The notes under the pieces: generated by a model
Database searches by the model: none
The model's input: the letters and a program-made list of their open reading frames with translations, nothing else
What the model was told of the DNA's origin: nothing
Program-made: the position numbers and the translations under genes
Shown: piece after piece, positions 1 to 64,000 of the stretch
How the letters are laid out: every line of letters begins with the position of its first letter
How positions within the stretch are numbered: the first letter of the stretch is position 1
NCBI RefSeq assembly: GCF_039536205.1
Contig: NZ_BAAAYL010000001.1
Location: forward strand, 4,898,001-4,962,000
Direction of reading: 5' to 3'
Source: Streptomyces sannanensis
Lineage (GTDB): Bacteria; Actinomycetota; Actinomycetes; Streptomycetales; Streptomycetaceae
DNA: 64,000 nucleotides

Positions 1-690
1 TTCGTCGAGGACACGATGAAGCGCGCCAAGGACACGGCCAAGGGTGCACAGTGGTACGACAAGTCCAGCGCGGCGATCGTCTGGCTCGGCTACGACGCTC
101 CGCAGCATGTGGACGTCATGAGCACGGGGGACGCAAAGCGGGGGGCTCCTGACTACAACGACTTCATGGCCGGACTGGATGCCACGAACGAGAACAAGGA
201 TCCTCACCTGACCGCCATCGGCCACTCCTACGGTTCGCTCACTGTGGGCACGGCAGCCAAACAGTCGGGCGGGATCCCGGGTGTTGACGACATCATTCTG
301 CTCGGCAGTCCCGGTGTCGGCGTCGACAAGGCGCAGGACCTCGGCGTCGACCGGAGCCACGTCTTTGTCGGCGCGGCCGACAATGACCCGGTCACCAAAC
401 TGCCGTCGAAAACTGAGGTGGCTCTTGCGGGCCCCCTGGGCTCGCTCATCTACGGCGACGTCTTCGACTGGGGGAATGACGACCTCTATTTCGGCAAGGA
501 CCCGGCCAGTGAGGCCTTCGGCGCACAGCGATTCAAGGTCGACGACGGGCCGCGTCCCATTCGTGACCTGGGCGGCTTCGACGCGCACTCCCAGTACTTC
601 ACCCCGGAACTGGACGACGAGTCGGCAGAGAACATCGCCAGGATCGTCGCGGGGAGATCCGAGAAAATAAGCATGGAGGAGTGGCGATGA
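1..690 (+). CDS. Alpha/beta hydrolase, DUF1023 family (5' end outside window)
   Basis: The frame is open from base 1, so the true start lies upstream. The visible 229 residues contain a nucleophile elbow GHSYGS, a later acidic segment VGAADNDPVT and a histidine in DAHSQYF. These fit the Ser-Asp-His triad of the DUF1023 alpha/beta hydrolase family, which is common in actinobacteria. The substrate is unknown. The stop overlaps the next start (ATGA), so the gene is translationally coupled to a lipoprotein gene, suggesting the pair works at or outside the membrane. The family call is secure; the exact role is not. Confidence 0.8.
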   Translation, partial: FVEDTMKRAKDTAKGAQWYDKSSAAIVWLGYDAPQHVDVMSTGDAKRGAPDYNDFMAGLDATNENKDPHLTAIGHSYGSLTVGTAAKQSGGIPGVDDIILLGSPGVGVDKAQDLGVDRSHVFVGAADNDPVTKLPSKTEVALAGPLGSLIYGDVFDWGNDDLYFGKDPASEAFGAQRFKVDDGPRPIRDLGGFDAHSQYFTPELDDESAENIARIVAGRSEKISMEEWR

Positions 691-1286
691 AGCGAGTGAG
701 GTCGGCGACACTGGTCGCTCTTTGGGTCGCCTTTATGGGATCACTCTTGGTTGGGTGTGGATTTCTCGGTGAAGAGAGAAAGGGAGCTGCGGCGAGCATG
801 GATATGCAAGAAGCGGCCACGCGTGCGGATGCGATGCTGGACGCGACGATGGGTGCGGTCGTACCGGAAATCCAGTGGACCCATGACGAAACGACGACCG
901 GAAGCTGCACCGTGACCCGGTACCGGGCAGTGATGACCATCATTTCTGAGCAGCGGCGCGGCAGCTTTCTCGGTGTGATCGAGCGGTTCTGGAAGAAGAG
1001 CGGCTACAAGATTACCTCCGTGAACCAGGACAGAGAGAATCCCGCTGTCTTCGCCAAGTCGTCCGATGGATTCGGGATCGTCTTGGCCATTGGTGACAAG
1101 GGGCAGGTATTCCTCAAGGTCACCACCCCGTGCGTGCGGGAGTCCGAGGTCGCCGAGCCGACTATTAAATCCAACGGCCCGGACTACTCGGGCGACGAAA
1201 TCCCCTACCCCAATGTGCGCTCCGACTTCTGGTCCGCCGGGAGTTCTGCCGTGCCCCCTTCGCCGAAGGCCGGCGAGCCCCGTTGA
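687..1286 (+). CDS. Putative secreted lipoprotein
   Basis: A protein of 199 residues. The N-terminus has basic residues (MKRVRS), a hydrophobic stretch and a lipobox ending LLVGC, so the mature protein should be lipid-anchored at that Cys. I chose the ATG at 687 because GGAGGA at 675-680 sits 6 bases before it; the GTG at 681 is too close to that site. The start overlaps the hydrolase stop. The body has no motif I recognise beyond two later Cys residues (GSCTVTRYR and TTPCVRE) that could form a disulphide. It may be a partner of the upstream hydrolase. Confidence 0.7.
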   Translation: MKRVRSATLVALWVAFMGSLLVGCGFLGEERKGAAASMDMQEAATRADAMLDATMGAVVPEIQWTHDETTTGSCTVTRYRAVMTIISEQRRGSFLGVIERFWKKSGYKITSVNQDRENPAVFAKSSDGFGIVLAIGDKGQVFLKVTTPCVRESEVAEPTIKSNGPDYSGDEIPYPNVRSDFWSAGSSAVPPSPKAGEPR

Positions 1287-1384
1287 GGACGCACACCGGA
1301 CGGCTCTCCACCGGCGGCGGCCCCACTCATGTTCAGCGGGCGTGACTGCCCTGGCCTTCAGGCCGGCGAGCAACGCCCGGAGGG

Positions 1385-1950
1385 CGTCCCGGCTGGTCGT
1401 GACGACCTGGCAGCGGCGCCCGCCGGGTGTGATCAGCCGCGCCTGGGTCTCGGGGCGCAGGCCTGCGTCGTACATCCGCAGACGGGCAATGGTCTCGGCC
1501 GGCGATCCGCACTTCGGGTCTGCCGGCTCCAGCCATGAGCGTGTCCGCTTGCTGCCTCGTGGCGAACCCGACCTCAGCACGTCACCGATCTCCGCGCGGC
1601 AGGCCGGCGAGGGGCGCTTGACGTGCGGTGCCCCCCGGCACCGGCCGCACGCTCAACGTGGAGTCCACCGCCGCCAGAGCCGCGTCCCGCGGCCCCGACC
1701 GCAACAGGTCCGCAAGCGTGCGGGGGCACGCTCGTGACCCTGATGCCGTCCACGATCTCGACGCTCCGGTGGTAAGGACCGGGCCCGGTGCAGCCCGTCG
1801 TCGCCCAGATCGACCCAGCTCCCGTCCGGGCCGGTGAAGTGCTGCGTCTGCTCCCGGCCCTCCGTGTCCGTCGCCGGGATCTCCTCGAGGCCGAAGACCC
1901 AGCGCTCACTCGGCGGGGTCGCTTCGTTCTGGTAGCTCGCCCGGCAGAGA
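1385..1950 (-). pseudogene. Decayed gene(s), including a DUF559/AbiEi-like endonuclease-domain protein
   Basis: No intact gene fits 1287-1953, but the minus strand shows protein-like stretches in three frames. From high to low coordinates they are: VEIVDGIRVTSVP; then, after a shift, RTLADLLRSGPRDAALAAVD; then, after another shift, RSWLEPADPKCGSPAETIAR and RLRMYDAGLRPETQ. In order these resemble the actinobacterial family with a winged-helix/AbiEi-like middle and a DUF559-type nuclease end. The catalytic C-terminal part is missing. A further piece at about 1790-1950 (SERWVFGLEEIPATDTEGRE) reads as protein but I cannot identify it. The gene appears inactivated by several frameshifts. Confidence 0.55.
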
Positions 1951-1953
1951 GTG

Positions 1954-2676
1954 TCAGGGCCGGAACGTGTCCGGGACCGGCAGGGTGGCCCAGCGGGTGG
2001 GCGGCCAGCCGACGAGGACGGCGCGGCCCACGACGTCGTCGACCGGCACGAAGCCGTGGTGCTTGTCCTGCTGGTGATAGCGGGAGTCCCGGGAGTCCTG
2101 CCGGTGGTCACCCATGACCCAGATCATGCCGGCGGGCACCGTGACCTTGAACTGGCCTCCCTCGTCGTCGCTGCACGGGGTGTTCCCGGGGTGGACGTAC
2201 GGCTCGTCGAGGGCCCTGCCGTTGACCTTCAGCGGTCCGGTGCCCTTGCACTCGACCGTGTCACCGGCGACCGCGACGACCCGCTTGATGAGGTTCTTCT
2301 CGTCGGCGGGTGGCATCAGTCCGACGAGGCCCAGAGCCTTGCGCAGGGGATTCGGGCTCGGCTCGGGCAGGCCCGCGAGCCAGTTGTCCGGGTCGTGGAA
2401 GACGACGACCTCGCCGCGCTCCGGCTCCGCGCCGAACCACGGTGTCAGCTTGTCGACCAGCACGCGGTCGTTCAGCTGCAGCGTGTTCTGCATGGAGCCG
2501 GAGGGGATGGAGAACGGCTGCACCAGGAAGGTCTTGATGACCAGGGACAGCAGCAGCGCGACACCGATGAGGAGCGGCAGCTCCTTCAACAGGGAGCGCC
2601 GCTGCTTCGCGGGCCGCCCGTCCCGTGCGGCGTCGTCCACTTCCTCGACGGCTTCCCCGACAGCCAAATCCCCCAC
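1954..2676 (-). CDS. lepB: Type I signal peptidase
   Basis: A 240-residue membrane-anchored protease that cleaves signal peptides from exported proteins. One N-terminal transmembrane segment (ELPLLIGVALLLSLVIKTF) is followed by the catalytic Ser motif PSGSM, the catalytic Lys motif LIKRVVAVAGD, and a late MGDHR..S.DSR box. This is the full order of the S26 family. A Pro-rich insert lies between Ser and Lys, as is usual in Streptomyces paralogs. The DUF427 gene ends 9 bases upstream, so the two are probably one transcript. Streptomyces carries several signal peptidases; this copy is isolated from any other visible one. Confidence 0.93.
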   Translation of the reverse strand: MGDLAVGEAVEEVDDAARDGRPAKQRRSLLKELPLLIGVALLLSLVIKTFLVQPFSIPSGSMQNTLQLNDRVLVDKLTPWFGAEPERGEVVVFHDPDNWLAGLPEPSPNPLRKALGLVGLMPPADEKNLIKRVVAVAGDTVECKGTGPLKVNGRALDEPYVHPGNTPCSDDEGGQFKVTVPAGMIWVMGDHRQDSRDSRYHQQDKHHGFVPVDDVVGRAVLVGWPPTRWATLPVPDTFRP

Positions 2677-2685
2677 GTCCGCTCC

Positions 2686-3039
2686 TCAGTTCGAGTTCAC
2701 TTCTGTTTCATAGAAGCAGAGGTGGCCCCTGATCCCGGCAACCTCCTCCTTCGGATCCTCGTATGCCCACACGAGGTCCTTCGCGTCGGGACGGGACCAG
2801 TACGAGGCCGTTCCCTTGAAGGGGCAGTACGTCTCGGTGTCCGAGGGCGTCAGAAGATCCACCCTGACGTCCTCCCGGGGCAGGTAGTAACGCACCGGGC
2901 AACCCGTCTCGCGCAGCAGCAGCGGGCGGTGGCTCTCGGCGAGGACCAGGCCGTCGCGTACGACGCGTACATGATCCGTGCCCTGTTCGACGGTGATCCG
3001 GTGTCCTGCGAGTCCGTGTCCTGCGTGTCCGTCAGCCAT
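2686..3039 (-). CDS. DUF427 domain protein
   Basis: A 117-residue protein of the DUF427 family, a small beta-rich fold of unknown biochemical role. Diagnostic stretches are VVRDGLVLAES, RYYLPREDV, YCPFKGTASYW and DLVWAYEDP. The ATG at 3039 gives a protein of family length starting with a short Gly/His-rich lead (MADGHAGHGLAGH). It lies 9 bases upstream of lepB on the same strand and diverges from the LOG-family gene at 3091, leaving about 50 bases for two promoters. Confidence 0.85.
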   Translation of the reverse strand: MADGHAGHGLAGHRITVEQGTDHVRVVRDGLVLAESHRPLLLRETGCPVRYYLPREDVRVDLLTPSDTETYCPFKGTASYWSRPDAKDLVWAYEDPKEEVAGIRGHLCFYETEVNSN

Positions 3040-3090
3040 GTACGGCACAACGCCTGCGGGGTACGAGGCGTTCCCCCGTACCGTTGCAGC

Positions 3091-3630
3091 ATGAATATCT
3101 GCGTCTTCCTCTCCGCCGCCGACCTCGACGAGCGCTACACCCGCCCCGCCCGTGAATTCGCCGAGCGGCTCGGCAAGGGCGGGCACACCCTGGTGTGGGG
3201 CGGTTCCGACGTCGGGCTGATGAAGGTCGTCGCCGACGGGGTGCAGCAGGCGGGCGGACGGCTGCTCGGGGTCTCCGTGGATTTCCTGGCCGACAAGGCC
3301 CGTAAGAACGCGGACGAGATGGTCTTCGCCAAGGACCTCGCCGAGCGGAAGGCGACGTTGCTGGCCAAGTCCGATGCCGTTGTGATCATGGTGGGCGGCA
3401 CGGGCACGCTGGACGAGGCGACCGAGATCCTGGAGCTGAAGAAGCACGGTCACACCACCAAGCCGGTGGTACTGCTCAACACGGCGGGCTTCTACGACGG
3501 GCTGAGGGAACAGTTCCGACGCATGGAGGACGAGGGCTTCCTGCCGCGCCCACTCGCCGACCTGGTGTTCTTCGCCGAGGACGGCGTCACGGCGCTCGGC
3601 TACCTGGAGGCGTCGCACGGTCGGCAGTGA
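3091..3630 (+). CDS. LOG/TIGR00730 family Rossmann protein
   Basis: A 179-residue protein of the LOG family, whose members hydrolyse cytokinin nucleotides or other nucleoside monophosphates. The N-terminal strand MNICVFLSAAD, the WGGSDVGLM loop and the signature VGGTGTLDE..E match; the last replaces the usual PGGxGTxxE, with Val for Pro. ATG at 3091 aligns with the family start. An SDR gene follows 16 bases after the stop. Whether it has LOG phosphoribohydrolase activity or another nucleotide role cannot be told from sequence. Confidence 0.85.
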   Translation: MNICVFLSAADLDERYTRPAREFAERLGKGGHTLVWGGSDVGLMKVVADGVQQAGGRLLGVSVDFLADKARKNADEMVFAKDLAERKATLLAKSDAVVIMVGGTGTLDEATEILELKKHGHTTKPVVLLNTAGFYDGLREQFRRMEDEGFLPRPLADLVFFAEDGVTALGYLEASHGRQ

Positions 3631-3646
3631 TGCGAGCATGTCCGGT

Positions 3647-4336
3647 ATGGCTACTCACCTGATCACCGGGGCGGGCTCCGGCATCGGCGCGGCCGTGGCG
3701 CGCCGGCTGCACGAGCGCGGCGACGAGCTCGTGCTGCTGGCGCGCGACGCGGGCCGCGCCAAGGAACTCGCGGCCCGCTACCCCGGCGCCCGGACGCTCG
3801 TCGGCGATCTCGCCGAACCGGACCGGCTGTCCTGGGCGTTCTCGCACCAGACGCTCCCCGACCGCCTGGACTCGCTCCTCCACATCGCGGGCGTCGTCGA
3901 GCTCGGCACCGTGGGTGACCTCACCCCGAAGACCTGGCACGGCCAGCTGAACGTCAATCTGATCGCCCCGGCCGAGCTGACCCGGCTGCTGCTGCCCCAA
4001 CTCCGGGTCTCCCAGGGCCATGTGGTCTTCGTCAACTCGGGCGCCGGCCTCCACGCGCACGCGGAGTGGGGCGCGTACGCCGCCTCCAAGCACGGCCTGA
4101 AGGCCCTGGCCGACTCCCTCCGCGAGGAGGAGCACGCCAACGGCCTCCGTGTCACCTCCGTCTACCCCGGCCGCACCGCCAGCCCCATGCAGGCCAAGGT
4201 GCACCAGCAGGAGGGCAAGGAGTACGACCCGGACCGCTGGATCGACCCGGAGTCGGTCGCGACGACGATCCTGATGGCGCTCGACCTGCCGCGCGACGCG
4301 GAGGTCCACGATCTGACGGTGCGGCCGCGACGATGA
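3647..4336 (+). CDS. Short-chain dehydrogenase/reductase
   Basis: A classical SDR of 229 residues using NAD(P)H. It shows the cofactor motif TGAGSGIG near the N-terminus, a helix motif HIAGVVE in the NNAG position, a Ser in FVNSGAG and the catalytic YAASK. An in-frame ATG at 3638 exists, but the ATG at 3647 starts the first beta strand in the usual place; neither has a clear ribosome site. The stop overlaps the start of the next gene (ATGA). The substrate is unknown. Confidence 0.85.
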   Translation: MATHLITGAGSGIGAAVARRLHERGDELVLLARDAGRAKELAARYPGARTLVGDLAEPDRLSWAFSHQTLPDRLDSLLHIAGVVELGTVGDLTPKTWHGQLNVNLIAPAELTRLLLPQLRVSQGHVVFVNSGAGLHAHAEWGAYAASKHGLKALADSLREEEHANGLRVTSVYPGRTASPMQAKVHQQEGKEYDPDRWIDPESVATTILMALDLPRDAEVHDLTVRPRR

Positions 4337-4707
4337 ACGTCGAGGCCTGGCTGGAGGAGGTTTGGTCCCGCACCCGGGCCGCGTGCGTACTCGCGGGCGG
4401 CGAAGGCGAAGGGCCGCTTGACAAGCGGCGCATCCTCGGAGAGGCCTTCGACACCGCGGAGCTGGCCCGGTTGCGGGAGCTGACCACGACGGGGGAGTTC
4501 ACCGGCGACATCTGCCGCTGCCGGGGCAGCGTGACCATCGGGCTGCTGGACGTGGACGCCGAATGGATCGGGCAGGCGAGCGTGCACGGCCTGGACGGCG
4601 TCTCCTGGGAACGCCACCGTTTCCGCAACGACCTGACGGTCGCCGACCCGGAAGGCCTCGGGCGTTTTCTCTCCCGGTACCCGGGCCTGCGTAGGCTCTC
4701 CACGTGA
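4333..4707 (+). CDS. Small conserved hypothetical protein
   Basis: A 124-residue soluble protein with no family I can name. It has an acidic N-terminus (MNVEAWLEEVWSRTR), a central CRCRG motif and a C-terminal RFLSRYPGLRRL. It overlaps the SDR stop by ATGA and its own stop overlaps the next start by GTGA, so it is translationally coupled on both sides and is very likely a real gene. Codon usage matches its neighbours. The two nearby Cys could bind metal, but that is speculation. Confidence 0.75.
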   Translation: MNVEAWLEEVWSRTRAACVLAGGEGEGPLDKRRILGEAFDTAELARLRELTTTGEFTGDICRCRGSVTIGLLDVDAEWIGQASVHGLDGVSWERHRFRNDLTVADPEGLGRFLSRYPGLRRLST

Positions 4708-5717
4708 GCGTGAACAGCGACAAGAGCGACATCAACTGGGGCCCCGCGACCGGGGTCGGATCGATGCCCGGCGGGGACGCGCGGGAGGCGGCGAAGACCG
4801 TCACCGGGTCCTTCGAGGAGTTCCCGTATCTGGCGGAGCTGCCCGCGCGCGGGCCGGGCGCCGACATGATCGGGCGGACCACCGGACTGCTCGTCGAGGT
4901 GTGGGCGCATGTGGAGCCCAGCGGCTGGCGGGTCAGCGACCGGCCGGGCCGGGACACCCGGCGGGCACGGTCCTGGCTGGGCGAGGACCTGGACGCGCTG
5001 GAGGAGTTCACCCAGGGGTACGAGGGCCCGCTGAAGGTGCAGGCCGTCGGCCCGTGGACGCTGGCCGCCGCGCTGGAGCTCAGGAACGGCGAGGCGGCCC
5101 TGGGGGACTCCGGGGCCTGCCGGGACCTGGCCGGCTCGCTCGCCGAGGGGCTGCGCGCGCATCTGGCGGAGGTACGGCGCCGGGTGCCGGGCGCGCGGCT
5201 CGTTCTCCAGCTCGACGAGCCGTCGCTGACGGCCGTGCTGCGGGGGCAGATCAGGACCGCCAGCGGCTACCGCACGCACCGCGCACCGGACCGCCAGGTC
5301 GTCGAGGGCGCGCTGCGGGACGTGATCGGGGTGCACGACGGCCCGGTGATCGTCCACTCCTGCGCGCCGGACGTGCCGTTCGCGCTGCTGCGCCGGGCCG
5401 GGGTGGCCGGGGTGTCGTTCGATTTCGGGCTGCTCACCGAACGTGACGAGGAGGCGATCGGCGAGGCGGTGGAGGGTGGCACGAAGCTCTTCGCGGGAGT
5501 CGTGCCGGGCACGGACACCGCATTGTCAGACCCTGCCGGTAGCGTCATGGGTGTCAGAACGCTGTGGCGCAGGCTGGGGCTGAATCCGGGGACTCTCGCG
5601 GAGTCCGTCGTGATCACTCCGTCGTGCGGTCTCGCGGGGGCGTCCCCCGCGTACGCCCGCGCGGCCCTCGCCCACTGCGTACGGGCGGCGAGGTCGCTCG
5701 CGGACAACCCTGAGTAA
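4704..5717 (+). CDS. MetE-like methionine synthase (C-terminal domain type)
   Basis: A 337-residue single-domain protein related to the catalytic C-terminal half of cobalamin-independent methionine synthase, which moves a methyl group to homocysteine. It is less than half the length of full MetE (about 750). Zinc-ligand motifs are partly visible: HSC in VIVHSCAPD and the late Cys in VITPSCGLAG. The usual Glu ligand region reads SFDFGLL, so that ligand may be changed. The start is GTG in a GTGA overlap with the previous gene. Such short forms may use a methyl donor other than folate; this is an inference. Confidence 0.8.
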   Translation: MSVNSDKSDINWGPATGVGSMPGGDAREAAKTVTGSFEEFPYLAELPARGPGADMIGRTTGLLVEVWAHVEPSGWRVSDRPGRDTRRARSWLGEDLDALEEFTQGYEGPLKVQAVGPWTLAAALELRNGEAALGDSGACRDLAGSLAEGLRAHLAEVRRRVPGARLVLQLDEPSLTAVLRGQIRTASGYRTHRAPDRQVVEGALRDVIGVHDGPVIVHSCAPDVPFALLRRAGVAGVSFDFGLLTERDEEAIGEAVEGGTKLFAGVVPGTDTALSDPAGSVMGVRTLWRRLGLNPGTLAESVVITPSCGLAGASPAYARAALAHCVRAARSLADNPE

Positions 5718-7913
<2,196 letters not shown>

Positions 7914-8170
7914 GGGCCGGCGGACACCCCCTGGCCGAGGGATCCTCAGGAACCGCGCGACAAGATCACCCGTTCAGCGCATACCAGATGCATAGGGGTG
8001 GCCGGGTCGCATTCGGGCAACAGCTGTAGACCGCTGCCCGTCGGAGGCTTCTGCGGCCTACTGTTGGGATGTGCGCCTGTCGTGCATGGCTGCGTGATGA
8101 GATTTCAGCCGTGATGGCACAACGGGGCCATCGCGTGGGATGGGCACCGCCGGCTGTGAGAGGGACGGGA

Positions 8171-10288
8171 ATGAAACCGACCGAGAGCGCCGCCCCGGTC
8201 ACACGGCTGCGCGTATTCGCGGCTCTCTCCTCGAAGCTGTCGGCCGGACTGCCCGTCAGACTGCCCGTCGTCATTCCGGCGCTCGCCCTTCTCGTCCTGG
8301 TGACGGGCCTGCTGGACGCCGCGTACGAGGGGCGGGCGCTGTTCCCCGACGGCACGGCCGGCTGGTCGCTGGCCGTGCTCACCGTGATCATCGTCTGCCA
8401 TCTCATCGCCCTCGGCCGCGACCGCTGGTGGGGCGGCACCGGCTCCGGCGGGGCCCTCACCCTCTCGATGCTCCTGCTGTACGGCTGGGTGCCCGCCGGG
8501 CTGGTCAGCGTGGCCGTGGTGGTCCTGGTCGGGGCGGCCCGCAGGCACCGCTGGCGGCAGGGCATGCTCCACGGCTCCGCGGACCTCCTGGGCATCGCCG
8601 GGGCCGCGCTGGTCCTCGCCGTATTCGGTGACGCCCCGACCGTCGAAGCTCCGTATCTGCCTGCCGACTGGGGCCTCGGCACCGCACCCGAGGTGGCGCT
8701 GGCCGCCGTCACCTATCTCGCGATCACCCGGGTGCTCCTCTGGTACGCCATGGCCCCGCGCGGCGGCGGACTGCCCACCGTCGCCCGTACCGCTCTGGTG
8801 CGCCACGGTCTGGTCGCCGTCGCCCTGCTCGGCATCGCACCGCTGATCTGCGTGGTCGCGACGGACCGGCCGGTCCTGCTGCCGCTGTTCGCCGTCCCGC
8901 TGATCGCACTGGACTCCACCCTGTGGATCGCCCGCGCCCGCGCGGAGGAACAGCTGCGCGACCCGCTGACCGGGCTGCCCAACCGGCTGTGGCTGCTGGA
9001 ACGGGCCTGGTCCGCACTCGAGGAGGCCGAGAACCACGGATCCAGGTCCGCGCTCGTCCTGATCGACCTCGACCGTTTCCGGTCCGTCAACGACACCCTG
9101 GGTCATCTGGCCGGTGACCGGCTGCTCCTCCAGATCGCCGACCGGCTGCGGTTAGCCCTGCCCCGCGGCGCGGAGGCCGCCCGGCTCGGCGGTGACGAGT
9201 TCGCCGTGCTGCTGCCCACGGCCGACTCGGCGACCAGCGCGCAGCGCGTCGCCCGCCACCTGGTGGCCGAGCTGTCCTCGCCGCTCGACCTCGACGGGCT
9301 GACCCTGGTCCTCGAGGCCAGCGCAGGCGTCGCCGTCTTCCCCGACCACGCGCTCGACGCCGAAGGGCTGCTGCGGCGCGCGGACGTGGCCATGTACCAG
9401 GCCAAGCGGGACCGTACGGGTGTCGAGGTGTACGAGTCCAAGCGGGACTCCAACACCCCCGACCGGCTCGGTCTGCTCGGCGATCTGCGGCGCGCGCTGG
9501 ACGCCGGCGAGGTCGAGCTCCACTACCAGCCGAAAGTCCGCTTCGACGGTCAGGTGGCGGGCCTGGAGGCCCTGGTCCGGTGGGTCCATCCGGAGCGCGG
9601 CCGGGTCCCTCCCGACGAGTTCATCGCCATCGCCGAGTCGTCCGGCCTGATGCCGCACCTGACGGAGTACGTGCTGGAGACCGCGCTCGGCCAGGTCGCC
9701 CGCTGGCGTGCCCAGGGCCTGAACGTCCCGGTGGCCGTCAATGTCTCGCCGCGCGACGTCCACACCCCGGGCTTCGCCGGTGCCGTGGCCGCCCGCCTTG
9801 CCCGGCACGGGGTCCCCGCCGGGGCCCTCCAGCTCGAGATCACGGAGCACGTCCTCCTGGAAGACCCCCAGCGAGCCGCGGACACCCTCGCCGGGCTGAC
9901 CGGCCACGGTGTGAAGATGTCCCTGGACGACTTCGGTACCGGCTACTCCTCCCTGGTGCACCTGCGCAGGCTGCCTGTCAGCGAGCTGAAGATCGATCGT
10001 TCGTTCGTGGCCCGGCTGGCCGTCGACACGGAGGACGCGGAGATTGTCCGCTGCACGGTCGACCTGGCCCATTCGCTGGGCCTGCTCGTCGTCGCGGAAG
10101 GCGTCGAGGACGACGAGACCTGGGAACGGCTCCGCGATCTGGGCTGCGACGCGGTCCAGGGCTGGCTGGTCGCCGCGGCGATGCCCCCGGCGGAGACGAC
10201 GGCCTGGCTCCGCGCCCGCGGCGAACACGGCTGGCGCCGCCCGGCGGAACTCCCGGCCGTGGCCACCCCGGAACAACAGGTCACATGA
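8171..10288 (+). CDS. rmdB: Membrane GGDEF-EAL protein, cyclic-di-GMP phosphodiesterase type (RmdB-like)
   Basis: A protein of 705 residues. About six N-terminal transmembrane helices (to about residue 255) precede a GGDEF domain (from RDPLTGLPNR near 262; motif LGGDEF near 340) and an EAL domain (LEALVRW near 465). EAL catalytic residues all look intact: EAL, VNVSP, LEITE, LDDFGTGYSS, ELKIDRS and AEGVE. No RxxD inhibitory site precedes GGDEF. The protein is therefore probably a c-di-GMP phosphodiesterase, with possible cyclase activity. ATG at 8171 has GAGGGACGGGA just upstream; an in-frame ATG at 8069 has none. The symbol rests on position next to ligA, as for SCO5495 (from memory). Confidence 0.85.
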   Translation: MKPTESAAPVTRLRVFAALSSKLSAGLPVRLPVVIPALALLVLVTGLLDAAYEGRALFPDGTAGWSLAVLTVIIVCHLIALGRDRWWGGTGSGGALTLSMLLLYGWVPAGLVSVAVVVLVGAARRHRWRQGMLHGSADLLGIAGAALVLAVFGDAPTVEAPYLPADWGLGTAPEVALAAVTYLAITRVLLWYAMAPRGGGLPTVARTALVRHGLVAVALLGIAPLICVVATDRPVLLPLFAVPLIALDSTLWIARARAEEQLRDPLTGLPNRLWLLERAWSALEEAENHGSRSALVLIDLDRFRSVNDTLGHLAGDRLLLQIADRLRLALPRGAEAARLGGDEFAVLLPTADSATSAQRVARHLVAELSSPLDLDGLTLVLEASAGVAVFPDHALDAEGLLRRADVAMYQAKRDRTGVEVYESKRDSNTPDRLGLLGDLRRALDAGEVELHYQPKVRFDGQVAGLEALVRWVHPERGRVPPDEFIAIAESSGLMPHLTEYVLETALGQVARWRAQGLNVPVAVNVSPRDVHTPGFAGAVAARLARHGVPAGALQLEITEHVLLEDPQRAADTLAGLTGHGVKMSLDDFGTGYSSLVHLRRLPVSELKIDRSFVARLAVDTEDAEIVRCTVDLAHSLGLLVVAEGVEDDETWERLRDLGCDAVQGWLVAAAMPPAETTAWLRARGEHGWRRPAELPAVATPEQQVT

Positions 10289-10313
10289 CGTCGGTCCACC
10301 CGGCTTGGGGGCA

Positions 10314-10333
10314 CCCCCAGCGGTAGCTGGGGG
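10314..10333 (+). terminator. Short hairpin after the GGDEF-EAL gene
   Basis: CCCCCAGC (10314-10321) pairs with GCTGGGGG (10326-10333) around a 4-base loop, 26 bases after the stop. This short hairpin type is common between Streptomyces genes. It has no T-run, so termination strength is uncertain. Confidence 0.5.
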
Positions 10334-10336
10334 AGT

Positions 10337-10536
10337 TTGAGGGCGGACATACCGGTTCGCCCCACGGGGCGGGGCAGCGTGCGGGCTGTCCGGGGCTTGA
10401 GGGCGGACACACCGGTTCGCCCCACGGGGCGGGGCAGCGTGCGGGCTGTCCGGGGCTTGAGGGCGGACACACCGGTTCGCCCCACGGGGCGGGGCAGCGT
10501 GCGGGCTGTCCGGGGCTTGAGGGCGGACACACCGGT
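10337..10536. repeat. 60-bp tandem repeat array, 3.3 copies
   Basis: Three complete 60-bp units (10337-10396, 10397-10456, 10457-10516) and a 20-bp partial unit (10517-10536) follow one another without gaps. Each unit begins TTGAGGGCGGACACACCGGT and contains CCCCACGGGGCGGGGC, which can fold locally. The only difference I see between full copies is T for C at 10350. The period is a multiple of three and no copy has a stop in two of the frames, so false ORFs of 20-residue repeats arise. It fills most of the 10289-10670 gap before gatC. Confidence 0.9.
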
Positions 10537-10670
10537 CCGCTCTGTGGTGCGCGGCGCCCCCGCTTCCGGGGCCGTCCGGGACGGTGTCCGGTGAAACCGT
10601 TTAGGGGGCAGGGGGTCCGGCCCCATAGGATTGGGCCAAAACCACAACACTCACCCCTGAGGATCGCTGC

Positions 10671-10967
10671 ATGCCTGGCATCACGCGCGAGGAGGTCGCC
10701 CACCTCGCACGGCTGTCGCGTCTTGAGCTGTCCGACGAAGAGCTCGATCACTTCGCCGGACAGCTCGACGTGATCATCGGCGCGGTCGCCCGCGTTGCCG
10801 ATGTCGCCGACGAGGACGTACCGCCGACCTCCCACCCGCTGCCGCTGACCAATGTCATGCGCGCGGACGAGGTCCGTCCGTCGCTCACCCCCGAGCAGGC
10901 GCTTTCCGGCGCCCCGGCCCAGGAGCAGCAGCGTTTCAAGGTGCCGCAGATCCTGGGGGAGGACTGA
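10671..10967 (+). CDS. gatC: Asp/Glu-tRNA amidotransferase subunit C
   Basis: 98 residues, the usual GatC length. GatC wraps around GatA and GatB in the complex that converts Glu-tRNA(Gln) and Asp-tRNA(Asn) to the amide forms. It shows the typical N-terminus [20 protein letters not shown] and a C-terminus with [18 protein letters not shown] at 10671 has GAGGAT upstream. gatA starts 5 bases after its stop. Confidence 0.95.
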
Positions 10968-10972
10968 ACAGC

Positions 10973-12466
10973 ATGAGTGACATCATCAAGCTCACCGCCG
11001 CACAGATCGCGGAGAAGATCGCCTCCGGCGAGCTCACCGCCGTCGAGGTCACCGAGGCCCACCTGGCCCGTATCGAGTCCGTGGACGAGAAGGTGAACGC
11101 CTTCCTGTACGTGGACCGCGAGGGCGCCCTCGCGCAGGCCCGTGCCGTGGACGCGAAGCGGGAGCGGGGCGAGAAGCTCGGCCTGCTGGCCGGCGTGCCG
11201 CTTGCGCTGAAGGACATCTTCACCACCGAGGGCGTGCCGACCACCGTCGGCTCCAAGATCCTCGAGGGCTGGATCCCGCCGTACGACGCGACGCTGACCA
11301 AGAGGCTCAAGGCCGCCGACGTCGTCATCCTCGGCAAGACCAACATGGACGAGTTCGCCATGGGATCGTCGACGGAGAACAGCGCCTTCGGCCCGACCGG
11401 CAACCCCTGGGACCTGACCAAGATCCCCGGCGGCTCCGGCGGCGGCTCCAGCGCCGCGCTCGCCTCCTTCCAGGCCCCGCTCGCGATCGGTACGGACACC
11501 GGCGGTTCCATCCGTCAGCCGGCCGCCGTCACCGGCACGGTCGGCGTCAAGCCGACGTACGGCGCGGTGTCCCGCTTCGGCATGGTGGCGTTCTCGTCCT
11601 CCCTCGACCAGGGCGGCCCCTGCGCCCGTACGGTCCTGGACGCGGCCCTCCTGCACGAGGTCATCGCCGGCCACGACCCGCTGGACTCGACGTCGATCGA
11701 CGCCCCGGTCCCGCCGGTCGTCGAGGCGGCCCGCAACGGCTCCGTCGCGGGCATGCGCGTCGGCGTGGTCAAGCAGTTCCGTGGTGAGGGCTATCAGGCC
11801 GGCGTGATGCAGCGCTTCGACGAGTCCGTCGAGCTGCTGAAGGAGCTGGGCGCCGAGATCGTCGAGCTGGACTGCCCGTCCTTCGACAAGGCCCTCGCCG
11901 CGTACTACCTGATCGCCCCCTCCGAGTGCTCCTCGAACCTCGCCCGGTTCGACGGTCTGCGCTACGGCCTCCGTGAGGGCGACGACGGCTCCCGCTCCGC
12001 CGAGGACGTCACCGCCCTCACCCGCGCGGCCGGCTTCGGCCCCGAGGTCAAGCGCCGCATCATGATCGGCACGTACGCGCTGAGCTCCGGCTACTACGAC
12101 GCGTACTACGGCAGCGCGCAGAAGGTCCGTACGCTCATCACGAAGGACTTCGAGAAGTCCTTCGAGCAGGTCGACGTGATCGTCTCCCCGACGACCCCGA
12201 CCACCGCCTTCGCGATCGGCGAGCGTGTCGACGACCCGATGGCGATGTACCTCGCCGACCTGTGCACCATCCCGACCAACCTGGCGGGCAACGCGGCCAT
12301 GTCGCTGCCCTGCGGACTCGCGCCCGAGGACGGCCTGCCGGTGGGTCTGCAGATCATCGCCCCGGCCATGAAGGACGACAGGCTCTACAAGGTCGGCGCC
12401 GCCGTCGAGGCCGCCTTCGTGGCACGCTGGGGCCACCCGCTGCTGGAGGAGGCTCCGTCGCTGTGA
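10973..12466 (+). CDS. gatA: Asp/Glu-tRNA amidotransferase subunit A
   Basis: 497 residues, an amidase-signature enzyme that releases ammonia from glutamine for GatB. The Ser-cisSer-Lys triad is visible: Lys in PLALKDIF, cis-Ser in [10 protein letters not shown] and nucleophile Ser in [11 protein letters not shown]. It sits between gatC and a small coupled gene; its stop overlaps the next start (GTGA). Confidence 0.96.
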
Positions 12467-12702
12467 GTGCACTGACCAAGGCCAAGGGCTTCAAGAAGTC
12501 CAAGACCGGTACGTACCTGTCCATCGGCACCACCGCGTTCGGTGCGATCAACGTGTGCAAGCAGGTCAAGAAGGCCCGCACGGAGCACGACACGCTCAAG
12601 CTGATCGACGCCGCGGTGTCCGCCGCTGCCATCGTCACCGGCATCGCGCTCCTCGTCCGCGAGCTGAAGCGCCTCGGCGACGACGACGTCCTGCAGGGCT
12701 GA
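12463..12702 (+). CDS. Small membrane protein in the gat operon
   Basis: 79 residues starting at GTG 12463 (GTGA overlap with gatA; GGAGGAGG at about 12445 lies within gatA). A basic N-terminus ([13 protein letters not shown]) precedes a short hydrophobic patch ([11 protein letters not shown]), and one predicted membrane segment ([16 protein letters not shown]) lies near the C-terminus. Its placement between gatA and gatB with tight coupling suggests co-expression, but I know no role in tRNA amidation. Confidence 0.75.
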
Positions 12703-12718
12703 GAGGGAAAGTTTCACC

Positions 12719-14227
12719 GTGACCGTCACTGAACTGGTGTCGTACGAGGACGCCCTCGCCGCCTTCGACCCCGTCATGGGACTCGAGGTGCACGTCGAAC
12801 TCGGCACCAAGACCAAGATGTTCTGCGGCTGTTCGACCGAGCTGGGCGCCGAGCCCAACTCGCAGACCTGCCCCACCTGCCTCGGCCTGCCCGGTGCCCT
12901 GCCGGTGGTCAACGCCATCGGCGTCGAGTCCGCCATCAAGATCGGCCTCGCACTGAACTGCGAGATCGCCGAGTGGTGCCGCTTCGCCCGGAAGAACTAC
13001 TTCTATCCGGACATGCCGAAGAACTTCCAGACCTCCCAGTACGACGAGCCGATCGCCTTCAACGGCTATCTGGACGTCCAGCTGGAGGACGGCGAGGTCT
13101 TCCGCGTGGAGATCGAGCGCGCCCACATGGAGGAGGACACCGGCAAGTCCACGCACGTGGGCGGTGCCACCGGACGTATCCACGGCGCGCAGCACTCGCT
13201 GCTGGACTACAACCGGGCCGGCATCCCGCTGATCGAGATCGTCACCAAGCCGATCGTCGGCGCGGGCGAGCGTGCTCCCGAGGTCGCCAAGGCGTACGTC
13301 GCCGAGCTGCGCGAGCTCATCAGGGCGCTCGGTGTCTCCGAGGCCCGCATGGAAATGGGCCAGATGCGCTGCGACGTCAACCTGTCGCTGATGCCGAAGG
13401 GCTCCGAACAGTTCGGCACCCGCTCCGAGACGAAGAACGTCAACTCGCTGCGGTCCGTCGAGCGTGCCGTCCGCTACGAGGTCAGCCGCCACGCCGGTGT
13501 GCTGAACTCCGGCGCCAAGGTCGTGCAGGAGACCCGCCACTTCCACGAGGAGGACGGCTCCACGACCTCCGGCCGCATCAAGGAGGAGGCCGAGGACTAC
13601 CGATACTTCCCGGAGCCCGACCTCGTCCCGGTCGCCCCGTCCCGTGAGTGGGTCGAGGAACTGCGCTCCGTGCTGCCCGAGCTGCCGCGCCTGCGCCGCA
13701 ACCGGCTCCGCGAGGAGTGGGGCGTCTCCGAGCTCGACATGCAGTCGATCCTCAACGCGGGCGCGGTCGACCTGATCGTCGCCACGTCCGAGGCGGGCGC
13801 CCCGGCCGACCAGGCCCGCAAGTGGTGGATGGGCGAGCTGGCCCGTAACGCCAACGAGTCCGGCCGCTCGCTGGAAGAGCTGCCGATCACCCCGGCACAG
13901 GTCGCGCGGGTGTGCGAGCTGGTCGCCTCCGGCGACCTGAACGACAAGCTGGCCCGCCAGGTCCTCGAGGGCGTGCTGGCCGGTGAGGGCGACCCGGACG
14001 CCGTCGTCGAGAAGCGTGGTCTGAAGGTCGTCTCCGACGAGGGCGCGCTCGGCGCGGCCGTCGACGAGGCGATCGCCGGCAACGCCGCGATCGCGGACAA
14101 GATCCGCGGCGGCAAGGTCGCGGCGGTCGGCGCGCTGGTCGGCGCGGTCATGAAGGCCACCCGTGGCCAGGCCGACGCGGCCCGCGTCAAGGAGCTCATT
14201 CTCGAGCGGCTTGCCGCGAGCGAATAA
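12719..14227 (+). CDS. gatB: Asp/Glu-tRNA amidotransferase subunit B
   Basis: 502 residues. GatB phosphorylates the tRNA-bound Glu/Asp and transfers ammonia. Family signatures include [13 protein letters not shown], the zinc-binding CGCS...CPTCLGLPG, an [10 protein letters not shown] segment, the RSETKNVNS motif and a C-terminal YqeY-like domain ending [13 protein letters not shown] at 12719 is preceded by GAGAGGGAAAG. It is the last gene of the operon, followed by a strong hairpin. Confidence 0.96.
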
Positions 14228-14285
14228 TCAAGCACAGTCTCGAGAAGCTCGGCGTCACCGAGGGCTGATCCCCTGGGACGCACCG

Positions 14286-14322
14286 CGAGGGGCGGCACAC
14301 CGTACCGGTGTGCCGCCCCTCG
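14286..14322 (+). terminator. Terminator hairpin after gatB
   Basis: A perfect 17-bp stem (14286-14302 with 14306-14322) around a TAC loop, starting CGAGGGGCGG. No T-run follows, as is typical for Streptomyces. It should end the gat transcript. Confidence 0.8.
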
Positions 14323-14478
14323 TGCGTCCCGGCCGGACTTCCGTCGGCTCCCCTCGGACGTTCACCACGCGGCAGTCGCGGGGTCTTCTTTCGGACACCC
14401 CGTCTCACTACCGTCCCGGCCGTACCACCCAATGGCCGACAGGCGAGCCATTGGCCGTCGACTGGGAGGTCGAGCAGC

Positions 14479-16578
14479 TTGACACCGGAACTTTCTCGCA
14501 GGCGGGTCCTCGCCCTCGGCGGAGGCGCCCTCGGCGCGGCGGCGGTCGGATCGCTGCTGCCCCCCTCCCTCCAGGCGGCGCTCGCCGCGGAGCCGCCCAC
14601 CGGCGGGCTGCGCGCCGTCGAGCACGTGGTGATCCTTATGCAGGAGAACCGTTCCTTCGACCATTACTTCGGCACCCTGCGCGGTGTACGGGGCTTCGCC
14701 GACCGCAATGCCGTCGAGCTGCCCAGCGGGAAGCCGGTCTACGAGCAGCCGGCCCCGCTGGGCCGCACCGTGCTGCCGTTCCCGGTGCGCGACGCGGCCG
14801 AGACGCAGCAGAAGGACCTGCAGTACATCGGCGACCTCGACCACTCGTGGGGCGGCGGCGCCAAGGCGTGGAACAACGGCTGGATGGACAACTGGGTCTC
14901 CGCGAAGACCGCGGCGACCATGGCGTACTACGACCGCCAGGACATACCGCTGCACTACGAGCTCGCGGACACCTTCACCATCTGCGACGCGTACCACTCG
15001 TCCATCCACACCTCGACGAGCCCCAACCGCAACCACCTGGTCAGCGGCTGGACCGGCTACGAGGCCGACGGCACGCGGGCCGTCACCAACTCCGCCTACG
15101 CCGAGGCCACCCACCCCGGCTACCCCTGGCCCACCTACGCGGAGCGGCTGGAGAAGGCGGGCCGCACCTGGAAGACCTACCAGGAGTGGGAGAACTTCAC
15201 CGACAACAACCTGGAGTTCTTCGCCTCCTTCAAGGCGATCGCCCGTAAGGCCCTGGCCAAGGTCGACGGCGGCTTCACCTTCATGGAGGCCTTCTACGCC
15301 CAGGTACGCGGCACCACCGACGCCGCCGAGCGCACCAGGCTGCTCGAGCGGCTGGAGGAGGGCGTCGCCACGCTCACCCCGGCCGAGCGTTCCCTCTTCG
15401 AGCGGGGTCTGCGGCGCGGCGAGACCGGCAGCCTCGCCGAGAACTTCCGCGCGGACGTGGCGGCGGGCACTCTGCCCGAGGTGTCGTACCTGGTGCCGTC
15501 GGCGCTGGACTCCGAGCACCCCGGCGCCTCGTCGCCGGTCGCCTCCGCCACCCTGGTCTACAAGGTGCTGGACACGCTCGCTTCGCACCCCGAGGTGTGG
15601 CGGCACACCGTCGTACTGATCAACTACGACGAGAACGACGGCTTCTTCGACCACGTCCCGCCGCCGGTGCCGCCGCAGGACGACATCGAGGAGCGCTGGC
15701 AGGGCCGCCCGACCGGGCTCGGCATCCGGGTACCGCTGCTGGTGGTCTCGCCCTGGACGGTCGGCGGCTACGTCTGCTCCGAGGTCTTCGACCACACCTC
15801 CGTGATCCGCTTCCTGGAGAAGTGGACCGGCGTCGAGGAGCCGAACATCACGGCCTGGCGGCGTCAGGTCACCGGCGACCTGACCTCCGCCTTCGATTTC
15901 AAGCGCGGCCACCGGCAGCCCGAGGTGGAGCGGCCGGGGCCGGTCCCGCCGTTCACCGGACGCTGGCGGCCGGTTCCGCCCGCGGTGCAGCGGATGCCCG
16001 AGCAGGAGCCGGGGAAGCGCCCGGCCCGCCCGCTGCCCTACCAGCCGGACGCGTACGGAAAGATCGCCGAGGACGGGAAGTCCTTCGAGCTGGAGCTCGG
16101 CAACAAGGCGCGCGCGAGCGCGCACTTCGCGCTGTACCCGTACGCAGGCGAGTTCGCCGTCCCGCAGCACAAGGACGTGAAGGGCGAGGCCCGGTGGAGC
16201 GTGCCGCTCGGCGGGGACGCGTACCGCTTCACGATCACCGGCCCCAACGGCTTCCGCCGTGAGTTCGCCGGCACCACGGCCAAGGGCGCCGTGGTCTCCT
16301 CGCACCTCGACCACGAGGAGCGCGATCTGCATCTCACGCTCGGCAACGAGGGCGACGCTCCCGTCACGTACACCGTACGGCCGCTCGGCTATGTCGACGA
16401 GGCGGACCTGGACGGCTGGACCCGTGAGATCAAGGTCAAGCCCGGCCGCAGCCGCACGGTGGTCCATTCGGCGGCCGACGCGCACGGCTGGTACGACATC
16501 GAGGTGACCGCGCAGGGCGACTTCCGCCGGCGTCTGATGGGGCACATCGAGAACGGTCACCCGAGCGTCTCGGGCTGA
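14479..16578 (+). CDS. Phosphocholine-type phospholipase C, Tat-exported
   Basis: 699 residues. TTG at 14479 is the start because GGGAGGT at 14464-14470 lies 8 bases before it; this gives a short N-region and a twin-arginine signal (LSRRRVLALGGG) ending near LAA. The catalytic part starts VEHVVILMQENRSFDHYFG, the hallmark of the PLC/acid phosphatase family, with later INYDENDGFFDHV and FDHTSVIRFLE. Two C-terminal DUF756-like repeats follow (from about residue 540). The enzyme should hydrolyse phospholipids outside the cell to release phosphocholine or phosphate. An upstream in-frame ATG would disrupt the Tat signal. Confidence 0.92.
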   Translation: MTPELSRRRVLALGGGALGAAAVGSLLPPSLQAALAAEPPTGGLRAVEHVVILMQENRSFDHYFGTLRGVRGFADRNAVELPSGKPVYEQPAPLGRTVLPFPVRDAAETQQKDLQYIGDLDHSWGGGAKAWNNGWMDNWVSAKTAATMAYYDRQDIPLHYELADTFTICDAYHSSIHTSTSPNRNHLVSGWTGYEADGTRAVTNSAYAEATHPGYPWPTYAERLEKAGRTWKTYQEWENFTDNNLEFFASFKAIARKALAKVDGGFTFMEAFYAQVRGTTDAAERTRLLERLEEGVATLTPAERSLFERGLRRGETGSLAENFRADVAAGTLPEVSYLVPSALDSEHPGASSPVASATLVYKVLDTLASHPEVWRHTVVLINYDENDGFFDHVPPPVPPQDDIEERWQGRPTGLGIRVPLLVVSPWTVGGYVCSEVFDHTSVIRFLEKWTGVEEPNITAWRRQVTGDLTSAFDFKRGHRQPEVERPGPVPPFTGRWRPVPPAVQRMPEQEPGKRPARPLPYQPDAYGKIAEDGKSFELELGNKARASAHFALYPYAGEFAVPQHKDVKGEARWSVPLGGDAYRFTITGPNGFRREFAGTTAKGAVVSSHLDHEERDLHLTLGNEGDAPVTYTVRPLGYVDEADLDGWTREIKVKPGRSRTVVHSAADAHGWYDIEVTAQGDFRRRLMGHIENGHPSVSG

Positions 16579-16781
16579 GGCGTCGCACGGGGGAGGGCGG
16601 CGTGCGCGGTGGCGACGAGACCAAGGTCCCGTGCCTCCGCGCGCCTCTGTGAGTACCGACACGAAAGGGGCAATCGATCACGATTGGGTGACAGAGTTGC
16701 TTCCTGTAGGTGAAGAGACGTTTGTGTTCTTGGCGGGCGAATCCCGACAAAGATCCACGAGTCACCCAGGGAGTTTGTCCG

Positions 16782-18986
16782 TTGCGAGCCATCGCCCGAT
16801 GGTGCATCCAGCACCGCCTTGTCGCCGTACTGCTCTGGCTTCTCGCGCTCGGCGGCACGACCGCGGGGGCCGCGGTGGCCGGCTCCGCCTACACCAACAA
16901 CTACGACGTGCCCGGCACCGAGGCAGGCCGCGCCGCCTCCCTCCTCCAGCACGGCTTCCCCGGCCAGGGTGGTGACTCGGACGTCATCGTCTGGCACACG
17001 GACCACGGTACGGTCCGGGCGGCGTCCGTCGAACAGCGGATGACCGGCATGCTCCATCAGGTGGCCGAGCTGCCCGGGGTCGCCTCCGTGGCCGGTCCGT
17101 ACGGCCCCGAGGGCGCGGGACACATCAGCGAGGACGGGCACACCGCCTACGCCGACGTCACCTTCGAGCGGCCGGTCGAGGACATCCCCAAGAGCCAGGC
17201 CCAGGCTGTCGTGGACACCGCGAAGGGGGCCGCCACCGGCGATCTCCAGGTGGAGCTCGGCGGCAGCGCCATCGGTCTCACCGAGGCCCCCACGTCCCAT
17301 GTGAGCGAGATCGTGGGCGTCGCCGTCGCGGCCGTCGTCCTCTTCGTCGCCTTCGGCTCTTTCGCCGCGAGCCTGCTTCCCATCGCGACCGCCCTGGTCA
17401 GCGTCGGCATCGCCGCCGCGGGGATCACCCTGCTCGGCCATGTCATGACGGTCGCCGACTTCGCACCCATGCTCGGCGTGCTCATCGGGCTCGGCGTCGG
17501 CATCGACTACGCGCTGTTCATCGTCACCCGGCACCGCAAGGGGCTGCGGCGCGGCCTGTCCGTGGAGGAGGCGGCGCGGAACGCCGTCGCAACCACCGGA
17601 CGCGCCGTCGTCTTCGCCGGCGCCACCGTCTGCATCGCCCTGCTCGGCATGCTGATCCTGCGCCTGAACTTCCTCAACGGCGTGGCGATCGCCGCTGCGC
17701 TCACCGTCATGCTGACCGTCGCCGCCTCGGTGACGCTGCTGCCCGCACTGCTGTCGTTCATCGGTATGCGGGCCCTCGGCCGCCGCGAGCGCAGCCGGCT
17801 GGCCGAACACGGCCCGGAGCCCGAGCTGCCCACCGGCTTCGCGGCCCGCTGGTCGGCCTTCGTCGAGCGGCATCCCAAGCTGCTCGCCGCGGTCGCCGCC
17901 GTGGTCATGCTGGTTCTGGCGCTGCCCACCTTCTCGCTCCATCTGGGCACCTCCGACCAGGGCAACGATCCGGCCACGAGTACCACCCGCCAGGCGTACG
18001 ACCTGCTCGCCGATGGCTTCGGCCCCGGTGTCAACGGCCCGCTCACGCTCGTCGCGGGACTCGACGGAGCAGACGACCGGGTCGCCATGGAGGCCCTCCC
18101 GCAGGTCCTGCGCGCCACCGACGGCGTCGCCTCCGTCTCGCCCGTCACGTACAACGGCAGCGGCGACACGGCGGTCATCACCGTCGTACCCGAGTCCTCG
18201 CCGCAGTCGAAGGCCACCAGCGACCTGGTCCACCGGCTGCGCGACGACGTCCTGCCGGCCGCCGAACAGGGCACCTCACTGGACGTCCACGTGGGTGGCG
18301 TCACCGCGGGCTACGACGACTTCGCCGCGGTCATCATCGGCAAGCTGCCGCTGTTCGTGGGCATCGTCATCACGCTCGGCTGCGTCCTGCTGCTGCTCGC
18401 CTTCCGGTCCATAGGCATCCCGGTGAAGGCCGCGCTCATGAACATCGCCGCCGTCGCGGGCGCCTTCGGCGTCGTCGTCGCCATCTTCCAGTGGGGCTGG
18501 GGCAGCGAAGTGCTCGGCCTCGGCAGCGGGGGCCCGATCGAACCCTTCCTGCCTGTGATCATGGTCTCGGTGCTGTTCGGTCTCTCCATGGACTACCAGG
18601 TCTTCCTGGTCAGCCGGATGTACGAGGAATGGCTGGAGACCGGCGACAACCGTCGCGCGGTACGGGTCGGCCTCGCCGAGACCAGCCGCGTGATCAACTC
18701 CGCGGCGGTCATCATGATCTCCGTCTTCCTCGCCTTCGTCCTCAGCGGCGACCGGGTCATCGCGATGTTCGGCATCGGGCTCGCCGCGGCCGTGGCCCTG
18801 GACGCCTTCGTCCTGCGTACGCTCCTGGTCCCGGCCCTCATGCACATGCTCGGCGGCGCAAACTGGTGGCTGCCCCGTTGGCTCGACCGGCGGCTGCCGC
18901 GCATCAGCATCGAACCGCCCGACGGCGAGCATGCGACGATACCGTCACAGTGCGCGAGCGACCCCGACCAGCAGCTCGTGCGATGA
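16782..18986 (+). CDS. MMPL family (RND-type) membrane transporter
   Basis: 734 residues with the two-repeat MMPL layout. There is one N-terminal helix, an extracellular loop, six helices, a cytosolic link, another helix and loop, and the last helices. Motifs include GVLIGLGVGIDYALFIVTRH and its counterpart SVLFGLSMDYQVFLVSRMYEE, whose buried Asp residues carry protons. I chose TTG 16782 since GGGAG at 16769-16773 is 8 bases upstream and MRAIARWCIQHRLVAVLLW starts the first helix. These proteins export lipids or drugs; the substrate is unknown. The 200-base upstream region is AT-richer than its surroundings and probably holds the promoter. Confidence 0.9.
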   Translation: MRAIARWCIQHRLVAVLLWLLALGGTTAGAAVAGSAYTNNYDVPGTEAGRAASLLQHGFPGQGGDSDVIVWHTDHGTVRAASVEQRMTGMLHQVAELPGVASVAGPYGPEGAGHISEDGHTAYADVTFERPVEDIPKSQAQAVVDTAKGAATGDLQVELGGSAIGLTEAPTSHVSEIVGVAVAAVVLFVAFGSFAASLLPIATALVSVGIAAAGITLLGHVMTVADFAPMLGVLIGLGVGIDYALFIVTRHRKGLRRGLSVEEAARNAVATTGRAVVFAGATVCIALLGMLILRLNFLNGVAIAAALTVMLTVAASVTLLPALLSFIGMRALGRRERSRLAEHGPEPELPTGFAARWSAFVERHPKLLAAVAAVVMLVLALPTFSLHLGTSDQGNDPATSTTRQAYDLLADGFGPGVNGPLTLVAGLDGADDRVAMEALPQVLRATDGVASVSPVTYNGSGDTAVITVVPESSPQSKATSDLVHRLRDDVLPAAEQGTSLDVHVGGVTAGYDDFAAVIIGKLPLFVGIVITLGCVLLLLAFRSIGIPVKAALMNIAAVAGAFGVVVAIFQWGWGSEVLGLGSGGPIEPFLPVIMVSVLFGLSMDYQVFLVSRMYEEWLETGDNRRAVRVGLAETSRVINSAAVIMISVFLAFVLSGDRVIAMFGIGLAAAVALDAFVLRTLLVPALMHMLGGANWWLPRWLDRRLPRISIEPPDGEHATIPSQCASDPDQQLVR

Positions 18987-19024
18987 CTGCGCATCCCCCG
19001 AAGCGCATCCCCCGAAGGAGAAGT

Positions 19025-19585
19025 GTGTTCGCGATATCCCTGGGCGACGACGGCGCCGAACTGCGCCCCCTCGAGCCGTGGCATGCGGAGGAGTTCCTGG
19101 CCCACATCGACCGGGGCCGGGACTTCATCGGCGAGCATGTCCCCTTCCCGACGCGCTCCACCGATGTCGCGTCGGCGCGCAAACTGCTGGACTCGTTCGC
19201 CCAGAAGCATGCCGCCGACTCCGGCCGGATGTACGGCATCTGGCTGGACGGCACACTCGTCGGCGGTGTCCTCTTCCCGAACTTCGACGCCGAGGCCGGC
19301 ACCGCGGAGGTCGGCTGCTGGCTGGAACCCGCGGCGACGGGCCGCGGCCTGATCACGCGCGCCGCCCGGGTACTGATCGACTGGGCCGTCGAGGAGCGCG
19401 GCATCCACCGGGTGGAGTGGCTGACGTCGTCCGCCAACATCCCCAGCATCAATGTCGCCAAGCGGCTCGGCATGACCCGTGACGGCGTCCTCCGTGAGAG
19501 CTACCCCTACAAGGGTGTCCGCCAGAACACCGAGGTCTGGTCGATCCTCGCCCCCGAGTGGCGCGAGCTGCGCGAACAGGGGTGA
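19025..19585 (+). CDS. GNAT acetyltransferase, RimJ/RimL-like
   Basis: 186 residues, Gcn5-related N-acetyltransferase fold. The acetyl-CoA loop region reads GCWLEPAATGRGLITRAARVLIDWA and the late part SSANIPSINVAKRLGMTRDGVLRE, as in the RimL group that acetylates N-terminal residues of ribosomal proteins or small amines. GTG at 19025 has GAAGGAGA just upstream. The gene follows the MMPL transporter by 38 bases. Confidence 0.85.
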   Translation: MFAISLGDDGAELRPLEPWHAEEFLAHIDRGRDFIGEHVPFPTRSTDVASARKLLDSFAQKHAADSGRMYGIWLDGTLVGGVLFPNFDAEAGTAEVGCWLEPAATGRGLITRAARVLIDWAVEERGIHRVEWLTSSANIPSINVAKRLGMTRDGVLRESYPYKGVRQNTEVWSILAPEWRELREQG

Positions 19586-19596
19586 CGTCCGCCGTC

Positions 19597-19621
19597 AGAG
19601 CCGGCCGCGACGGCCGGCTCT
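19597..19621 (+). terminator. Terminator hairpin after GNAT gene
   Basis: AGAGCCGGCC (19597-19606) pairs with GGCCGGCTCT (19612-19621) around a 5-base loop, 11 bases after the stop codon. There is no T-run. Confidence 0.65.
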
Positions 19622-19783
19622 GGGCGGCCGGGACCGGGGTCACCGGCCTGGACGCCGGCCGCCGCGTCGAGCAGGCGAAGCTGCCGGACATCGTGAAGCC
19701 GGACGCGACGAACCGAGTGCCGTGAACCAACCGGGTGCGGCTCGGCGGGCTCTGAGGCCCGCCGGGCCGGTCCCTTCGCATCC

Positions 19784-19957
19784 AGGGCGTGTTTCGAAAG
19801 TCCCGCCTGGTCGGGAACGCCCGGCACGCACGCTCGCCGCGTTGTCGGTCGTCGGCGCAGCCCGCTGCGCTCTCCTCCCTCCGCCTTGCGATCGCACGCA
19901 CCAGACGCCCCCGACCCCGCCCTCCGGGCGGACGACGCTACTTTCGAAACACGCCCT
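19784..19957. mobile_element. MITE-like element with 18-bp terminal inverted repeats
   Basis: A 174-bp element bounded by AGGGCGTGTTTCGAAAGT (19784-19801) and its exact reverse complement (19940-19957). It has no coding capacity that I trust. The termini are AT-richer than the core and contain the palindrome TTTCGAAA. I see no clear target duplication. Similar sequences are, as far as I recall, dispersed in Streptomyces genomes. The rest of the 19586-20068 gap holds a terminator and no recognised gene. Confidence 0.7.
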
Positions 19958-20068
19958 AAGGCCCCTCGGGGCTGGGGAATGCGGAACTTTCCCGATGCGG
20001 CGGGGCTGCCTGAGAGACGAGGGTCGAGGCATCGCAAGAAGCCGGAACCTCTCACCAGGGAGCACACC

Positions 20069-20242
20069 ATGAACGAGTACCAGCTGCGGAGCCTGCACCA
20101 CGCCGACCTGATCCGCGAGGCCGCCGCCCACCGGCTGGTCCGCGAGGCCGGCAAGGCGCGCCGCGCCGCCCGAGGAAGCGGCGACAACGCCCCGGAAGGG
20201 CGGGTGAGTCAGCGCCACGGCCGCTTCGTCCGCACCGCCTGA
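20069..20242 (+). CDS. Small conserved hypothetical protein
   Basis: 57 residues: MNEYQLRSLHHADLIREAAA, then a basic Arg-rich tail ending HGRFVRTA. CAGGGAG at 20056-20062 is a good ribosome site for ATG 20069. The His/Arg-rich composition suggests a nucleic-acid or surface-charged protein, but no function is known to me. Its stop shares bases with the ATG of the LuxR regulator gene. Confidence 0.7.
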   Translation: MNEYQLRSLHHADLIREAAAHRLVREAGKARRAARGSGDNAPEGRVSQRHGRFVRTA

Positions 20243-23200
20243 TGACGGTCGTCCCCAGCCGGGGTACCAGGTTGTCGGACCTCTGTGCGATGCTCGGCGA
20301 CGTGGAAAACAGGTCTGTGAGCCCGGTGTTCGTGGGCCGCGTGGGCGAACTGGCCGCGCTCGGTGACGCGCTCACCAGGGCCGGCACGGGAGAGCCGCAG
20401 TCGCTGCTCGTCGGCGGCGAGGCGGGCGTCGGCAAGACCCGCCTGGTCGAGGAGTTCCTCGACCAGGCCCGCCGCAAGGACGCCGTCGTCGCGCTCGGCG
20501 GCTGTGTCGAGATCGGCGCGGACGGACTGCCGTTCGCGCCGTTCTCGACCGCGCTGCGGGCGCTGCGCCGGCAGCTGCCCGACGAGCTGGCCGCGGCCGC
20601 CGAGGGCCAGGAGGACGAGCTGGCCAGGCTGCTGCCCGAGCTGGGCGAGGCCAGCCGGGCCGCCTATCACGAGGACGGCACCGCCCGGCTCTTCGAGCTG
20701 ACCGTCCGCCTCCTGGAGCGGGTCGCCGCGGACCGTACGGTCGTCCTGGCCCTGGAGGACCTGCACTGGGCCGACGCCTCCACCCGCCACCTCCTCGCCT
20801 ACCTCTTCCGCACCCTGCGTCGCGGTCGGCTCGTCGTCGTCGCCACCTACCGCGCGGACGACATCCACCGCCGCCATCCGCTGCGGCCGCTGCTCGCCGA
20901 GCTGGACCGGCTGCGCACACTCCAGCGCATCGAGCTGGCCCGCTTCAGCCGGGCCGAGGTGCACCGCCAGCTCACCGGGATCCTCGCCGCCGAGCCCGAG
21001 CCGTCCCTGGTGGACGAGATCTTCACCCGCTCCGACGGCAACGCCTTCTTCGTCGAGGAGCTGGCCTGCTGTATCGACGGAGGCGGCGTCACGGTCCTGA
21101 GCGACTCCCTGCGCGACCTGCTGCTCGTACGGGCCGAGGCGCTGCCCGAGGACGCCCAGCGGATCGTCAGGATCGTCGCCGAGGGCGGCTCCACCGTCGA
21201 GTACCCGCTGCTCGCCGCCGTCGCGAGGCTCGCCGAGGACGACCTGATCGAGGCGTTGCGCACCGCCGTCGGTGCCAACATCCTCACCGCCACCCCGGAC
21301 GGCGACGGCTACCGCTTCCGCCACTCCCTGGTGCGCGAGGCCGTCAGTGACGATCTGCTGCCCGGCGAACGCTCCCGCATCAACCGCCGCTACGCCGAGG
21401 CCCTGGAGGCCGACCCCTCGCTCGTACGGGCCGACGAACGGGCCGTACGGCTCGCCGGCTACTGGTATTCCACGCACGACGCCGCCAGGGCGCTGCCCGC
21501 CGTGCTCCGCGCCTCCGTGGAGGCCAGACGCCGGCACGCCTACTCCGAGCAGCTGCGCCTGCTGGAGCGGGCGCTGGAGCTGTGGGACGCCGTGCCCGCC
21601 GAAGTGCGGGCCTCCCTGCGGCCCGTGGACAACGCCGGGGCGTACCCCCCGTGCGGCTGCGATCCCGAGACCACCCCGCTGCGCCATCTCGACCTGCTCG
21701 CGGAGGCGTCGGTCGCGGCGCGGCTCAGCGGCGAGCGGGAGCGCGCTCTGAAGATCACCAAGAAGGCTCTGCGGCTCATCGACGACGGCGACGACGATCC
21801 TCTCCGTGCCGCCTGGTTCTGGACCGAGCGGGCCAAGCTCGTCCAGAGCCTCGCGCGCGGCGACGGCTGGACCGAGATCGCCAACGCCCAGGAGCTGGTG
21901 CGCGGGCTGCCGCCGTCCGCCGTCCACGCCACCGTGCTGGCCACCGCGGCCGGCTGGGGCATGCTGCACGACCCCGGGGCGGATTCGCTCGCCGCCGCCG
22001 AGCGGGCGGTGGAGTACGCCCGGCTGGTCGAGGCAGAGGAGATCGAGCTCAACGCCCGGCTCACCCTGGGCACCCTGATGATCGACGCCGGCGATGCCGA
22101 CGCCGGGGTCGCCACCATGCGGCGGGTCCTGGAGCGGTCACTGGCCCTCGGACTGGTCGGCGAAGCCGGGCGCGCTCATACGAATCTGGGCTCCAGCCTG
22201 GAGGCCGTCGGCCGCTCCCGGGAGGCGGTGGAGATCACTCGGGAGGGGGTCGAACTGGCTCAGAAATACGGCCTGCTGGACCATGAGGCCTGGTCGCGGA
22301 GCAACATGGCCGAGTCCCTGTTCTCACTGGGCGAGTGGGACGAGGCCGCCAGGTCCGCGGAACGCGTCCTCAGGGTCGCCCAGAGTGCCAAACCACGCGG
22401 CTCCGCCTCCCTGCGCCAGGCCGAACTGGCCCTGGTCCGTGGCGAACCGGACACGGCCGCCGCACGCCTGGCCGAAGCTCAAGAGCACTACGGCGCCCAT
22501 GACCCGATGCCGCAGCACGCCCTGCCGCTGGCCCGGGTGGCCGTGACCATCGCGGCCGACCGGGGCCTGCTCCCCGCCGCCCGGGCCGAACTGCGACGCG
22601 GGATACGGGCCGGCTTCCCGCCCGGCACCCAGCGCTACGGCTGGCCGCTGCTCCTCGAAGCCGCCGTCGCCGAGGCCGGCACCCGAGGCCTGCCCATGGC
22701 GGAGGAAGGCCGCGAGGCCGCCCTGCAGGACATCCGCACGGCCGCGAAACGGCTGGCGACCCATGCGCCTGTGTGGACCGCCCACGAACGGTGGGTACGG
22801 GCCGAGCTCCTCCGCGCCGAGGGCCGGGACACCCCCGACGACTGGGCCGAGGCCGCCACCGCCTTCGAGCCGCTGGATCGCCCCTACGACCTGGCCCGCG
22901 TCCGCCTCCGCCACGCCGACGCGCTGCTCGCCGCGGGCGCCGACCGTGCCAGGGCCGGTGAGCTGCTCCGCGAGGCGCACGCGACGGCCGTCCGTCTTGG
23001 GGCGCACCCGCTGCGCGAGGAGCTGGCGCTGCTGGCCCAGCGCGCCCGGCTCTCTCTCACCGGCCCGGCCCCCGCCCTCGACCCCGGCCCGCCGGCCGAC
23101 CCGGCGGAGGCGCTCGGCCTGACCAGCCGGGAGCGGGACGTACTGCGTCTGGTCGCCGCGGGGCACAGCAACCGGCGGATAGCCGAGGAGCTGTTCATCT

Positions 23201-23334
23201 CGCCCAAGACGGCGAGCGTGCACGTCTCCAACATCCTCGCCAAGCTGGGCGTCCCGTCCCGCGGAGAGGCGGCCGCGCTGGCGCACAGGCTGCGCCTGTT
23301 CAGCGAGGAGTCAGTCGTGCCGCTCGGCCGGTAG
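20242..23334 (+). CDS. Large LuxR-family ATPase regulator (LAL type)
   Basis: Up to 1030 residues. Walker A GGEAGVGKTRL lies near residue 55-65 and Walker B VVLALEDLHWAD near 167-178. A long tetratricopeptide-like middle and a C-terminal LuxR helix-turn-helix (LTSRERDVLRLVAAGHSNRR, about 958-1020) follow. This is the MalT/LAL architecture: an ATP-dependent sensor-activator that binds an unknown small ligand. ATG 20242 overlaps the preceding stop but has no clear ribosome site; ATG 20290 (MLGDVENRS) or GTG 20302 (VENRS) are alternative starts. It has no obvious linked target operon. Confidence 0.88.
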   Translation: MTVVPSRGTRLSDLCAMLGDVENRSVSPVFVGRVGELAALGDALTRAGTGEPQSLLVGGEAGVGKTRLVEEFLDQARRKDAVVALGGCVEIGADGLPFAPFSTALRALRRQLPDELAAAAEGQEDELARLLPELGEASRAAYHEDGTARLFELTVRLLERVAADRTVVLALEDLHWADASTRHLLAYLFRTLRRGRLVVVATYRADDIHRRHPLRPLLAELDRLRTLQRIELARFSRAEVHRQLTGILAAEPEPSLVDEIFTRSDGNAFFVEELACCIDGGGVTVLSDSLRDLLLVRAEALPEDAQRIVRIVAEGGSTVEYPLLAAVARLAEDDLIEALRTAVGANILTATPDGDGYRFRHSLVREAVSDDLLPGERSRINRRYAEALEADPSLVRADERAVRLAGYWYSTHDAARALPAVLRASVEARRRHAYSEQLRLLERALELWDAVPAEVRASLRPVDNAGAYPPCGCDPETTPLRHLDLLAEASVAARLSGERERALKITKKALRLIDDGDDDPLRAAWFWTERAKLVQSLARGDGWTEIANAQELVRGLPPSAVHATVLATAAGWGMLHDPGADSLAAAERAVEYARLVEAEEIELNARLTLGTLMIDAGDADAGVATMRRVLERSLALGLVGEAGRAHTNLGSSLEAVGRSREAVEITREGVELAQKYGLLDHEAWSRSNMAESLFSLGEWDEAARSAERVLRVAQSAKPRGSASLRQAELALVRGEPDTAAARLAEAQEHYGAHDPMPQHALPLARVAVTIAADRGLLPAARAELRRGIRAGFPPGTQRYGWPLLLEAAVAEAGTRGLPMAEEGREAALQDIRTAAKRLATHAPVWTAHERWVRAELLRAEGRDTPDDWAEAATAFEPLDRPYDLARVRLRHADALLAAGADRARAGELLREAHATAVRLGAHPLREELALLAQRARLSLTGPAPALDPGPPADPAEALGLTSRERDVLRLVAAGHSNRRIAEELFISPKTASVHVSNILAKLGVPSRGEAAALAHRLRLFSEESVVPLGR

Positions 23335-23337
23335 ACG

Positions 23338-23520
23338 GATCACCACCGTGCCCGGGGCCAGGTCTACGGGCCCCGGTCCGGGTCGTCGGTGCCGAGGTCG
23401 ACGCGGGTGAGTTCAAGACGTCTGCGCTCGTCCTCGGTGTGTCTGCGGCCCGGCAGTTCGTGGATGAGGTTGAACAGGATGCCCCCTGCGCTTCGGTGGC
23501 TTGCCCCGGCGTAGGCACGT
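23338..23520 (-). pseudogene. Unidentified minus-strand gene remnant
   Basis: Reading the minus strand gives GILFNLIHELPGRRHTEDER followed by RRLELTRVDLGTDDPDRGP and a stop. One frame over, the sequence continues VDLAPGTVVIRLPAERHD into the end of the LuxR gene. This looks like the C-terminal end of a real protein with one frameshift, but I cannot name it. No intact gene fits between 23335 and 23549. Confidence 0.3.
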
Positions 23521-23549
23521 TCCGGCACCGAGCAGGCGTACCGCTCGCG

Positions 23550-24707
23550 CTACTTCACCTGCAGCAGCAGGATCCGGTCGTCGCCCGGCTTCGGCGTGCC
23601 GCGGGTGTCCGTGTTGCTTGTCATCAGCCACATCCGGTCGCCGCCCGCCGCCAGCACCGTGCGCAGCCGGCCGTACTCGCCCTTCAGGAACGCCTGCGGT
23701 TCGGCCGCGAGCCCGGCGCCGCGCAGCGGGATGCGCCACAGCCGCTCGCCCCGGAGGCCGGCCATCCAGATGGAGCCCCGGACGTAGGCGATCCCGCTCG
23801 GCGAGGCCTCGGCGACGGGCCACACCGCGACCGGGTCCACGTACTCGGGCCGGCCGCCCTTGCCTTCCACCTCGGGCCAGCCGTAGTTCTTGCCGGGCTG
23901 GATCAGATTGAGCTCGTCCCACTCGTGCTGGCCGAACTCCGAGGCCCACAGCCGCTTGTCCGCGTCCCAGGAGAGACCCTGCACATTACGGTGCCCGTAC
24001 GAGTAGACGACCGAGTCGGGATACGGATTGCCGTGCAGCGGCCTGCCGTCCGGGGTCATCCGCAGGATCTTGCCGCCCAGTGACTTCTTGTCCTGAGCGA
24101 GGCCAGGGTTGCCGGTCTCGCCGGTGCCGGCGTAGAGCATCCCGTCCGGGCCGAAGGCGATCCGTCCACCGTTGTGGATGACGCCCTTCGGGATGCCCCG
24201 CAGGATCGTGTCGGGCGCGCCCAGCTGCTGCCCGGCGGGCTTGCGCTCGTCGTACAGCACGCGCGCGATGCGATTGTCGGACTCGGTGGTGAAGTATGCG
24301 TACACCAGATGGTCCGAGGCATAGGTGGGCGGTACGGCCAGGCCCAGCAGTCCGCCCTCGCCACCGGGCGCGACCCCGGGCACGGAGCCCAGCAGGGTCT
24401 TCCTGCCGGTCTCCGTGTCGATCCGGGTGATGGTGCCCTGGTCGCGTGAGGAGACCAGCAGATCACCGTCGGGCAGGGCGGCGAGCCCCCAGGGCGAGGC
24501 GAGGTCCTTGGTGAGCGTGGAGAGCACCTTCACGGACCCCTTGGCGGGCGCCCCGCTCGGCGAAGCGGTGCTCGCGGGGCCGGAGGCGGCCGGGTTGGGC
24601 CGGGAACTCCCGCTGCCCTGGGGCCCCTTGCTCTCCCCGGAGCATCCGGCCAGGAGGAGAAGCGCGGCGGCAGCGGCCAACAGTGCCTTCACAGGCTGAT
24701 GTTGCAC
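23550..24707 (-). CDS. PQQ-dependent glucose/sorbosone dehydrogenase-like lipoprotein
   Basis: 385 residues with a lipoprotein signal (KALLAAAAALLLLAGC). After a Ser/Pro/Gly-rich linker comes a six-bladed beta propeller of the soluble glucose dehydrogenase family: LASPWGLAALPDGDLLV, GEGGLLGLAVPP, HNGGRIAFGPDGMLY, GHRNVQGLSWD and the E/N-rich EFGQHEWDELNLIQPGKNYGWP. This would oxidise sugars at the cell surface with PQQ and Ca2+. I see no PQQ synthesis genes here. GTG 24707 was chosen with AAGGGA upstream; longer starts break the signal peptide. Confidence 0.88.
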   Translation of the reverse strand: MQHQPVKALLAAAAALLLLAGCSGESKGPQGSGSSRPNPAASGPASTASPSGAPAKGSVKVLSTLTKDLASPWGLAALPDGDLLVSSRDQGTITRIDTETGRKTLLGSVPGVAPGGEGGLLGLAVPPTYASDHLVYAYFTTESDNRIARVLYDERKPAGQQLGAPDTILRGIPKGVIHNGGRIAFGPDGMLYAGTGETGNPGLAQDKKSLGGKILRMTPDGRPLHGNPYPDSVVYSYGHRNVQGLSWDADKRLWASEFGQHEWDELNLIQPGKNYGWPEVEGKGGRPEYVDPVAVWPVAEASPSGIAYVRGSIWMAGLRGERLWRIPLRGAGLAAEPQAFLKGEYGRLRTVLAAGGDRMWLMTSNTDTRGTPKPGDDRILLLQVK

Positions 24708-24804
24708 GATCGGATCCCTTCGACGACCGGGGTCGCACGACGGGTCCACTCTTACACTCCGCGGCGCCCGGTGCGACCGTCCTTGGTCCGGAGGGCGGCG
24801 CGTC

Positions 24805-25800
24805 TCAGTCCCATGATCCCCTCGCCGGCGGCAGCGCGGCGATCTCCACCAGGTCCTCCGTTGTCAGCTTCAGCCCCGCCGCGCCTGCGTTCTCCACCGC
24901 CCACCGCTCCCGTTTCGCGCCCGGGATCGGCACCACGTGCCGTCCCCGCCCCAGCACCCACGCCAGCGCGACCTGCGCCGGCGTGGCGCCGTGCCGCTCC
25001 GCCACCCGGCGCAGCCCTGCGACCACCGGCTGGTTGGCGGCCATCATCTCGGCGGTGAACCGCGGATGCCGCGCGCGTACGTCGTCCGGTTCGAAGCCCT
25101 GGCCGGGCGTCAGAGTCCCTGTCAGATAGCCGCCGCCCAGCGGCAGCGCGGCCAGGAAACCGACCCCGCGCGCCTCGCACCACGGCAGCAGCGCGTCCAG
25201 TGCCTCCGGCGACCACACGGACAGCTCCGCCTCGACCGCGTTCACCGGGAAGACCTGCTGCACCCGTTCGAGCTGCCGGATCGCTTCGGCGTAGCGGCGC
25301 GCCCCCGCGCGCCGCGAGGACCGCGGTCCCACCGCGCAGAATCCCAGCGCCCGCACCTTGCCCGCGGTCACGAGCTCGGCCATCGCGCCCCAGGTCTCCT
25401 CGACCGGCACCTCCGGATCCGGGCGGTGCAGCTGGTACAGGTCGATCACCTCGGTCTGCAGCCGCCGCAGCGAGGCGTCGCAGGCCCGGCGCACATAGCC
25501 GGGGCGGCCGTTGGCCACCACATGCTGATCCCCGCCCACCAGCAGCCCGCACTTGGTCGACACGAAGGCGTCGCTGCGGCGCTCCTTCAGTACCCGGCCG
25601 ACCAGCAGCTCATTGGTGAACGGTCCGTACATGTCGGCGGTGTCCAGCAGGTCCGAGCCGGCGTCGAGCGCGGCGTGCACGGTGCGCAGCGAGCGGTCGC
25701 CGCGCTGCTGTGAAGCGGTGTAGGCCCAGCTCATCGGCATGCAGCCGAGTCCGATCGCCCCCACCTCGAGGGTTGCCGCACCGATTGTCCTGCGCTCCAC
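24805..25800 (-). CDS. Aldo/keto reductase
   Basis: 331 residues, an NADPH-dependent AKR barrel. It shows GLGCMPMSW, DTADMYG (catalytic Asp and Tyr), a Lys in FVSTKCG, the YQLHRPDP motif with the catalytic His, and IPGAKRERWAVENA in the cofactor loop. GTG 25800 has GAGGGG about 8 bases upstream. It diverges from the dehydrogenase gene at 25886, leaving 85 bases for both promoters. The substrate is not predictable. Confidence 0.9.
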   Translation of the reverse strand: MERRTIGAATLEVGAIGLGCMPMSWAYTASQQRGDRSLRTVHAALDAGSDLLDTADMYGPFTNELLVGRVLKERRSDAFVSTKCGLLVGGDQHVVANGRPGYVRRACDASLRRLQTEVIDLYQLHRPDPEVPVEETWGAMAELVTAGKVRALGFCAVGPRSSRRAGARRYAEAIRQLERVQQVFPVNAVEAELSVWSPEALDALLPWCEARGVGFLAALPLGGGYLTGTLTPGQGFEPDDVRARHPRFTAEMMAANQPVVAGLRRVAERHGATPAQVALAWVLGRGRHVVPIPGAKRERWAVENAGAAGLKLTTEDLVEIAALPPARGSWD

Positions 25801-25885
25801 CTGCCCGTACCCCTCCCGTTGCCACCCCAAAACTAACCTCATCCGTCCGATCGGCCTCGCATCGGCGTCGCATAGCCTCCTGAAC

Positions 25886-26824
25886 ATGACTGCAGATGTG
25901 TGGCTGCCGATTCCGGCGGACGAGATCGAGGGGCTCCCCGAGGGGCTGAACTACCGCCTCTGGGACGGCGGCCCCGACTATCCGGCCGACCCGGCCGACT
26001 GCGCCTTCTATGTGGTCCCGTACATGAAGGGCACGGAGATCGCGCTCCGCCCGCTGGCCGCGATGACGCGCGTACGGGTCGTGCAGACACTCACCGCGGG
26101 CATCGACCATGTGGAGCCGGGCCTCGGACTGCTGCGCCCGGGCGTCGAGCTGTGCAACGCCCGTGGCGTCCACGAGGCCAGCACCGCCGAGCTCGCGCTC
26201 GCCCTCGTCCTCGCCTCGTTGCGCGGCATCCCCGACTTCGTGCGCGGCCAGGACGCGGGGGAGTGGCGGGCCGGGTTCCGACCGGCGCTCGCCGACAAGT
26301 CCGTGCTCATCGTCGGGTACGGATCGATCGGTGCCGCGATCGAGGACCGGCTCGCGCCCTTCGAGTGCGCGCGGGTGGCACGCGTCGCGCGCTCCGCCCG
26401 TACATCGGAGCGCGGTGAAGTGCACGCACTCGCCGATCTTCCGGCGCTGCTTCCCGAGGCCGATGTCGTGGTGATCTCCACCCCGCTCACCCCGGCCACC
26501 ACCGGCCTGGTGGACGCGGAGTTCCTGGCACGGATGAAGGACGGCGCGCTGCTGGTCAACATCGCCCGCGGCGCGGTGGTCGACACCAAGGCGCTTCTCG
26601 CCGAACTGGACGGCGGCCGGCTCACCGCGGCCCTCGACGTCACCGACCCCGAGCCACTGCCTCCGGGCCACCCGCTCTGGCGGGCCCCGGGTGTGCTGAT
26701 CACCCCGCATGTGGGCGGTCCCACCTCGGCGTTCATGCCGCGCGCGAAGCGTCTGCTGGCCGGTCAGCTGACCCGCTTCGCGGCGGGTGAGCCCCTGGGG
26801 AACGTCGTGCTGACGACCGGCTGA
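25886..26824 (+). CDS. D-isomer specific 2-hydroxyacid dehydrogenase
   Basis: 312 residues. The NAD-binding motif VGYGSIGAAIE lies near residue 140, and the catalytic Arg (VNIARGAVVD), Glu (DVTDPEPLP) and His (ITPHVGG) are all in place. The enzyme reduces 2-keto acids to D-2-hydroxy acids or the reverse. ATG 25886 follows CATAGCCTCCTGAAC, with no strong ribosome site, so the message may have a very short leader. Confidence 0.9.
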   Translation: MTADVWLPIPADEIEGLPEGLNYRLWDGGPDYPADPADCAFYVVPYMKGTEIALRPLAAMTRVRVVQTLTAGIDHVEPGLGLLRPGVELCNARGVHEASTAELALALVLASLRGIPDFVRGQDAGEWRAGFRPALADKSVLIVGYGSIGAAIEDRLAPFECARVARVARSARTSERGEVHALADLPALLPEADVVVISTPLTPATTGLVDAEFLARMKDGALLVNIARGAVVDTKALLAELDGGRLTAALDVTDPEPLPPGHPLWRAPGVLITPHVGGPTSAFMPRAKRLLAGQLTRFAAGEPLGNVVLTTG

Positions 26825-27021
26825 CGACCGGACGGCGACCGGCGGTGCCGGCACGTGGGGACGCGTGCTGTTGTTACGCAGAGTAGATGAAGTATGTCCC
26901 TGAGTGACGAGACTGGTGTATCGTCCCGATCTGGGGGCTGCGCCGCGCGATCGGGTCGGCGCGGCGAGCGATCGGACTGCCGAATCGGATTGCGAGGGGG
27001 GCGACGGGCGATGCGTGGCCA

Positions 27022-29889
27022 ATGGGCGAACCGCCGAACGAGCAGACAGGCGCTGCCGGTGCGGTCCGGGGCGGCCCGGTGAGCGCCCCCGGAGCCGTCG
27101 TCCCGCGGCGGTCGGCTCCCGGCGGAACCGGTTTGCTTCCCCAGCTGACGCTCGCCCTGATGTGCGCGGGCTATGCCACGGGTGCGGCGTTCGGCTGGGG
27201 GACGCGTCAACTGGCGCTCTTCATGGGCGACTTCGGCCTCAGTTTCGCGGCCGCGGCCGCCGCCGGCTCCTGCTTCCTCCACGCCCGCAGATGCGAGGGC
27301 GGCTTCCGGCCCGCCTGGCTGCTGTTCGGGATCTCCTCCACGATGGCGGCCGCGGGCAATGCCGTCTGGGGCTGGTACGAAGTGGTGCTGGGCCGCCAGG
27401 TGCCCAGCCTCTCCGTGGCGGACTTCTTCTTCCTCTGCTTCGCCCCGCCCGCGATCGTCGGGCTGCTGGTGCTGGCCAAGCGCCCGGTCACCCGGGCCCG
27501 CTGGGTGTGCCTCGCACTGGACTCCTGGCTGATCGGCGGCTCGCTGCTGACCCTCTCCTGGAGTCTGGCGCTCGCGCACACCGCGCATGCCGACGGCGAG
27601 AGCGTGGCCGGCACCGCGCTCGCCCTCGCCTATCCGCTGCTGGACATCGTGCTGGTCAGCATGGTGCTGGCGCTGCACTTCCGGCGCTCCTCCGGCAACC
27701 GCTCGGCGATCAACACCGCCATCGCCGCGCTCGCCCTGACGGTCCTGTGCGACGCGCTGTTCACCTCGCCGCTGCTGCGCGAGAACTACCGCTCGGGCCA
27801 GATGCTCGACGCCGGCTGGTTTGCGGGATCCCTGCTGCTCGCGTACGCCCCGTGGGGGGTTCGCCGCACGGCGTACACCGAGCACGACGAGTCCGGCTCC
27901 GACACCGACCGCCCCGTCGCCGGATCACTGGCCGCGCTCACGCCGTATCTCGCGGCGGCCGTCTGCACCCTCGGCATCCTCTACAACGTCATCGAGGACC
28001 GCAGCGTCGACAGAGTGGTGCTCTTCACCGGCTGCACGGTCGTGCTCGCCCTGGTCGTACGCCAAGGGATCATGCTCCTCGACAACATGAAGCTCACCCA
28101 TGAACTCGCCCAGCAGGAGAACCACTTCCGCTCCCTGGTGCAGGGCTCCAGCGACGTCATCATGATCGCCGCCCCCAGCGGGGTACTGCGGTACGTCAGC
28201 CCCGCCGCCACCGGGGTGTACGGACGGGATGCCGACGAACTCGTCGGGTCCGAGCTCGCGTCCCTCATTCACCCCGGGGACCTGGGGCGCGTGTTCCACG
28301 AGGTACGCCGGTTTCTGGCCACCCCACCCGCCGAGGAGCCCACCACCCGGATCGAGTGCCGTTTCAAGTCCGGCAGCGGTGAGTGGCTGAACGTCGAGTC
28401 GACCATAAACCGCCACCAGGGCGGGCTGATCTTCAACAGTCGGGACGTGACCGAACGGGTCCGTCTCCAGGCCCAGCTCCAGCACAGCGCCGAGCACGAT
28501 CCGCTGACCGACCTGCCCAACCGCGCCCTGTTCACCGCGCGCGTCCGGCGGGCCCTCGGCGGGCGGCGCGCCTCCGACCCCGGCACCGCCGTGCTCTTCA
28601 TCGACCTCGACGGCTTCAAGGCGGTGAACGACACCATCGGCCACCAGGCGGGCGACGAGCTGCTGATCCAGGCGGCCCACCGGCTCGCCGAGTCCGTACG
28701 GTCCGGGGACACCGCGGCCCGGCTGGGCGGCGACGAGTTCGCGGCCCTCATCCTCGGCGACGGCAGCCGCGACCGGGCGGCCCGTGAGCGTCAGGTGACC
28801 GAGATCGCCGACAGGCTGCGGCAGACCCTCTCCCAGCCGTACCGGATCGGCGAGCACGAGAATGTACGGGTCGCCGCCTCCATCGGTGTCGCCTTCGCCG
28901 AGGAGGGCATCAGCCCCACCGACCTGATGCGCAACGCCGACCTCGCGATGTACCGGGCCAAGTCCGCCGGCAAGAACCGGGTCGAGGTGTACGTCCCGCA
29001 GTGCGCCGAGGTGGTCCGCAGGCCAGGGACCGCCCGGCTGCGCACCGTCCTGCACGACGGCGATCTCACTCTGCTGCACCAGCCGGTCGTGCACCTTGCC
29101 AGTGGCCGGATCTCGGCGGTCGCCGCCCAGGCCCGCTGGAGGTCCGCGCAGGGCATCCTCCTCACCCCCGTCGAATTCCAGCGGTTCGCGGACACGGGCC
29201 CGGACGCGGATCACGGCGACCGCGCGGCCGAGCTGGGCCGCCGACTGCTGGAACAGGCGGTCGAGAAGGCCGCCGAGCGCGCCAGGGCAGGGCACCAGGT
29301 GCCGGTGGCGATCCGGATGCCGGCCCGCAGGCTGCTGGACCGGGCGCTGCCGCTCGGCTCCGTGGAGGCGCTGCTGTCCCGGCACGGCCTGCCCTCCGGA
29401 GCCCTGGTCATCGAGCTGGCCGACAGTGACCCCCGGATCTCCTTCGACGACCTCGAGCGCCGGCTGACCGCACTGCGAAAGCTCGGTGTACGGATCTCGC
29501 TGGACGGCTTCGGCAGCGGTTACGCCGCCATCAACGCGCTGCGCCGGCTGCCCGTGGACGTCCTCCGGCTGGACCGGACCCTGGTCGAGGGGGTGGTGGA
29601 ATCGGCCAGGCTGCACAAGATCACCAGCGGGCTGCTGAGGATCGCCGGCGACCTCGGCCTGGAATCGGTGGCGGACGGCGTGGACGAGCCGGAACAGGTG
29701 ACCGCGCTGCGTTCCATGGGCTGTACGCACGGCCAGGGCATGGCATTCTCCGAGCCGTTGGACGAGTACCGGCTGCGCCGCTCGCTGATCCACGGGGAGT
29801 TCCCCGTTCCCGGCGGGGTCGCCCTGCCGGTGCTTTCCGGCCGTCCCCCGGTCCGCTCAAATAATGAGACTCCCGTCCCACCAACTTGA
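27022..29889 (+). CDS. Membrane PAS-GGDEF protein with degenerate EAL domain
   Basis: 955 residues. About eight or nine transmembrane helices (to about residue 345) precede a PAS domain (HFRSLVQGSSDVIMI, about 366-490), a GGDEF domain (HDPLTDLPNR near 492; LGGDEF near 570) and an EAL-like domain (about 684-935). The GGDEF site is intact with an RSGD inhibitory site five residues before it, so the protein should make c-di-GMP with product inhibition. In the EAL part the key residues are changed: AQA for EAL, LDGFGSGYAA for DDFGTGYSS, VLRLDRT for the Lys motif, and ADGVD for AEGVE. By position it resembles SCO5511. The start is uncertain; GTG 27079 is an alternative. Confidence 0.88.
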   Translation: MGEPPNEQTGAAGAVRGGPVSAPGAVVPRRSAPGGTGLLPQLTLALMCAGYATGAAFGWGTRQLALFMGDFGLSFAAAAAAGSCFLHARRCEGGFRPAWLLFGISSTMAAAGNAVWGWYEVVLGRQVPSLSVADFFFLCFAPPAIVGLLVLAKRPVTRARWVCLALDSWLIGGSLLTLSWSLALAHTAHADGESVAGTALALAYPLLDIVLVSMVLALHFRRSSGNRSAINTAIAALALTVLCDALFTSPLLRENYRSGQMLDAGWFAGSLLLAYAPWGVRRTAYTEHDESGSDTDRPVAGSLAALTPYLAAAVCTLGILYNVIEDRSVDRVVLFTGCTVVLALVVRQGIMLLDNMKLTHELAQQENHFRSLVQGSSDVIMIAAPSGVLRYVSPAATGVYGRDADELVGSELASLIHPGDLGRVFHEVRRFLATPPAEEPTTRIECRFKSGSGEWLNVESTINRHQGGLIFNSRDVTERVRLQAQLQHSAEHDPLTDLPNRALFTARVRRALGGRRASDPGTAVLFIDLDGFKAVNDTIGHQAGDELLIQAAHRLAESVRSGDTAARLGGDEFAALILGDGSRDRAARERQVTEIADRLRQTLSQPYRIGEHENVRVAASIGVAFAEEGISPTDLMRNADLAMYRAKSAGKNRVEVYVPQCAEVVRRPGTARLRTVLHDGDLTLLHQPVVHLASGRISAVAAQARWRSAQGILLTPVEFQRFADTGPDADHGDRAAELGRRLLEQAVEKAAERARAGHQVPVAIRMPARRLLDRALPLGSVEALLSRHGLPSGALVIELADSDPRISFDDLERRLTALRKLGVRISLDGFGSGYAAINALRRLPVDVLRLDRTLVEGVVESARLHKITSGLLRIAGDLGLESVADGVDEPEQVTALRSMGCTHGQGMAFSEPLDEYRLRRSLIHGEFPVPGGVALPVLSGRPPVRSNNETPVPPT

Positions 29890-29922
29890 CACGGCACTGG
29901 CGGCGGGGGGAGGGTCAGTGCC

Positions 29923-29964
29923 ATGCGCACTCGAATTCTCGTACTTGGAAAGCGCGTCGGCTGA
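29923..29964 (+). CDS. Leader peptide of the ilvB attenuator
   Basis: A 13-codon reading frame, MRTRILVLGKRVG, preceded by GGGGGGAGGG. It carries Ile-Leu-Val-Leu in a row, so ribosome speed here would report all three branched-chain amino acids. It lies 41 bases before a hairpin with a T-run and 144 bases before ilvB. This is the arrangement of a ribosome-mediated attenuator. Confidence 0.82.
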   Translation: MRTRILVLGKRVG

Positions 29965-30005
29965 GCAGGGCCCCTCACCCACCCTGCGGACCACACCGGC
30001 GCGCT

Positions 30006-30039
30006 CCCCTCGCTTGCCTCATGGCACGAGGGGTTTTTT
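30006..30039 (+). terminator. Attenuator terminator before ilvB
   Basis: CCCCTCG (30006-30012) pairs with CGAGGGG (30027-30033), with an inner TGCC/GGCA stem in the loop, followed by six T (30034-30039). A T-run is rare in this window and marks a genuine factor-independent terminator. It should form when branched-chain aminoacyl-tRNAs are plentiful. Confidence 0.85.
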
Positions 30040-30108
30040 GTTGCACGGGCAACCGCCACACAACGCACAATTCCCGCAAAAGACCTCAGCTTTCGAGAAG
30101 GAACGCCG

Positions 30109-31992
30109 ATGACCGAGCAGGCCTCCGGGGCCCCGCATCCGCAGCCGCGGCCCCGTTCCGGCGGACAGCAGTCCGTCCACGTTGAGCACGTCACGGGCGC
30201 GCAGTCCCTCATCCGCTCCCTCGAGGAGGTTGGGGCCGACACGGTATTCGGGATTCCCGGTGGTGCCATCCTGCCGGCGTACGACCCGCTGATGGACTCC
30301 AAGAGGGTCCGCCACATCCTGGTCCGGCACGAGCAGGGCGCCGGGCACGCCGCCACCGGCTACGCCCAGGCCACCGGCAAGGTCGGCGTGTGCATGGCCA
30401 CCTCGGGCCCGGGTGCCACCAACCTGGTCACCCCGATCGCCGACGCGCACATGGACTCCGTGCCGATGGTCGCGATCACCGGCCAGGTCTCCTCCAAGGC
30501 GATCGGCACCGACGCCTTTCAGGAGGCGGACATCGTCGGCATCACCATGCCGATCACCAAGCACAACTTCCTGGTCACCAAGGCCGAGGACATCCCGCGG
30601 ACGATCGCGGAGGCCTTCCACATCGCCTCCACCGGCCGCCCGGGCCCGGTCCTGGTCGACATCTCCAAGGACGCGCTCCAGGCGCGTACCACCTTCTCCT
30701 GGCCGCCGGTCATGGACCTGCCGGGCTACCGGCCGGTCTCCAAGCCGCACGCCAAGCAGATCCGTGAGGCCGCCAAGCTGATCACCCAGGCCAAGCGCCC
30801 GGTGTTGTACGTCGGCGGAGGCGTCCTGAAGGCGCACGCCACGGCCGAGCTGAAGGTCCTCGCCGAACTGACGGGCGCCCCCGTCACCACCACCCTGATG
30901 GCGCTCGGCGCGTTCCCCGACAGCCACCCGCTGCACGTCGGCATGCCCGGCATGCACGGCGCCGTCACCGCCGTGACCGCGCTGCAGAAGTCCGACCTGA
31001 TCGTCGCTCTCGGTGCCCGCTTCGACGATCGCGTCACCGGCAAGCTGGACAGCTTCGCCCCGCACGCCAAGATCGTCCACGCCGACATCGACCCGGCCGA
31101 GATCGGCAAGAACCGTGCCGCCGACGTGCCGATCGTCGGTGACGCCCGCGAGGTCATCGCCGACCTGGTGCAGGCCGTCCAGGCCGAGCACAACGAGGGC
31201 CAGGTCGGCGACTACACCGACTGGTGGAAGGACCTCAACCGCTGGCGCGAGACGTACCCGCTGGGCTACGAGCTCCCCGAGGACGGCAGCCTCTCCCCGC
31301 AGCAGGTCATCCAGCGTATCGGCCGGCTCGCCCCGAAGGACACGATCTTCGCCGCGGGCGTCGGCCAGCACCAGATGTGGGCCGCCCACTTCATCGACTA
31401 CGAGCAGCCGGCCACCTGGCTGAACTCCGGCGGCGCCGGAACGATGGGCTACTCGGTGCCGGCCGCGATGGGCGCCAAGGCCGGTATGCCGGAGCGTACG
31501 GTCTGGGCGATCGACGGCGACGGGTGCTTCCAGATGACCAACCAGGAACTGACCACCTGCGCGCTGAACAACATCCCGATCAAGGTCGCGATCATCAACA
31601 ACGGCGCGCTGGGCATGGTCCGCCAGTGGCAGACCCTCTTCTACAACGAGCGGTACTCCAGCACCGTCCTGCACGCCGAGGAGACGGGCCACGCGGCCAC
31701 CGGTTCCCAGCTCGGCGCCAGCGCCGTGCCGCGCCACGGCACCCGCGTCCCGGACTTCGTCAAGCTGTCCGAGGCCATGGGCTGTGTCGCGCTGCGCTGC
31801 GAGGACCCTGCGGACCTGGACCGGGTCATCGAAGAGGCCAATGCCATCAACGACCGCCCCGTCGTGATCGACTTCATCGTCCACGAGGACGCCATGGTCT
31901 GGCCGATGGTCGCGGCAGGCACCTCCAACGACGAGGTCATGGCCGCCCGTGGCGTCCGCCCCGACTTCGGCGACTACAGCGAAGACGACTGA
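30109..31992 (+). CDS. ilvB: Acetolactate synthase large subunit
   Basis: 627 residues, the thiamine diphosphate enzyme that starts valine, leucine and isoleucine synthesis. It shows the catalytic Glu region [26 protein letters not shown], the FAD-binding middle, and the ThDP-Mg motif [17 protein letters not shown] 40-residue Pro/Gly/Gln-rich N-terminal extension is normal in actinobacteria. ATG 30109 has GAAGGAACG upstream. ilvN follows after 24 bases. Confidence 0.97.
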
Positions 31993-32016
31993 GCGAGTAG
32001 GAAGAGACCGCAGAAC

Positions 32017-33631
<1,615 letters not shown>

Positions 33632-33644
33632 GCCTCGGCCGCCA

Positions 33645-33671
33645 GGGGGCCGGAACACTGTTCCGGCCCCC
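33645..33671 (+). terminator. Terminator hairpin after ilvC
   Basis: GGGGGCCGGAAC (33645-33656) pairs with GTTCCGGCCCCC (33660-33671) around ACT, 14 bases after the stop. It marks the end of ilvBNC. Confidence 0.8.
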
Positions 33672-33911
33672 CGGCGCATCGCCTTTCCCACCCTCACCCG
33701 ACACCCTGTCCACTCTGTGGAACCAGGGTTGTCCACCCCGTCCAACCACGGACGGGTGATCCTTCCGCCAGGGCGTACTCCGTGCTCTCCGGCCGCACTA
33801 CACTTCCCAACAACACGCGTCAGGCCCACAGCGTCGTGCGTCTTCCACGCGGCTTAGCCCTTCATCGCCTGCGGCCGTCGGGACGGCCGTCCGCAATCTC
33901 AGAGGACTCAC

Positions 33912-35504
33912 GTGAGCTCGAAACCTGTCGTACTCATCGCCGAAGAGCTTTCGCCCGCCACCGTCGACGCGCTCGGACCCGACTTCGAGATCCGCCACTG
34001 CAGCGGCGCGGACCGAGCCGAGCTGTTGCCGGCCATCGCCGATGTCGACGCGATCCTCATCCGCTCGGCGACCAGGGTCGACGCCGAGGCGATCGCCGCC
34101 GCGAAGAAGCTGAGGGTCGTCGCCCGCGCCGGTGTCGGCCTCGACAACGTCGACGTCTCCGCCGCCACCAAGGCCGGCGTGATGGTCGTCAACGCCCCGA
34201 CCTCCAACATCGTCACCGCCGCCGAGCTCGCCTGCGGTCTGCTGGTCGCCACCGCGCGCAACATCCCGCAGGCCAACAGCGCGCTGAAGAACGGCGAGTG
34301 GAAGCGCTCCAAGTACACCGGCGTCGAGCTCAGCGAGAAGACCCTCGGCGTCGTCGGCCTCGGCCGCATCGGTGTGCTGGTCGCCCAGCGCATGTCCGCC
34401 TTCGGCATGAAGATCGTGGCCTACGACCCCTATGTCCAGCCCGCGCGCGCCGCGCAGATGGGCGTCAAGCTGCTCACGCTCGACGAGCTGCTCGAGGTCG
34501 CGGACTTCATCACCGTCCACCTCCCCAAGACCCCCGAGACGGTAGGCCTGATCGGCCACGAGGCGCTGCACAAGGTCAAGCCCTCGGTCCGTATCGTCAA
34601 CGCCGCGCGCGGCGGGATCGTCGACGAGGAAGCGCTGTACTCGGCGATCAAGGAAGGCCGGGTCGCCGGCGCGGGCCTCGACGTGTACGCGAAGGAGCCC
34701 TGCACGGACTCCCCGCTGTTCGAGCTGGACCAGGTCGTGTGCACCCCGCACCTCGGCGCCTCCACGGACGAGGCCCAGGAGAAGGCCGGTATCTCGGTCG
34801 CCAAGTCGGTGCGCCTCGCGCTCGCCGGTGAGCTGGTGCCGGACGCGGTCAACGTCCAGGGCGGTGTCATCGCCGAGGACGTCAAGCCCGGGCTGCCGCT
34901 CGCCGAGAAGCTCGGCCGCATCTTCACCGCGCTGGCCGGCGAGGTCGCGGCCCGGCTCGACGTCGAGGTGTACGGCGAGATCACCCAGCACGACGTCAAG
35001 GTGCTCGAACTGTCCGCGCTGAAGGGCGTGTTCGAGGACGTCGTCGACGAGACCGTGTCGTACGTCAACGCGCCGCTGTTCGCCCAGGAGCGCGGTGTCG
35101 AGGTCCGGCTCACGACCAGCTCCGAGTCCCCGGACCACCGCAACATGGTCACCGTGCGCGGCACGCTGGCCGACGGCGAGGAGGTCTCGGTCTCCGGCAC
35201 GCTGGCCGGCCCCAAGCACCTCCAGAAGGTCGTCGCCGTCGGCGACTACGACGTGGATCTGGCGCTCGCCGACCACATGGTGGTGCTGCGCTACGAGGAC
35301 CGGCCTGGCGTCGTCGGCACGGTCGGCCGGATCCTCGGTGAGGCAGGGCTGAACATCGCGGGCATGCAGGTTGCCCGCTCGGAGGAGGGCGGCGAGGCCC
35401 TCGCGGTCCTCACGGTGGACGACACCGTGCCGCCGGCCGTGCTGGCCGAGCTTGGCGAGGCGATCGGCGCGACCTCGGTCCGCTCGGTGAACCTCGCAGG
35501 CTGA
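33912..35504 (+). CDS. serA: D-3-phosphoglycerate dehydrogenase
   Basis: 530 residues, the long actinobacterial form of the first serine-synthesis enzyme. It contains the NAD motif VGLGRIGVLVAQR, catalytic Arg in VNAARGGIVDEEAL, Glu in DVYAKEP and His in CTPHLGAST. Then come the extra intervening domain and a C-terminal ACT domain (LRYEDRPGVVGTVGRILGEAG) for serine feedback. GTG 33912 has AGAGGA upstream. A 280-base region after ilvC should contain its own promoter. Confidence 0.96.
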   Translation: MSSKPVVLIAEELSPATVDALGPDFEIRHCSGADRAELLPAIADVDAILIRSATRVDAEAIAAAKKLRVVARAGVGLDNVDVSAATKAGVMVVNAPTSNIVTAAELACGLLVATARNIPQANSALKNGEWKRSKYTGVELSEKTLGVVGLGRIGVLVAQRMSAFGMKIVAYDPYVQPARAAQMGVKLLTLDELLEVADFITVHLPKTPETVGLIGHEALHKVKPSVRIVNAARGGIVDEEALYSAIKEGRVAGAGLDVYAKEPCTDSPLFELDQVVCTPHLGASTDEAQEKAGISVAKSVRLALAGELVPDAVNVQGGVIAEDVKPGLPLAEKLGRIFTALAGEVAARLDVEVYGEITQHDVKVLELSALKGVFEDVVDETVSYVNAPLFAQERGVEVRLTTSSESPDHRNMVTVRGTLADGEEVSVSGTLAGPKHLQKVVAVGDYDVDLALADHMVVLRYEDRPGVVGTVGRILGEAGLNIAGMQVARSEEGGEALAVLTVDDTVPPAVLAELGEAIGATSVRSVNLAG

Positions 35505-35520
35505 CATCCCGTACCCGCCG

Positions 35521-35573
35521 CGTACCCGACACATAGACATCCGTATTACACGGGTGTCTATGCGTCGGGTACG
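35521..35573. promoter_or_regulatory. 53-bp palindromic operator before TetR gene
   Basis: Left arm 35521-35544 and right arm 35550-35573 are 24 bases each, with only two mismatches, around the spacer ATTAC. The core is CATAGACATCCGT and ACGGGTGTCTATG. It ends 8 bases before the TetR start codon, and TATTAC in the middle could serve as the -10 box, giving a very short leader. The probable function is an autoregulatory operator. Confidence 0.7.
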
Positions 35574-35581
35574 CTGCTGTC

Positions 35582-36127
35582 ATGGGACACCGTGAGGATC
35601 TGCTCGAAGGCGCCAAGCGCTGCCTGCTGGAGAAGGGCTACGCCCGGACCACCGCCCGCGACATCGTCGCCGCGTCCGGCACCAATCTGGCCTCCATCGG
35701 CTACCACTACGGCTCCAAGGAAGCCCTGCTCAACCAGGCGTTCCTCGCCGTGACGGAGGACTGGGCGGATTCGTTGGACCTGCCACCGAAGGGGGACTTC
35801 GCCGAGGTCTGGGACCGGGTCATCGCCTCCTTCGGCGCGACGCGCCCGCTGTGGAAGTTGCAGTTCGAGATCGTCGCCCGGCTCGACCAGGACGAGGAAC
35901 TCCAGAAGGCGCTCGCCGTGCCGCAGGAGGACGCGCGGAACGGGCTGGCCGCGATGTTCCACGGCATCGACCCGGAGGCCGAGCCGGCCAAGGCCCGCGC
36001 CGCCGGGCTGGTGGCGCAGGCGCTGCTGGCGGGCGTGATGGTGCAGTACCTGATCGACCCGGAGTCGGCCCCGTCCGGGCAGGAGTTGGCGGACGGGCTG
36101 CGCGTGATCGCGGGGGAGCAGGAGTGA
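35582..36127 (+). CDS. TetR family transcriptional regulator
   Basis: 181 residues. The N-terminal helix-turn-helix reads ARTTARDIVAASGTNLASIGYHYGSKEALL, followed by a ligand-binding domain of the TetR_C type. The start lies 8 bases after the palindrome, so the gene is probably leaderless or nearly so and autoregulated. No obvious target gene is linked: serA is upstream on the same strand and the PucR gene downstream is convergent. Confidence 0.9.
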   Translation: MGHREDLLEGAKRCLLEKGYARTTARDIVAASGTNLASIGYHYGSKEALLNQAFLAVTEDWADSLDLPPKGDFAEVWDRVIASFGATRPLWKLQFEIVARLDQDEELQKALAVPQEDARNGLAAMFHGIDPEAEPAKARAAGLVAQALLAGVMVQYLIDPESAPSGQELADGLRVIAGEQE

Positions 36128-36287
36128 GCCGAAGGGGCGCGCCCCTGTCGAAAGGGAGAACGCGCAGAGGTCCCGAGGCGCGAGGGACCGAGCGCGATCG
36201 ACCCCCGACAGGGGCTGGAGCGCCTCGAAGGCGAACCGAGCCACAACGGGCGTCCCGCCCCGGCAGCGATCGTGGCGTCGCGCCGGC

Positions 36288-37445
36288 TCAGAGGCGGGAC
36301 GCCTTCAGCGTCATGTGCAGCAGCAGCCGGTCCTCGCCGTTGTCCAGGTCGAGGCCGGTGAGCTGCTCCACCCGGGAGAGGCGGTAGTAGAGCGTCTGTC
36401 GGTGGATGGCCAATTCCGCTGCGGTACGGCCCGCTTGGCCCGCGCAGTCCAGGAACACCTCGGCGGTGCGGGCCAGATCGGTGTGCGCCGGGGCCAACAG
36501 CGTGCGGACCGCCGGGTCGTACGTCGCCTCCGCGGGCAGCGCCGTCAGCATCCGGTACGGTCCGATGGCCGCCCACTCGGCGACCGGGCCGAACCGCACG
36601 GGCTCCGCGGCCGCGGCCCGTGCGGCCGCGGCCGCCTCCCGCCATGCCTCGGCCGACTCGCCCAGCCCGCGCCTGGGTACCGCGATCCCGGCCGCCACCC
36701 GGCCGCCCGCGCTGTCGATGAGCCGCGCCGCGGCCGTGTGCGCGGGCGTCAGCACATCCGTCGCCCGCAGCCGCACCAGCGCGGCCACGCCGGAAACACC
36801 CGCCGGCCCCGGCCACGGCAGCGTGCACACCGCCGTCGCGCCCGGGACGGTCCGGACGCCCGGCGGGTCGTCGAGGGGCCAGGGGGCCGTGGCGACCAGC
36901 GCGTGGAGGCCCTCCGAAGCCGGGCCGAGGGCCTGGGCCAGCGCGGACACCGCCATGTCGCGCTGCCAGCCGCGTTCCGCGGTGAGCACGGCCTGGAAGG
37001 CGTGGGCCACCTCCGCGCCGGCGTGCTCCTCGTCGGCGAGCAGTGCGCCGATCCTGCCCGTCACCTCCATGGCCGAGGCCAGCTGCGCCTCGCTGGGCCC
37101 GGGCTCGGTGTCCAGCAGCCAGACGTATCCCAGGACGATGCCCCCGTGCCGTACCGGCAGGCAGATCCGGCCCCGCAGGACCCCGGCGTCCGGCGCCGCG
37201 GGGATGCGGACCGGGCCGGTGGCCCGCGTGATGCCGAAGCCTTCGAACCAGTCGCGCACGGCGGCCGTGGACTTCCGGGTGAGGATCGACCGGGTGCGCA
37301 CCGGGTCCATGGCGAGGTCGTCCTCGCTGTCGTGGGCGCCGAAGGCGATGAGGCCGAAGTCCCGGTTCTCCAGGGTCGCGGGGGCTCCGAGCAGCGCCGA
37401 GATCTCGTCGACCAGTTCCTGGTAGTCGCCCTTCACAACGGCCAT
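36288..37445 (-). CDS. PucR-type regulator, probably of proline catabolism
   Basis: 385 residues. The middle contains a GGDEF-like/CdaR fold and the C-terminus a PucR helix-turn-helix ([24 protein letters not shown]). It is divergent from proline dehydrogenase at 37613, with the palindrome CTCAGACATATGTCTGAG in between. This matches the arrangement described for a PutR regulator in S. coelicolor (from memory). It likely senses proline or P5C and activates the two catabolic genes. Confidence 0.88.
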
Positions 37446-37456
37446 TCTCGCACCCT

Positions 37457-37474
37457 CTCAGACATATGTCTGAG
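37457..37474. promoter_or_regulatory. Perfect 18-bp palindrome, putative regulator operator
   Basis: CTCAGACATATGTCTGAG is a perfect inverted repeat located 11 bases before the PucR-type start codon and about 140 bases before proline dehydrogenase. It is AT-rich for this genome. It is the best candidate binding site for the adjacent regulator. Confidence 0.65.
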
Positions 37475-37612
37475 ATACGGGAAGCGGATGCGTGACAGCT
37501 GTCGATGGTTGACGATCGGAGCAGTCCTTAGGTTTCACGGTGGTTCTCCGTGCCGTAACCGGAAGTGTTCCGACGTTGCGCGCACCCGTCTGTTCCTTCC
37601 GTGGAGGTGCCC

Positions 37613-38539
37613 GTGCTGGGTCCCGTGATCCTCGCCGCGTCGCGCAGCGACAGGATGCGCAAAATTGTTTCGGCCGCGCCGGTGACCAAGCCCGTGGTGA
37701 ACCGGTTCATCCCCGGTGAGACGGTCGACCAGGTGATCCCGATCGTCCGGGACCTCGCGGGCAAGGGCCTCGAGGTCACCCTGGACGTGGTGGGCGAGGA
37801 CATCACCACCGTCGAGCAGTCCTACACGGCGCGCGACGCCTACCTGGAGCTGATCGCGCACCTCAAGGAGCTCGGCCTGGGCGCCAAGGCCGAGATGTCG
37901 GTCAAGCTCTCGATGTTCGGCCAGGCGCTGGACGGCGGCCACGAGCTGGCGCTCGCCAACGTCCGCCCCGTCGTCGAGGCTGCCGCCGCCATCGGCACCA
38001 CGGTCACCCTGGACGCCGAGGACCACACCACCCTCGACTCGATGTTCGCCATCCACGAGGAGCTGCGGAAGGACTTCCCGCAGACCGGATGCGTCATCCA
38101 GGCGTACCTCTTCCGCACCGAGGACGACGCCCGCCGCCTGGCCGCCGCCGGCAGCCGTGTGCGTATCGTCAAGGGCGCCTACAAGGAGCCCGCCGAGGTC
38201 GCCTACCAGGACAAGGGCGAGATCGACAAGGCCTACGTCCGCATCCTGAAGATCCTGATGGAGGGCGACGGCTACCCGATGATCGGGTCGCACGACCCGC
38301 GCCTGATCTCCATCACCCAGGAGCTCGCCCGCCGCGCAGGGCGCAAGCTGGATGAGTACGAGTTCCAGATGCTGTACGGCATCCGCAGCGAGGAGCACAT
38401 CCGGCTCGCCGCCGAGGGCCACCGGATGCGCGTCTACACCGCATACGGCACCGACTGGTACGGCTACTTCATGCGCCGTCTCGCGGAGAAGCCGGCCAAC
38501 CTGCTCTTCTTCGTCCGCTCGATGATCACCAAGAACTGA
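37613..38539 (+). CDS. Proline dehydrogenase
   Basis: 308 residues, the stand-alone FAD enzyme that oxidises proline to P5C. Barrel motifs include VTLDAEDH, GCVIQAYLFRTEDD, RIVKGAYKEP, MIGSHD and YEFQMLYGIR. GTG 37613 was chosen because GGAGG at 37603-37607 is 5 bases upstream; two earlier in-frame GTGs overlap that site. P5C dehydrogenase follows after 250 bases with a hairpin between them. Confidence 0.94.
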   Translation: MLGPVILAASRSDRMRKIVSAAPVTKPVVNRFIPGETVDQVIPIVRDLAGKGLEVTLDVVGEDITTVEQSYTARDAYLELIAHLKELGLGAKAEMSVKLSMFGQALDGGHELALANVRPVVEAAAAIGTTVTLDAEDHTTLDSMFAIHEELRKDFPQTGCVIQAYLFRTEDDARRLAAAGSRVRIVKGAYKEPAEVAYQDKGEIDKAYVRILKILMEGDGYPMIGSHDPRLISITQELARRAGRKLDEYEFQMLYGIRSEEHIRLAAEGHRMRVYTAYGTDWYGYFMRRLAEKPANLLFFVRSMITKN

Positions 38540-38547
38540 CAAGGGGT

Positions 38548-38600
38548 GAGCGGCGGTCGTCCCCACCCAGATGCACCCTGGATGACAGCGACCGCCGCTC
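38548..38600 (+). terminator. Hairpin between the two proline genes
   Basis: GAGCGGCGGTCG (38548-38559) pairs with CGACCGCCGCTC (38589-38600) around a 29-base loop. It may be a partial terminator or an RNA processing site within the operon. The rest of the gap to 38791 shows no gene. Confidence 0.55.
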
Positions 38601-38791
38601 AGGCCGGCTGAGCCGGACCCTGTCTGGCGCGCGAAAGGAGTTACCAGACCCGTGACTCCGCCCCCGGGAGGGCTTCTCACTCACCGCTACAGCGGACTCG
38701 TGATGGTCAAGCCCTGACCGCAGCTCAACATACGCCACCGCTTCAGTTCCTCCTGGCTGGAGCAAGAGATTCACTCGGAAGAGGACGCCCC

Positions 38792-40423
<1,632 letters not shown>

Positions 40424-40433
40424 CGCCCACCGG

Positions 40434-40461
40434 GCCGCCCTCCTCCGCACAGGAGGGCGGC
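40434..40461 (+). terminator. Terminator hairpin after P5C dehydrogenase
   Basis: GCCGCCCTCCT (40434-40444) pairs with AGGAGGGCGGC (40451-40461) around CCGCAC, 10 bases after the stop. Confidence 0.75.
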
Positions 40462-40574
40462 TCCCCCTGTGAACTCCGCCCCCGTCCGGTTCCCCCCAAC
40501 CGGCCGGGGGCGGTTTCCATTGCACGGGCTTACGCTGCTGGGAGGGGGCGCGGGGGTGCGGGAAGGAGAGCGTC

Positions 40575-40814
40575 ATGCCTGGTTCCACGACTCTCGGCCC
40601 GGGCCACGGGGTCGACGTGATCGAGCACGCCGATGCGCAGCGGCTGGTCACCGTGCTGCACGAGATGGGTCTGCTGCTGCAGATGCCGGGACCGAACCGG
40701 CTCACGGACGCGCAGGTCAGCGTGTTGTGCGGTCACGAAGTACATCACCGTGACGAGTTCACCGAGTGGGTGATGCGGCTCGCGCGCGAGCTCGGCATGA
40801 AGGTGGCGGCGTAA
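40575..40814 (+). CDS. Small conserved hypothetical protein
   Basis: 79 residues with strong GGAAGGAGAG upstream of ATG 40575. It is an alpha-helical, soluble-looking protein (EHADAQRLVTVLHEMGLLLQ; WVMRLARELGM) with no motif I know. An acetyltransferase gene follows after 32 bases and may be co-transcribed. Confidence 0.65.
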   Translation: MPGSTTLGPGHGVDVIEHADAQRLVTVLHEMGLLLQMPGPNRLTDAQVSVLCGHEVHHRDEFTEWVMRLARELGMKVAA

Positions 40815-40846
40815 CGGGCTCCTGCTGCCGCTGCCGGACTGGGCAC

Positions 40847-41392
40847 ATGAGCGACGAGCCGCTGCGCATCGCGCACACCTACGAGTTGACGTCCGCCGAA
40901 CTCGCCGGGATCCGTGCCCTGTTGGACGAGGCATTCGAGGGTGACTTCAGCGACGAGGACTGGGACCACGGGCTGGGCGGCATCCATGTCCTGGTGCACG
41001 AGCGCGGCGTACTCGTCGCACACGGCAGTGTCGTGCAGCGCCGGGTGCTGCATCGCGGGCGTTCGCTGCGGATCGGATACGTCGAGGCCGTGGCGGTACG
41101 CGCCGACCGCCGCAGGCAGGGCCACGGCGGCCGGGTGATGGAGGCCCTGGAGCGGGTCGTCGACCGGGCGTACTTCTTCGGTGCGCTGTCCGCGTCCGAC
41201 GACGGCGCGTTCCTGTACGCGTCGCGCGGCTGGCGGCCGTGGCCGGGCCGGATCGAGACGCTGGGACCGGAGGGTGTGGTGCGTCTGCCGGGGGAGGAGG
41301 GCTCCACCTACCTCCGCCGGGCCTCCGGCCGGCCGCTCCCCGATCCCGCCGCCGCGCTGGTCTTCGACTGGCGTGACGGCGATGTGCTGTAG
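40847..41392 (+). CDS. GNAT acetyltransferase, AAC(2')-like
   Basis: 181 residues. The sequence follows the aminoglycoside 2'-N-acetyltransferase family along its whole length: AFEGDFSDEDWDHGLGGIH, VLVAHGSVVQRRVLHRGRSL, GYVEAVAVRADRRRQGHGG (acetyl-CoA site), GALSASDDGAFLYASRGW, and the end VFDWRDGDVL. From memory, the mycobacterial AAC(2')-Ic has the same landmarks in the same order. It may acetylate aminoglycosides or an endogenous amine or sugar; family membership does not prove resistance. The start is ATG 40847. Confidence 0.85.
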   Translation: MSDEPLRIAHTYELTSAELAGIRALLDEAFEGDFSDEDWDHGLGGIHVLVHERGVLVAHGSVVQRRVLHRGRSLRIGYVEAVAVRADRRRQGHGGRVMEALERVVDRAYFFGALSASDDGAFLYASRGWRPWPGRIETLGPEGVVRLPGEEGSTYLRRASGRPLPDPAAALVFDWRDGDVL

Positions 41393-41479
41393 GGCTGCAG
41401 TGAGGCCGACGGAGTGAGGCCCGTCTCAGATAGTAGGAAGTCCGAGTAAGTGTGGAGACAGATGCCCCGCACTCCTCTA

Positions 41480-41516
41480 GCTTTGTAGGAGCCGAACGTC
41501 TTCGCTCCTACAAAGC
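41480..41516. other. AT-rich hairpin in a long leader region
   Basis: GCTTTGTAGGAGC (41480-41492) pairs perfectly with GCTCCTACAAAGC (41504-41516) around an 11-base loop. It lies in the 267-base gap before a 43-residue gene. It could be a terminator, or part of a structured leader or small RNA. There is no T-run. Confidence 0.5.
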
Positions 41517-41659
41517 GAGTGGCGGACACAGCCCGTGCCCCGGTGCAGGTAACCCCTGCGGCATCGCTCTCCGCCCCCTCCGGCGCCTCTCCGACACGTA
41601 TCCGCGGCCGTCGCGCGGCCGCGTCCCCTCAAACGTGATCTCGAAGGAGTCGATCCCTC

Positions 41660-41791
41660 ATGTCCGAGACGACTGTCCGCCGCCGCGTCCGCCATGTCAC
41701 TCGTGCGAGTGAGTCCGACCGCAAGAACGCCGCCGCCGCCCTCCAGCGGTCCCTCGACCGCAGGGACAACGGCGGGTCCACGGGCCACTGA
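41660..41791 (+). CDS. Small basic protein, 43 residues
   Basis: MSETTVRRRVRHVTRASESD, continuing to RSLDRRDNGGSTGH. AAGGAGT at 41644-41650 is a good ribosome site for ATG 41660. The protein is strongly basic (many Arg) and may bind nucleic acid. I recall similar short proteins in other Streptomyces but know no function. leuB starts 89 bases later. Confidence 0.6.
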   Translation: MSETTVRRRVRHVTRASESDRKNAAAALQRSLDRRDNGGSTGH

Positions 41792-41880
41792 ACCCTGTCC
41801 GGCATCCGGCGCGCCCTGTCCATCCGTCCGAATGGCGGACGGGGCGTGTCAGGAACTGGGATGAGAAGTAGGGTGCCGCC

Positions 41881-42933
41881 ATGTCTCGCAGCATCGATCT
41901 CGCAGTTGTCCCCGGTGACGGCATCGGCCAGGAAGTCGTGGCTCAGGGCCTCAAGGTCCTCACGGCTGTCCTTCCGCAGGATGTGAAGCTGGAGACCAAG
42001 GAATACGACCTCGGCGCCAAGCGCTGGCACCGCACCGGCGAGACCCTGCCGGACGCGGAGCTGGAGGCGCTGAAGAACCACGACGCCATCCTGCTCGGCG
42101 CGATCGGCGACCCCTCCGTACCGTCCGGCGTCCTGGAGCGCGGGCTGCTGCTCAAACTGCGGTTCGCCTTCGACCACTTCATCAACCTGCGCCCGTCGAG
42201 GCTGTTCCCCAACACCGCGACGCCGCTGGCCATCCGCGATGAGCAGAGGGGGGCCATCGACTTCGTCGTCGTCCGCGAGGGCACCGAGGGCCCGTACACC
42301 GGCAACGGCGGTTCGCTGCGCACCGGCACGCCGGCCGAGGTGGCCACCGAGGTCAGCGTCAACACCGCGTACGGTGTGGAGCGCGTCGTCCGCGACGCCT
42401 TCGAGCGGGCCGACGCCCGCCCGCGCAAGAAGCTGACGCTCGTTCACAAGAACAACGTCCTGGTCTACGCGGGCCACCTGTGGAAGAACATCTTCGACAA
42501 GGTCGCCCAGGAGTACCCGGACGTCACCACCGACTATCTGCATGTCGACGCCGCGACGATCTTCTTCGTCACCCAGCCGGAGCGATTCGACGTCATCGTC
42601 ACCGACAACCTTTTCGGTGACATCCTCACCGACCTCGCCGCTGCCGTGACCGGCGGCATCGGCCTGGCGGCCTCCGGCAACATCAACCCGACCGGCGCGT
42701 TCCCGTCGATGTTCGAGCCCGTGCACGGCTCGGCGCCCGACATCGCGGGCACCGGCAAGGCCGACCCCACTGCCACGATTCTCTCCGTCGCCCTCCTCCT
42801 GCGGCACCTCGGCTACGACGCCGAAGCGGCCCGGATCGAGGACGCCGTCTCCGCCGACCTCGCGGAGCGCGACGGCACGTTCCGCACGACGGACCAGATC
42901 GGCGACGCGCTCGCGGTACGCGTAGCGAGCTGA
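41881..42933 (+). CDS. leuB: 3-isopropylmalate dehydrogenase
   Basis: 350 residues, the actinobacterial form of the leucine-pathway decarboxylating dehydrogenase. It shows [29 protein letters not shown], the Lys/Tyr/Asp site residues in [11 protein letters not shown] and VDAATIFFV, and the metal-binding [18 protein letters not shown] 41881 follows GAAGTAGGG. Confidence 0.95.
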
Positions 42934-42952
42934 CCCGTCGCGTCAACACACA

Positions 42953-42984
42953 AAGCCGCCGGGTCGTTCAGCGCCCGGCGGCTT
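42953..42984 (+). terminator. Terminator hairpin after leuB
   Basis: AAGCCGCCGGG (42953-42963) pairs with CCCGGCGGCTT (42974-42984) around a 10-base loop, 20 bases after the stop. Confidence 0.75.
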
Positions 42985-43171
42985 CCTCATGCGCGGCCCC
43001 GGGTGCGACCGTCATCCTCTGACCGCGCACACACCCCGTTTCACCCTCGGCCACCCACGCGCGATAATCGAACGTGGGGCCGCGATATGGGGGGAACTCG
43101 GACGTCCTGATAATGGGCCGTACGGACATGGGTGCGCGGTCTGTCAGACACAAGGTGAAGGACAGGTACTC

Positions 43172-44260
43172 ATGACGACGCCCACGATCGAGCTCAAGCC
43201 GACCGCGCATCCGCTCGCGGACGCGGACCGCGAAGCGATCCTCGCCAACCCCGGCTTCGGCCGCCACTTCACCGACCACATGGTGACGATCAAGTGGACC
43301 GAGGGTCGCGGCTGGCACGACGCCGAACTGGTGCCGTACGCGCCGCTCTCGATCGATCCGGCGAACATGACGCTCCACTACGCGCAGGAGATCTTCGAGG
43401 GCCTGAAGGCCTACCGCCGCCCCGACGGTACCGTCGCCACCTTCCGCCCCGACGCCAACGCCCGGCGCTTCCAGGCCTCCGCCCGCCGCCTGGCCATGCC
43501 GGAGCTCCCGGTCGAGACCTTCATCGCGGCCTGCGACGCCCTGGTCGAGCAGGACAAGGCATGGGTCCCCGCGCACGGCGGCGAGGCCTCCCTCTACCTG
43601 CGGCCCTTCATGATCGCGACCGAGGTCGGCCTGGGCGTGAGGCCCGCCAACGAGTACCTCTTCATCGTCATCGCCTCCCCGGCCGGCGCCTACTTCCCCG
43701 GCGGCGTCAAGCCCGTCTCCATCTGGCTCTCCGAGGACCGCGTCCGCGCGGTCCCCGGCGGTATCGGCTTCGCGAAGACCGGCGGCAACTACGCCGCCTC
43801 CCTGCTCGCCCAGGCCGAGGCCGCGGAGAAGGGCTGCGACCAGGTGGCCTACCTCGACGCGCTGGAGCACAAGTGGGTCGAGGAGCTGGGCGGCATGAAC
43901 CTGTACTTCGTGTACGGGGACAAGATCGTCACGCCCGAGCTCACCGGCTCCCTGCTGGCGGGCGTCACCCGTGACTCCCTCCTCACCGTCGCCCGCGACC
44001 TCGGCTACACCGCCGAGGAGGGCCGCGTCTCCATCGAGCAGTGGCAGCGGGACACCGAGAACGGCACCCTGACCGAGGTTTTCGCCTGCGGCACCGCAGC
44101 CGTGATCACCCCGGTCGGCACCGTCAAGTCCAACGGCGGCAACTGGACCCAGGCCGACGGGCAGCCCGGCGAGGTCACGATGAAGCTGCGCAAGGCACTG
44201 CTGGACATCCAGACCGGCAGGACCGAGGACGGCCACGGCTGGATGCACGAGCTCGGCTGA
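43172..44260 (+). CDS. ilvE: Branched-chain amino acid aminotransferase
   Basis: 362 residues, fold-type IV PLP enzyme making valine, leucine and isoleucine from their keto acids. The PLP Lys lies in [50 protein letters not shown] and [15 protein letters not shown] also match the family. ATG 43172 has AAGGTGAAGGAC upstream. A 240-base gap after leuB suggests an independent promoter. Confidence 0.95.
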
Positions 44261-44304
44261 CGCACGCCGCGGCGGCATATGACGCGACATGAGCCGCGCT
44301 GAGA

Positions 44305-44351
44305 AACGCCTGAGGGCCGCCCCGTCTCGTACGGGGCGGCCCTCAGGCGTT
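44305..44351 (+). terminator. 21-bp stem terminator after ilvE
   Basis: A perfect 21-bp stem (44305-44325 with 44331-44351) around CTCGT, starting AACGCCTGAGGG. It isolates ilvE from the urease-like operon. Confidence 0.85.
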
Positions 44352-44438
44352 CCGCGGTCCCGTTCAGCGCGCTCCTCCATGTCTTGAGTGACGTTCAATG
44401 TGGACTGTGCCTAGGTGGCGCGTCAGCTCTTCGATCCT

Positions 44439-44475
44439 CTTCATTGGATTGTCAGCTTCATTGCATTGTTAGAGT
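44439..44475 (+). promoter_or_regulatory. AT-rich promoter region of the urease-like operon
   Basis: CTTCATTG occurs twice, at 44439-44446 and 44456-44463, 17 bases apart. TAGAGT at 44470-44475 fits a Streptomyces -10 box; TTGTCA at 44449-44454 could be a -35 box with a short 15-base spacer. The stretch is much richer in A/T than its surroundings. The promoter call is tentative. Confidence 0.4.
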
Positions 44476-44502
44476 GTTGTTCAAAACAGGAGGTGTGGTG
44501 GC

Positions 44503-45306
44503 GTGAGACTGACTCCCACGGAGCGCGACCGGCTGCTGCTCTTCGGGGCCGCCGAACTGGCGCGGGCGCGCCGGGCGCGTGGACTGAAGCTCAATGTCCC
44601 CGAGGCGACCGCGCTCATCGCGGACACCGTCTGCGAGGCGGCTCGCGACGGGCGCAGGCTCGCCGAGGCGATCGAGGCGGCCCGCAGTGTGCTCGGCCCC
44701 GAGGACGTCCTGCCCGGCGTGGCGGACGTGGTGACCGAGGTGATGGTCGAGGCCGTCTTCGATGACGGCTCCCGGCTCGCGGTGGTCTCCGACCCCATCG
44801 GCTGGGGGTCCGAGACAGGGGGAGGCTCGCTCGGCGACGCGGCGCCCGGCGCGGTGCTGCCCGGCCCCGAGCACAAGGAGCCGGAGCCCGCGGTGCGGAT
44901 CACCGTGAGGAACACCGCGGCCGTTCCGGTCAGTGTGACCTCGCACTTCCACTTCTTCGAGGCCAACCCCCGCCTCGACTTCGACCGCGCCGCCGCCTAC
45001 GGCATGCGGCTGAGCGTCCCCGCGGGCTCGTCCGCCCGCTTCGACGCGGGCGGCGAGGCCGAGGTCGGCCTGGTGCCGATCGGCGGCGACCGGATCGCCA
45101 TCGGCTTCGCGGGCCTGGTCGACGGCCCGCTCGACGCGCCGGGTGCCAAGGAGGAGGCGCTGCGCAGGGCAACGGCCTGCGGATACCTCGGAGCGGTGGC
45201 ACCCGACGCGGACGCAGAGACAGGGCACGCAGAGGCGGGGCACGCAGAGACAGAGCACGCAGAGGCGGGGCACGCAGAGACAGGGCACAAGGAGGAGGAC
45301 CAGTGA
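44503..45306 (+). CDS. ureAB: Fused urease gamma-beta subunit with His-repeat tail
   Basis: 267 residues. Residues 1-100 are UreA (RLTPTERDRLLLFGAAELAR; RGLKLNVPEATALIAD; ARDGRRLAEAIEAAR). After a linker, about 125-215 are UreB (VRITVRNTAAVPVSVTSHFH; DFDRAAAYGMRL; GLVPIGGDR). The C-terminus adds five AE(T/A)(G/E)H repeats rich in His and Glu, encoded by 15-bp repeats, and the ureC ribosome site AAGGAGGAGG lies in the tail codons. GTG 44503 has AGGAGG at 44488-44493. The subunit forms the urease-like enzyme with the next gene (GTGA overlap). Confidence 0.9.
   Translation: MRLTPTERDRLLLFGAAELARARRARGLKLNVPEATALIADTVCEAARDGRRLAEAIEAARSVLGPEDVLPGVADVVTEVMVEAVFDDGSRLAVVSDPIGWGSETGGGSLGDAAPGAVLPGPEHKEPEPAVRITVRNTAAVPVSVTSHFHFFEANPRLDFDRAAAYGMRLSVPAGSSARFDAGGEAEVGLVPIGGDRIAIGFAGLVDGPLDAPGAKEEALRRATACGYLGAVAPDADAETGHAEAGHAETEHAEAGHAETGHKEEDQ
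45214..45288 (+). repeat. 15-bp tandem repeat, five copies, inside ureAB
   Basis: Five consecutive 15-bp units of the form GCAGAGRCRGRGCAC encode AETGH, AEAGH, AETEH, AEAGH and AETGH. Third and second positions vary slightly. Such repeats can gain or lose copies in frame, so tail length may differ between strains. Confidence 0.85.
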
Positions 45307-46994
45307 CCGGCATCGACCCTCGTGACTATGCCGCCGTGCACGGCCCCCGGGCCGGCGACCGGATCGTCCTCGGCGACACCGGACTCGTCGTCCGCGTCGA
45401 GTCCGACGCCCAGAAGCCGGGCGAGGAGTTCCTGGCCGGCTTCGGCAAGACGGCCCGTGACGGACTGCACCTGAAGGCCGCCGCGGTCCGTGAGACCTGC
45501 GACGTCGTCATCAGCAACGTCGTCGTCATCGACCCCGTCCAGGGCGTTCGCAAGGTCTCCGTCGGCATCCGCGAGGGCCGCATCCACGCGATCGGCCGGG
45601 CCGGCAACCCCGACACCCTCGACGGCGTGGACGTCGTCGTCGGCACCGGCACCTCGATCGTCTCCGGCGAGGGCCTGATCGCCACCGCCGGCGCCATCGA
45701 CACCCATGTTCATGTGCTGTCGCCGCGGATCATGGAGGCCTCGCTCTCCTCCGGCGTCACCACGATCATCGGCCAGGAGTTCGGCCCGGTGTGGGGCGTC
45801 GGCGTCAACTCGCCCTGGGCCCTGAACCACGCCTTCAACGCCTTCGACGCCTGGCCCGTCAACATCGGCTTCCTCGGCCGCGGCTCGTCCTCGCACGGCG
45901 CGCCCCTGGTCGAGGCCCTCGCCGAGGGCGGCGCCCTGGGCTTCAAGGTCCACGAGGACATGGGCGCCCACACCCGGGCCCTCGACACCGCCCTGCGGGT
46001 CGCCGAGGAACACGACGTCCAGGTCGCCCTGCACAGCGACGGCCTCAACGAGTGCCTGTCCGTCGAGGACACCCTCCGCGTCCTCGACGGCCGTACGATC
46101 CACGCCTTCCATATCGAGGGCTGCGGCGGCGGTCATGTGCCCAACGTGCTCAAGATGGCGGGCGTGCCGAATGTCATCGGCTCCTCCACCAACCCCACCC
46201 TGCCCTTCGGCCGGGACGCGGTCGCCGAGCACTACGGCATGATCGTCTCCGTCCACGACCTGAAGACGGACCTGCCCGGCGACGCCGCCATGGCCCGCGA
46301 CCGCATCCGTGCGGGCACGATGGGCGCCGAGGACGTCCTGCACGACCTGGGTGCCATCGGCATCACCTCCTCCGACGCCCAGGGCATGGGCCGCGCCGGC
46401 GAGACCGTACGCCGCACCTTCGCCATGGCCGGGAAGATGAAGGCCGAGCTCGGCCCCCTGGCCGGCGACGGCGAGCACGACGACAACGCGCGTGTGCTGC
46501 GCTACATGGCCAAGCTGACCATCAACCCGGCCATCGCCCACGGCCTCTCCCATGAGATCGGCTCGATCGAGGCCGGCAAGCTTGCCGACATCGTGCTGTG
46601 GCGTCCGGAGTACTTCGGCGCCAAGCCGCAGCTGGTGCTGAAGTCCGGCTTCCCCGCCTGGGGCGTCACCGGCGACCCCAACGCCGCCACCGACACCTGC
46701 GAGCCGCTCGTCCTCGGCCCGCAGATCGGCGGCCACGGCGCCACCGCCGCCGACATCTCGGTCGCGTTCGTCGCCGGCGCCGCGCTCGAGCAGGGCAACG
46801 ACCGGATGCCGACGCGCCGCCGCCGGGTCGCCGTCCGCGGCACCCGTGGCATCGGCCCCGCCGACCTGATGCTCAACTCCCGCATCGGAGACGTCCAGGT
46901 CGACGCCCGTACCGGCCTGGTCTCCCTCGACGGCGACCCGATCCGCTCCGAGCCCGCCGAATCCGTCTCCCTCAACCGCCTGTACTTCCTGTAA
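45303..46994 (+). CDS. ureC: Urease-like alpha (catalytic) subunit, non-canonical
   Basis: 563 residues. Nickel-site residues are conserved: both His in DTHVHVL, the carbamylated Lys and a His in GFKVHEDMG, His in LHSDGLNE and FHIEGCGGGH, and Asp in SSDAQGMGR. The mobile flap differs: the usual MVCHHLD reads IVSVHDLK, so the flap Cys is lost and the catalytic His kept. The usual W after HED is M. The C-terminus ends NRLYFL. It starts GTG 45303, overlapping ureAB. No ureDEFG follows, so activation must rely on genes elsewhere. It may hydrolyse urea or another ureido compound. Confidence 0.88.
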   Translation: MTGIDPRDYAAVHGPRAGDRIVLGDTGLVVRVESDAQKPGEEFLAGFGKTARDGLHLKAAAVRETCDVVISNVVVIDPVQGVRKVSVGIREGRIHAIGRAGNPDTLDGVDVVVGTGTSIVSGEGLIATAGAIDTHVHVLSPRIMEASLSSGVTTIIGQEFGPVWGVGVNSPWALNHAFNAFDAWPVNIGFLGRGSSSHGAPLVEALAEGGALGFKVHEDMGAHTRALDTALRVAEEHDVQVALHSDGLNECLSVEDTLRVLDGRTIHAFHIEGCGGGHVPNVLKMAGVPNVIGSSTNPTLPFGRDAVAEHYGMIVSVHDLKTDLPGDAAMARDRIRAGTMGAEDVLHDLGAIGITSSDAQGMGRAGETVRRTFAMAGKMKAELGPLAGDGEHDDNARVLRYMAKLTINPAIAHGLSHEIGSIEAGKLADIVLWRPEYFGAKPQLVLKSGFPAWGVTGDPNAATDTCEPLVLGPQIGGHGATAADISVAFVAGAALEQGNDRMPTRRRRVAVRGTRGIGPADLMLNSRIGDVQVDARTGLVSLDGDPIRSEPAESVSLNRLYFL

Positions 46995-47004
46995 GGACCC
47001 CCTC

Positions 47005-48045
47005 ATGAGCAGCAGCACCCCTGTCGCCGACGGCTTCCGCATGCCCGCCGAGTGGGCTCCGCATGAGCGCACCTGGATGGCCTGGCCCAGTCTCAACGCC
47101 ACCTTCACCGACGCCGAGGAGCTGGACTCGGCCCGCACCGCCTGGGCCGAGGTCGCTCGCACCATCCGCCGCTTCGAGCCGGTCACCGTGGTCGTCGGCC
47201 CCGGCGGGACCGACAGCGCCCGTACGTACCTCGGTGACGGGATCGACATCGTCGAGCGCGAGCTGAACGACGCCTGGATGCGCGACATCGGTCCCACCTT
47301 CGTCACCGACGGCACCGAACTGCGCGCGGTCGACTGGATCTTCAACGGCTGGGGCGCCCAGGACTGGGCCAGCTGGGAGCACGACTCCAAGATCGCCGCA
47401 TATGTCGCCGAGCGGGCGGGCGTGCAGACGTACGCCTCCAGGCTCGTCAACGAGGGCGGCGGCATCCACGTCGACGGCGAGGGCACGGTCCTGCTGACCG
47501 AGACCGTCCAGCTCGGGCCCGAGCGCAACCCGCACTGGACCAAGGAGGAGGTCGAGGCCGAGATCCACGCCCACCTCGGCACCACCAAGGCCATCTGGTT
47601 GCCGCGCGGCCTGACCGCGGACTACGGCACCTACGGAACCCTGGGCCACGTCGACATCGTCGCCTCCTTCGCCCGCCCCGGCACGGTCCTGGTCCACACC
47701 CAGCCCGATCCGGCACACCCCGACCACGAGGTCTGCAAGGAGATCGCGGACTTCCTGCGCACCCGGACGGACGCCAAGGGCCGCACCCTCGAGGTCATCG
47801 AGGTCGCCGCGCCGACCGTCCTGAAGGAGGACGATGACTGGGTCGACTACTCGTATATCAACCACTACCTCTGCAACGGCGGTGTGGTGCTGTGCGGTTT
47901 CGGCGACGCCGAGCGCGACGAGAACGCGGCGGCGATCTTCCGTGGCCTCTTCCCGGACCGCGAGGTCGTGCTGGTCGACGCCCGCCCGATCTTCGCCAAC
48001 GGCGGCGGCATCCACTGCATCACCCAGCAGCAGCCGCGCGTCTGA
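47005..48045 (+). CDS. aguA: Agmatine deiminase
   Basis: 346 residues of the Porphyromonas-type peptidyl-arginine deiminase/agmatine deiminase family. Signatures: NDAWMRDIGPTF, VNEGGGIHVDGEGT, GTLGHVDI and the catalytic Cys in NGGGIHCITQQQP. It converts agmatine to N-carbamoylputrescine and ammonia. It follows ureC by 10 bases with AAGGACC before ATG 47005, so it is in the same operon, linking two ammonia-releasing steps. No N-carbamoylputrescine amidase gene is present in the window. Confidence 0.92.
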   Translation: MSSSTPVADGFRMPAEWAPHERTWMAWPSLNATFTDAEELDSARTAWAEVARTIRRFEPVTVVVGPGGTDSARTYLGDGIDIVERELNDAWMRDIGPTFVTDGTELRAVDWIFNGWGAQDWASWEHDSKIAAYVAERAGVQTYASRLVNEGGGIHVDGEGTVLLTETVQLGPERNPHWTKEEVEAEIHAHLGTTKAIWLPRGLTADYGTYGTLGHVDIVASFARPGTVLVHTQPDPAHPDHEVCKEIADFLRTRTDAKGRTLEVIEVAAPTVLKEDDDWVDYSYINHYLCNGGVVLCGFGDAERDENAAAIFRGLFPDREVVLVDARPIFANGGGIHCITQQQPRV

Positions 48046-48071
48046 CGTCACGCCCACGGCACATCCCCACA

Positions 48072-48125
48072 GCACACCGCCGGGGCCGGACGGGATCCTC
48101 ACCCCGTCCGGCCCCGGCGGTGTGC
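48072..48125 (+). terminator. 23-bp stem terminator after agmatine deiminase
   Basis: A perfect 23-bp stem (48072-48094 with 48103-48125) around an 8-base loop, beginning GCACACCGCCGGGG, 26 bases after the stop. It separates the operon from the TetR gene. Confidence 0.85.
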
Positions 48126-48174
48126 AACCGCTCGCCCGTATGCTGAGATCCCCGCCCCGACCACGGAGAATCCC

Positions 48175-48783
48175 ATGCCCGAGCCCGCCCGCACCACGCG
48201 GCGGCGCAATGCCGCCCCGCCGCGGGAGACCGTGCTGGCCGCCGCCCAGGCGAGCATTGCCGAGCACGGGCTGGAGAAACTCACCATGGCCGGCCTCGGC
48301 CGTGAGGTCGGCATGAGCAGCGGGCACCTGCTGTACTACTTCCGCACCAAGGACGAGCTGCTGCTGCAGACCCTGGAGTGGAGCGAGGAACAGCTCGGGG
48401 TGCAGCGCCGCTCCGCCCTCGCCCGCCAGGTTCCGGTCCGGGAGCGCCTCGACGCCTATGTCGACCTCTACGTCGCCGACGGCCCCCGCGACCCTCACTG
48501 GACCCTGTGGCTGGAGCTGTGGAACCGGGCCCACAGCCTCGACGAGGAATCCCGCAACCGGCTCCTCGACATCGAGCTCTCCTGGCACCGTGATCTGGTC
48601 GCCCTCCTCGTCGAGGGGGCCTCGCGCGGCGAGCTGCGCAAGGTCGACGCAGACAGGTACGCCACCCGGATACGAGCCCTGCTGGACGGCTTCAGCACCC
48701 ACGTGGCGATGGGCCTTCCGGGCTCCGACCGGCCCCAAGTCCTCGCGCACATCGCCGAGTTCCTCGACGAGACGCTCGTCTGA
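48175..48783 (+). CDS. TetR family regulator, BetI-like
   Basis: 202 residues. The helix-turn-helix reads LTMAGLGREVGMSSGHLLYYFRTKDELL, followed by a ligand-binding domain with WTLWLELWNRAH, as in BetI/choline or polyamine-type regulators. It directly follows the urease/agmatine deiminase operon and is the best candidate for its regulator. ATG 48175 has GGAGAAT upstream. Confidence 0.88.
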   Translation: MPEPARTTRRRNAAPPRETVLAAAQASIAEHGLEKLTMAGLGREVGMSSGHLLYYFRTKDELLLQTLEWSEEQLGVQRRSALARQVPVRERLDAYVDLYVADGPRDPHWTLWLELWNRAHSLDEESRNRLLDIELSWHRDLVALLVEGASRGELRKVDADRYATRIRALLDGFSTHVAMGLPGSDRPQVLAHIAEFLDETLV

Positions 48784-48918
48784 ACCGCGGGCGCGGACGC
48801 CCGGCGGAGGGTGACGGTTGTACGCAATTGGTCTGATTGACCCGTGCACGCCAGGTGCGCTTGTATCCCCGTGCGCCCTCGGCGCAGGGCCGGGGGAACA
48901 GCGTCACACGGGGGAAGC

Positions 48919-50193
48919 ATGCTCGTTTCCATACGCACCGTCCTGACCGCGGCATTAGTGGGAGCGCTCCCGCTGACCGCCTCGGCGACCGCGTCGGCCA
49001 CCCAGCCGCCGGCACCCCGCACCGAGCGGATCACGTCCGCGCCGGACGGCTCGCCGGCCGGCTTCGACACGTACGAGGCGTCCATGAGCCCGGACGGCCG
49101 TTATGTGGCCTTCCCGTCCTGGGCGCCAGGCCTGGTACCCGGGGATCCCGAGCACGACCCGGACCTTTTCGTCCGCGACGTCCGCACGGGCACGCTGCGC
49201 AGAATCCCGATCGTCATCGAGGGCGACACGACGGGCTGGTCGGCCGAGAACGTGAGCATCAGCGCCGACGGCCGCTTCCTCACCTTCGCAGCCCGGCACA
49301 ACGGTCCGCCGGACGACGGCACTCCCGCTGACCAGATCTACGTCCACGATCTGCGGACCGGCAGCACCGAGCGGGCGAGTGTCGGCCTCCATGGGCGCCC
49401 GGGAGTCGCGTGGCGGGACCGTCCGGGCATCAGCGCCGACGGTCGTTATGTCCTCTTCACTGCCTGGGCGAACTCCATGGAGAGCGATGAGGACAAGGGG
49501 ATCGTCCGGGCCTACGTCCGTGACCGTGTGACGGGCACGACCACGCGGGTCAGCCCGGTCGATGGCGAGTACATTCCGAGTCGCCCGTCGATGAGCGCGG
49601 ACGGCCGCCGGATCGCCTTCACATTCGGTGAGCGGTACATGGGTCCCGACTACCCGTACGGCCCGAGCAAAGTGATCGTGGTCGACCGCCCCACCGGGCG
49701 CGAGACCGTCGCCCACGTCGGCAGGGGCGCCGGCGGCACGGTCCTCAGCGCCGACGGCCGCAAGCTTCTGTTCAACTCCGACGCCCCCGATGTCGTCCCC
49801 GGTGACGGCAACGGTGAGCAGGACGCCTTCGTGCGCGACCTGGAGACGGGGAGGACGGTACGGGTGAGCGAGGCGGCCGGTGGCGGCGACGCGCACGGCT
49901 GGTCCGAGGGGGAGCAGCTCAGTGCCGACGGCCGCTTCGCCGTACTCGCCTCGACCGCCCCCGACCTCGTCGAGCCCAGGGCGGGCGGCGATGCCGCGGT
50001 GTACGTACGAGATCTGAGGACGGGCCGGACCACGCGCATCGACCTCGCCCACGACGGCACGCCGCTGAGCGGAGTGTTCGACCTCGCCGGCATCGCCCCG
50101 GACGGCCACCGGGTCGCGTTCGCCTCGAACGCGCCGAACGTGCTCCCCGACGCCGACAGCACCTGGCAGGTGTACCTGCGCACGGTGCGCTGA
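48919..50193 (+). CDS. Secreted TolB/WD40-like beta-propeller protein
   Basis: 424 residues. A Sec signal (VLTAALVGALPLTASATA) is followed by repeated blades of the form SADGRxVxF...VRDLRTGxTxR, about seven times, typical of the PD40/TolB-like propeller. It is probably an extracellular or surface protein without an obvious catalytic site. ATG 48919 has GGGGAAG upstream. A stray copy of the last blade lies just downstream. Confidence 0.85.
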   Translation: MLVSIRTVLTAALVGALPLTASATASATQPPAPRTERITSAPDGSPAGFDTYEASMSPDGRYVAFPSWAPGLVPGDPEHDPDLFVRDVRTGTLRRIPIVIEGDTTGWSAENVSISADGRFLTFAARHNGPPDDGTPADQIYVHDLRTGSTERASVGLHGRPGVAWRDRPGISADGRYVLFTAWANSMESDEDKGIVRAYVRDRVTGTTTRVSPVDGEYIPSRPSMSADGRRIAFTFGERYMGPDYPYGPSKVIVVDRPTGRETVAHVGRGAGGTVLSADGRKLLFNSDAPDVVPGDGNGEQDAFVRDLETGRTVRVSEAAGGGDAHGWSEGEQLSADGRFAVLASTAPDLVEPRAGGDAAVYVRDLRTGRTTRIDLAHDGTPLSGVFDLAGIAPDGHRVAFASNAPNVLPDADSTWQVYLRTVR

Positions 50194-50203
50194 CGCCCGA
50201 GCA

Positions 50204-50404
50204 GAGGATGGGGAGCTGCGGCTGCTCGACACCCGCACCGGAAAGCACCAGTACATCGGCCCGGCACCGCAGTACCGCACACAGGCCCTTCAGGACTCGG
50301 TCGCCGACCGCGGCCGGGCGGTGGTCTTCGCCACCGGCGTCGAGGGTGTGGTGAGCGGGGACTCCAACGGCGAGTACGACGTGTTCCTGCGGCACACCCG
50401 CTGA
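50204..50404 (+). pseudogene. Orphan C-terminal blade of a second propeller gene
   Basis: The frame from 50204 reads ELRLLDTRTGKHQYIGPAPQ and ends SNGEYDVFLRHTR before a stop. This mirrors the end of the preceding protein (DSTWQVYLRTVR) but lies in a different frame and has no start codon. It is the remnant of a tandem duplicate or of a longer original gene cut by a frameshift. Confidence 0.6.
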
Positions 50405-50426
50405 GCACGGACTACGCACTGTCCCT

Positions 50427-50465
50427 CGCGCGGACGCCCGCATCGTGAGACCGGGCGTCCGCGCG
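50427..50465 (+). terminator. Hairpin after the propeller region
   Basis: CGCGCGGACGCCCG (50427-50440) pairs with CGGGCGTCCGCGCG (50452-50465) around an 11-base loop. Confidence 0.75.
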
Positions 50466-50507
50466 TCATGGGCGTATGGCAGACTGCCGGTTGTGCTCGC
50501 ATTCGCC

Positions 50508-50549
50508 ATGATTATCGGCAGCAGCGCGCCGGTCCGCAGTGACCGCTGA
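50508..50549 (+). CDS. Candidate leader peptide of the cimA attenuator
   Basis: The frame MIIGSSAPVRSDR (ATG 50508) has two Ile codons next to its start; an in-frame GTG at 50493 would add VLAFA. It ends 54 bases before a T-run terminator and 185 bases before citramalate synthase, an isoleucine-pathway enzyme. The start and ribosome site are weak, so this is a candidate only. Confidence 0.45.
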   Translation: MIIGSSAPVRSDR

Positions 50550-50602
50550 CCCGCGACAACCTTCCGCGGCAGCGGTCATCGTGCCCCAGACCCGCGCGCA
50601 GA

Positions 50603-50628
50603 CCTCTCGCACCCGCGAGAGGTTTTTT
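50603..50628 (+). terminator. Attenuator-type terminator before cimA
   Basis: CCTCTCGC (50603-50610) pairs with GCGAGAGG (50615-50622) around ACCC, followed by six T (50623-50628). It stands between the promoter region and cimA, and closely resembles the ilvB attenuator in design. Confidence 0.8.
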
Positions 50629-50733
50629 CGTTTCCCGGCCCCACTCACGGCCGAGTCGGACCCACGCGCGATGATGGGGGCAAGTGGAGCCCGGAATTCC
50701 GGAACCACTCACCCGACAGGAGTCACCACAGCC

Positions 50734-52335
50734 ATGACCACGACAGGTCCCGACGACAGCTTCCATGTCTTCGACACCACACTGCGCGACGGCGCCCAGC
50801 GTGAGGGCATCAACCTCACCGTGGCGGACAAGCTGACCATCGCCCGGTACCTGGACGACTTCGGCGTGGGCTTCATCGAGGGCGGCTGGCCGGGCGCCAA
50901 CCCACGCGACACCGAGTTCTTCGCCCGCGCGAAGAAGGAGATCAGCTTCCGGAACGCCCAGCTGGTCGCCTTCGGTGCCACCCGCCGGGCCGGAGCCACC
51001 GCCGCCGAGGACCTCCAGGTCAAGGCACTCCTCGACTCCGGCGCCCCGGTGATCACCCTGGTCGCCAAGGCACACGACCGCCATGTCGAGAAGGCCCTGC
51101 GCACCACCCTCGACGAGAACGTGGAGATGGTCCGCGACACCGTCTCGTACCTGCGCTCCCAGGGCCGCAGGGTCTTCGTCGACTGCGAGCACTTCTTCGA
51201 CGGCTATCGCGCCAACCCCGCCTACGCCAAGCGCGTCGTCCGCGCTGCCGCCGAGGCGGGCGCCGATGTCGTCGTCCTGTGCGACACCAACGGCGGCATG
51301 CTGCCGGCCCAGGTGTCGGCGGTCGTCTCCACCGTCCTCGCGGACACCGGTGCCCGCCTCGGCATCCACGCCCAGGACGACACCGGCTGTGCGGTCGCCA
51401 ACACGCTCGCCGCCGTCGACGCGGGCGCCACCCACGTCCAGTGCACCGCCAACGGCTACGGCGAGCGCGTCGGCAACGCCAACCTCTTCCCGGTCGTCGC
51501 CGCGCTGGAGATCAAGTACGGCAGGAAGGTGCTTCCCGAGGGCGCCCTTCAGGAGATGACCCGGATCTCCCACGCCATCGCCGAGGTCGTCAACCTCACG
51601 CCCTCCACCCACCAGCCCTATGTGGGTGTCTCCGCCTTCGCCCACAAGGCCGGCCTGCACGCCTCCGCCATCAAGGTCGACCCGGACCTCTACCAGCACA
51701 TCGACCCCGAACTCGTCGGCAACACCATGCGGATGCTGGTCTCCGACATGGCGGGCCGCGCCTCCGTCGAGCTCAAGGGCAAGGAGCTCGGCATCGACCT
51801 CGGCGGCAACCGCGAACTCGTCGGCCGGGTCGTCGAGCGCGTCAAGGAGCGCGAGCTCAACGGCTACACCTACGAGGCCGCCGACGCCTCCTTCGAACTG
51901 CTGCTCCGCGAGGAGGTCGAGGGCCGGGCCCGCCGCTACTTCCGTACGGAGTCGTGGCGCGCCATCACCGAGGACCGCCCGGACGGTTCGCACGCCAACG
52001 AGGCCACCGTGAAGCTGTGGGCTAAGGGCGAGCGCATCGTCGCCACCGCCGAGGGCAACGGCCCGGTGAACGCGCTCGACCTCGCGCTGCGCGTCGGCCT
52101 GGAGAAGATCTACCCCCAGCTGGCCAAGATGGAACTGGTGGACTACAAGGTCCGCATCCTGGAGGGCAAGCACGGCACCCAGTCGATCACCCGCGTGCTG
52201 ATCACCACGACGGACAGCACCGGCGAATGGTCCACCGTCGGTGTCGCCCCCAATGTCATCGCGGCCTCCATGCAGGCACTCGAGGACGCCTACACGTACG
52301 GGCTGCTGAAGGCCGGGGTCGAGCCGGCGGAGTAG
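50734..52335 (+). CDS. cimA: (R)-citramalate synthase
   Basis: 533 residues of the TIGR00977-type family, related to 2-isopropylmalate synthase. The barrel begins HVFDTTLRDGAQREGINLT, with the metal-binding HAQDDTGCAVAN and a C-terminal LeuA-dimer regulatory domain (KVRILEGKHGTQSITRVL). It condenses pyruvate and acetyl-CoA to citramalate, feeding threonine-independent isoleucine synthesis. ATG 50734 has CAGGAG upstream. The family is sometimes named leuA2 in Streptomyces; citramalate activity is inferred from family. Confidence 0.9.
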   Translation: MTTTGPDDSFHVFDTTLRDGAQREGINLTVADKLTIARYLDDFGVGFIEGGWPGANPRDTEFFARAKKEISFRNAQLVAFGATRRAGATAAEDLQVKALLDSGAPVITLVAKAHDRHVEKALRTTLDENVEMVRDTVSYLRSQGRRVFVDCEHFFDGYRANPAYAKRVVRAAAEAGADVVVLCDTNGGMLPAQVSAVVSTVLADTGARLGIHAQDDTGCAVANTLAAVDAGATHVQCTANGYGERVGNANLFPVVAALEIKYGRKVLPEGALQEMTRISHAIAEVVNLTPSTHQPYVGVSAFAHKAGLHASAIKVDPDLYQHIDPELVGNTMRMLVSDMAGRASVELKGKELGIDLGGNRELVGRVVERVKERELNGYTYEAADASFELLLREEVEGRARRYFRTESWRAITEDRPDGSHANEATVKLWAKGERIVATAEGNGPVNALDLALRVGLEKIYPQLAKMELVDYKVRILEGKHGTQSITRVLITTTDSTGEWSTVGVAPNVIAASMQALEDAYTYGLLKAGVEPAE

Positions 52336-52425
52336 CCGCGGCATCAGCAGGACGGCAGAACGGCGGGACAGCAGACGGCCTCGGCTGAATTATCCGGACT
52401 ATCCCACTTGGGGTAATTTCGTGGT

Positions 52426-53775
52426 ATGTGGTCGAGGCTGCTCCTGATCCTGTCCGGACTGCTGCTCGCCCTGGTGGCCGCGGGTGCTCCGATACGCGCC
52501 GCCACCGGAGTCTCCGACGTGGCCGACGCCCTCAGACAGGGCCCGGTGTACGTCGACCCGCGCGCCTCCGCGCAGCTCTCGCCCGCCCAGGCCGTCGCGC
52601 TCGAGAAGAAGATCGAGGACGCCGGCAAGCCGGTGTTCGTGGCCGTGCTCCCCAAGGCCGCGGAGTTCCCACCGGACACGCTGCTGCGGAACCTCCGCAC
52701 CGACACCGGGATCGTCGGAGTGTACGCCGTACGGCTCGGCGACGGCTTCAACGCGGGCGCCGACCACGCGGTGATGCCCACCCAGGCCGTCCGCAACCTC
52801 GTCACCGCCGTCAAGGCTCCCGGCACCGCCACCGACGCCGCGACCCAGCTGAACGCGTTCGTCGACCAGGCCCTGCGGCAGGCCCGCGGCAGTGCCCCCG
52901 CCTCCTGGAGCGGAGGCAGCTCGAGCAGTGGAAAGGCCTCCGCCTCCGGCCTGATCACCCTGGCGGCGGTGCTCGCCGCGGGCGGCGTCGGTGCGTACGC
53001 CGTCATCCGCCGCAACCGGCGGCGCACGGCCGAGGAGGAACGCGCCGCTCTCGACAAGCTCCGTGTCGTCGTCGACGAGGACATCACCGCGTACGGCGAG
53101 GAACTCGACCGGCTCGACTTCCACCCCGCGGAAGCCGGCGCCGACGACGTCATGCGCGCCGACTACGAACGGGCCCTCGACGCCTACGAGACCGCCAAGT
53201 CCCGGATGGCCTCCGCCCAGCGCCCGCACGACGTCCGCCGTGTCACCGAGGCCCTGGAGAGCGGCCGCTTCTCGCTCGCCGTCCTCGCCGCCCGCCGCGA
53301 ACACCGCCCGCTCCCGGAACGCCGCGCCCCCTGCTTCTTCGACCCGCGCCACGGCCCCTCCACCACCGACGTCGCCTGGATCCCGGAGGGCGGCACCGAG
53401 CGTGACGTCCCGGTCTGCGCCGCCGACGCCGCCCGTATCGAGGACGGCGAGGACCCGATGGCCCGCACGGTCGAGACCGAGCGGGGCCGCCGCCCGTACT
53501 GGGAGGCGGGGCCCGCGTACGGACCCTGGGCCGGGGGCTACTTCGGCGGAGGCATGCTGCCCGGCCTGCTGGTGGGGACCGTGCTCGGCCATATGCTCGC
53601 CAGCCCCGCCTACGCCAACGAGTACGGCGGCGGCGACTTCGGCATCGCCGGCTACGAGGGCGGCGATGTCTCGGGTGCCGACTTCGACGCCTCCGACTTC
53701 GGGGCATCCGACTTCGGCGGCGGGTTCGACGGCGGTTCCGGTGGCGGTGACTTCGGCGGCGGAGGCGGGTTCTAG
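52426..53775 (+). CDS. Membrane protein with TPM-like domain and Gly-rich tail
   Basis: 449 residues. A signal peptide (LLLILSGLLLALVAAGAP) is followed by a TPM-like extracellular domain (about 25-150; VYVDPRASAQLSPAQAVALE), a Ser/Gly linker and a transmembrane segment (ITLAAVLAAGGVGAYAVI). A charged cytoplasmic helical part follows, then a Gly/Asp/Phe-rich end (GGGDFGGGGGF). This layout recalls YgcG/TPM proteins implicated in envelope repair. The function is unknown. It ends 7 bases from the convergent gene. Confidence 0.75.
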   Translation: MWSRLLLILSGLLLALVAAGAPIRAATGVSDVADALRQGPVYVDPRASAQLSPAQAVALEKKIEDAGKPVFVAVLPKAAEFPPDTLLRNLRTDTGIVGVYAVRLGDGFNAGADHAVMPTQAVRNLVTAVKAPGTATDAATQLNAFVDQALRQARGSAPASWSGGSSSSGKASASGLITLAAVLAAGGVGAYAVIRRNRRRTAEEERAALDKLRVVVDEDITAYGEELDRLDFHPAEAGADDVMRADYERALDAYETAKSRMASAQRPHDVRRVTEALESGRFSLAVLAARREHRPLPERRAPCFFDPRHGPSTTDVAWIPEGGTERDVPVCAADAARIEDGEDPMARTVETERGRRPYWEAGPAYGPWAGGYFGGGMLPGLLVGTVLGHMLASPAYANEYGGGDFGIAGYEGGDVSGADFDASDFGASDFGGGFDGGSGGGDFGGGGGF

Positions 53776-53782
53776 GCCAGTT

Positions 53783-55402
53783 CTAGGCCTTCTCCCGGCC
53801 CACCACCTGGTACAGCTCCCGGCCGTCGGGCCCGATGTCCACGAGCCGCAGCGCCGCGTCGTCCGGGGGCAGCCCGCCCTCGAAGCCCCATCGCAGGACC
53901 CACTTGACCTTGTAGCGGCCCAGGATGTCCAGCTGTTCCTCGCGTGGTGTTCCGGATGCGAAGAAGCGCCCGACGGCGGCATACCGTTCCTGCTGGTCCG
54001 GCAGGAAAATGTCGTCGTAGCCGGGCGCGACGGTATAGGCACCGTACGCAGGGATCATCACATTGGCGGTCGGTGACGACATGACGGTGTCGCCGGGCTT
54101 CACCCAGCGGGTCATCCACTTCAGGCCCTGCCACGTCGGCCAGGTCTTCTGCCGCACCGCCTGCGGCAGCATGTCGGCGGGGACGGCATAACCGAGCGTG
54201 CCGACCTGCGCCCACGCCCCGGACAGCAGCGCGGCGCTCGACAACGCCAGGAAGACCTTGCGGCCCTCCGCCATCGCGAGAGCGGTGGCCAGCTGGGCCG
54301 GGATGATGGCCGCGGGCAGCACCCTGCCCCACGACCAGTGGCCGGTGAGGTCGCCGACCGCGACCATCGCCGTCCCCAGCGCGAAGAAGATCACCAGCGG
54401 ATCGCGCCGGTCCCGCCGCCACCGGAACACCAGGGCGATCACCCCGACCAGCACAATGCCGAACCGCGTCGGCAGATTGCTGTACAGCGGACGGTGGATC
54501 TCCTCCAGCCCCTCGAAGCCGAACAGCGAGAAGAACGAGTAGTACGGCCACATGGCGATCCAGGCGACACCCAGCACGATCCCGGCCCCCAGTCGCAGCA
54601 GGGTCTCCCGGGCAGGCCACGGCCGTGCACCGAGCAGCAGGGCCAGCGCCCCGAAGGTGGCGACCACCCCCGAATACTGGTGGCTGAGCAGGATCACCGC
54701 CCACAGAAGCCCGAGCCCCAGGAACGCCGGCCAGGAGGCCGCGGCACGCAACGCCTTCGTGAGCAGCGCCCAGAAGTGGAAGGAGAGCGCGATCACGAAG
54801 GTGCTCGGGTACGAGATCGTCAGAGTGAGCGAACCCAGCTCCAGGAAACCGCTCCACGCCAGCCACGGCGGTCCCCAGAGCAGTAGCAGACAGAGCACCG
54901 CCAGCGGCGGTGCCGCCCGGCGGGAACTGAGCGTCCGAGTGAAGTGCCAGACGCCGGTCAGCAGCAGGGAGAGGCTGATCAGCGCCCCGATGCGAAGAAC
55001 GGTGAACACGTCCAGCCCGGTCGCCCCGGCAACAAAGCCGAGCAGCACGGTCCAGGGCGAGTAGTACGGGCTGTCGGTGGCCGCGTCGACCTGCGGGCTG
55101 CCGGGGTGGATGAGATTCGCACGCAGCCTCTCGATCGTCGCCGCGTGAATACCGAGGTCGCCGAGCCACGGCAGCCGCGCGATCACGAACAGCATGAACA
55201 TGGTGAGCAGCAGCGCCGCGGACCATACGAGCGTCCGCATGACCGTACCCGCGCGGGTGCCGCCGGCCCCTTCCGCCTGTTCCGCCTGGACGGAGGCAGC
55301 GGCACCCGCGGTTGCCGAGGCTTCGCGTTCGAGGACGCGCTGCCGCCAGCCCACGGAGGACGGCGCGGGTGGGGGAGAGTCGTCGATCTTGGGGTGGTCC
55401 AC
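53783..55402 (-). CDS. Polytopic membrane protein, possibly glycosyltransferase-like
   Basis: 539 residues. A cytoplasmic Pro/Ala-rich N-terminus (to about 55) precedes about ten transmembrane helices, with an extracytoplasmic loop after the first containing DAATDSPYYSPW. A soluble C-terminal domain (YDDIFLPDQQERYAAVGRFF; WVLRWGFEGG) follows. The layout is like GT-C glycosyltransferases, but I see no decisive DxD near the first loop beyond scattered Asp residues. GTG 55402 has GAAGGG about 9 bases upstream. An alternative is an O-antigen polymerase-like protein. Confidence 0.75.
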   Translation of the reverse strand: MDHPKIDDSPPPAPSSVGWRQRVLEREASATAGAAASVQAEQAEGAGGTRAGTVMRTLVWSAALLLTMFMLFVIARLPWLGDLGIHAATIERLRANLIHPGSPQVDAATDSPYYSPWTVLLGFVAGATGLDVFTVLRIGALISLSLLLTGVWHFTRTLSSRRAAPPLAVLCLLLLWGPPWLAWSGFLELGSLTLTISYPSTFVIALSFHFWALLTKALRAAASWPAFLGLGLLWAVILLSHQYSGVVATFGALALLLGARPWPARETLLRLGAGIVLGVAWIAMWPYYSFFSLFGFEGLEEIHRPLYSNLPTRFGIVLVGVIALVFRWRRDRRDPLVIFFALGTAMVAVGDLTGHWSWGRVLPAAIIPAQLATALAMAEGRKVFLALSSAALLSGAWAQVGTLGYAVPADMLPQAVRQKTWPTWQGLKWMTRWVKPGDTVMSSPTANVMIPAYGAYTVAPGYDDIFLPDQQERYAAVGRFFASGTPREEQLDILGRYKVKWVLRWGFEGGLPPDDAALRLVDIGPDGRELYQVVGREKA

Positions 55403-55628
55403 TTGTCTGCCCTTCGCCGGATTCAGGGAGCTTTGTCGGCTTGATCCTGATCCGGGTTTACCAGGCATTCGACTCCCCCCGGCGGTGCCAGGGGCGTGTC
55501 GGGCGCGGGCTCTAGGAGTGTCCTGAAGATCTTGGAATCACGCCCGGCTTGCACCGGTTCATGGCGATTGACATTTACTGGCAATCCGGGGCGAGTCGGG
55601 CGGTCGGAGCAAGATCTTCATCGGTCTT

Positions 55629-55979
55629 CTAGCTCCGCGCCTGCTCGATCATGGAGACCACCGCCCGCGGGTCGTCGACCTCGACGACCAGGCGGGCGTA
55701 CCGCTCGTCGGCGAGTTCGATGACAACGGTCTTCTCGGGGTTCTTCACATCCCAGAAGACCATCTCGCCCTGGCGGATGAACCTCCCGGCGGTGATGACC
55801 CCGGGCATGTACGTGCCGCCGGTCTTGATGCCCCTGGGCTCATGGGCGATCCCCGGGTCATGGGTGGCGCCGCGGACGTTTCTGAGGGGTATTTCCAGCC
55901 GGCTCTTGAGCGCCCAGACCTTGTCGAGGCCTTGTACCTCGACGGTGAGTACGTCGTTCTCGATGGTGACGCGGGCCAT
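55629..55979 (-). CDS. Conserved hypothetical protein, PH-like fold
   Basis: 116 residues: MARVTIENDVLTVEVQGLDK, GRFIRQGEMVFWDV and TVVIELADERYARLVVEVDD. The strand-rich pattern and the phrase WDVKNPEKTVVIEL match a family of short actinobacterial PH-like proteins. No catalytic residues are evident. It follows the TetR gene by one base on the same strand, so the two are an operon and may share a target signal. Confidence 0.75.
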   Translation of the reverse strand: MARVTIENDVLTVEVQGLDKVWALKSRLEIPLRNVRGATHDPGIAHEPRGIKTGGTYMPGVITAGRFIRQGEMVFWDVKNPEKTVVIELADERYARLVVEVDDPRAVVSMIEQARS

Positions 55980-55980
55980 G

Positions 55981-56523
55981 TCAGGCTCCAATCCGGTTCG
56001 CGAGGGTGAGCAGGGGACGCGCTTCGGCGGGCATGGCGCGCGAGCGCAGCCGCAGCCCCAGTACGGTCGCGCCGAGCGCGGCGGCGAGGTGCGGGACCGT
56101 CTCCGGATCCTGACCGGATGCGGCCAGGACCGTCTCGACAGCCCGGTCCAGCGCCCCGAACGCCTCCGCCACCAGTGCGGCCACGTCCGGGTCATGCGCC
56201 GCCTGCTCGGCCGCGGCCAGCAACACCAGCCCCGCCGCGGGGCCGTTGTCGTACGTCGAGGCCGCCGCGCCGAGAGCCGCCGCGAGATCCGCCGAAGCGG
56301 TGAGTGCTTCGGACGCCGGCAACACCTGCTCGTCGATGTGCTGCCGCAGCGCGGCGAGATACAGCCCGCGCTTGCTCCCGAACACCTTGTAAAGGCTGCC
56401 CCGGTGTACGCCGAGCCCGTTGACGAGGTCGTCGACGGAGGTCCCCTCGTACCCGTGAGCGGCGAACAGTTCGGCCGCCGTGCGGATGGCCTGGTCCTGG
56501 TCGAAGGCGCGTGGTCGTCCCAT
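55981..56523 (-). CDS. TetR family regulator
   Basis: 180 residues beginning MGRPRAFDQDQAIRTAAELF with the helix-turn-helix TSVDDLVNGLGVHRGSLYKVFGSKRGLY. An upstream in-frame start at 56559 would run through the operator, so ATG 56523 is preferred. It is divergent from the APH-like kinase at 56607, with a palindromic operator between them. Confidence 0.88.
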   Translation of the reverse strand: MGRPRAFDQDQAIRTAAELFAAHGYEGTSVDDLVNGLGVHRGSLYKVFGSKRGLYLAALRQHIDEQVLPASEALTASADLAAALGAAASTYDNGPAAGLVLLAAAEQAAHDPDVAALVAEAFGALDRAVETVLAASGQDPETVPHLAAALGATVLGLRLRSRAMPAEARPLLTLANRIGA

Positions 56524-56545
56524 GCCGAAGACGGTAGAGGTTTGA

Positions 56546-56571
56546 GAACGATCGGTCAAGAACGATCGTTC
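56546..56571. promoter_or_regulatory. Operator between TetR and APH-like genes
   Basis: The perfect palindrome GAACGATCGTTC (56560-56571) is preceded by a direct copy of its half, GAACGATCG (56546-56554). It resembles typical TetR-family sites and lies 22 bases before the regulator start. Likely autoregulation, and perhaps control of the divergent kinase. Confidence 0.65.
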
Positions 56572-56606
56572 CTGAACTCCTGGTCAGGGCTGATAGGTTC
56601 GCCGCC

Positions 56607-57329
56607 ATGGAGACGGGGGAAGTGTTCGGGGAACTGCTCGGCTCCGGCCGCAGCGCAGACGTGTACGCCATCGACGGCCAGTGGGTGCTTCGCCGCTACC
56701 GCGATGGTGGTGACGCCACCGCCGAGGCTGTTGTCATGGCGTATCTGGGCGACAACGGATATCCAGTGCCCCGCGTCCGGCCGGCGGCGTCACATACCGA
56801 CCTGGTTCTGCAGCGACTGTCCGGCCCGACCATGCTCCAGTCCCTGATGCGCGGTGAGACGACCCCGGAGGGGGCCGGCGCGATGCTCGCCGAGCTGCTC
56901 CGCCGCCTGCACGCCATCCCGGCCCGGGTCTCGACCGACCCCGCGGCCCGGACCCTGCACCTCGACCTGCACCCGGACAACGTGATGCTCACGCCGGACG
57001 GACCGATGGTCATCGACTGGAGCAACACCGCGGAGGGCCCGGCCGGGCTGGACTGGGGGATGTCGGCCGTGATCCTGGCACAGGCAGCCGTCGACCCCAC
57101 GATCGAGGCTGCGGAAGGCGCCCGCGCGGTACTCGCCGCGCTGCTCGCGCACGCCGACGGCACGCTCGCCCTGGTCGATGCCCGGGCCAGGAGGGCCGCC
57201 GACCCGAACCTGAGCCGACGGGAGGTCGAGCTCCTCGACGGGGCGGAGGCGTTGGTGCGGCAGCTTCTTCTTCAGCCCGATCTTGCGAGGAACCCCGGGC
57301 GTTCACGCCCGGGAGGAAACGCATCCTGA
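56607..57329 (+). CDS. Aminoglycoside phosphotransferase-like kinase
   Basis: 240 residues of the APH/choline kinase fold. The catalytic loop HLDLHPDNVML and metal site VIDWSNT are intact, while the N-terminal lobe is short (LGSGRSADVYAIDGQWVLRR). The substrate may be a small hydroxyl compound or antibiotic and is not predictable. It is divergent from a TetR gene. A short hairpin with GTTT follows (GCCCCGC 57371-57377 with GCGGGGC 57382-57388). Confidence 0.82.
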   Translation: METGEVFGELLGSGRSADVYAIDGQWVLRRYRDGGDATAEAVVMAYLGDNGYPVPRVRPAASHTDLVLQRLSGPTMLQSLMRGETTPEGAGAMLAELLRRLHAIPARVSTDPAARTLHLDLHPDNVMLTPDGPMVIDWSNTAEGPAGLDWGMSAVILAQAAVDPTIEAAEGARAVLAALLAHADGTLALVDARARRAADPNLSRREVELLDGAEALVRQLLLQPDLARNPGRSRPGGNAS

Positions 57330-57370
57330 GCCGGGCGGCGCGGAGCGCCGCCGCATCGCTGGGGAACGCT

Positions 57371-57392
57371 GCCCCGCTCAGGCGGGGCGTTT
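57371..57392 (+). terminator. Terminator hairpin after APH-like gene
   Basis: GCCCCGC (57371-57377) pairs with GCGGGGC (57382-57388) around TCAG, followed by GTTT. Together with the nearby GGCGGCGC stem it ends the kinase transcript. Confidence 0.6.
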
Positions 57393-57713
57393 CTGATTCT
57401 CGATGTACTCAGCAGCCGTTCGGCGTGCTGGGCCTCGTACTCGCGGACGGGGCCGGGCCATGCGCGGCGAAGCTGCCAGCGCGTGGTGCCGAGACGCGCT
57501 CGTCGTCGGACGGGGTGGTGTTCATTTCCGGTTCCATGGGCTGTTCCTCTGGCAGGCAGCCGGGGGCGGTCGAGGAGTGAGGCAGATCACGAGGCACACA
57601 GGGTCCATGCCGAAGGCCACGGTGACGAGTTCAGTATCGAGGATCACGCGGACATTTCGAGCCGGGGCGTGGGTGTGGCGGGCCGGGTTCGTGGGGGTGT
57701 CTCGTGGGGGGGT
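57393..57713. other. Degenerate sequence without an intact gene
   Basis: The minus strand shows protein-like scraps in different frames: NVRVILDTELVTVAFGMDP at about 57600-57660, MEPEMNTTPSDDERVS at about 57490-57540, then TRWQLRRAWPGPVREYEAQH at about 57430-57490 after a shift. I cannot identify them. They look like remnants of one or two decayed genes next to insertion-sequence debris. Confidence 0.4.
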
Positions 57714-57813
57714 GCCTCTATGTCTTTCGTCAAGGGAGGCGTGGGGTTCGGGGTTCGTAGAAGGTGCCGTCGCGGAGCATGGCGAACAGCATGCTGATGC
57801 GGGCGAGGCGGAG
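57714..57813 (-). mobile_element. IS110-type transposase 3' remnant, copy 1
   Basis: On the minus strand the sequence reads LARISMLFAMLRDGTFYEPR and then a stop, which matches the C-terminus of IS110-family transposases as I recall it. A near-identical copy lies at 58517-58623. Only the last 30 or so codons are present. It abuts the IstB fragment. Confidence 0.55.
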
Positions 57814-57887
57814 GTGCGGCCGACGCGCGAGCGCAGCGAGCCCAGAGGCGCGTGGCCGTAGGCCGCTCCTTCTCGCCCTTCCTCATG

Positions 57888-58003
57888 GCGGATCCCGGGC
57901 GCGACGGCGAGGTGGGTCTTGCCGGTGCCCGGTGGTTGGTCCGAGCAGGATCACGTTCTCGCGGGCGTGCAGGAGGTCGAGCTGTCCGAGGTGCTCGACG
58001 GAT
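57888..58003 (-). mobile_element. IS21-type IstB ATPase fragment
   Basis: The minus strand reads EHLGQLDLLHARENVILLGP and then, after a one-base shift, TGTGKTHLAVAPGIRH. This is the start of the Walker A region of IstB helper proteins (normally GPPGTGKTHLA). Only about 38 codons remain. It joins directly onto the end of the VOC gene at about 58003. Confidence 0.65.
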
Positions 58004-58403
58004 CCATCCACATGACCTGCCAGCCGTGGCCGTCGAGGTCGAAGAAGCTGCGCGAGTACATGAAGCCGTGGTCCTCGGGGCCATCCGCCTCGGAGCCGCC
58101 CGCGGCGAGCGCAGCCTCAGCGACCGTGTCAACCTCATCGCGGGCTGACACGCTGAAGCAGTAGAGCGCCAGCGTGTGCGTGGTGGGATCGGCCATCGGC
58201 AGCTTCGCGAACTGCGCGAATGTTTCGTGGCTGAGCAGCATGACGGAGGCTTGCTCGCCGACCAGCATGCAGGCGGCGGTCTCGTCGGTGAACATCGGGT
58301 TGTAGCTGAACCCGAGCTGCGCGAAGAACGCCTTGCTGCGCTCGATGTCCGCCACGGGGATGTTCACGAACAGCATGCGACCGGCGTGTGCGGGAGTGGT
58401 CAT
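57951..58403 (-). CDS. VOC (glyoxalase-like) protein with replaced C-terminus
   Basis: 150 residues. The vicinal oxygen chelate fold runs from MLFVNIPVADIERSKAFFAQ to RSFFDLDGHGWQVMWMDP; this is the full domain. The last residues (SSTSDSSTSCTPART) come from out-of-frame IstB sequence, so the original C-terminal end has been lost or swapped. The core metal/substrate residues appear unaffected, so the gene may still work. ATG 58403 has GGAG upstream. Confidence 0.75.
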   Translation of the reverse strand: MTTPAHAGRMLFVNIPVADIERSKAFFAQLGFSYNPMFTDETAACMLVGEQASVMLLSHETFAQFAKLPMADPTTHTLALYCFSVSARDEVDTVAEAALAAGGSEADGPEDHGFMYSRSFFDLDGHGWQVMWMDPSSTSDSSTSCTPART

Positions 58404-58516
58404 GGTGGGTCTCCGGTCCGAGGTTCGATGGTGTACGGCGAGGTAGACCGGCCCAGCTTGCGGAACTCATCGGTGGATTTCGGAACTCGCATCGAGCGAC
58501 AGGCCGAAGCCGGGGA

Positions 58517-58623
58517 GCCTCTATGTCTTTCGTCAAACGAGGCGTGGGGTTCGGGGTTCGTAGAAGGTGCCGTCGCGGAGCATCGCGAACAGCACGCTGA
58601 TGCGATGGCGGGCGAGGCGGAGG
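58517..58623 (-). mobile_element. IS110-type transposase 3' remnant, copy 2
   Basis: The minus strand reads RISVLFAMLRDGTFYEPRTP then RLV and stop. It is a near copy of 57714-57813, in the same orientation, with a 6-base length difference. The two copies flank the VOC gene as direct repeats. Confidence 0.55.
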
Positions 58624-59529
58624 AGAGCCTGACGCCCACGTCACCGATGTCGTACAACCCATCCTCCCGAGCGGGCTTCGTGCGGTGCTGGCCAAGGCGT
58701 TGGCGCCGTACGTGCGCATCCACGTTATGCAGACCTGCCGCCCGCAAACGGTCCGGCATTGCACCAGGCCAGGCGGTAGTCGGACCTCTCATCAGCGTCT
58801 CCAACGGCGCCTCTCGGGCCCGGTGAGACCACCCCCAGGTCATCGCTCGACAGGGGGACACAGTCATGCCGGGCCCGGAGGCCAGCGGCCCTCTTGCAGG
58901 ACCGCGAAAAACATAACGGGGGGCTGCCTTGGTGTGAGTGTGACGGGTCCGGGTCGGCAGTAAAGGGCGCTCCCTTCGGTCGCGTCATCTTCGGCGATCT
59001 CGCTTCGCTTCACCATTGACTGCCGTCCCTCCCCCACGAGAAGCGTTTGGAGGGGGCGGCCCTGGGGCCGGGCCCCGGCCGGGGTGTGTGGGTGGTGGTT
59101 TGCCGTGGCCGGGCAGCGGGTCGTGGGTGGAGGGGGTGGGACTGGCGCGTGCGCGGATTGGGGTTCGGCCCTCGGCTTGGCGGCTTGGCGGCTTGCGTGG
59201 TTGTGAGGCTGGGATCGCGTCAGCGTTTGGGTCCGCCTTACGTCCCGGCGGCCGCCAGCCGGTGGGAGGCGGGCCGCGTCAGCCCCTCGGGGATGCGGCG
59301 GGTCTCGGTAGCCTACGGGCCGGTGTCGTCGGGCTCCGTATACCAGGGACGAACGAAGCCACCGCGATGCGAAAAGGCGCGGGCTGGTGAGGTGCAGGAG
59401 CAGGGGGCAAGGAAGCGAGGGAGCGGAAGGCAGGGGAACAGACGCCGGCCACCCCCGTCCCATCACGTTCGGGACGAGGGTTCACCGGTTTCCGCAGGGC
59501 GATCGATCCGCCGTCCAGCCGACCAGCCG
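58624..59529. other. About 0.9 kb with no supported gene; G-rich stretch
   Basis: No frame here shows convincing protein. From about 59045 to 59245 the plus strand is strikingly G-rich with few C (GGTGTGTGGGTGGTGG; GGGTGGAGGGGGTGGGAC) and carries three consecutive GGCTTGGC-like steps. Two short phrases at 58640-58720 (VTDVVQPILPSGLRAVLAKA) could be remnants of a gene. The region appears to be eroded accessory DNA. Confidence 0.5.
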
Positions 59530-60135
59530 TCAGGCGGCAGCCTTGATCGCGGAGATGTCGAAGTTCAGCTTGACCTTGTCGCTGACCACGACACCGCCGG
59601 TCTCCAGCGCCGCGTTCCAGGTCAGACCCCAGTCGGAGCGCAGGATCTCGGCGCCGCCCTCGAAGCCGACGCGCTGCTGGCCGTAGGGGTCGGTGGCGGT
59701 GCCGTTGAACTCCAGGTCGATGGAGAGCGGGCGCGTGACGTCCTTGATCGTCAGGTCGCCGTTGATGCGGTACTTGTCGCCGCCCAGGGCCTCCGCGCCG
59801 GTGGAACGGAAGCTCATCAGCGGGAACTTCTCGGCGTCGAAGAAGTCGCCGCTGCGCAGGTGGGCGTCGCGGTCCGCGATGCCGGTGTCGACGCTCTCGA
59901 TCTTGACGTCGATGACGGCCGAGGACTTGGACGGGTCGGACCCGTCCAGCTTCAGCGTGCCCTCGTGGTCGCCGAAGGCGCCTCGGACATTGGTGACCAT
60001 CGCGTGACGCACGGTGAAACCGATGCTGCTGTGCGCCGGGTCGATGGTGTACGTGCCGGTCAGCGCGGCGAGGGCCGGGTTGACCTCTGTGATGGTGGCA
60101 GCAGTGACGGTGTTCTTGCGGTTGAAGAGACCCAT
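59530..60135 (-). CDS. YceI family protein
   Basis: 201 residues. YceI proteins are lipocalin-like barrels that bind polyprenyl or other isoprenoid lipids. It has the family hallmarks YTIDPAHSSIGFTVRHAMV, VRGAFGDHEGTL, DRDAHLRSGDFFDAEKFP and INGDLTIKDVTRP. There is no signal peptide, so it is probably cytoplasmic, as is common for Streptomyces members. ATG 60135 has AAGGAG upstream. A well-formed promoter with paired repeats lies 100 bases upstream. Confidence 0.92.
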   Translation of the reverse strand: MGLFNRKNTVTAATITEVNPALAALTGTYTIDPAHSSIGFTVRHAMVTNVRGAFGDHEGTLKLDGSDPSKSSAVIDVKIESVDTGIADRDAHLRSGDFFDAEKFPLMSFRSTGAEALGGDKYRINGDLTIKDVTRPLSIDLEFNGTATDPYGQQRVGFEGGAEILRSDWGLTWNAALETGGVVVSDKVKLNFDISAIKAAA

Positions 60136-60222
60136 GGTCGGCTCCTTGGGATGTGGCGTGCGGTGTGGGTTCCTGGGCGCCCATCGGGGTGACCCGTGTC
60201 GAGGTCGCCCGTGGCTGGGTTG

Positions 60223-60271
60223 TTCAACCTTCAACGACATCGACTGTAGACCCCCTCTGTTCAAAATTCAA
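60223..60271 (-). promoter_or_regulatory. yceI promoter with two TTGAAnnTTGAA elements
   Basis: On the minus strand, TTGAAT (60271-60266) and TACAGT (60248-60243) are spaced by 17 bases, a good vegetative promoter. TTGAATTTTGAA (60271-60260) covers the -35 box and TTGAAGGTTGAA (60234-60223) lies just after the expected transcription start. The pair may be binding sites for a MarR-type or other repressor; no regulator gene is adjacent. Confidence 0.6.
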
Positions 60272-60409
60272 GTACCTGTCTGCTCGGATTTCCCTCGCCC
60301 CCTTGGGCTTCCGGACGGCGGTTCTTGGACTGCCGCACCCAGGAAGCGGCCCCTTCGTTGACCGGGTCGTGGCGACGCCAGTACGCAGTCCCCATGGCGC
60401 GAAGAATCC

Positions 60410-61111
60410 GTGCGGTGTGCGCGCTCGCCGCCGCCTCATCCGCCGCATCAGGATGTCGACCAGGGCTGGGGGCCGTTCCTCAAGGGCGACGCGGGCGGCG
60501 AGAACGGCCCCCGCACCCATGTCTCCCGGTTGCACGCCCCGTACACCCGGGCCGGCTCCCCGGCGGTACCGAAGCCCCGCGGACCCTGCGCGAGGACCGC
60601 ACCGGCTCCTGGGCGGCCATCACAACATCACGAGCTCGCCGGAACTCGCGACCCGCCGGTACCAGACCCTCTGGCTCGACCATGGGCCGATCCGGTGAAC
60701 GCGTCATACGCCTATCTGATGATGTCCGGAGCCTCTGCGCGCACGCCGGCCGCCCGTGCCGACGACGAGGGCCGGCTGGAGATTCCCGCCAACAGTGCGC
60801 ACCGGCAGGCCGTGGTCGTGGCATCCCTGGGGTGCGTGGTTGCCGACTTCCGGCAGCCCGGTACGGTGGGTCCGCCGGCCGTCACGGGGCCGGCGAGCGT
60901 ACTGGTCCGGCCAAGGCGCTCGCGCATCGTCCTGTGCGCGTCGGGCCCGGCGAGGAGCGGCGAACCGCTGGAGATCGGGTGGAACCGTCCGGTCCGCGTC
61001 GTCACCCACCGGGACCCCTCCGTCCAGGCGCTCGCCACCGGGCGGGGGCTGCGGCTGCGGATCACGCCCGGTGTGGAGGGGGTCACTCACCGCGTTATGG
61101 GAACCCTCTAA
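60410..61111 (+). pseudogene. Polysaccharide lyase family 8 gene remnant
   Basis: C-terminal pieces of a PL8 (hyaluronate/chondroitin/xanthan lyase-type) protein occur in three frames: TLREDRTGSWAAIT, then SSPELATRRYQTLWLDHG, then NASYAYLMMSGASARTPAAR continuing to ITPGVEGVTHRV and the stop at 61111. The order and spacing match the beta-sandwich and C-terminal domain of the family. The catalytic alpha/alpha domain, about 400 residues, is absent. At least two frameshifts and a large deletion have inactivated the gene. Confidence 0.65.
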
Positions 61112-61243
61112 AAAGAAGCGGTGAGCAACTGTTCACTCGGGCAGTGTCGAGGCCGGTTCTGTACGGGCTCGCCAGGAAACCGGGCGGGAGACTGTACGGA
61201 GTCGACGGCGTGATTGTCTTGGTCGACTTCGTAAGGTCGCTAC

Positions 61244-62827
61244 ATGAGCGATGTGGACGTGACGCCGGGCGAACCGAATGACGCTCGCGGGCGTGTGGCT
61301 GAGCTGCACGCCCTGCGTGAGGAGGCCCGGCGCGGGCCGAGTGGCCGTGCGACCGAGGCGCAGCACGCCAAGGGCAAGCTGACCGCGCGTGAGCGCATCG
61401 AGCTGCTGCTCGACCCGGGAACGTTTCGGGAGGTCGAGCAGCTGCGCCGGCACCGGGCCGTCGGCTTCGGGCTGGAGACCAAGAAGCCGTACACCGACGG
61501 TGTGGTCACCGGCTGGGGCACGGTCGAGGGCCGGACCGTCTTCGTCTACGCGCACGACTTCCGGATCTTCGGAGGTGCGCTCGGCGAGGCGCACGCCACC
61601 AAGATCCACAAGATCATGGACATGGCCATCGCGGCCGGTGCGCCGCTGGTGTCGCTGAACGACGGTGCCGGCGCCCGTATCCAGGAAGGCGTCTCGGCGC
61701 TCGCCGGCTACGGCGGCATCTTCCAGCGCAACACCAAGGCCTCGGGTGTCATCCCGCAGATCTCGGTGATGCTCGGCCCGTGCGCGGGCGGTGCCGCGTA
61801 CTCGCCCGCGCTGACGGACTTCGTGTTCATGGTCCGCGAGACCTCGCAGATGTTCATCACCGGCCCGGACGTGGTCAAGGCCGTCACCGGTGAGGAGATC
61901 ACCCAGAACGGCCTCGGCGGCGCTGATGTGCACGCCGAGACCTCGGGTGTCGCGCACTTCGCGTACGACGACGAGGAGACCTGCATCGCGGAGGTCCGCT
62001 ACCTGCTTTCGATGCTCCCGTCGAACAACCGCGAGAATCCGCCGGTCGTGCACTCCGAGGACCCGGCGGACCGCCGCTCCGACGTGCTGCTGGACCTGGT
62101 CCCGGCGGACGGCAACCGTCCGTACGACATGCACAAGGTGATCGAGGAGCTCGTCGACGACGGCGACTACCTGGAGATCCACGAGCGCTGGGCCCGCAAC
62201 ATCATCTGCGCCCTGGCTCGCCTCGACGGCCAGGTCGTGGGCATCGTGGCCAACCAGCCGCAGTCGCTGGCGGGTGTGCTGGACATCGAGGCGTCCGAAA
62301 AGGCCGCCCGGTTCGTTCAGATGTGCGATGCCTTCAATATCCCGATCATCACTCTTCTGGACGTGCCCGGCTTCCTGCCCGGCGTCGACCAGGAGCACGG
62401 TGGAATCATCAGGCACGGCGCCAAGCTGCTGTACGCGTACTGCAACGCCACCGTGCCGCGGATCTCGCTGATCCTGCGCAAGGCCTACGGCGGCGCGTAC
62501 ATCGTGATGGACAGCCAGTCCATCGGCGCCGACCTGACCTACGCGTGGCCCACCAACGAGATCGCGGTCATGGGCGCCGAGGGCGCCGCCAACGTGATCT
62601 TCCGTCGGCAGATCGCGGAGGCGGAGGACCCCGAGGCGATGCGCGCCCGCATGGTCAAGGAGTACAAGGCGGAGCTCATGCACCCCTACTACGCGGCCGA
62701 GCGAGGACTGGTCGATGACGTGATCGACCCGGCCGAGACCCGCGAGGTGCTCATCGGCTCCCTCGCGATGCTCCGCACCAAGCACGCCGATCTGCCGTCC
62801 CGCAAGCACGGCAACCCCCCGCAGTAA
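61244..62827 (+). CDS. accB: Acyl-CoA carboxylase beta subunit (carboxyltransferase)
   Basis: 527 residues, the AccD/PccB-type carboxyltransferase that moves CO2 from biotin to acetyl- or propionyl-CoA. It shows two crotonase-like halves, GGALGEAHATKIHKIMDMA, the oxyanion-hole Gly pairs GPCAGGAAYSPA and RKAYGGAYIVMDS, and LPGVDQEHGGIIRHGAK. It makes malonyl/methylmalonyl-CoA for fatty acids and polyketides together with a separate biotin-carrying alpha subunit. The start is ATG 61244. The epsilon gene follows after 21 bases. Confidence 0.95.
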   Translation: MSDVDVTPGEPNDARGRVAELHALREEARRGPSGRATEAQHAKGKLTARERIELLLDPGTFREVEQLRRHRAVGFGLETKKPYTDGVVTGWGTVEGRTVFVYAHDFRIFGGALGEAHATKIHKIMDMAIAAGAPLVSLNDGAGARIQEGVSALAGYGGIFQRNTKASGVIPQISVMLGPCAGGAAYSPALTDFVFMVRETSQMFITGPDVVKAVTGEEITQNGLGGADVHAETSGVAHFAYDDEETCIAEVRYLLSMLPSNNRENPPVVHSEDPADRRSDVLLDLVPADGNRPYDMHKVIEELVDDGDYLEIHERWARNIICALARLDGQVVGIVANQPQSLAGVLDIEASEKAARFVQMCDAFNIPIITLLDVPGFLPGVDQEHGGIIRHGAKLLYAYCNATVPRISLILRKAYGGAYIVMDSQSIGADLTYAWPTNEIAVMGAEGAANVIFRRQIAEAEDPEAMRARMVKEYKAELMHPYYAAERGLVDDVIDPAETREVLIGSLAMLRTKHADLPSRKHGNPPQ

Positions 62828-62848
62828 CCCACGAGGAGGACACTGCAC

Positions 62849-63049
62849 ATGAGCACTTCCAACGCCGACACGCTGCTCCGCGTCGAGAAGGGCAACGCCG
62901 AGCCCGAGGAGCTGGCCGCGATCACCGCGATCCTGCTGGCCCGCGCGGCCGCTCAGCCCGCTGCCCCGGCCCGTGGCCGCTCCACGGCCGGCTGGCGCCG
63001 CCTGGAGCGCCGTACCGGCTACTACGCGCCGCACAGCTGGCAGCTCTGA
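62849..63049 (+). CDS. accE: Acyl-CoA carboxylase epsilon subunit
   Basis: 66 residues, the small actinobacterial subunit that stimulates the carboxylase. It has the conserved RVEKGNAEPEELAAITAILL start and the end GWRRLERRTGYYAPHSWQL. GAGGAGGAC precedes ATG 62849. Pairing with accB marks the complex as the essential actinobacterial type. Confidence 0.92.
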   Translation: MSTSNADTLLRVEKGNAEPEELAAITAILLARAAAQPAAPARGRSTAGWRRLERRTGYYAPHSWQL

Positions 63050-63063
63050 CGCACAGCACGCCT

Positions 63064-63105
63064 CGGAGGCCCCGCAGCTCCCCCCCCCGGAGCGCGGGGC
63101 CTCCG
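63064..63105 (+). terminator. Terminator hairpin after accE
   Basis: CGGAGGCCCCGC (63064-63075) pairs with GCGGGGCCTCCG (63094-63105) around an 18-base loop, 14 bases after the stop. Confidence 0.75.
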
Positions 63106-63170
63106 GCGTCGGCCGTGAAGAGGCGGGGCGGGGGAAGAAGCCCGGCGCGGGCACCCTGCAGGCAACAGAG

Positions 63171-63205
63171 AAGGCCCTCGCGCTCCGGAGGAGTGCGAGG
63201 GCCTT
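63171..63205 (-). terminator. Terminator hairpin after the conservon operon
   Basis: AAGGCCCTCGC (63171-63181) pairs with GCGAGGGCCTT (63195-63205), 20 bases past the cvnD stop on the minus strand. Confidence 0.75.
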
Positions 63206-63225
63206 GGGGCTTGCCGCGCCGGCGG

Positions 63226-63804
63226 CTACCGCAGGCGTGCCATGAGTGCGTGCTCCACCAGGGTGATGAGCGCGGACTTGGCGTCGGCGCGGGCACGGGC
63301 GTCGGTGGTGATGATGGGGGTGTCGGGGCCGATCTGGAGGGCTTCGCGTACTTCGTCGGGGGTGTAGGGCTGGTGTCCGTCGAAGCCGTTGAGGGCGATG
63401 ACGAAGGGGAGGCCGGAGTTCTCGAAGTAGTCGACGGCGGGGAAGCAGTCGGCGAGGCGGCGGGTGTCGACGAGGACGACGGCGCCGATGGCGCCGCGGA
63501 CCAGGTCGTCCCACATGAACCAGAACCGGTCCTGGCCGGGGGTGCCGAACAGGTAGAGGATGAGGTCCTGGTCGAGGGTGATGCGGCCGAAGTCCATGGC
63601 CACCGTGGTGGTGGTCTTGTCCCCGGTGTGGGTGAGGTCGTCGATGCCGGCGCTCGCGCTGGTCATGACGGCTTCGGTGCGCAGGGGGTTGATCTCCGAG
63701 ACGGCGCCGACGAACGTGGTCTTGCCCACGCCGAAGCCGCCCGCCACCACGATCTTCGCGGAGGTGGTAGAACGGCTCGCTCCGCTAGAGCTTCCGAAGT
63801 CCAC
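63226..63804 (-). CDS. cvnD: Conservon GTPase CvnD
   Basis: 192 residues, a small Ras-like GTP-binding protein of Streptomyces conservons. P-loop GGFGVGKTTF, switch II LFGTPGQDRFWFMWDD and the NGFDG motif in place of NKxD are visible. It works with the CvnA sensor and CvnB/CvnC at the membrane in a signalling complex. GTG 63804 overlaps the cvnC end by 20 bases, so the genes are coupled. Confidence 0.92.
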   Translation of the reverse strand: MDFGSSSGASRSTTSAKIVVAGGFGVGKTTFVGAVSEINPLRTEAVMTSASAGIDDLTHTGDKTTTTVAMDFGRITLDQDLILYLFGTPGQDRFWFMWDDLVRGAIGAVVLVDTRRLADCFPAVDYFENSGLPFVIALNGFDGHQPYTPDEVREALQIGPDTPIITTDARARADAKSALITLVEHALMARLR

Positions 63805-64000
63805 TGAGCACCCTTTCGAGCAGTGTCACGTCTGGCTGGCCGCCGGCGGTCTCGTCGCCGCCGGGCTGATGGATGGCGACAAGTCCGGCCTCCGCCAGGT
63901 CGGCGACAAGGATCCGGGCCACGCCAAGGGGAATGGAAAGAAGTGCCGAGATCTCCGCGACCGACTTGATCTCCTGGCACAGGTGGCAGATCCGCTGGTG
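63785..64000 (-). CDS. cvnC: Conservon protein CvnC, DUF742 (5' end outside window)
   Basis: The visible C-terminal 71 residues include ICHLCQEIKSVAEISALLSI, PLGVARILVADLAEAGLVAI and VTLLERVLSGLRKL, the winged-helix DUF742 domain. It continues past base 64000. It overlaps cvnD by 20 bases. By synteny this would be conservon 1 in S. coelicolor. Confidence 0.9.
   Translation of the reverse strand, partial: HQRICHLCQEIKSVAEISALLSIPLGVARILVADLAEAGLVAIHQPGGDETAGGQPDVTLLERVLSGLRKL

Follow-up and report, generated by a model that had tools for sequence, protein, structure and literature searches.

The window, a stretch of 64 kb from Streptomyces sannanensis, carries on its forward strand a compact group of four genes (44503-48783), whose identity and coordinates were given correctly in the preliminary description: ureAB, ureC, an agmatine-deiminase-like gene and the gene of a BetI-like TetR regulator. 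ureAB (44503..45306) encodes fused urease gamma and beta subunits (PF00547 and PF00699; NCBIfam PRK13192 above cut-off), ureC (45303..46994) a urease-like alpha subunit (PF00449 and PF01979), the third gene, aguA (47005..48045), a protein of the PAD_porph family (PF04371, E 3.9e-113), and the last, tetR (48175..48783), a TetR regulator with a BetI-type ligand domain at the C-terminus (PF00440 and PF13977). All four urease superfamily domains score above their cut-offs. Streptomyces genes of this operon type are annotated simply as urease.

Three non-coding features accompany the genes. A perfect inverted repeat with 12-base arms (44313..44343) lies between ilvE and ureAB and could be a terminator-like end of the ilvE unit. 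It is followed by a conserved palindromic, operator-like site TTAGAGTGTTGTTCAAA 5' of ureAB (44469..44485, forward strand). Between aguA and tetR an inverted repeat forms the core of a strong hairpin with 22-base arms (48073..48124), which has no T run after it and is the probable end of the ureABC-aguA transcript. A functional tie to the flanking ilvE and cimA was discarded and the placement is regarded as coincidental, because second copies within the family and distant relatives are located elsewhere. The His-containing C-terminal tail of UreAB is not conserved; it is missing from nearly all relatives examined, and a His-rich tail serving as a built-in metal store is therefore no family feature.

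UreC keeps its nickel ligands, as had been proposed, together with the catalytic residues (H135, H137, K215, H217, D219, H244, H270, H318, R334 and D358), and the ten-residue pattern that they form (H H K H D H H H R D) recurs without exception in the UreC loci compared (118 of 118). The flap reads IVSVHDLK, with the Cys changed to Val and the catalytic His retained. The substrate loop is replaced, with GQEFGPVWGVGVNSPW instead of the canonical GG[GS]; in K. aerogenes the corresponding loop contains A167. In canonical ureases this loop holds urea. Its replacement, missed in the preliminary description, is a larger change than that of the flap.

Loss of the flap Cys, on which the preliminary description laid stress, proved less diagnostic than the loop and was dropped as key marker, as there are exceptions on both sides: the Cys is kept in two accessory-less members of the branch (L127 and L128), one canonical locus (L099) has a flap Val despite ureDFG, and three rhizobial loci have a flap Ser with ureDFG present. 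The loop splits the two sets apart from three loci with canonical loop (L163, L164 and L180) and no ureDFG in the fetched stretch. Fusion of ureA and ureB was likewise discarded as a marker, being scored in 51 of 57 remodelled-loop and in 16 of 61 canonical loci. Against the urease equivalog TIGR01792 UreC scores 632.5 bits, below the cut-off of 680. Its AlphaFold2 model (pLDDT 86.5, pTM 0.92) has the urease fold and matches solved ureases with a TM score, by model length, of about 0.9-0.96 at 40-45% identity, the iron urease 3qga among them (TM 0.94, 43% identity).

Profile scans for ureD, ureF and ureG find none of them in the 64 kb window, as the preliminary description had it for the vicinity of the operon. 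Searched genome-wide, S. sannanensis has no match for UreF, only weak matches for UreG (best E 1.4e-40) and, on contig C4, a single UreD fragment that is interrupted by a stop codon. The absence of accessory genes turned out to be a trait of a whole deep UreC branch, as sampled: ureD, ureF or ureG lie near none of 57 remodelled-loop loci (0 of 31 from Streptomycetaceae and 0 of 26 from other groups) compared to 58 of 61 loci with the canonical GG[GS] loop. In an unrooted tree of 58 UreC representatives, computed with the loop and flap columns removed, the window UreC falls outside the canonical ureases, and the one branch separating the remodelled from the canonical set has a support of 100/100 and is recovered in 100% of 200 bootstrap trees.

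These data bear on the reading in which the enzyme is an ordinary nickel urease borrowing UreDFG from elsewhere in the genome, its separate branch reflecting fast evolution only. The unchanged ligands would agree with this, as would UreF, which is present in 126 of the 140 Streptomycetaceae genomes with a window-type UreC, where a canonical urease is therefore probably encoded as well. Against it stand the other 14 genomes, including S. sannanensis, which have neither UreF nor a UreG better than E 1.4e-40, all carry the PAD-family gene, and whose UreC is free of stops and has a median dN/dS of 0.22 (91 pairs). UreG above cut-off is found in 10 of 34 other genomes with a remodelled-loop UreC and not in the remaining 24, and the UreC branch is separate and well supported; we regard borrowed maturation as improbable. 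Genomes that retain this UreC without UreF and a strong UreG suggest that it may function independently of accessory proteins. A complex devoid of hydrolase activity, acting as a structural or regulatory protein, would fit the altered flap Cys and substrate loop. The invariant metal and catalytic positions and the low dN/dS would not be expected of such a protein, which makes a dead enzyme very improbable.

The name agmatine deiminase, used in the preliminary description, holds at family level only: the protein belongs to PAD_porph and scores 316.2 bits against the agmatine-deiminase equivalog TIGR03380, below the cut-off of 381.8, so that agmatine is perhaps not its substrate. Seven linked homologues that were scored are all below the same cut-off (best 357.8). 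The alignment shows the motifs WMRDIGP, EGG, GHVD and IHCITQQ, presumably the catalytic motifs of the agmatine deiminase family. Among 200 Streptomycetaceae genomes 139 have both UreC and the PAD gene, one has UreC only (G485, at a contig edge), 14 have the PAD gene only and 46 neither. The PAD-only genomes, which in part represent contig edges or distant PAD matches, indicate that the deiminase does not depend on UreC. A PAD-family gene lies within 34 of 57 remodelled-loop loci and in none of the 61 canonical ones. The proposed linkage to aguA is near-complete in the Streptomycetaceae genomes (with the gene in 31 of 31 loci) and only occasional elsewhere (3 of 26 loci, plus L224); the three loci are L098, L100 and L121, one of them with the gene 3.6 kb from UreC. 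On the UreC tree the linkage needs four changes, or three without L121. No PAD-family gene is present in 22 of the 34 genomes outside Streptomycetaceae with a remodelled-loop UreC. A scan of viral contigs with the deiminase yielded two loci; the first sits at the end of its contig, and the match in the second spans 16 residues.

An amidase for N-carbamoylputrescine was reported as absent, which is so for the neighbourhood but less simple genome-wide. No protein above the AguB cut-off (TIGR03381) occurs in any of the 200 Streptomycetaceae genomes, but all 200 encode CN-hydrolase relatives below it, in most of them at about 260 bits versus the cut-off of 410, also where aguA is missing. These relatives could be alternative cleavers of N-carbamoylputrescine.

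Outside Streptomycetaceae the gene neighbourhoods are mixed. The L098 type proved rare in its class, with only 4 of 149 genomes carrying it, and the L100 type turned up in 10 of the 27 genomes sampled. In two of these ten aguA adjoins ureABC (L100 and L224); L224 has ureC (truncated at the contig end), ureB, ureA, aguA and tetR together, and its TetR is 35% identical over 184 aa to that of the window. Three more (L102-L104) carry a polyamine-type ABC transporter 3' of ureC, with the PotA of L103 above the TIGR01187 cut-off. Neither aguA nor the transporter was seen in the other five (L101, L218, L219, L220 and L223), three of which are on short contigs or cut. No guanidino-type neighbour was present in the inspected neighbourhoods of L105, L138, L141, L154, L218 and others. 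Thermomicrobia relatives have agmatinase-type neighbours, whose product would be urea; in one of these relatives (L125) UreC adjoins two genes of the Arginase family, one of which was scored and exceeds the agmatinase cut-off (TIGR01230).

The Thermomicrobia locus speaks for urea hydrolysis, the main rival reading, according to which UreAB-UreC is a true accessory-independent urease like the second urease of Helicobacter mustelae, with the PAD-family enzyme beside it producing urea from guanidine or else contributing a parallel step of nitrogen scavenging. The full set of urease ligands, the retained catalytic His and the structural match to solved ureases, iron urease included, point the same way. 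However, all of the accessory-less loci (57 of 57) have a different sequence in place of the loop that holds urea in canonical enzymes, and in the 126 genomes that already have UreF there would have to be another reason for a second urea enzyme within a deiminase operon. Moreover, we know of no deiminase of the PAD family acting on free guanidine. Taken together we consider urea as the substrate rather unlikely.

The pattern TTNGARYRNYRYTCNAA matches once in the 64 kb window (44469..44485) and never in 100 shuffles, and in Streptomycetaceae a palindrome of this type precedes ureAB in 50 of the 52 distinct upstream sequences. In L117, which has lost ureABC, the palindrome sits immediately 5' of aguA. 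The second-copy loci L110-L114 gave no match for it, and neither did L143, L224, L100 and L098. The site TTAGAGTGTTGTTCAAA is a probable, still putative, TetR site.

Our preferred reading, to which we give an even chance, is that the operon converts a guanidino compound into a ureido product which is then cleaved by the urease-like enzyme without nickel maturation, under control of TetR. The operon would serve to break down a guanidino compound, of which agmatine is the likeliest. Its PAD-family enzyme would strip one ammonia off the guanidino group and so generate a ureido compound, which in the case of agmatine would be N-carbamoylputrescine, the candidate substrate of UreAB-UreC. This complex would split the ureido group to give the amine, CO2 and ammonia, and would stand in for AguB. 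The remodelled loop and the Val flap may give room for an N-substituted urea. The metal centre, with its urease ligands, would be loaded without the urease GTPase, and the metal may be one other than nickel. TetR is predicted to sit on the palindrome 5' of ureAB until substrate or product releases it. More tentatively, the remodelled-loop proteins may form a class of urease-fold hydrolases which dispense with nickel maturation, use another metal, act on N-substituted ureas and replace AguB in Streptomycetaceae and in some relatives. Ureases with UreDFG would then make up one side of a larger family. The accessory-less class may preserve a state ancestral to nickel ureases; the UreC tree, being unrooted, leaves the direction unset.

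Urease is a textbook example of an enzyme dependent on dedicated nickel chaperones. A branch with complete ligands, some members of which occur in genomes without a detected chaperone GTPase, makes the identity of the metal directly testable, and the same UreC branch opens both the unaided assembly of a carbamylated-lysine centre and a later origin of nickel dependence to test. The operon hints at an unrecognised breakdown route for guanidine-type nitrogen compounds, and if the ureido substrate is true it would supply a missing step in the use of agmatine or guanidino nitrogen by Streptomyces.

Part of this picture is already known. Passages of a 2008 report describe a bare fused ure(AB)C cluster in S. 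coelicolor (SCO5526) and S. avermitilis and group it with the UreC of P. syringae and Bradyrhizobium (PMC2492869). Like the window, these clusters have a fused ureAB and ureC without accessory genes, and the S. coelicolor cluster, likened here by its description, is almost certainly the orthologous locus. The same passages are silent on the deiminase and the loop, and on genomes that lack maturation genes. The corresponding S. coelicolor genes are recorded, in a passage of PMC3293853, as not responding to arginine or ArgR, which speaks against our preferred reading. For the wider class, narrow phrase searches of the literature returned no description of it or of a urease-deiminase pairing in the passages matched, those of PMC5403932 included.

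With the canonical nickel urease (UreABC plus UreDEFG, of the K. aerogenes or S. pasteurii type) the window proteins have in common the subunits, the fold, the metal ligands and the catalytic His and Arg. They differ from it in the lack of adjoining maturation genes, the replaced loop, the Val flap, the separate branch and the deiminase partner. For the H. mustelae UreAB2 no deiminase partner is known to us. This iron urease (PDB 3qga) has the same fold as the window UreC and at 43% identity is no nearer to it than other ureases; in the relevant passages of PMC2846917 it is reported to be functional without nickel or accessory proteins. In the AguA-AguB pathway, as outlined for P. aeruginosa in a passage of PMC9397018, agmatine is converted to N-carbamoylputrescine and further to putrescine. 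The window operon shares with it an AguA-family deiminase and, as expected for our preferred reading, the ureido intermediate and the end product, whereas the place of AguB would be occupied by the urease-like complex.

The four genes lie on the plus strand between ilvE (42989-44260, NF009897 over cut-off) and cimA (50539-52335, TIGR00977 over cut-off) in the 7.8 Mb genome of S. sannanensis (G000; the window is G000:C1:4898001-4962000), and are a fused ureAB (44503-45306), ureC (45303-46994), the PAD_porph family gene aguA (47005-48045) and tetR (48175-48783). The 4-base overlap of ureAB and ureC and the 10-base gap from ureC to aguA suggest that these three genes form one transcript; one hairpin is found 5' of ureAB and one between aguA and tetR. 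UreAB ends in a tail of GHAE-type repeats with five histidines, a feature that hardly any of the examined relatives share. UreC retains all metal ligands and catalytic residues, and its flap cysteine is replaced by valine; the flap reads SVHxLK in all 120 best database matches and SAHxLK in other family members. The top database matches of UreC come from Streptomyces and a few Actinacidiphila. Its predicted structure (pLDDT 86.5, pTM 0.92) has solved ureases as top structural matches, and NCBIfam names the protein at subfamily level, the score being under the urease alpha equivalog cut-off.

UreC loci were collected from the Streptomycetaceae, a wider phylum sample and named genomes, and 118 with flanking sequence were scanned with profiles for UreA, B, C, D, F and G and the deiminase. 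The substrate loop divides them into 61 with the canonical GG[GS] and 57 with another loop. The maturation genes ureD, F or G are found within 58 of the 61 canonical loci, the exceptions being L163 (a 4.8 kb contig), L164 and L180, and within none of the 57 other-loop loci and their flanks, a count weighted by one family since 31 of these rows are from Streptomycetaceae and 26 from elsewhere. Flap residues are 57 Cys, 3 Ser and 1 Val in the canonical set, and 37 Val, 17 Ala, 2 Cys and 1 Ser in the other. An unrooted tree was computed for 58 of these rows, leaving out the loop and flap columns. A single branch separates the two sets from each other, with a support of 100 in a quick run and 100/100 in a careful run, in which all 200 bootstrap trees (100%) recover it; L005 is a long row, and the composition of eight canonical rows is unusual. 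In canonical urease the replaced loop is the site that holds urea, and a substrate larger than urea is therefore plausible for the remodelled enzyme.

Window-type UreC (E <= 1e-200) is present in 140 of 200 family genomes. UreF was not found in 25 of the 200, the absence being inferred from the match list for five, and fourteen of these 25 carry window-type UreC (G000, G171, G306, G360, G383, G395, G401, G420, G427, G432, G434, G448, G468 and G486). All fourteen have a PAD-family gene, and their ureC genes are free of stops, with a median dN/dS of 0.22 (range 0.06-0.31, 91 pairs). Their best UreG match is E 1.4e-40 in S. sannanensis, about 3e-7 to 4e-4 in six and none in seven; the weak matches may be HypB. 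On a 113 kb S. sannanensis contig (L006, G000:C4:66556-67008) a broken UreD remnant and, by reading, a UreG-like gene remnant are seen, suggestive of a lost canonical urease cluster. A further 34 handles with accessory-less UreC were examined, made up of 23 of 24 such named loci and 11 other genomes (omitting G084, G224, G578 and L124, the last of which is truncated), and they represent at most 32 genomes because L220 is identical to L118 and L141 matches reversed L221. UreG is over cut-off in ten, namely six Streptomycetaceae (L143, L145, L150-L152, L162), G218, Pseudonocardia (L121), Nonomuraea (L127) and L157, and not in the available sequence of the other 24.

Within the family the window-type UreC and the deiminase mostly occur in the same genomes. 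With PAD-family genes counted anywhere in the genome at E <= 1e-20, and genomes absent from the match list taken as negative, 139 of the 200 genomes have both, 46 neither, one (G485, at a contig edge) only the UreC and 14 only the PAD-family gene, including cases where the match is weak or lies at a contig edge. Two genomes have lost ureABC and retained aguA-tetR: G481, between ilvE and cimA (L117, 6986-8056), and G107 (L116), where the contig ends just past aguA and the sole UreC match in the genome is canonical-type. Five members carry second operon copies (L110-L114) with two to four PAD-family genes each, some with N-terminal export signals by reading, and with other TetR genes and oligopeptide-type ABC transporter genes as neighbours (in L114 the first of these only). 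A 71% identical deiminase lies at the end of a contig filed as viral in IMG/VR (L096), possibly a misfiled bacterial contig.

Of 52 distinct upstream regions, all taken from the family, 50 carry a 17-base palindrome of the form TTNGARYRNYRYTCNAA, or a near-identical pattern, 5' of ureAB. This figure measures fit, since the pattern was derived from the regions scored. Better evidence is its single match in the 64 kb window (44469-44485; none in 100 shuffles) and its position directly 5' of aguA in L117, where ureABC is lost. No match was found in the second copies L110-L114, nor in L143, L224, L100 and L098. To judge from sequence, TetR may bind this candidate operator.

Beyond the family, such pairing is seen occasionally. 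A PAD-family gene adjoins accessory-less UreC in 3 of 26 loci (L098, L100 and, at 3.6 kb, L121); additionally, L224 holds ureC, which runs off the contig end, together with ureB, ureA, aguA and a TetR gene whose product is 35% identical to that of the window. The draft genome G224 shows 7% contamination. Mapped on the UreC tree, PAD presence in the locus needs four changes, or three without L121, and only 12 of the 34 handles have a PAD-family gene anywhere. Other partners include a polyamine-type ABC transporter 3' of ureC in place of the deiminase (L102-L104), an amidohydrolase (by reading) and an amino-acid permease in Nonomuraea (L127), and a cytosine/purine-type permease, aguA and an Amidohydro_3 protein in L143. 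S. sannanensis itself has a second accessory-less fused ureAB-ureC (L005) with the flap TVHGGH, and genes for an Amidohydro_3 protein and an MFS transporter come next; UreC matches lie at two mirror positions of its 7.4 Mb contig (G000:C1:535628-535984 and 6873369-6873725), pointing to terminal inverted repeats at least about 536 kb long. In L105, L138, L141 and L154 no guanidino- or ureido-type neighbour was seen by reading. From these mixed partners and the PAD count, nitrogen in guanidino or ureido form recurs as a theme without being universal.

In two Thermomicrobia loci the accessory-less ureA, ureB and ureC have neighbours of this kind: in L125 (6292-11307) a DUF1989 gene and two Arginase-family genes, of which the one tested is over the agmatinase cut-off, and in L130, by reading, a DUF1989 gene and agmatinase-type genes. 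These agmatinase neighbours, and the precedent of the H. mustelae urease reported to be independent of nickel and accessory proteins (PMC2846917), make urea hydrolysis in the absence of nickel chaperones a real alternative for the branch. A guanidino to ureido to amine route fits best: the deiminase would turn a guanidino group into a ureido group, and the urease-like complex would cleave the latter to an amine, CO2 and ammonia. The N-carbamoylputrescine amidase AguB is over cut-off in none of the 200 family genomes and its CN-hydrolase relatives occur in all 200; in ten genomes, of which six carry window-type UreC, even the top relative matches less strongly than E 1e-60.

Searches with narrow phrases, covering part of the literature, found no account of an accessory-less UreC class or of a urease-deiminase pairing. 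On annotation and synteny, the window operon would be orthologous to SCO5525-5527. A cluster of ure(AB)C only was reported in 2008 for S. coelicolor and S. avermitilis (PMC2492869), and the tag SCO5526 is given to another operon in PMC4991794, probably by a slip. PMC3293853 lists SCO5525-5526 under ureABC and SCO5527 among the homologues of the arginine decarboxylase pathway; arginine and ArgR had no effect on these genes.
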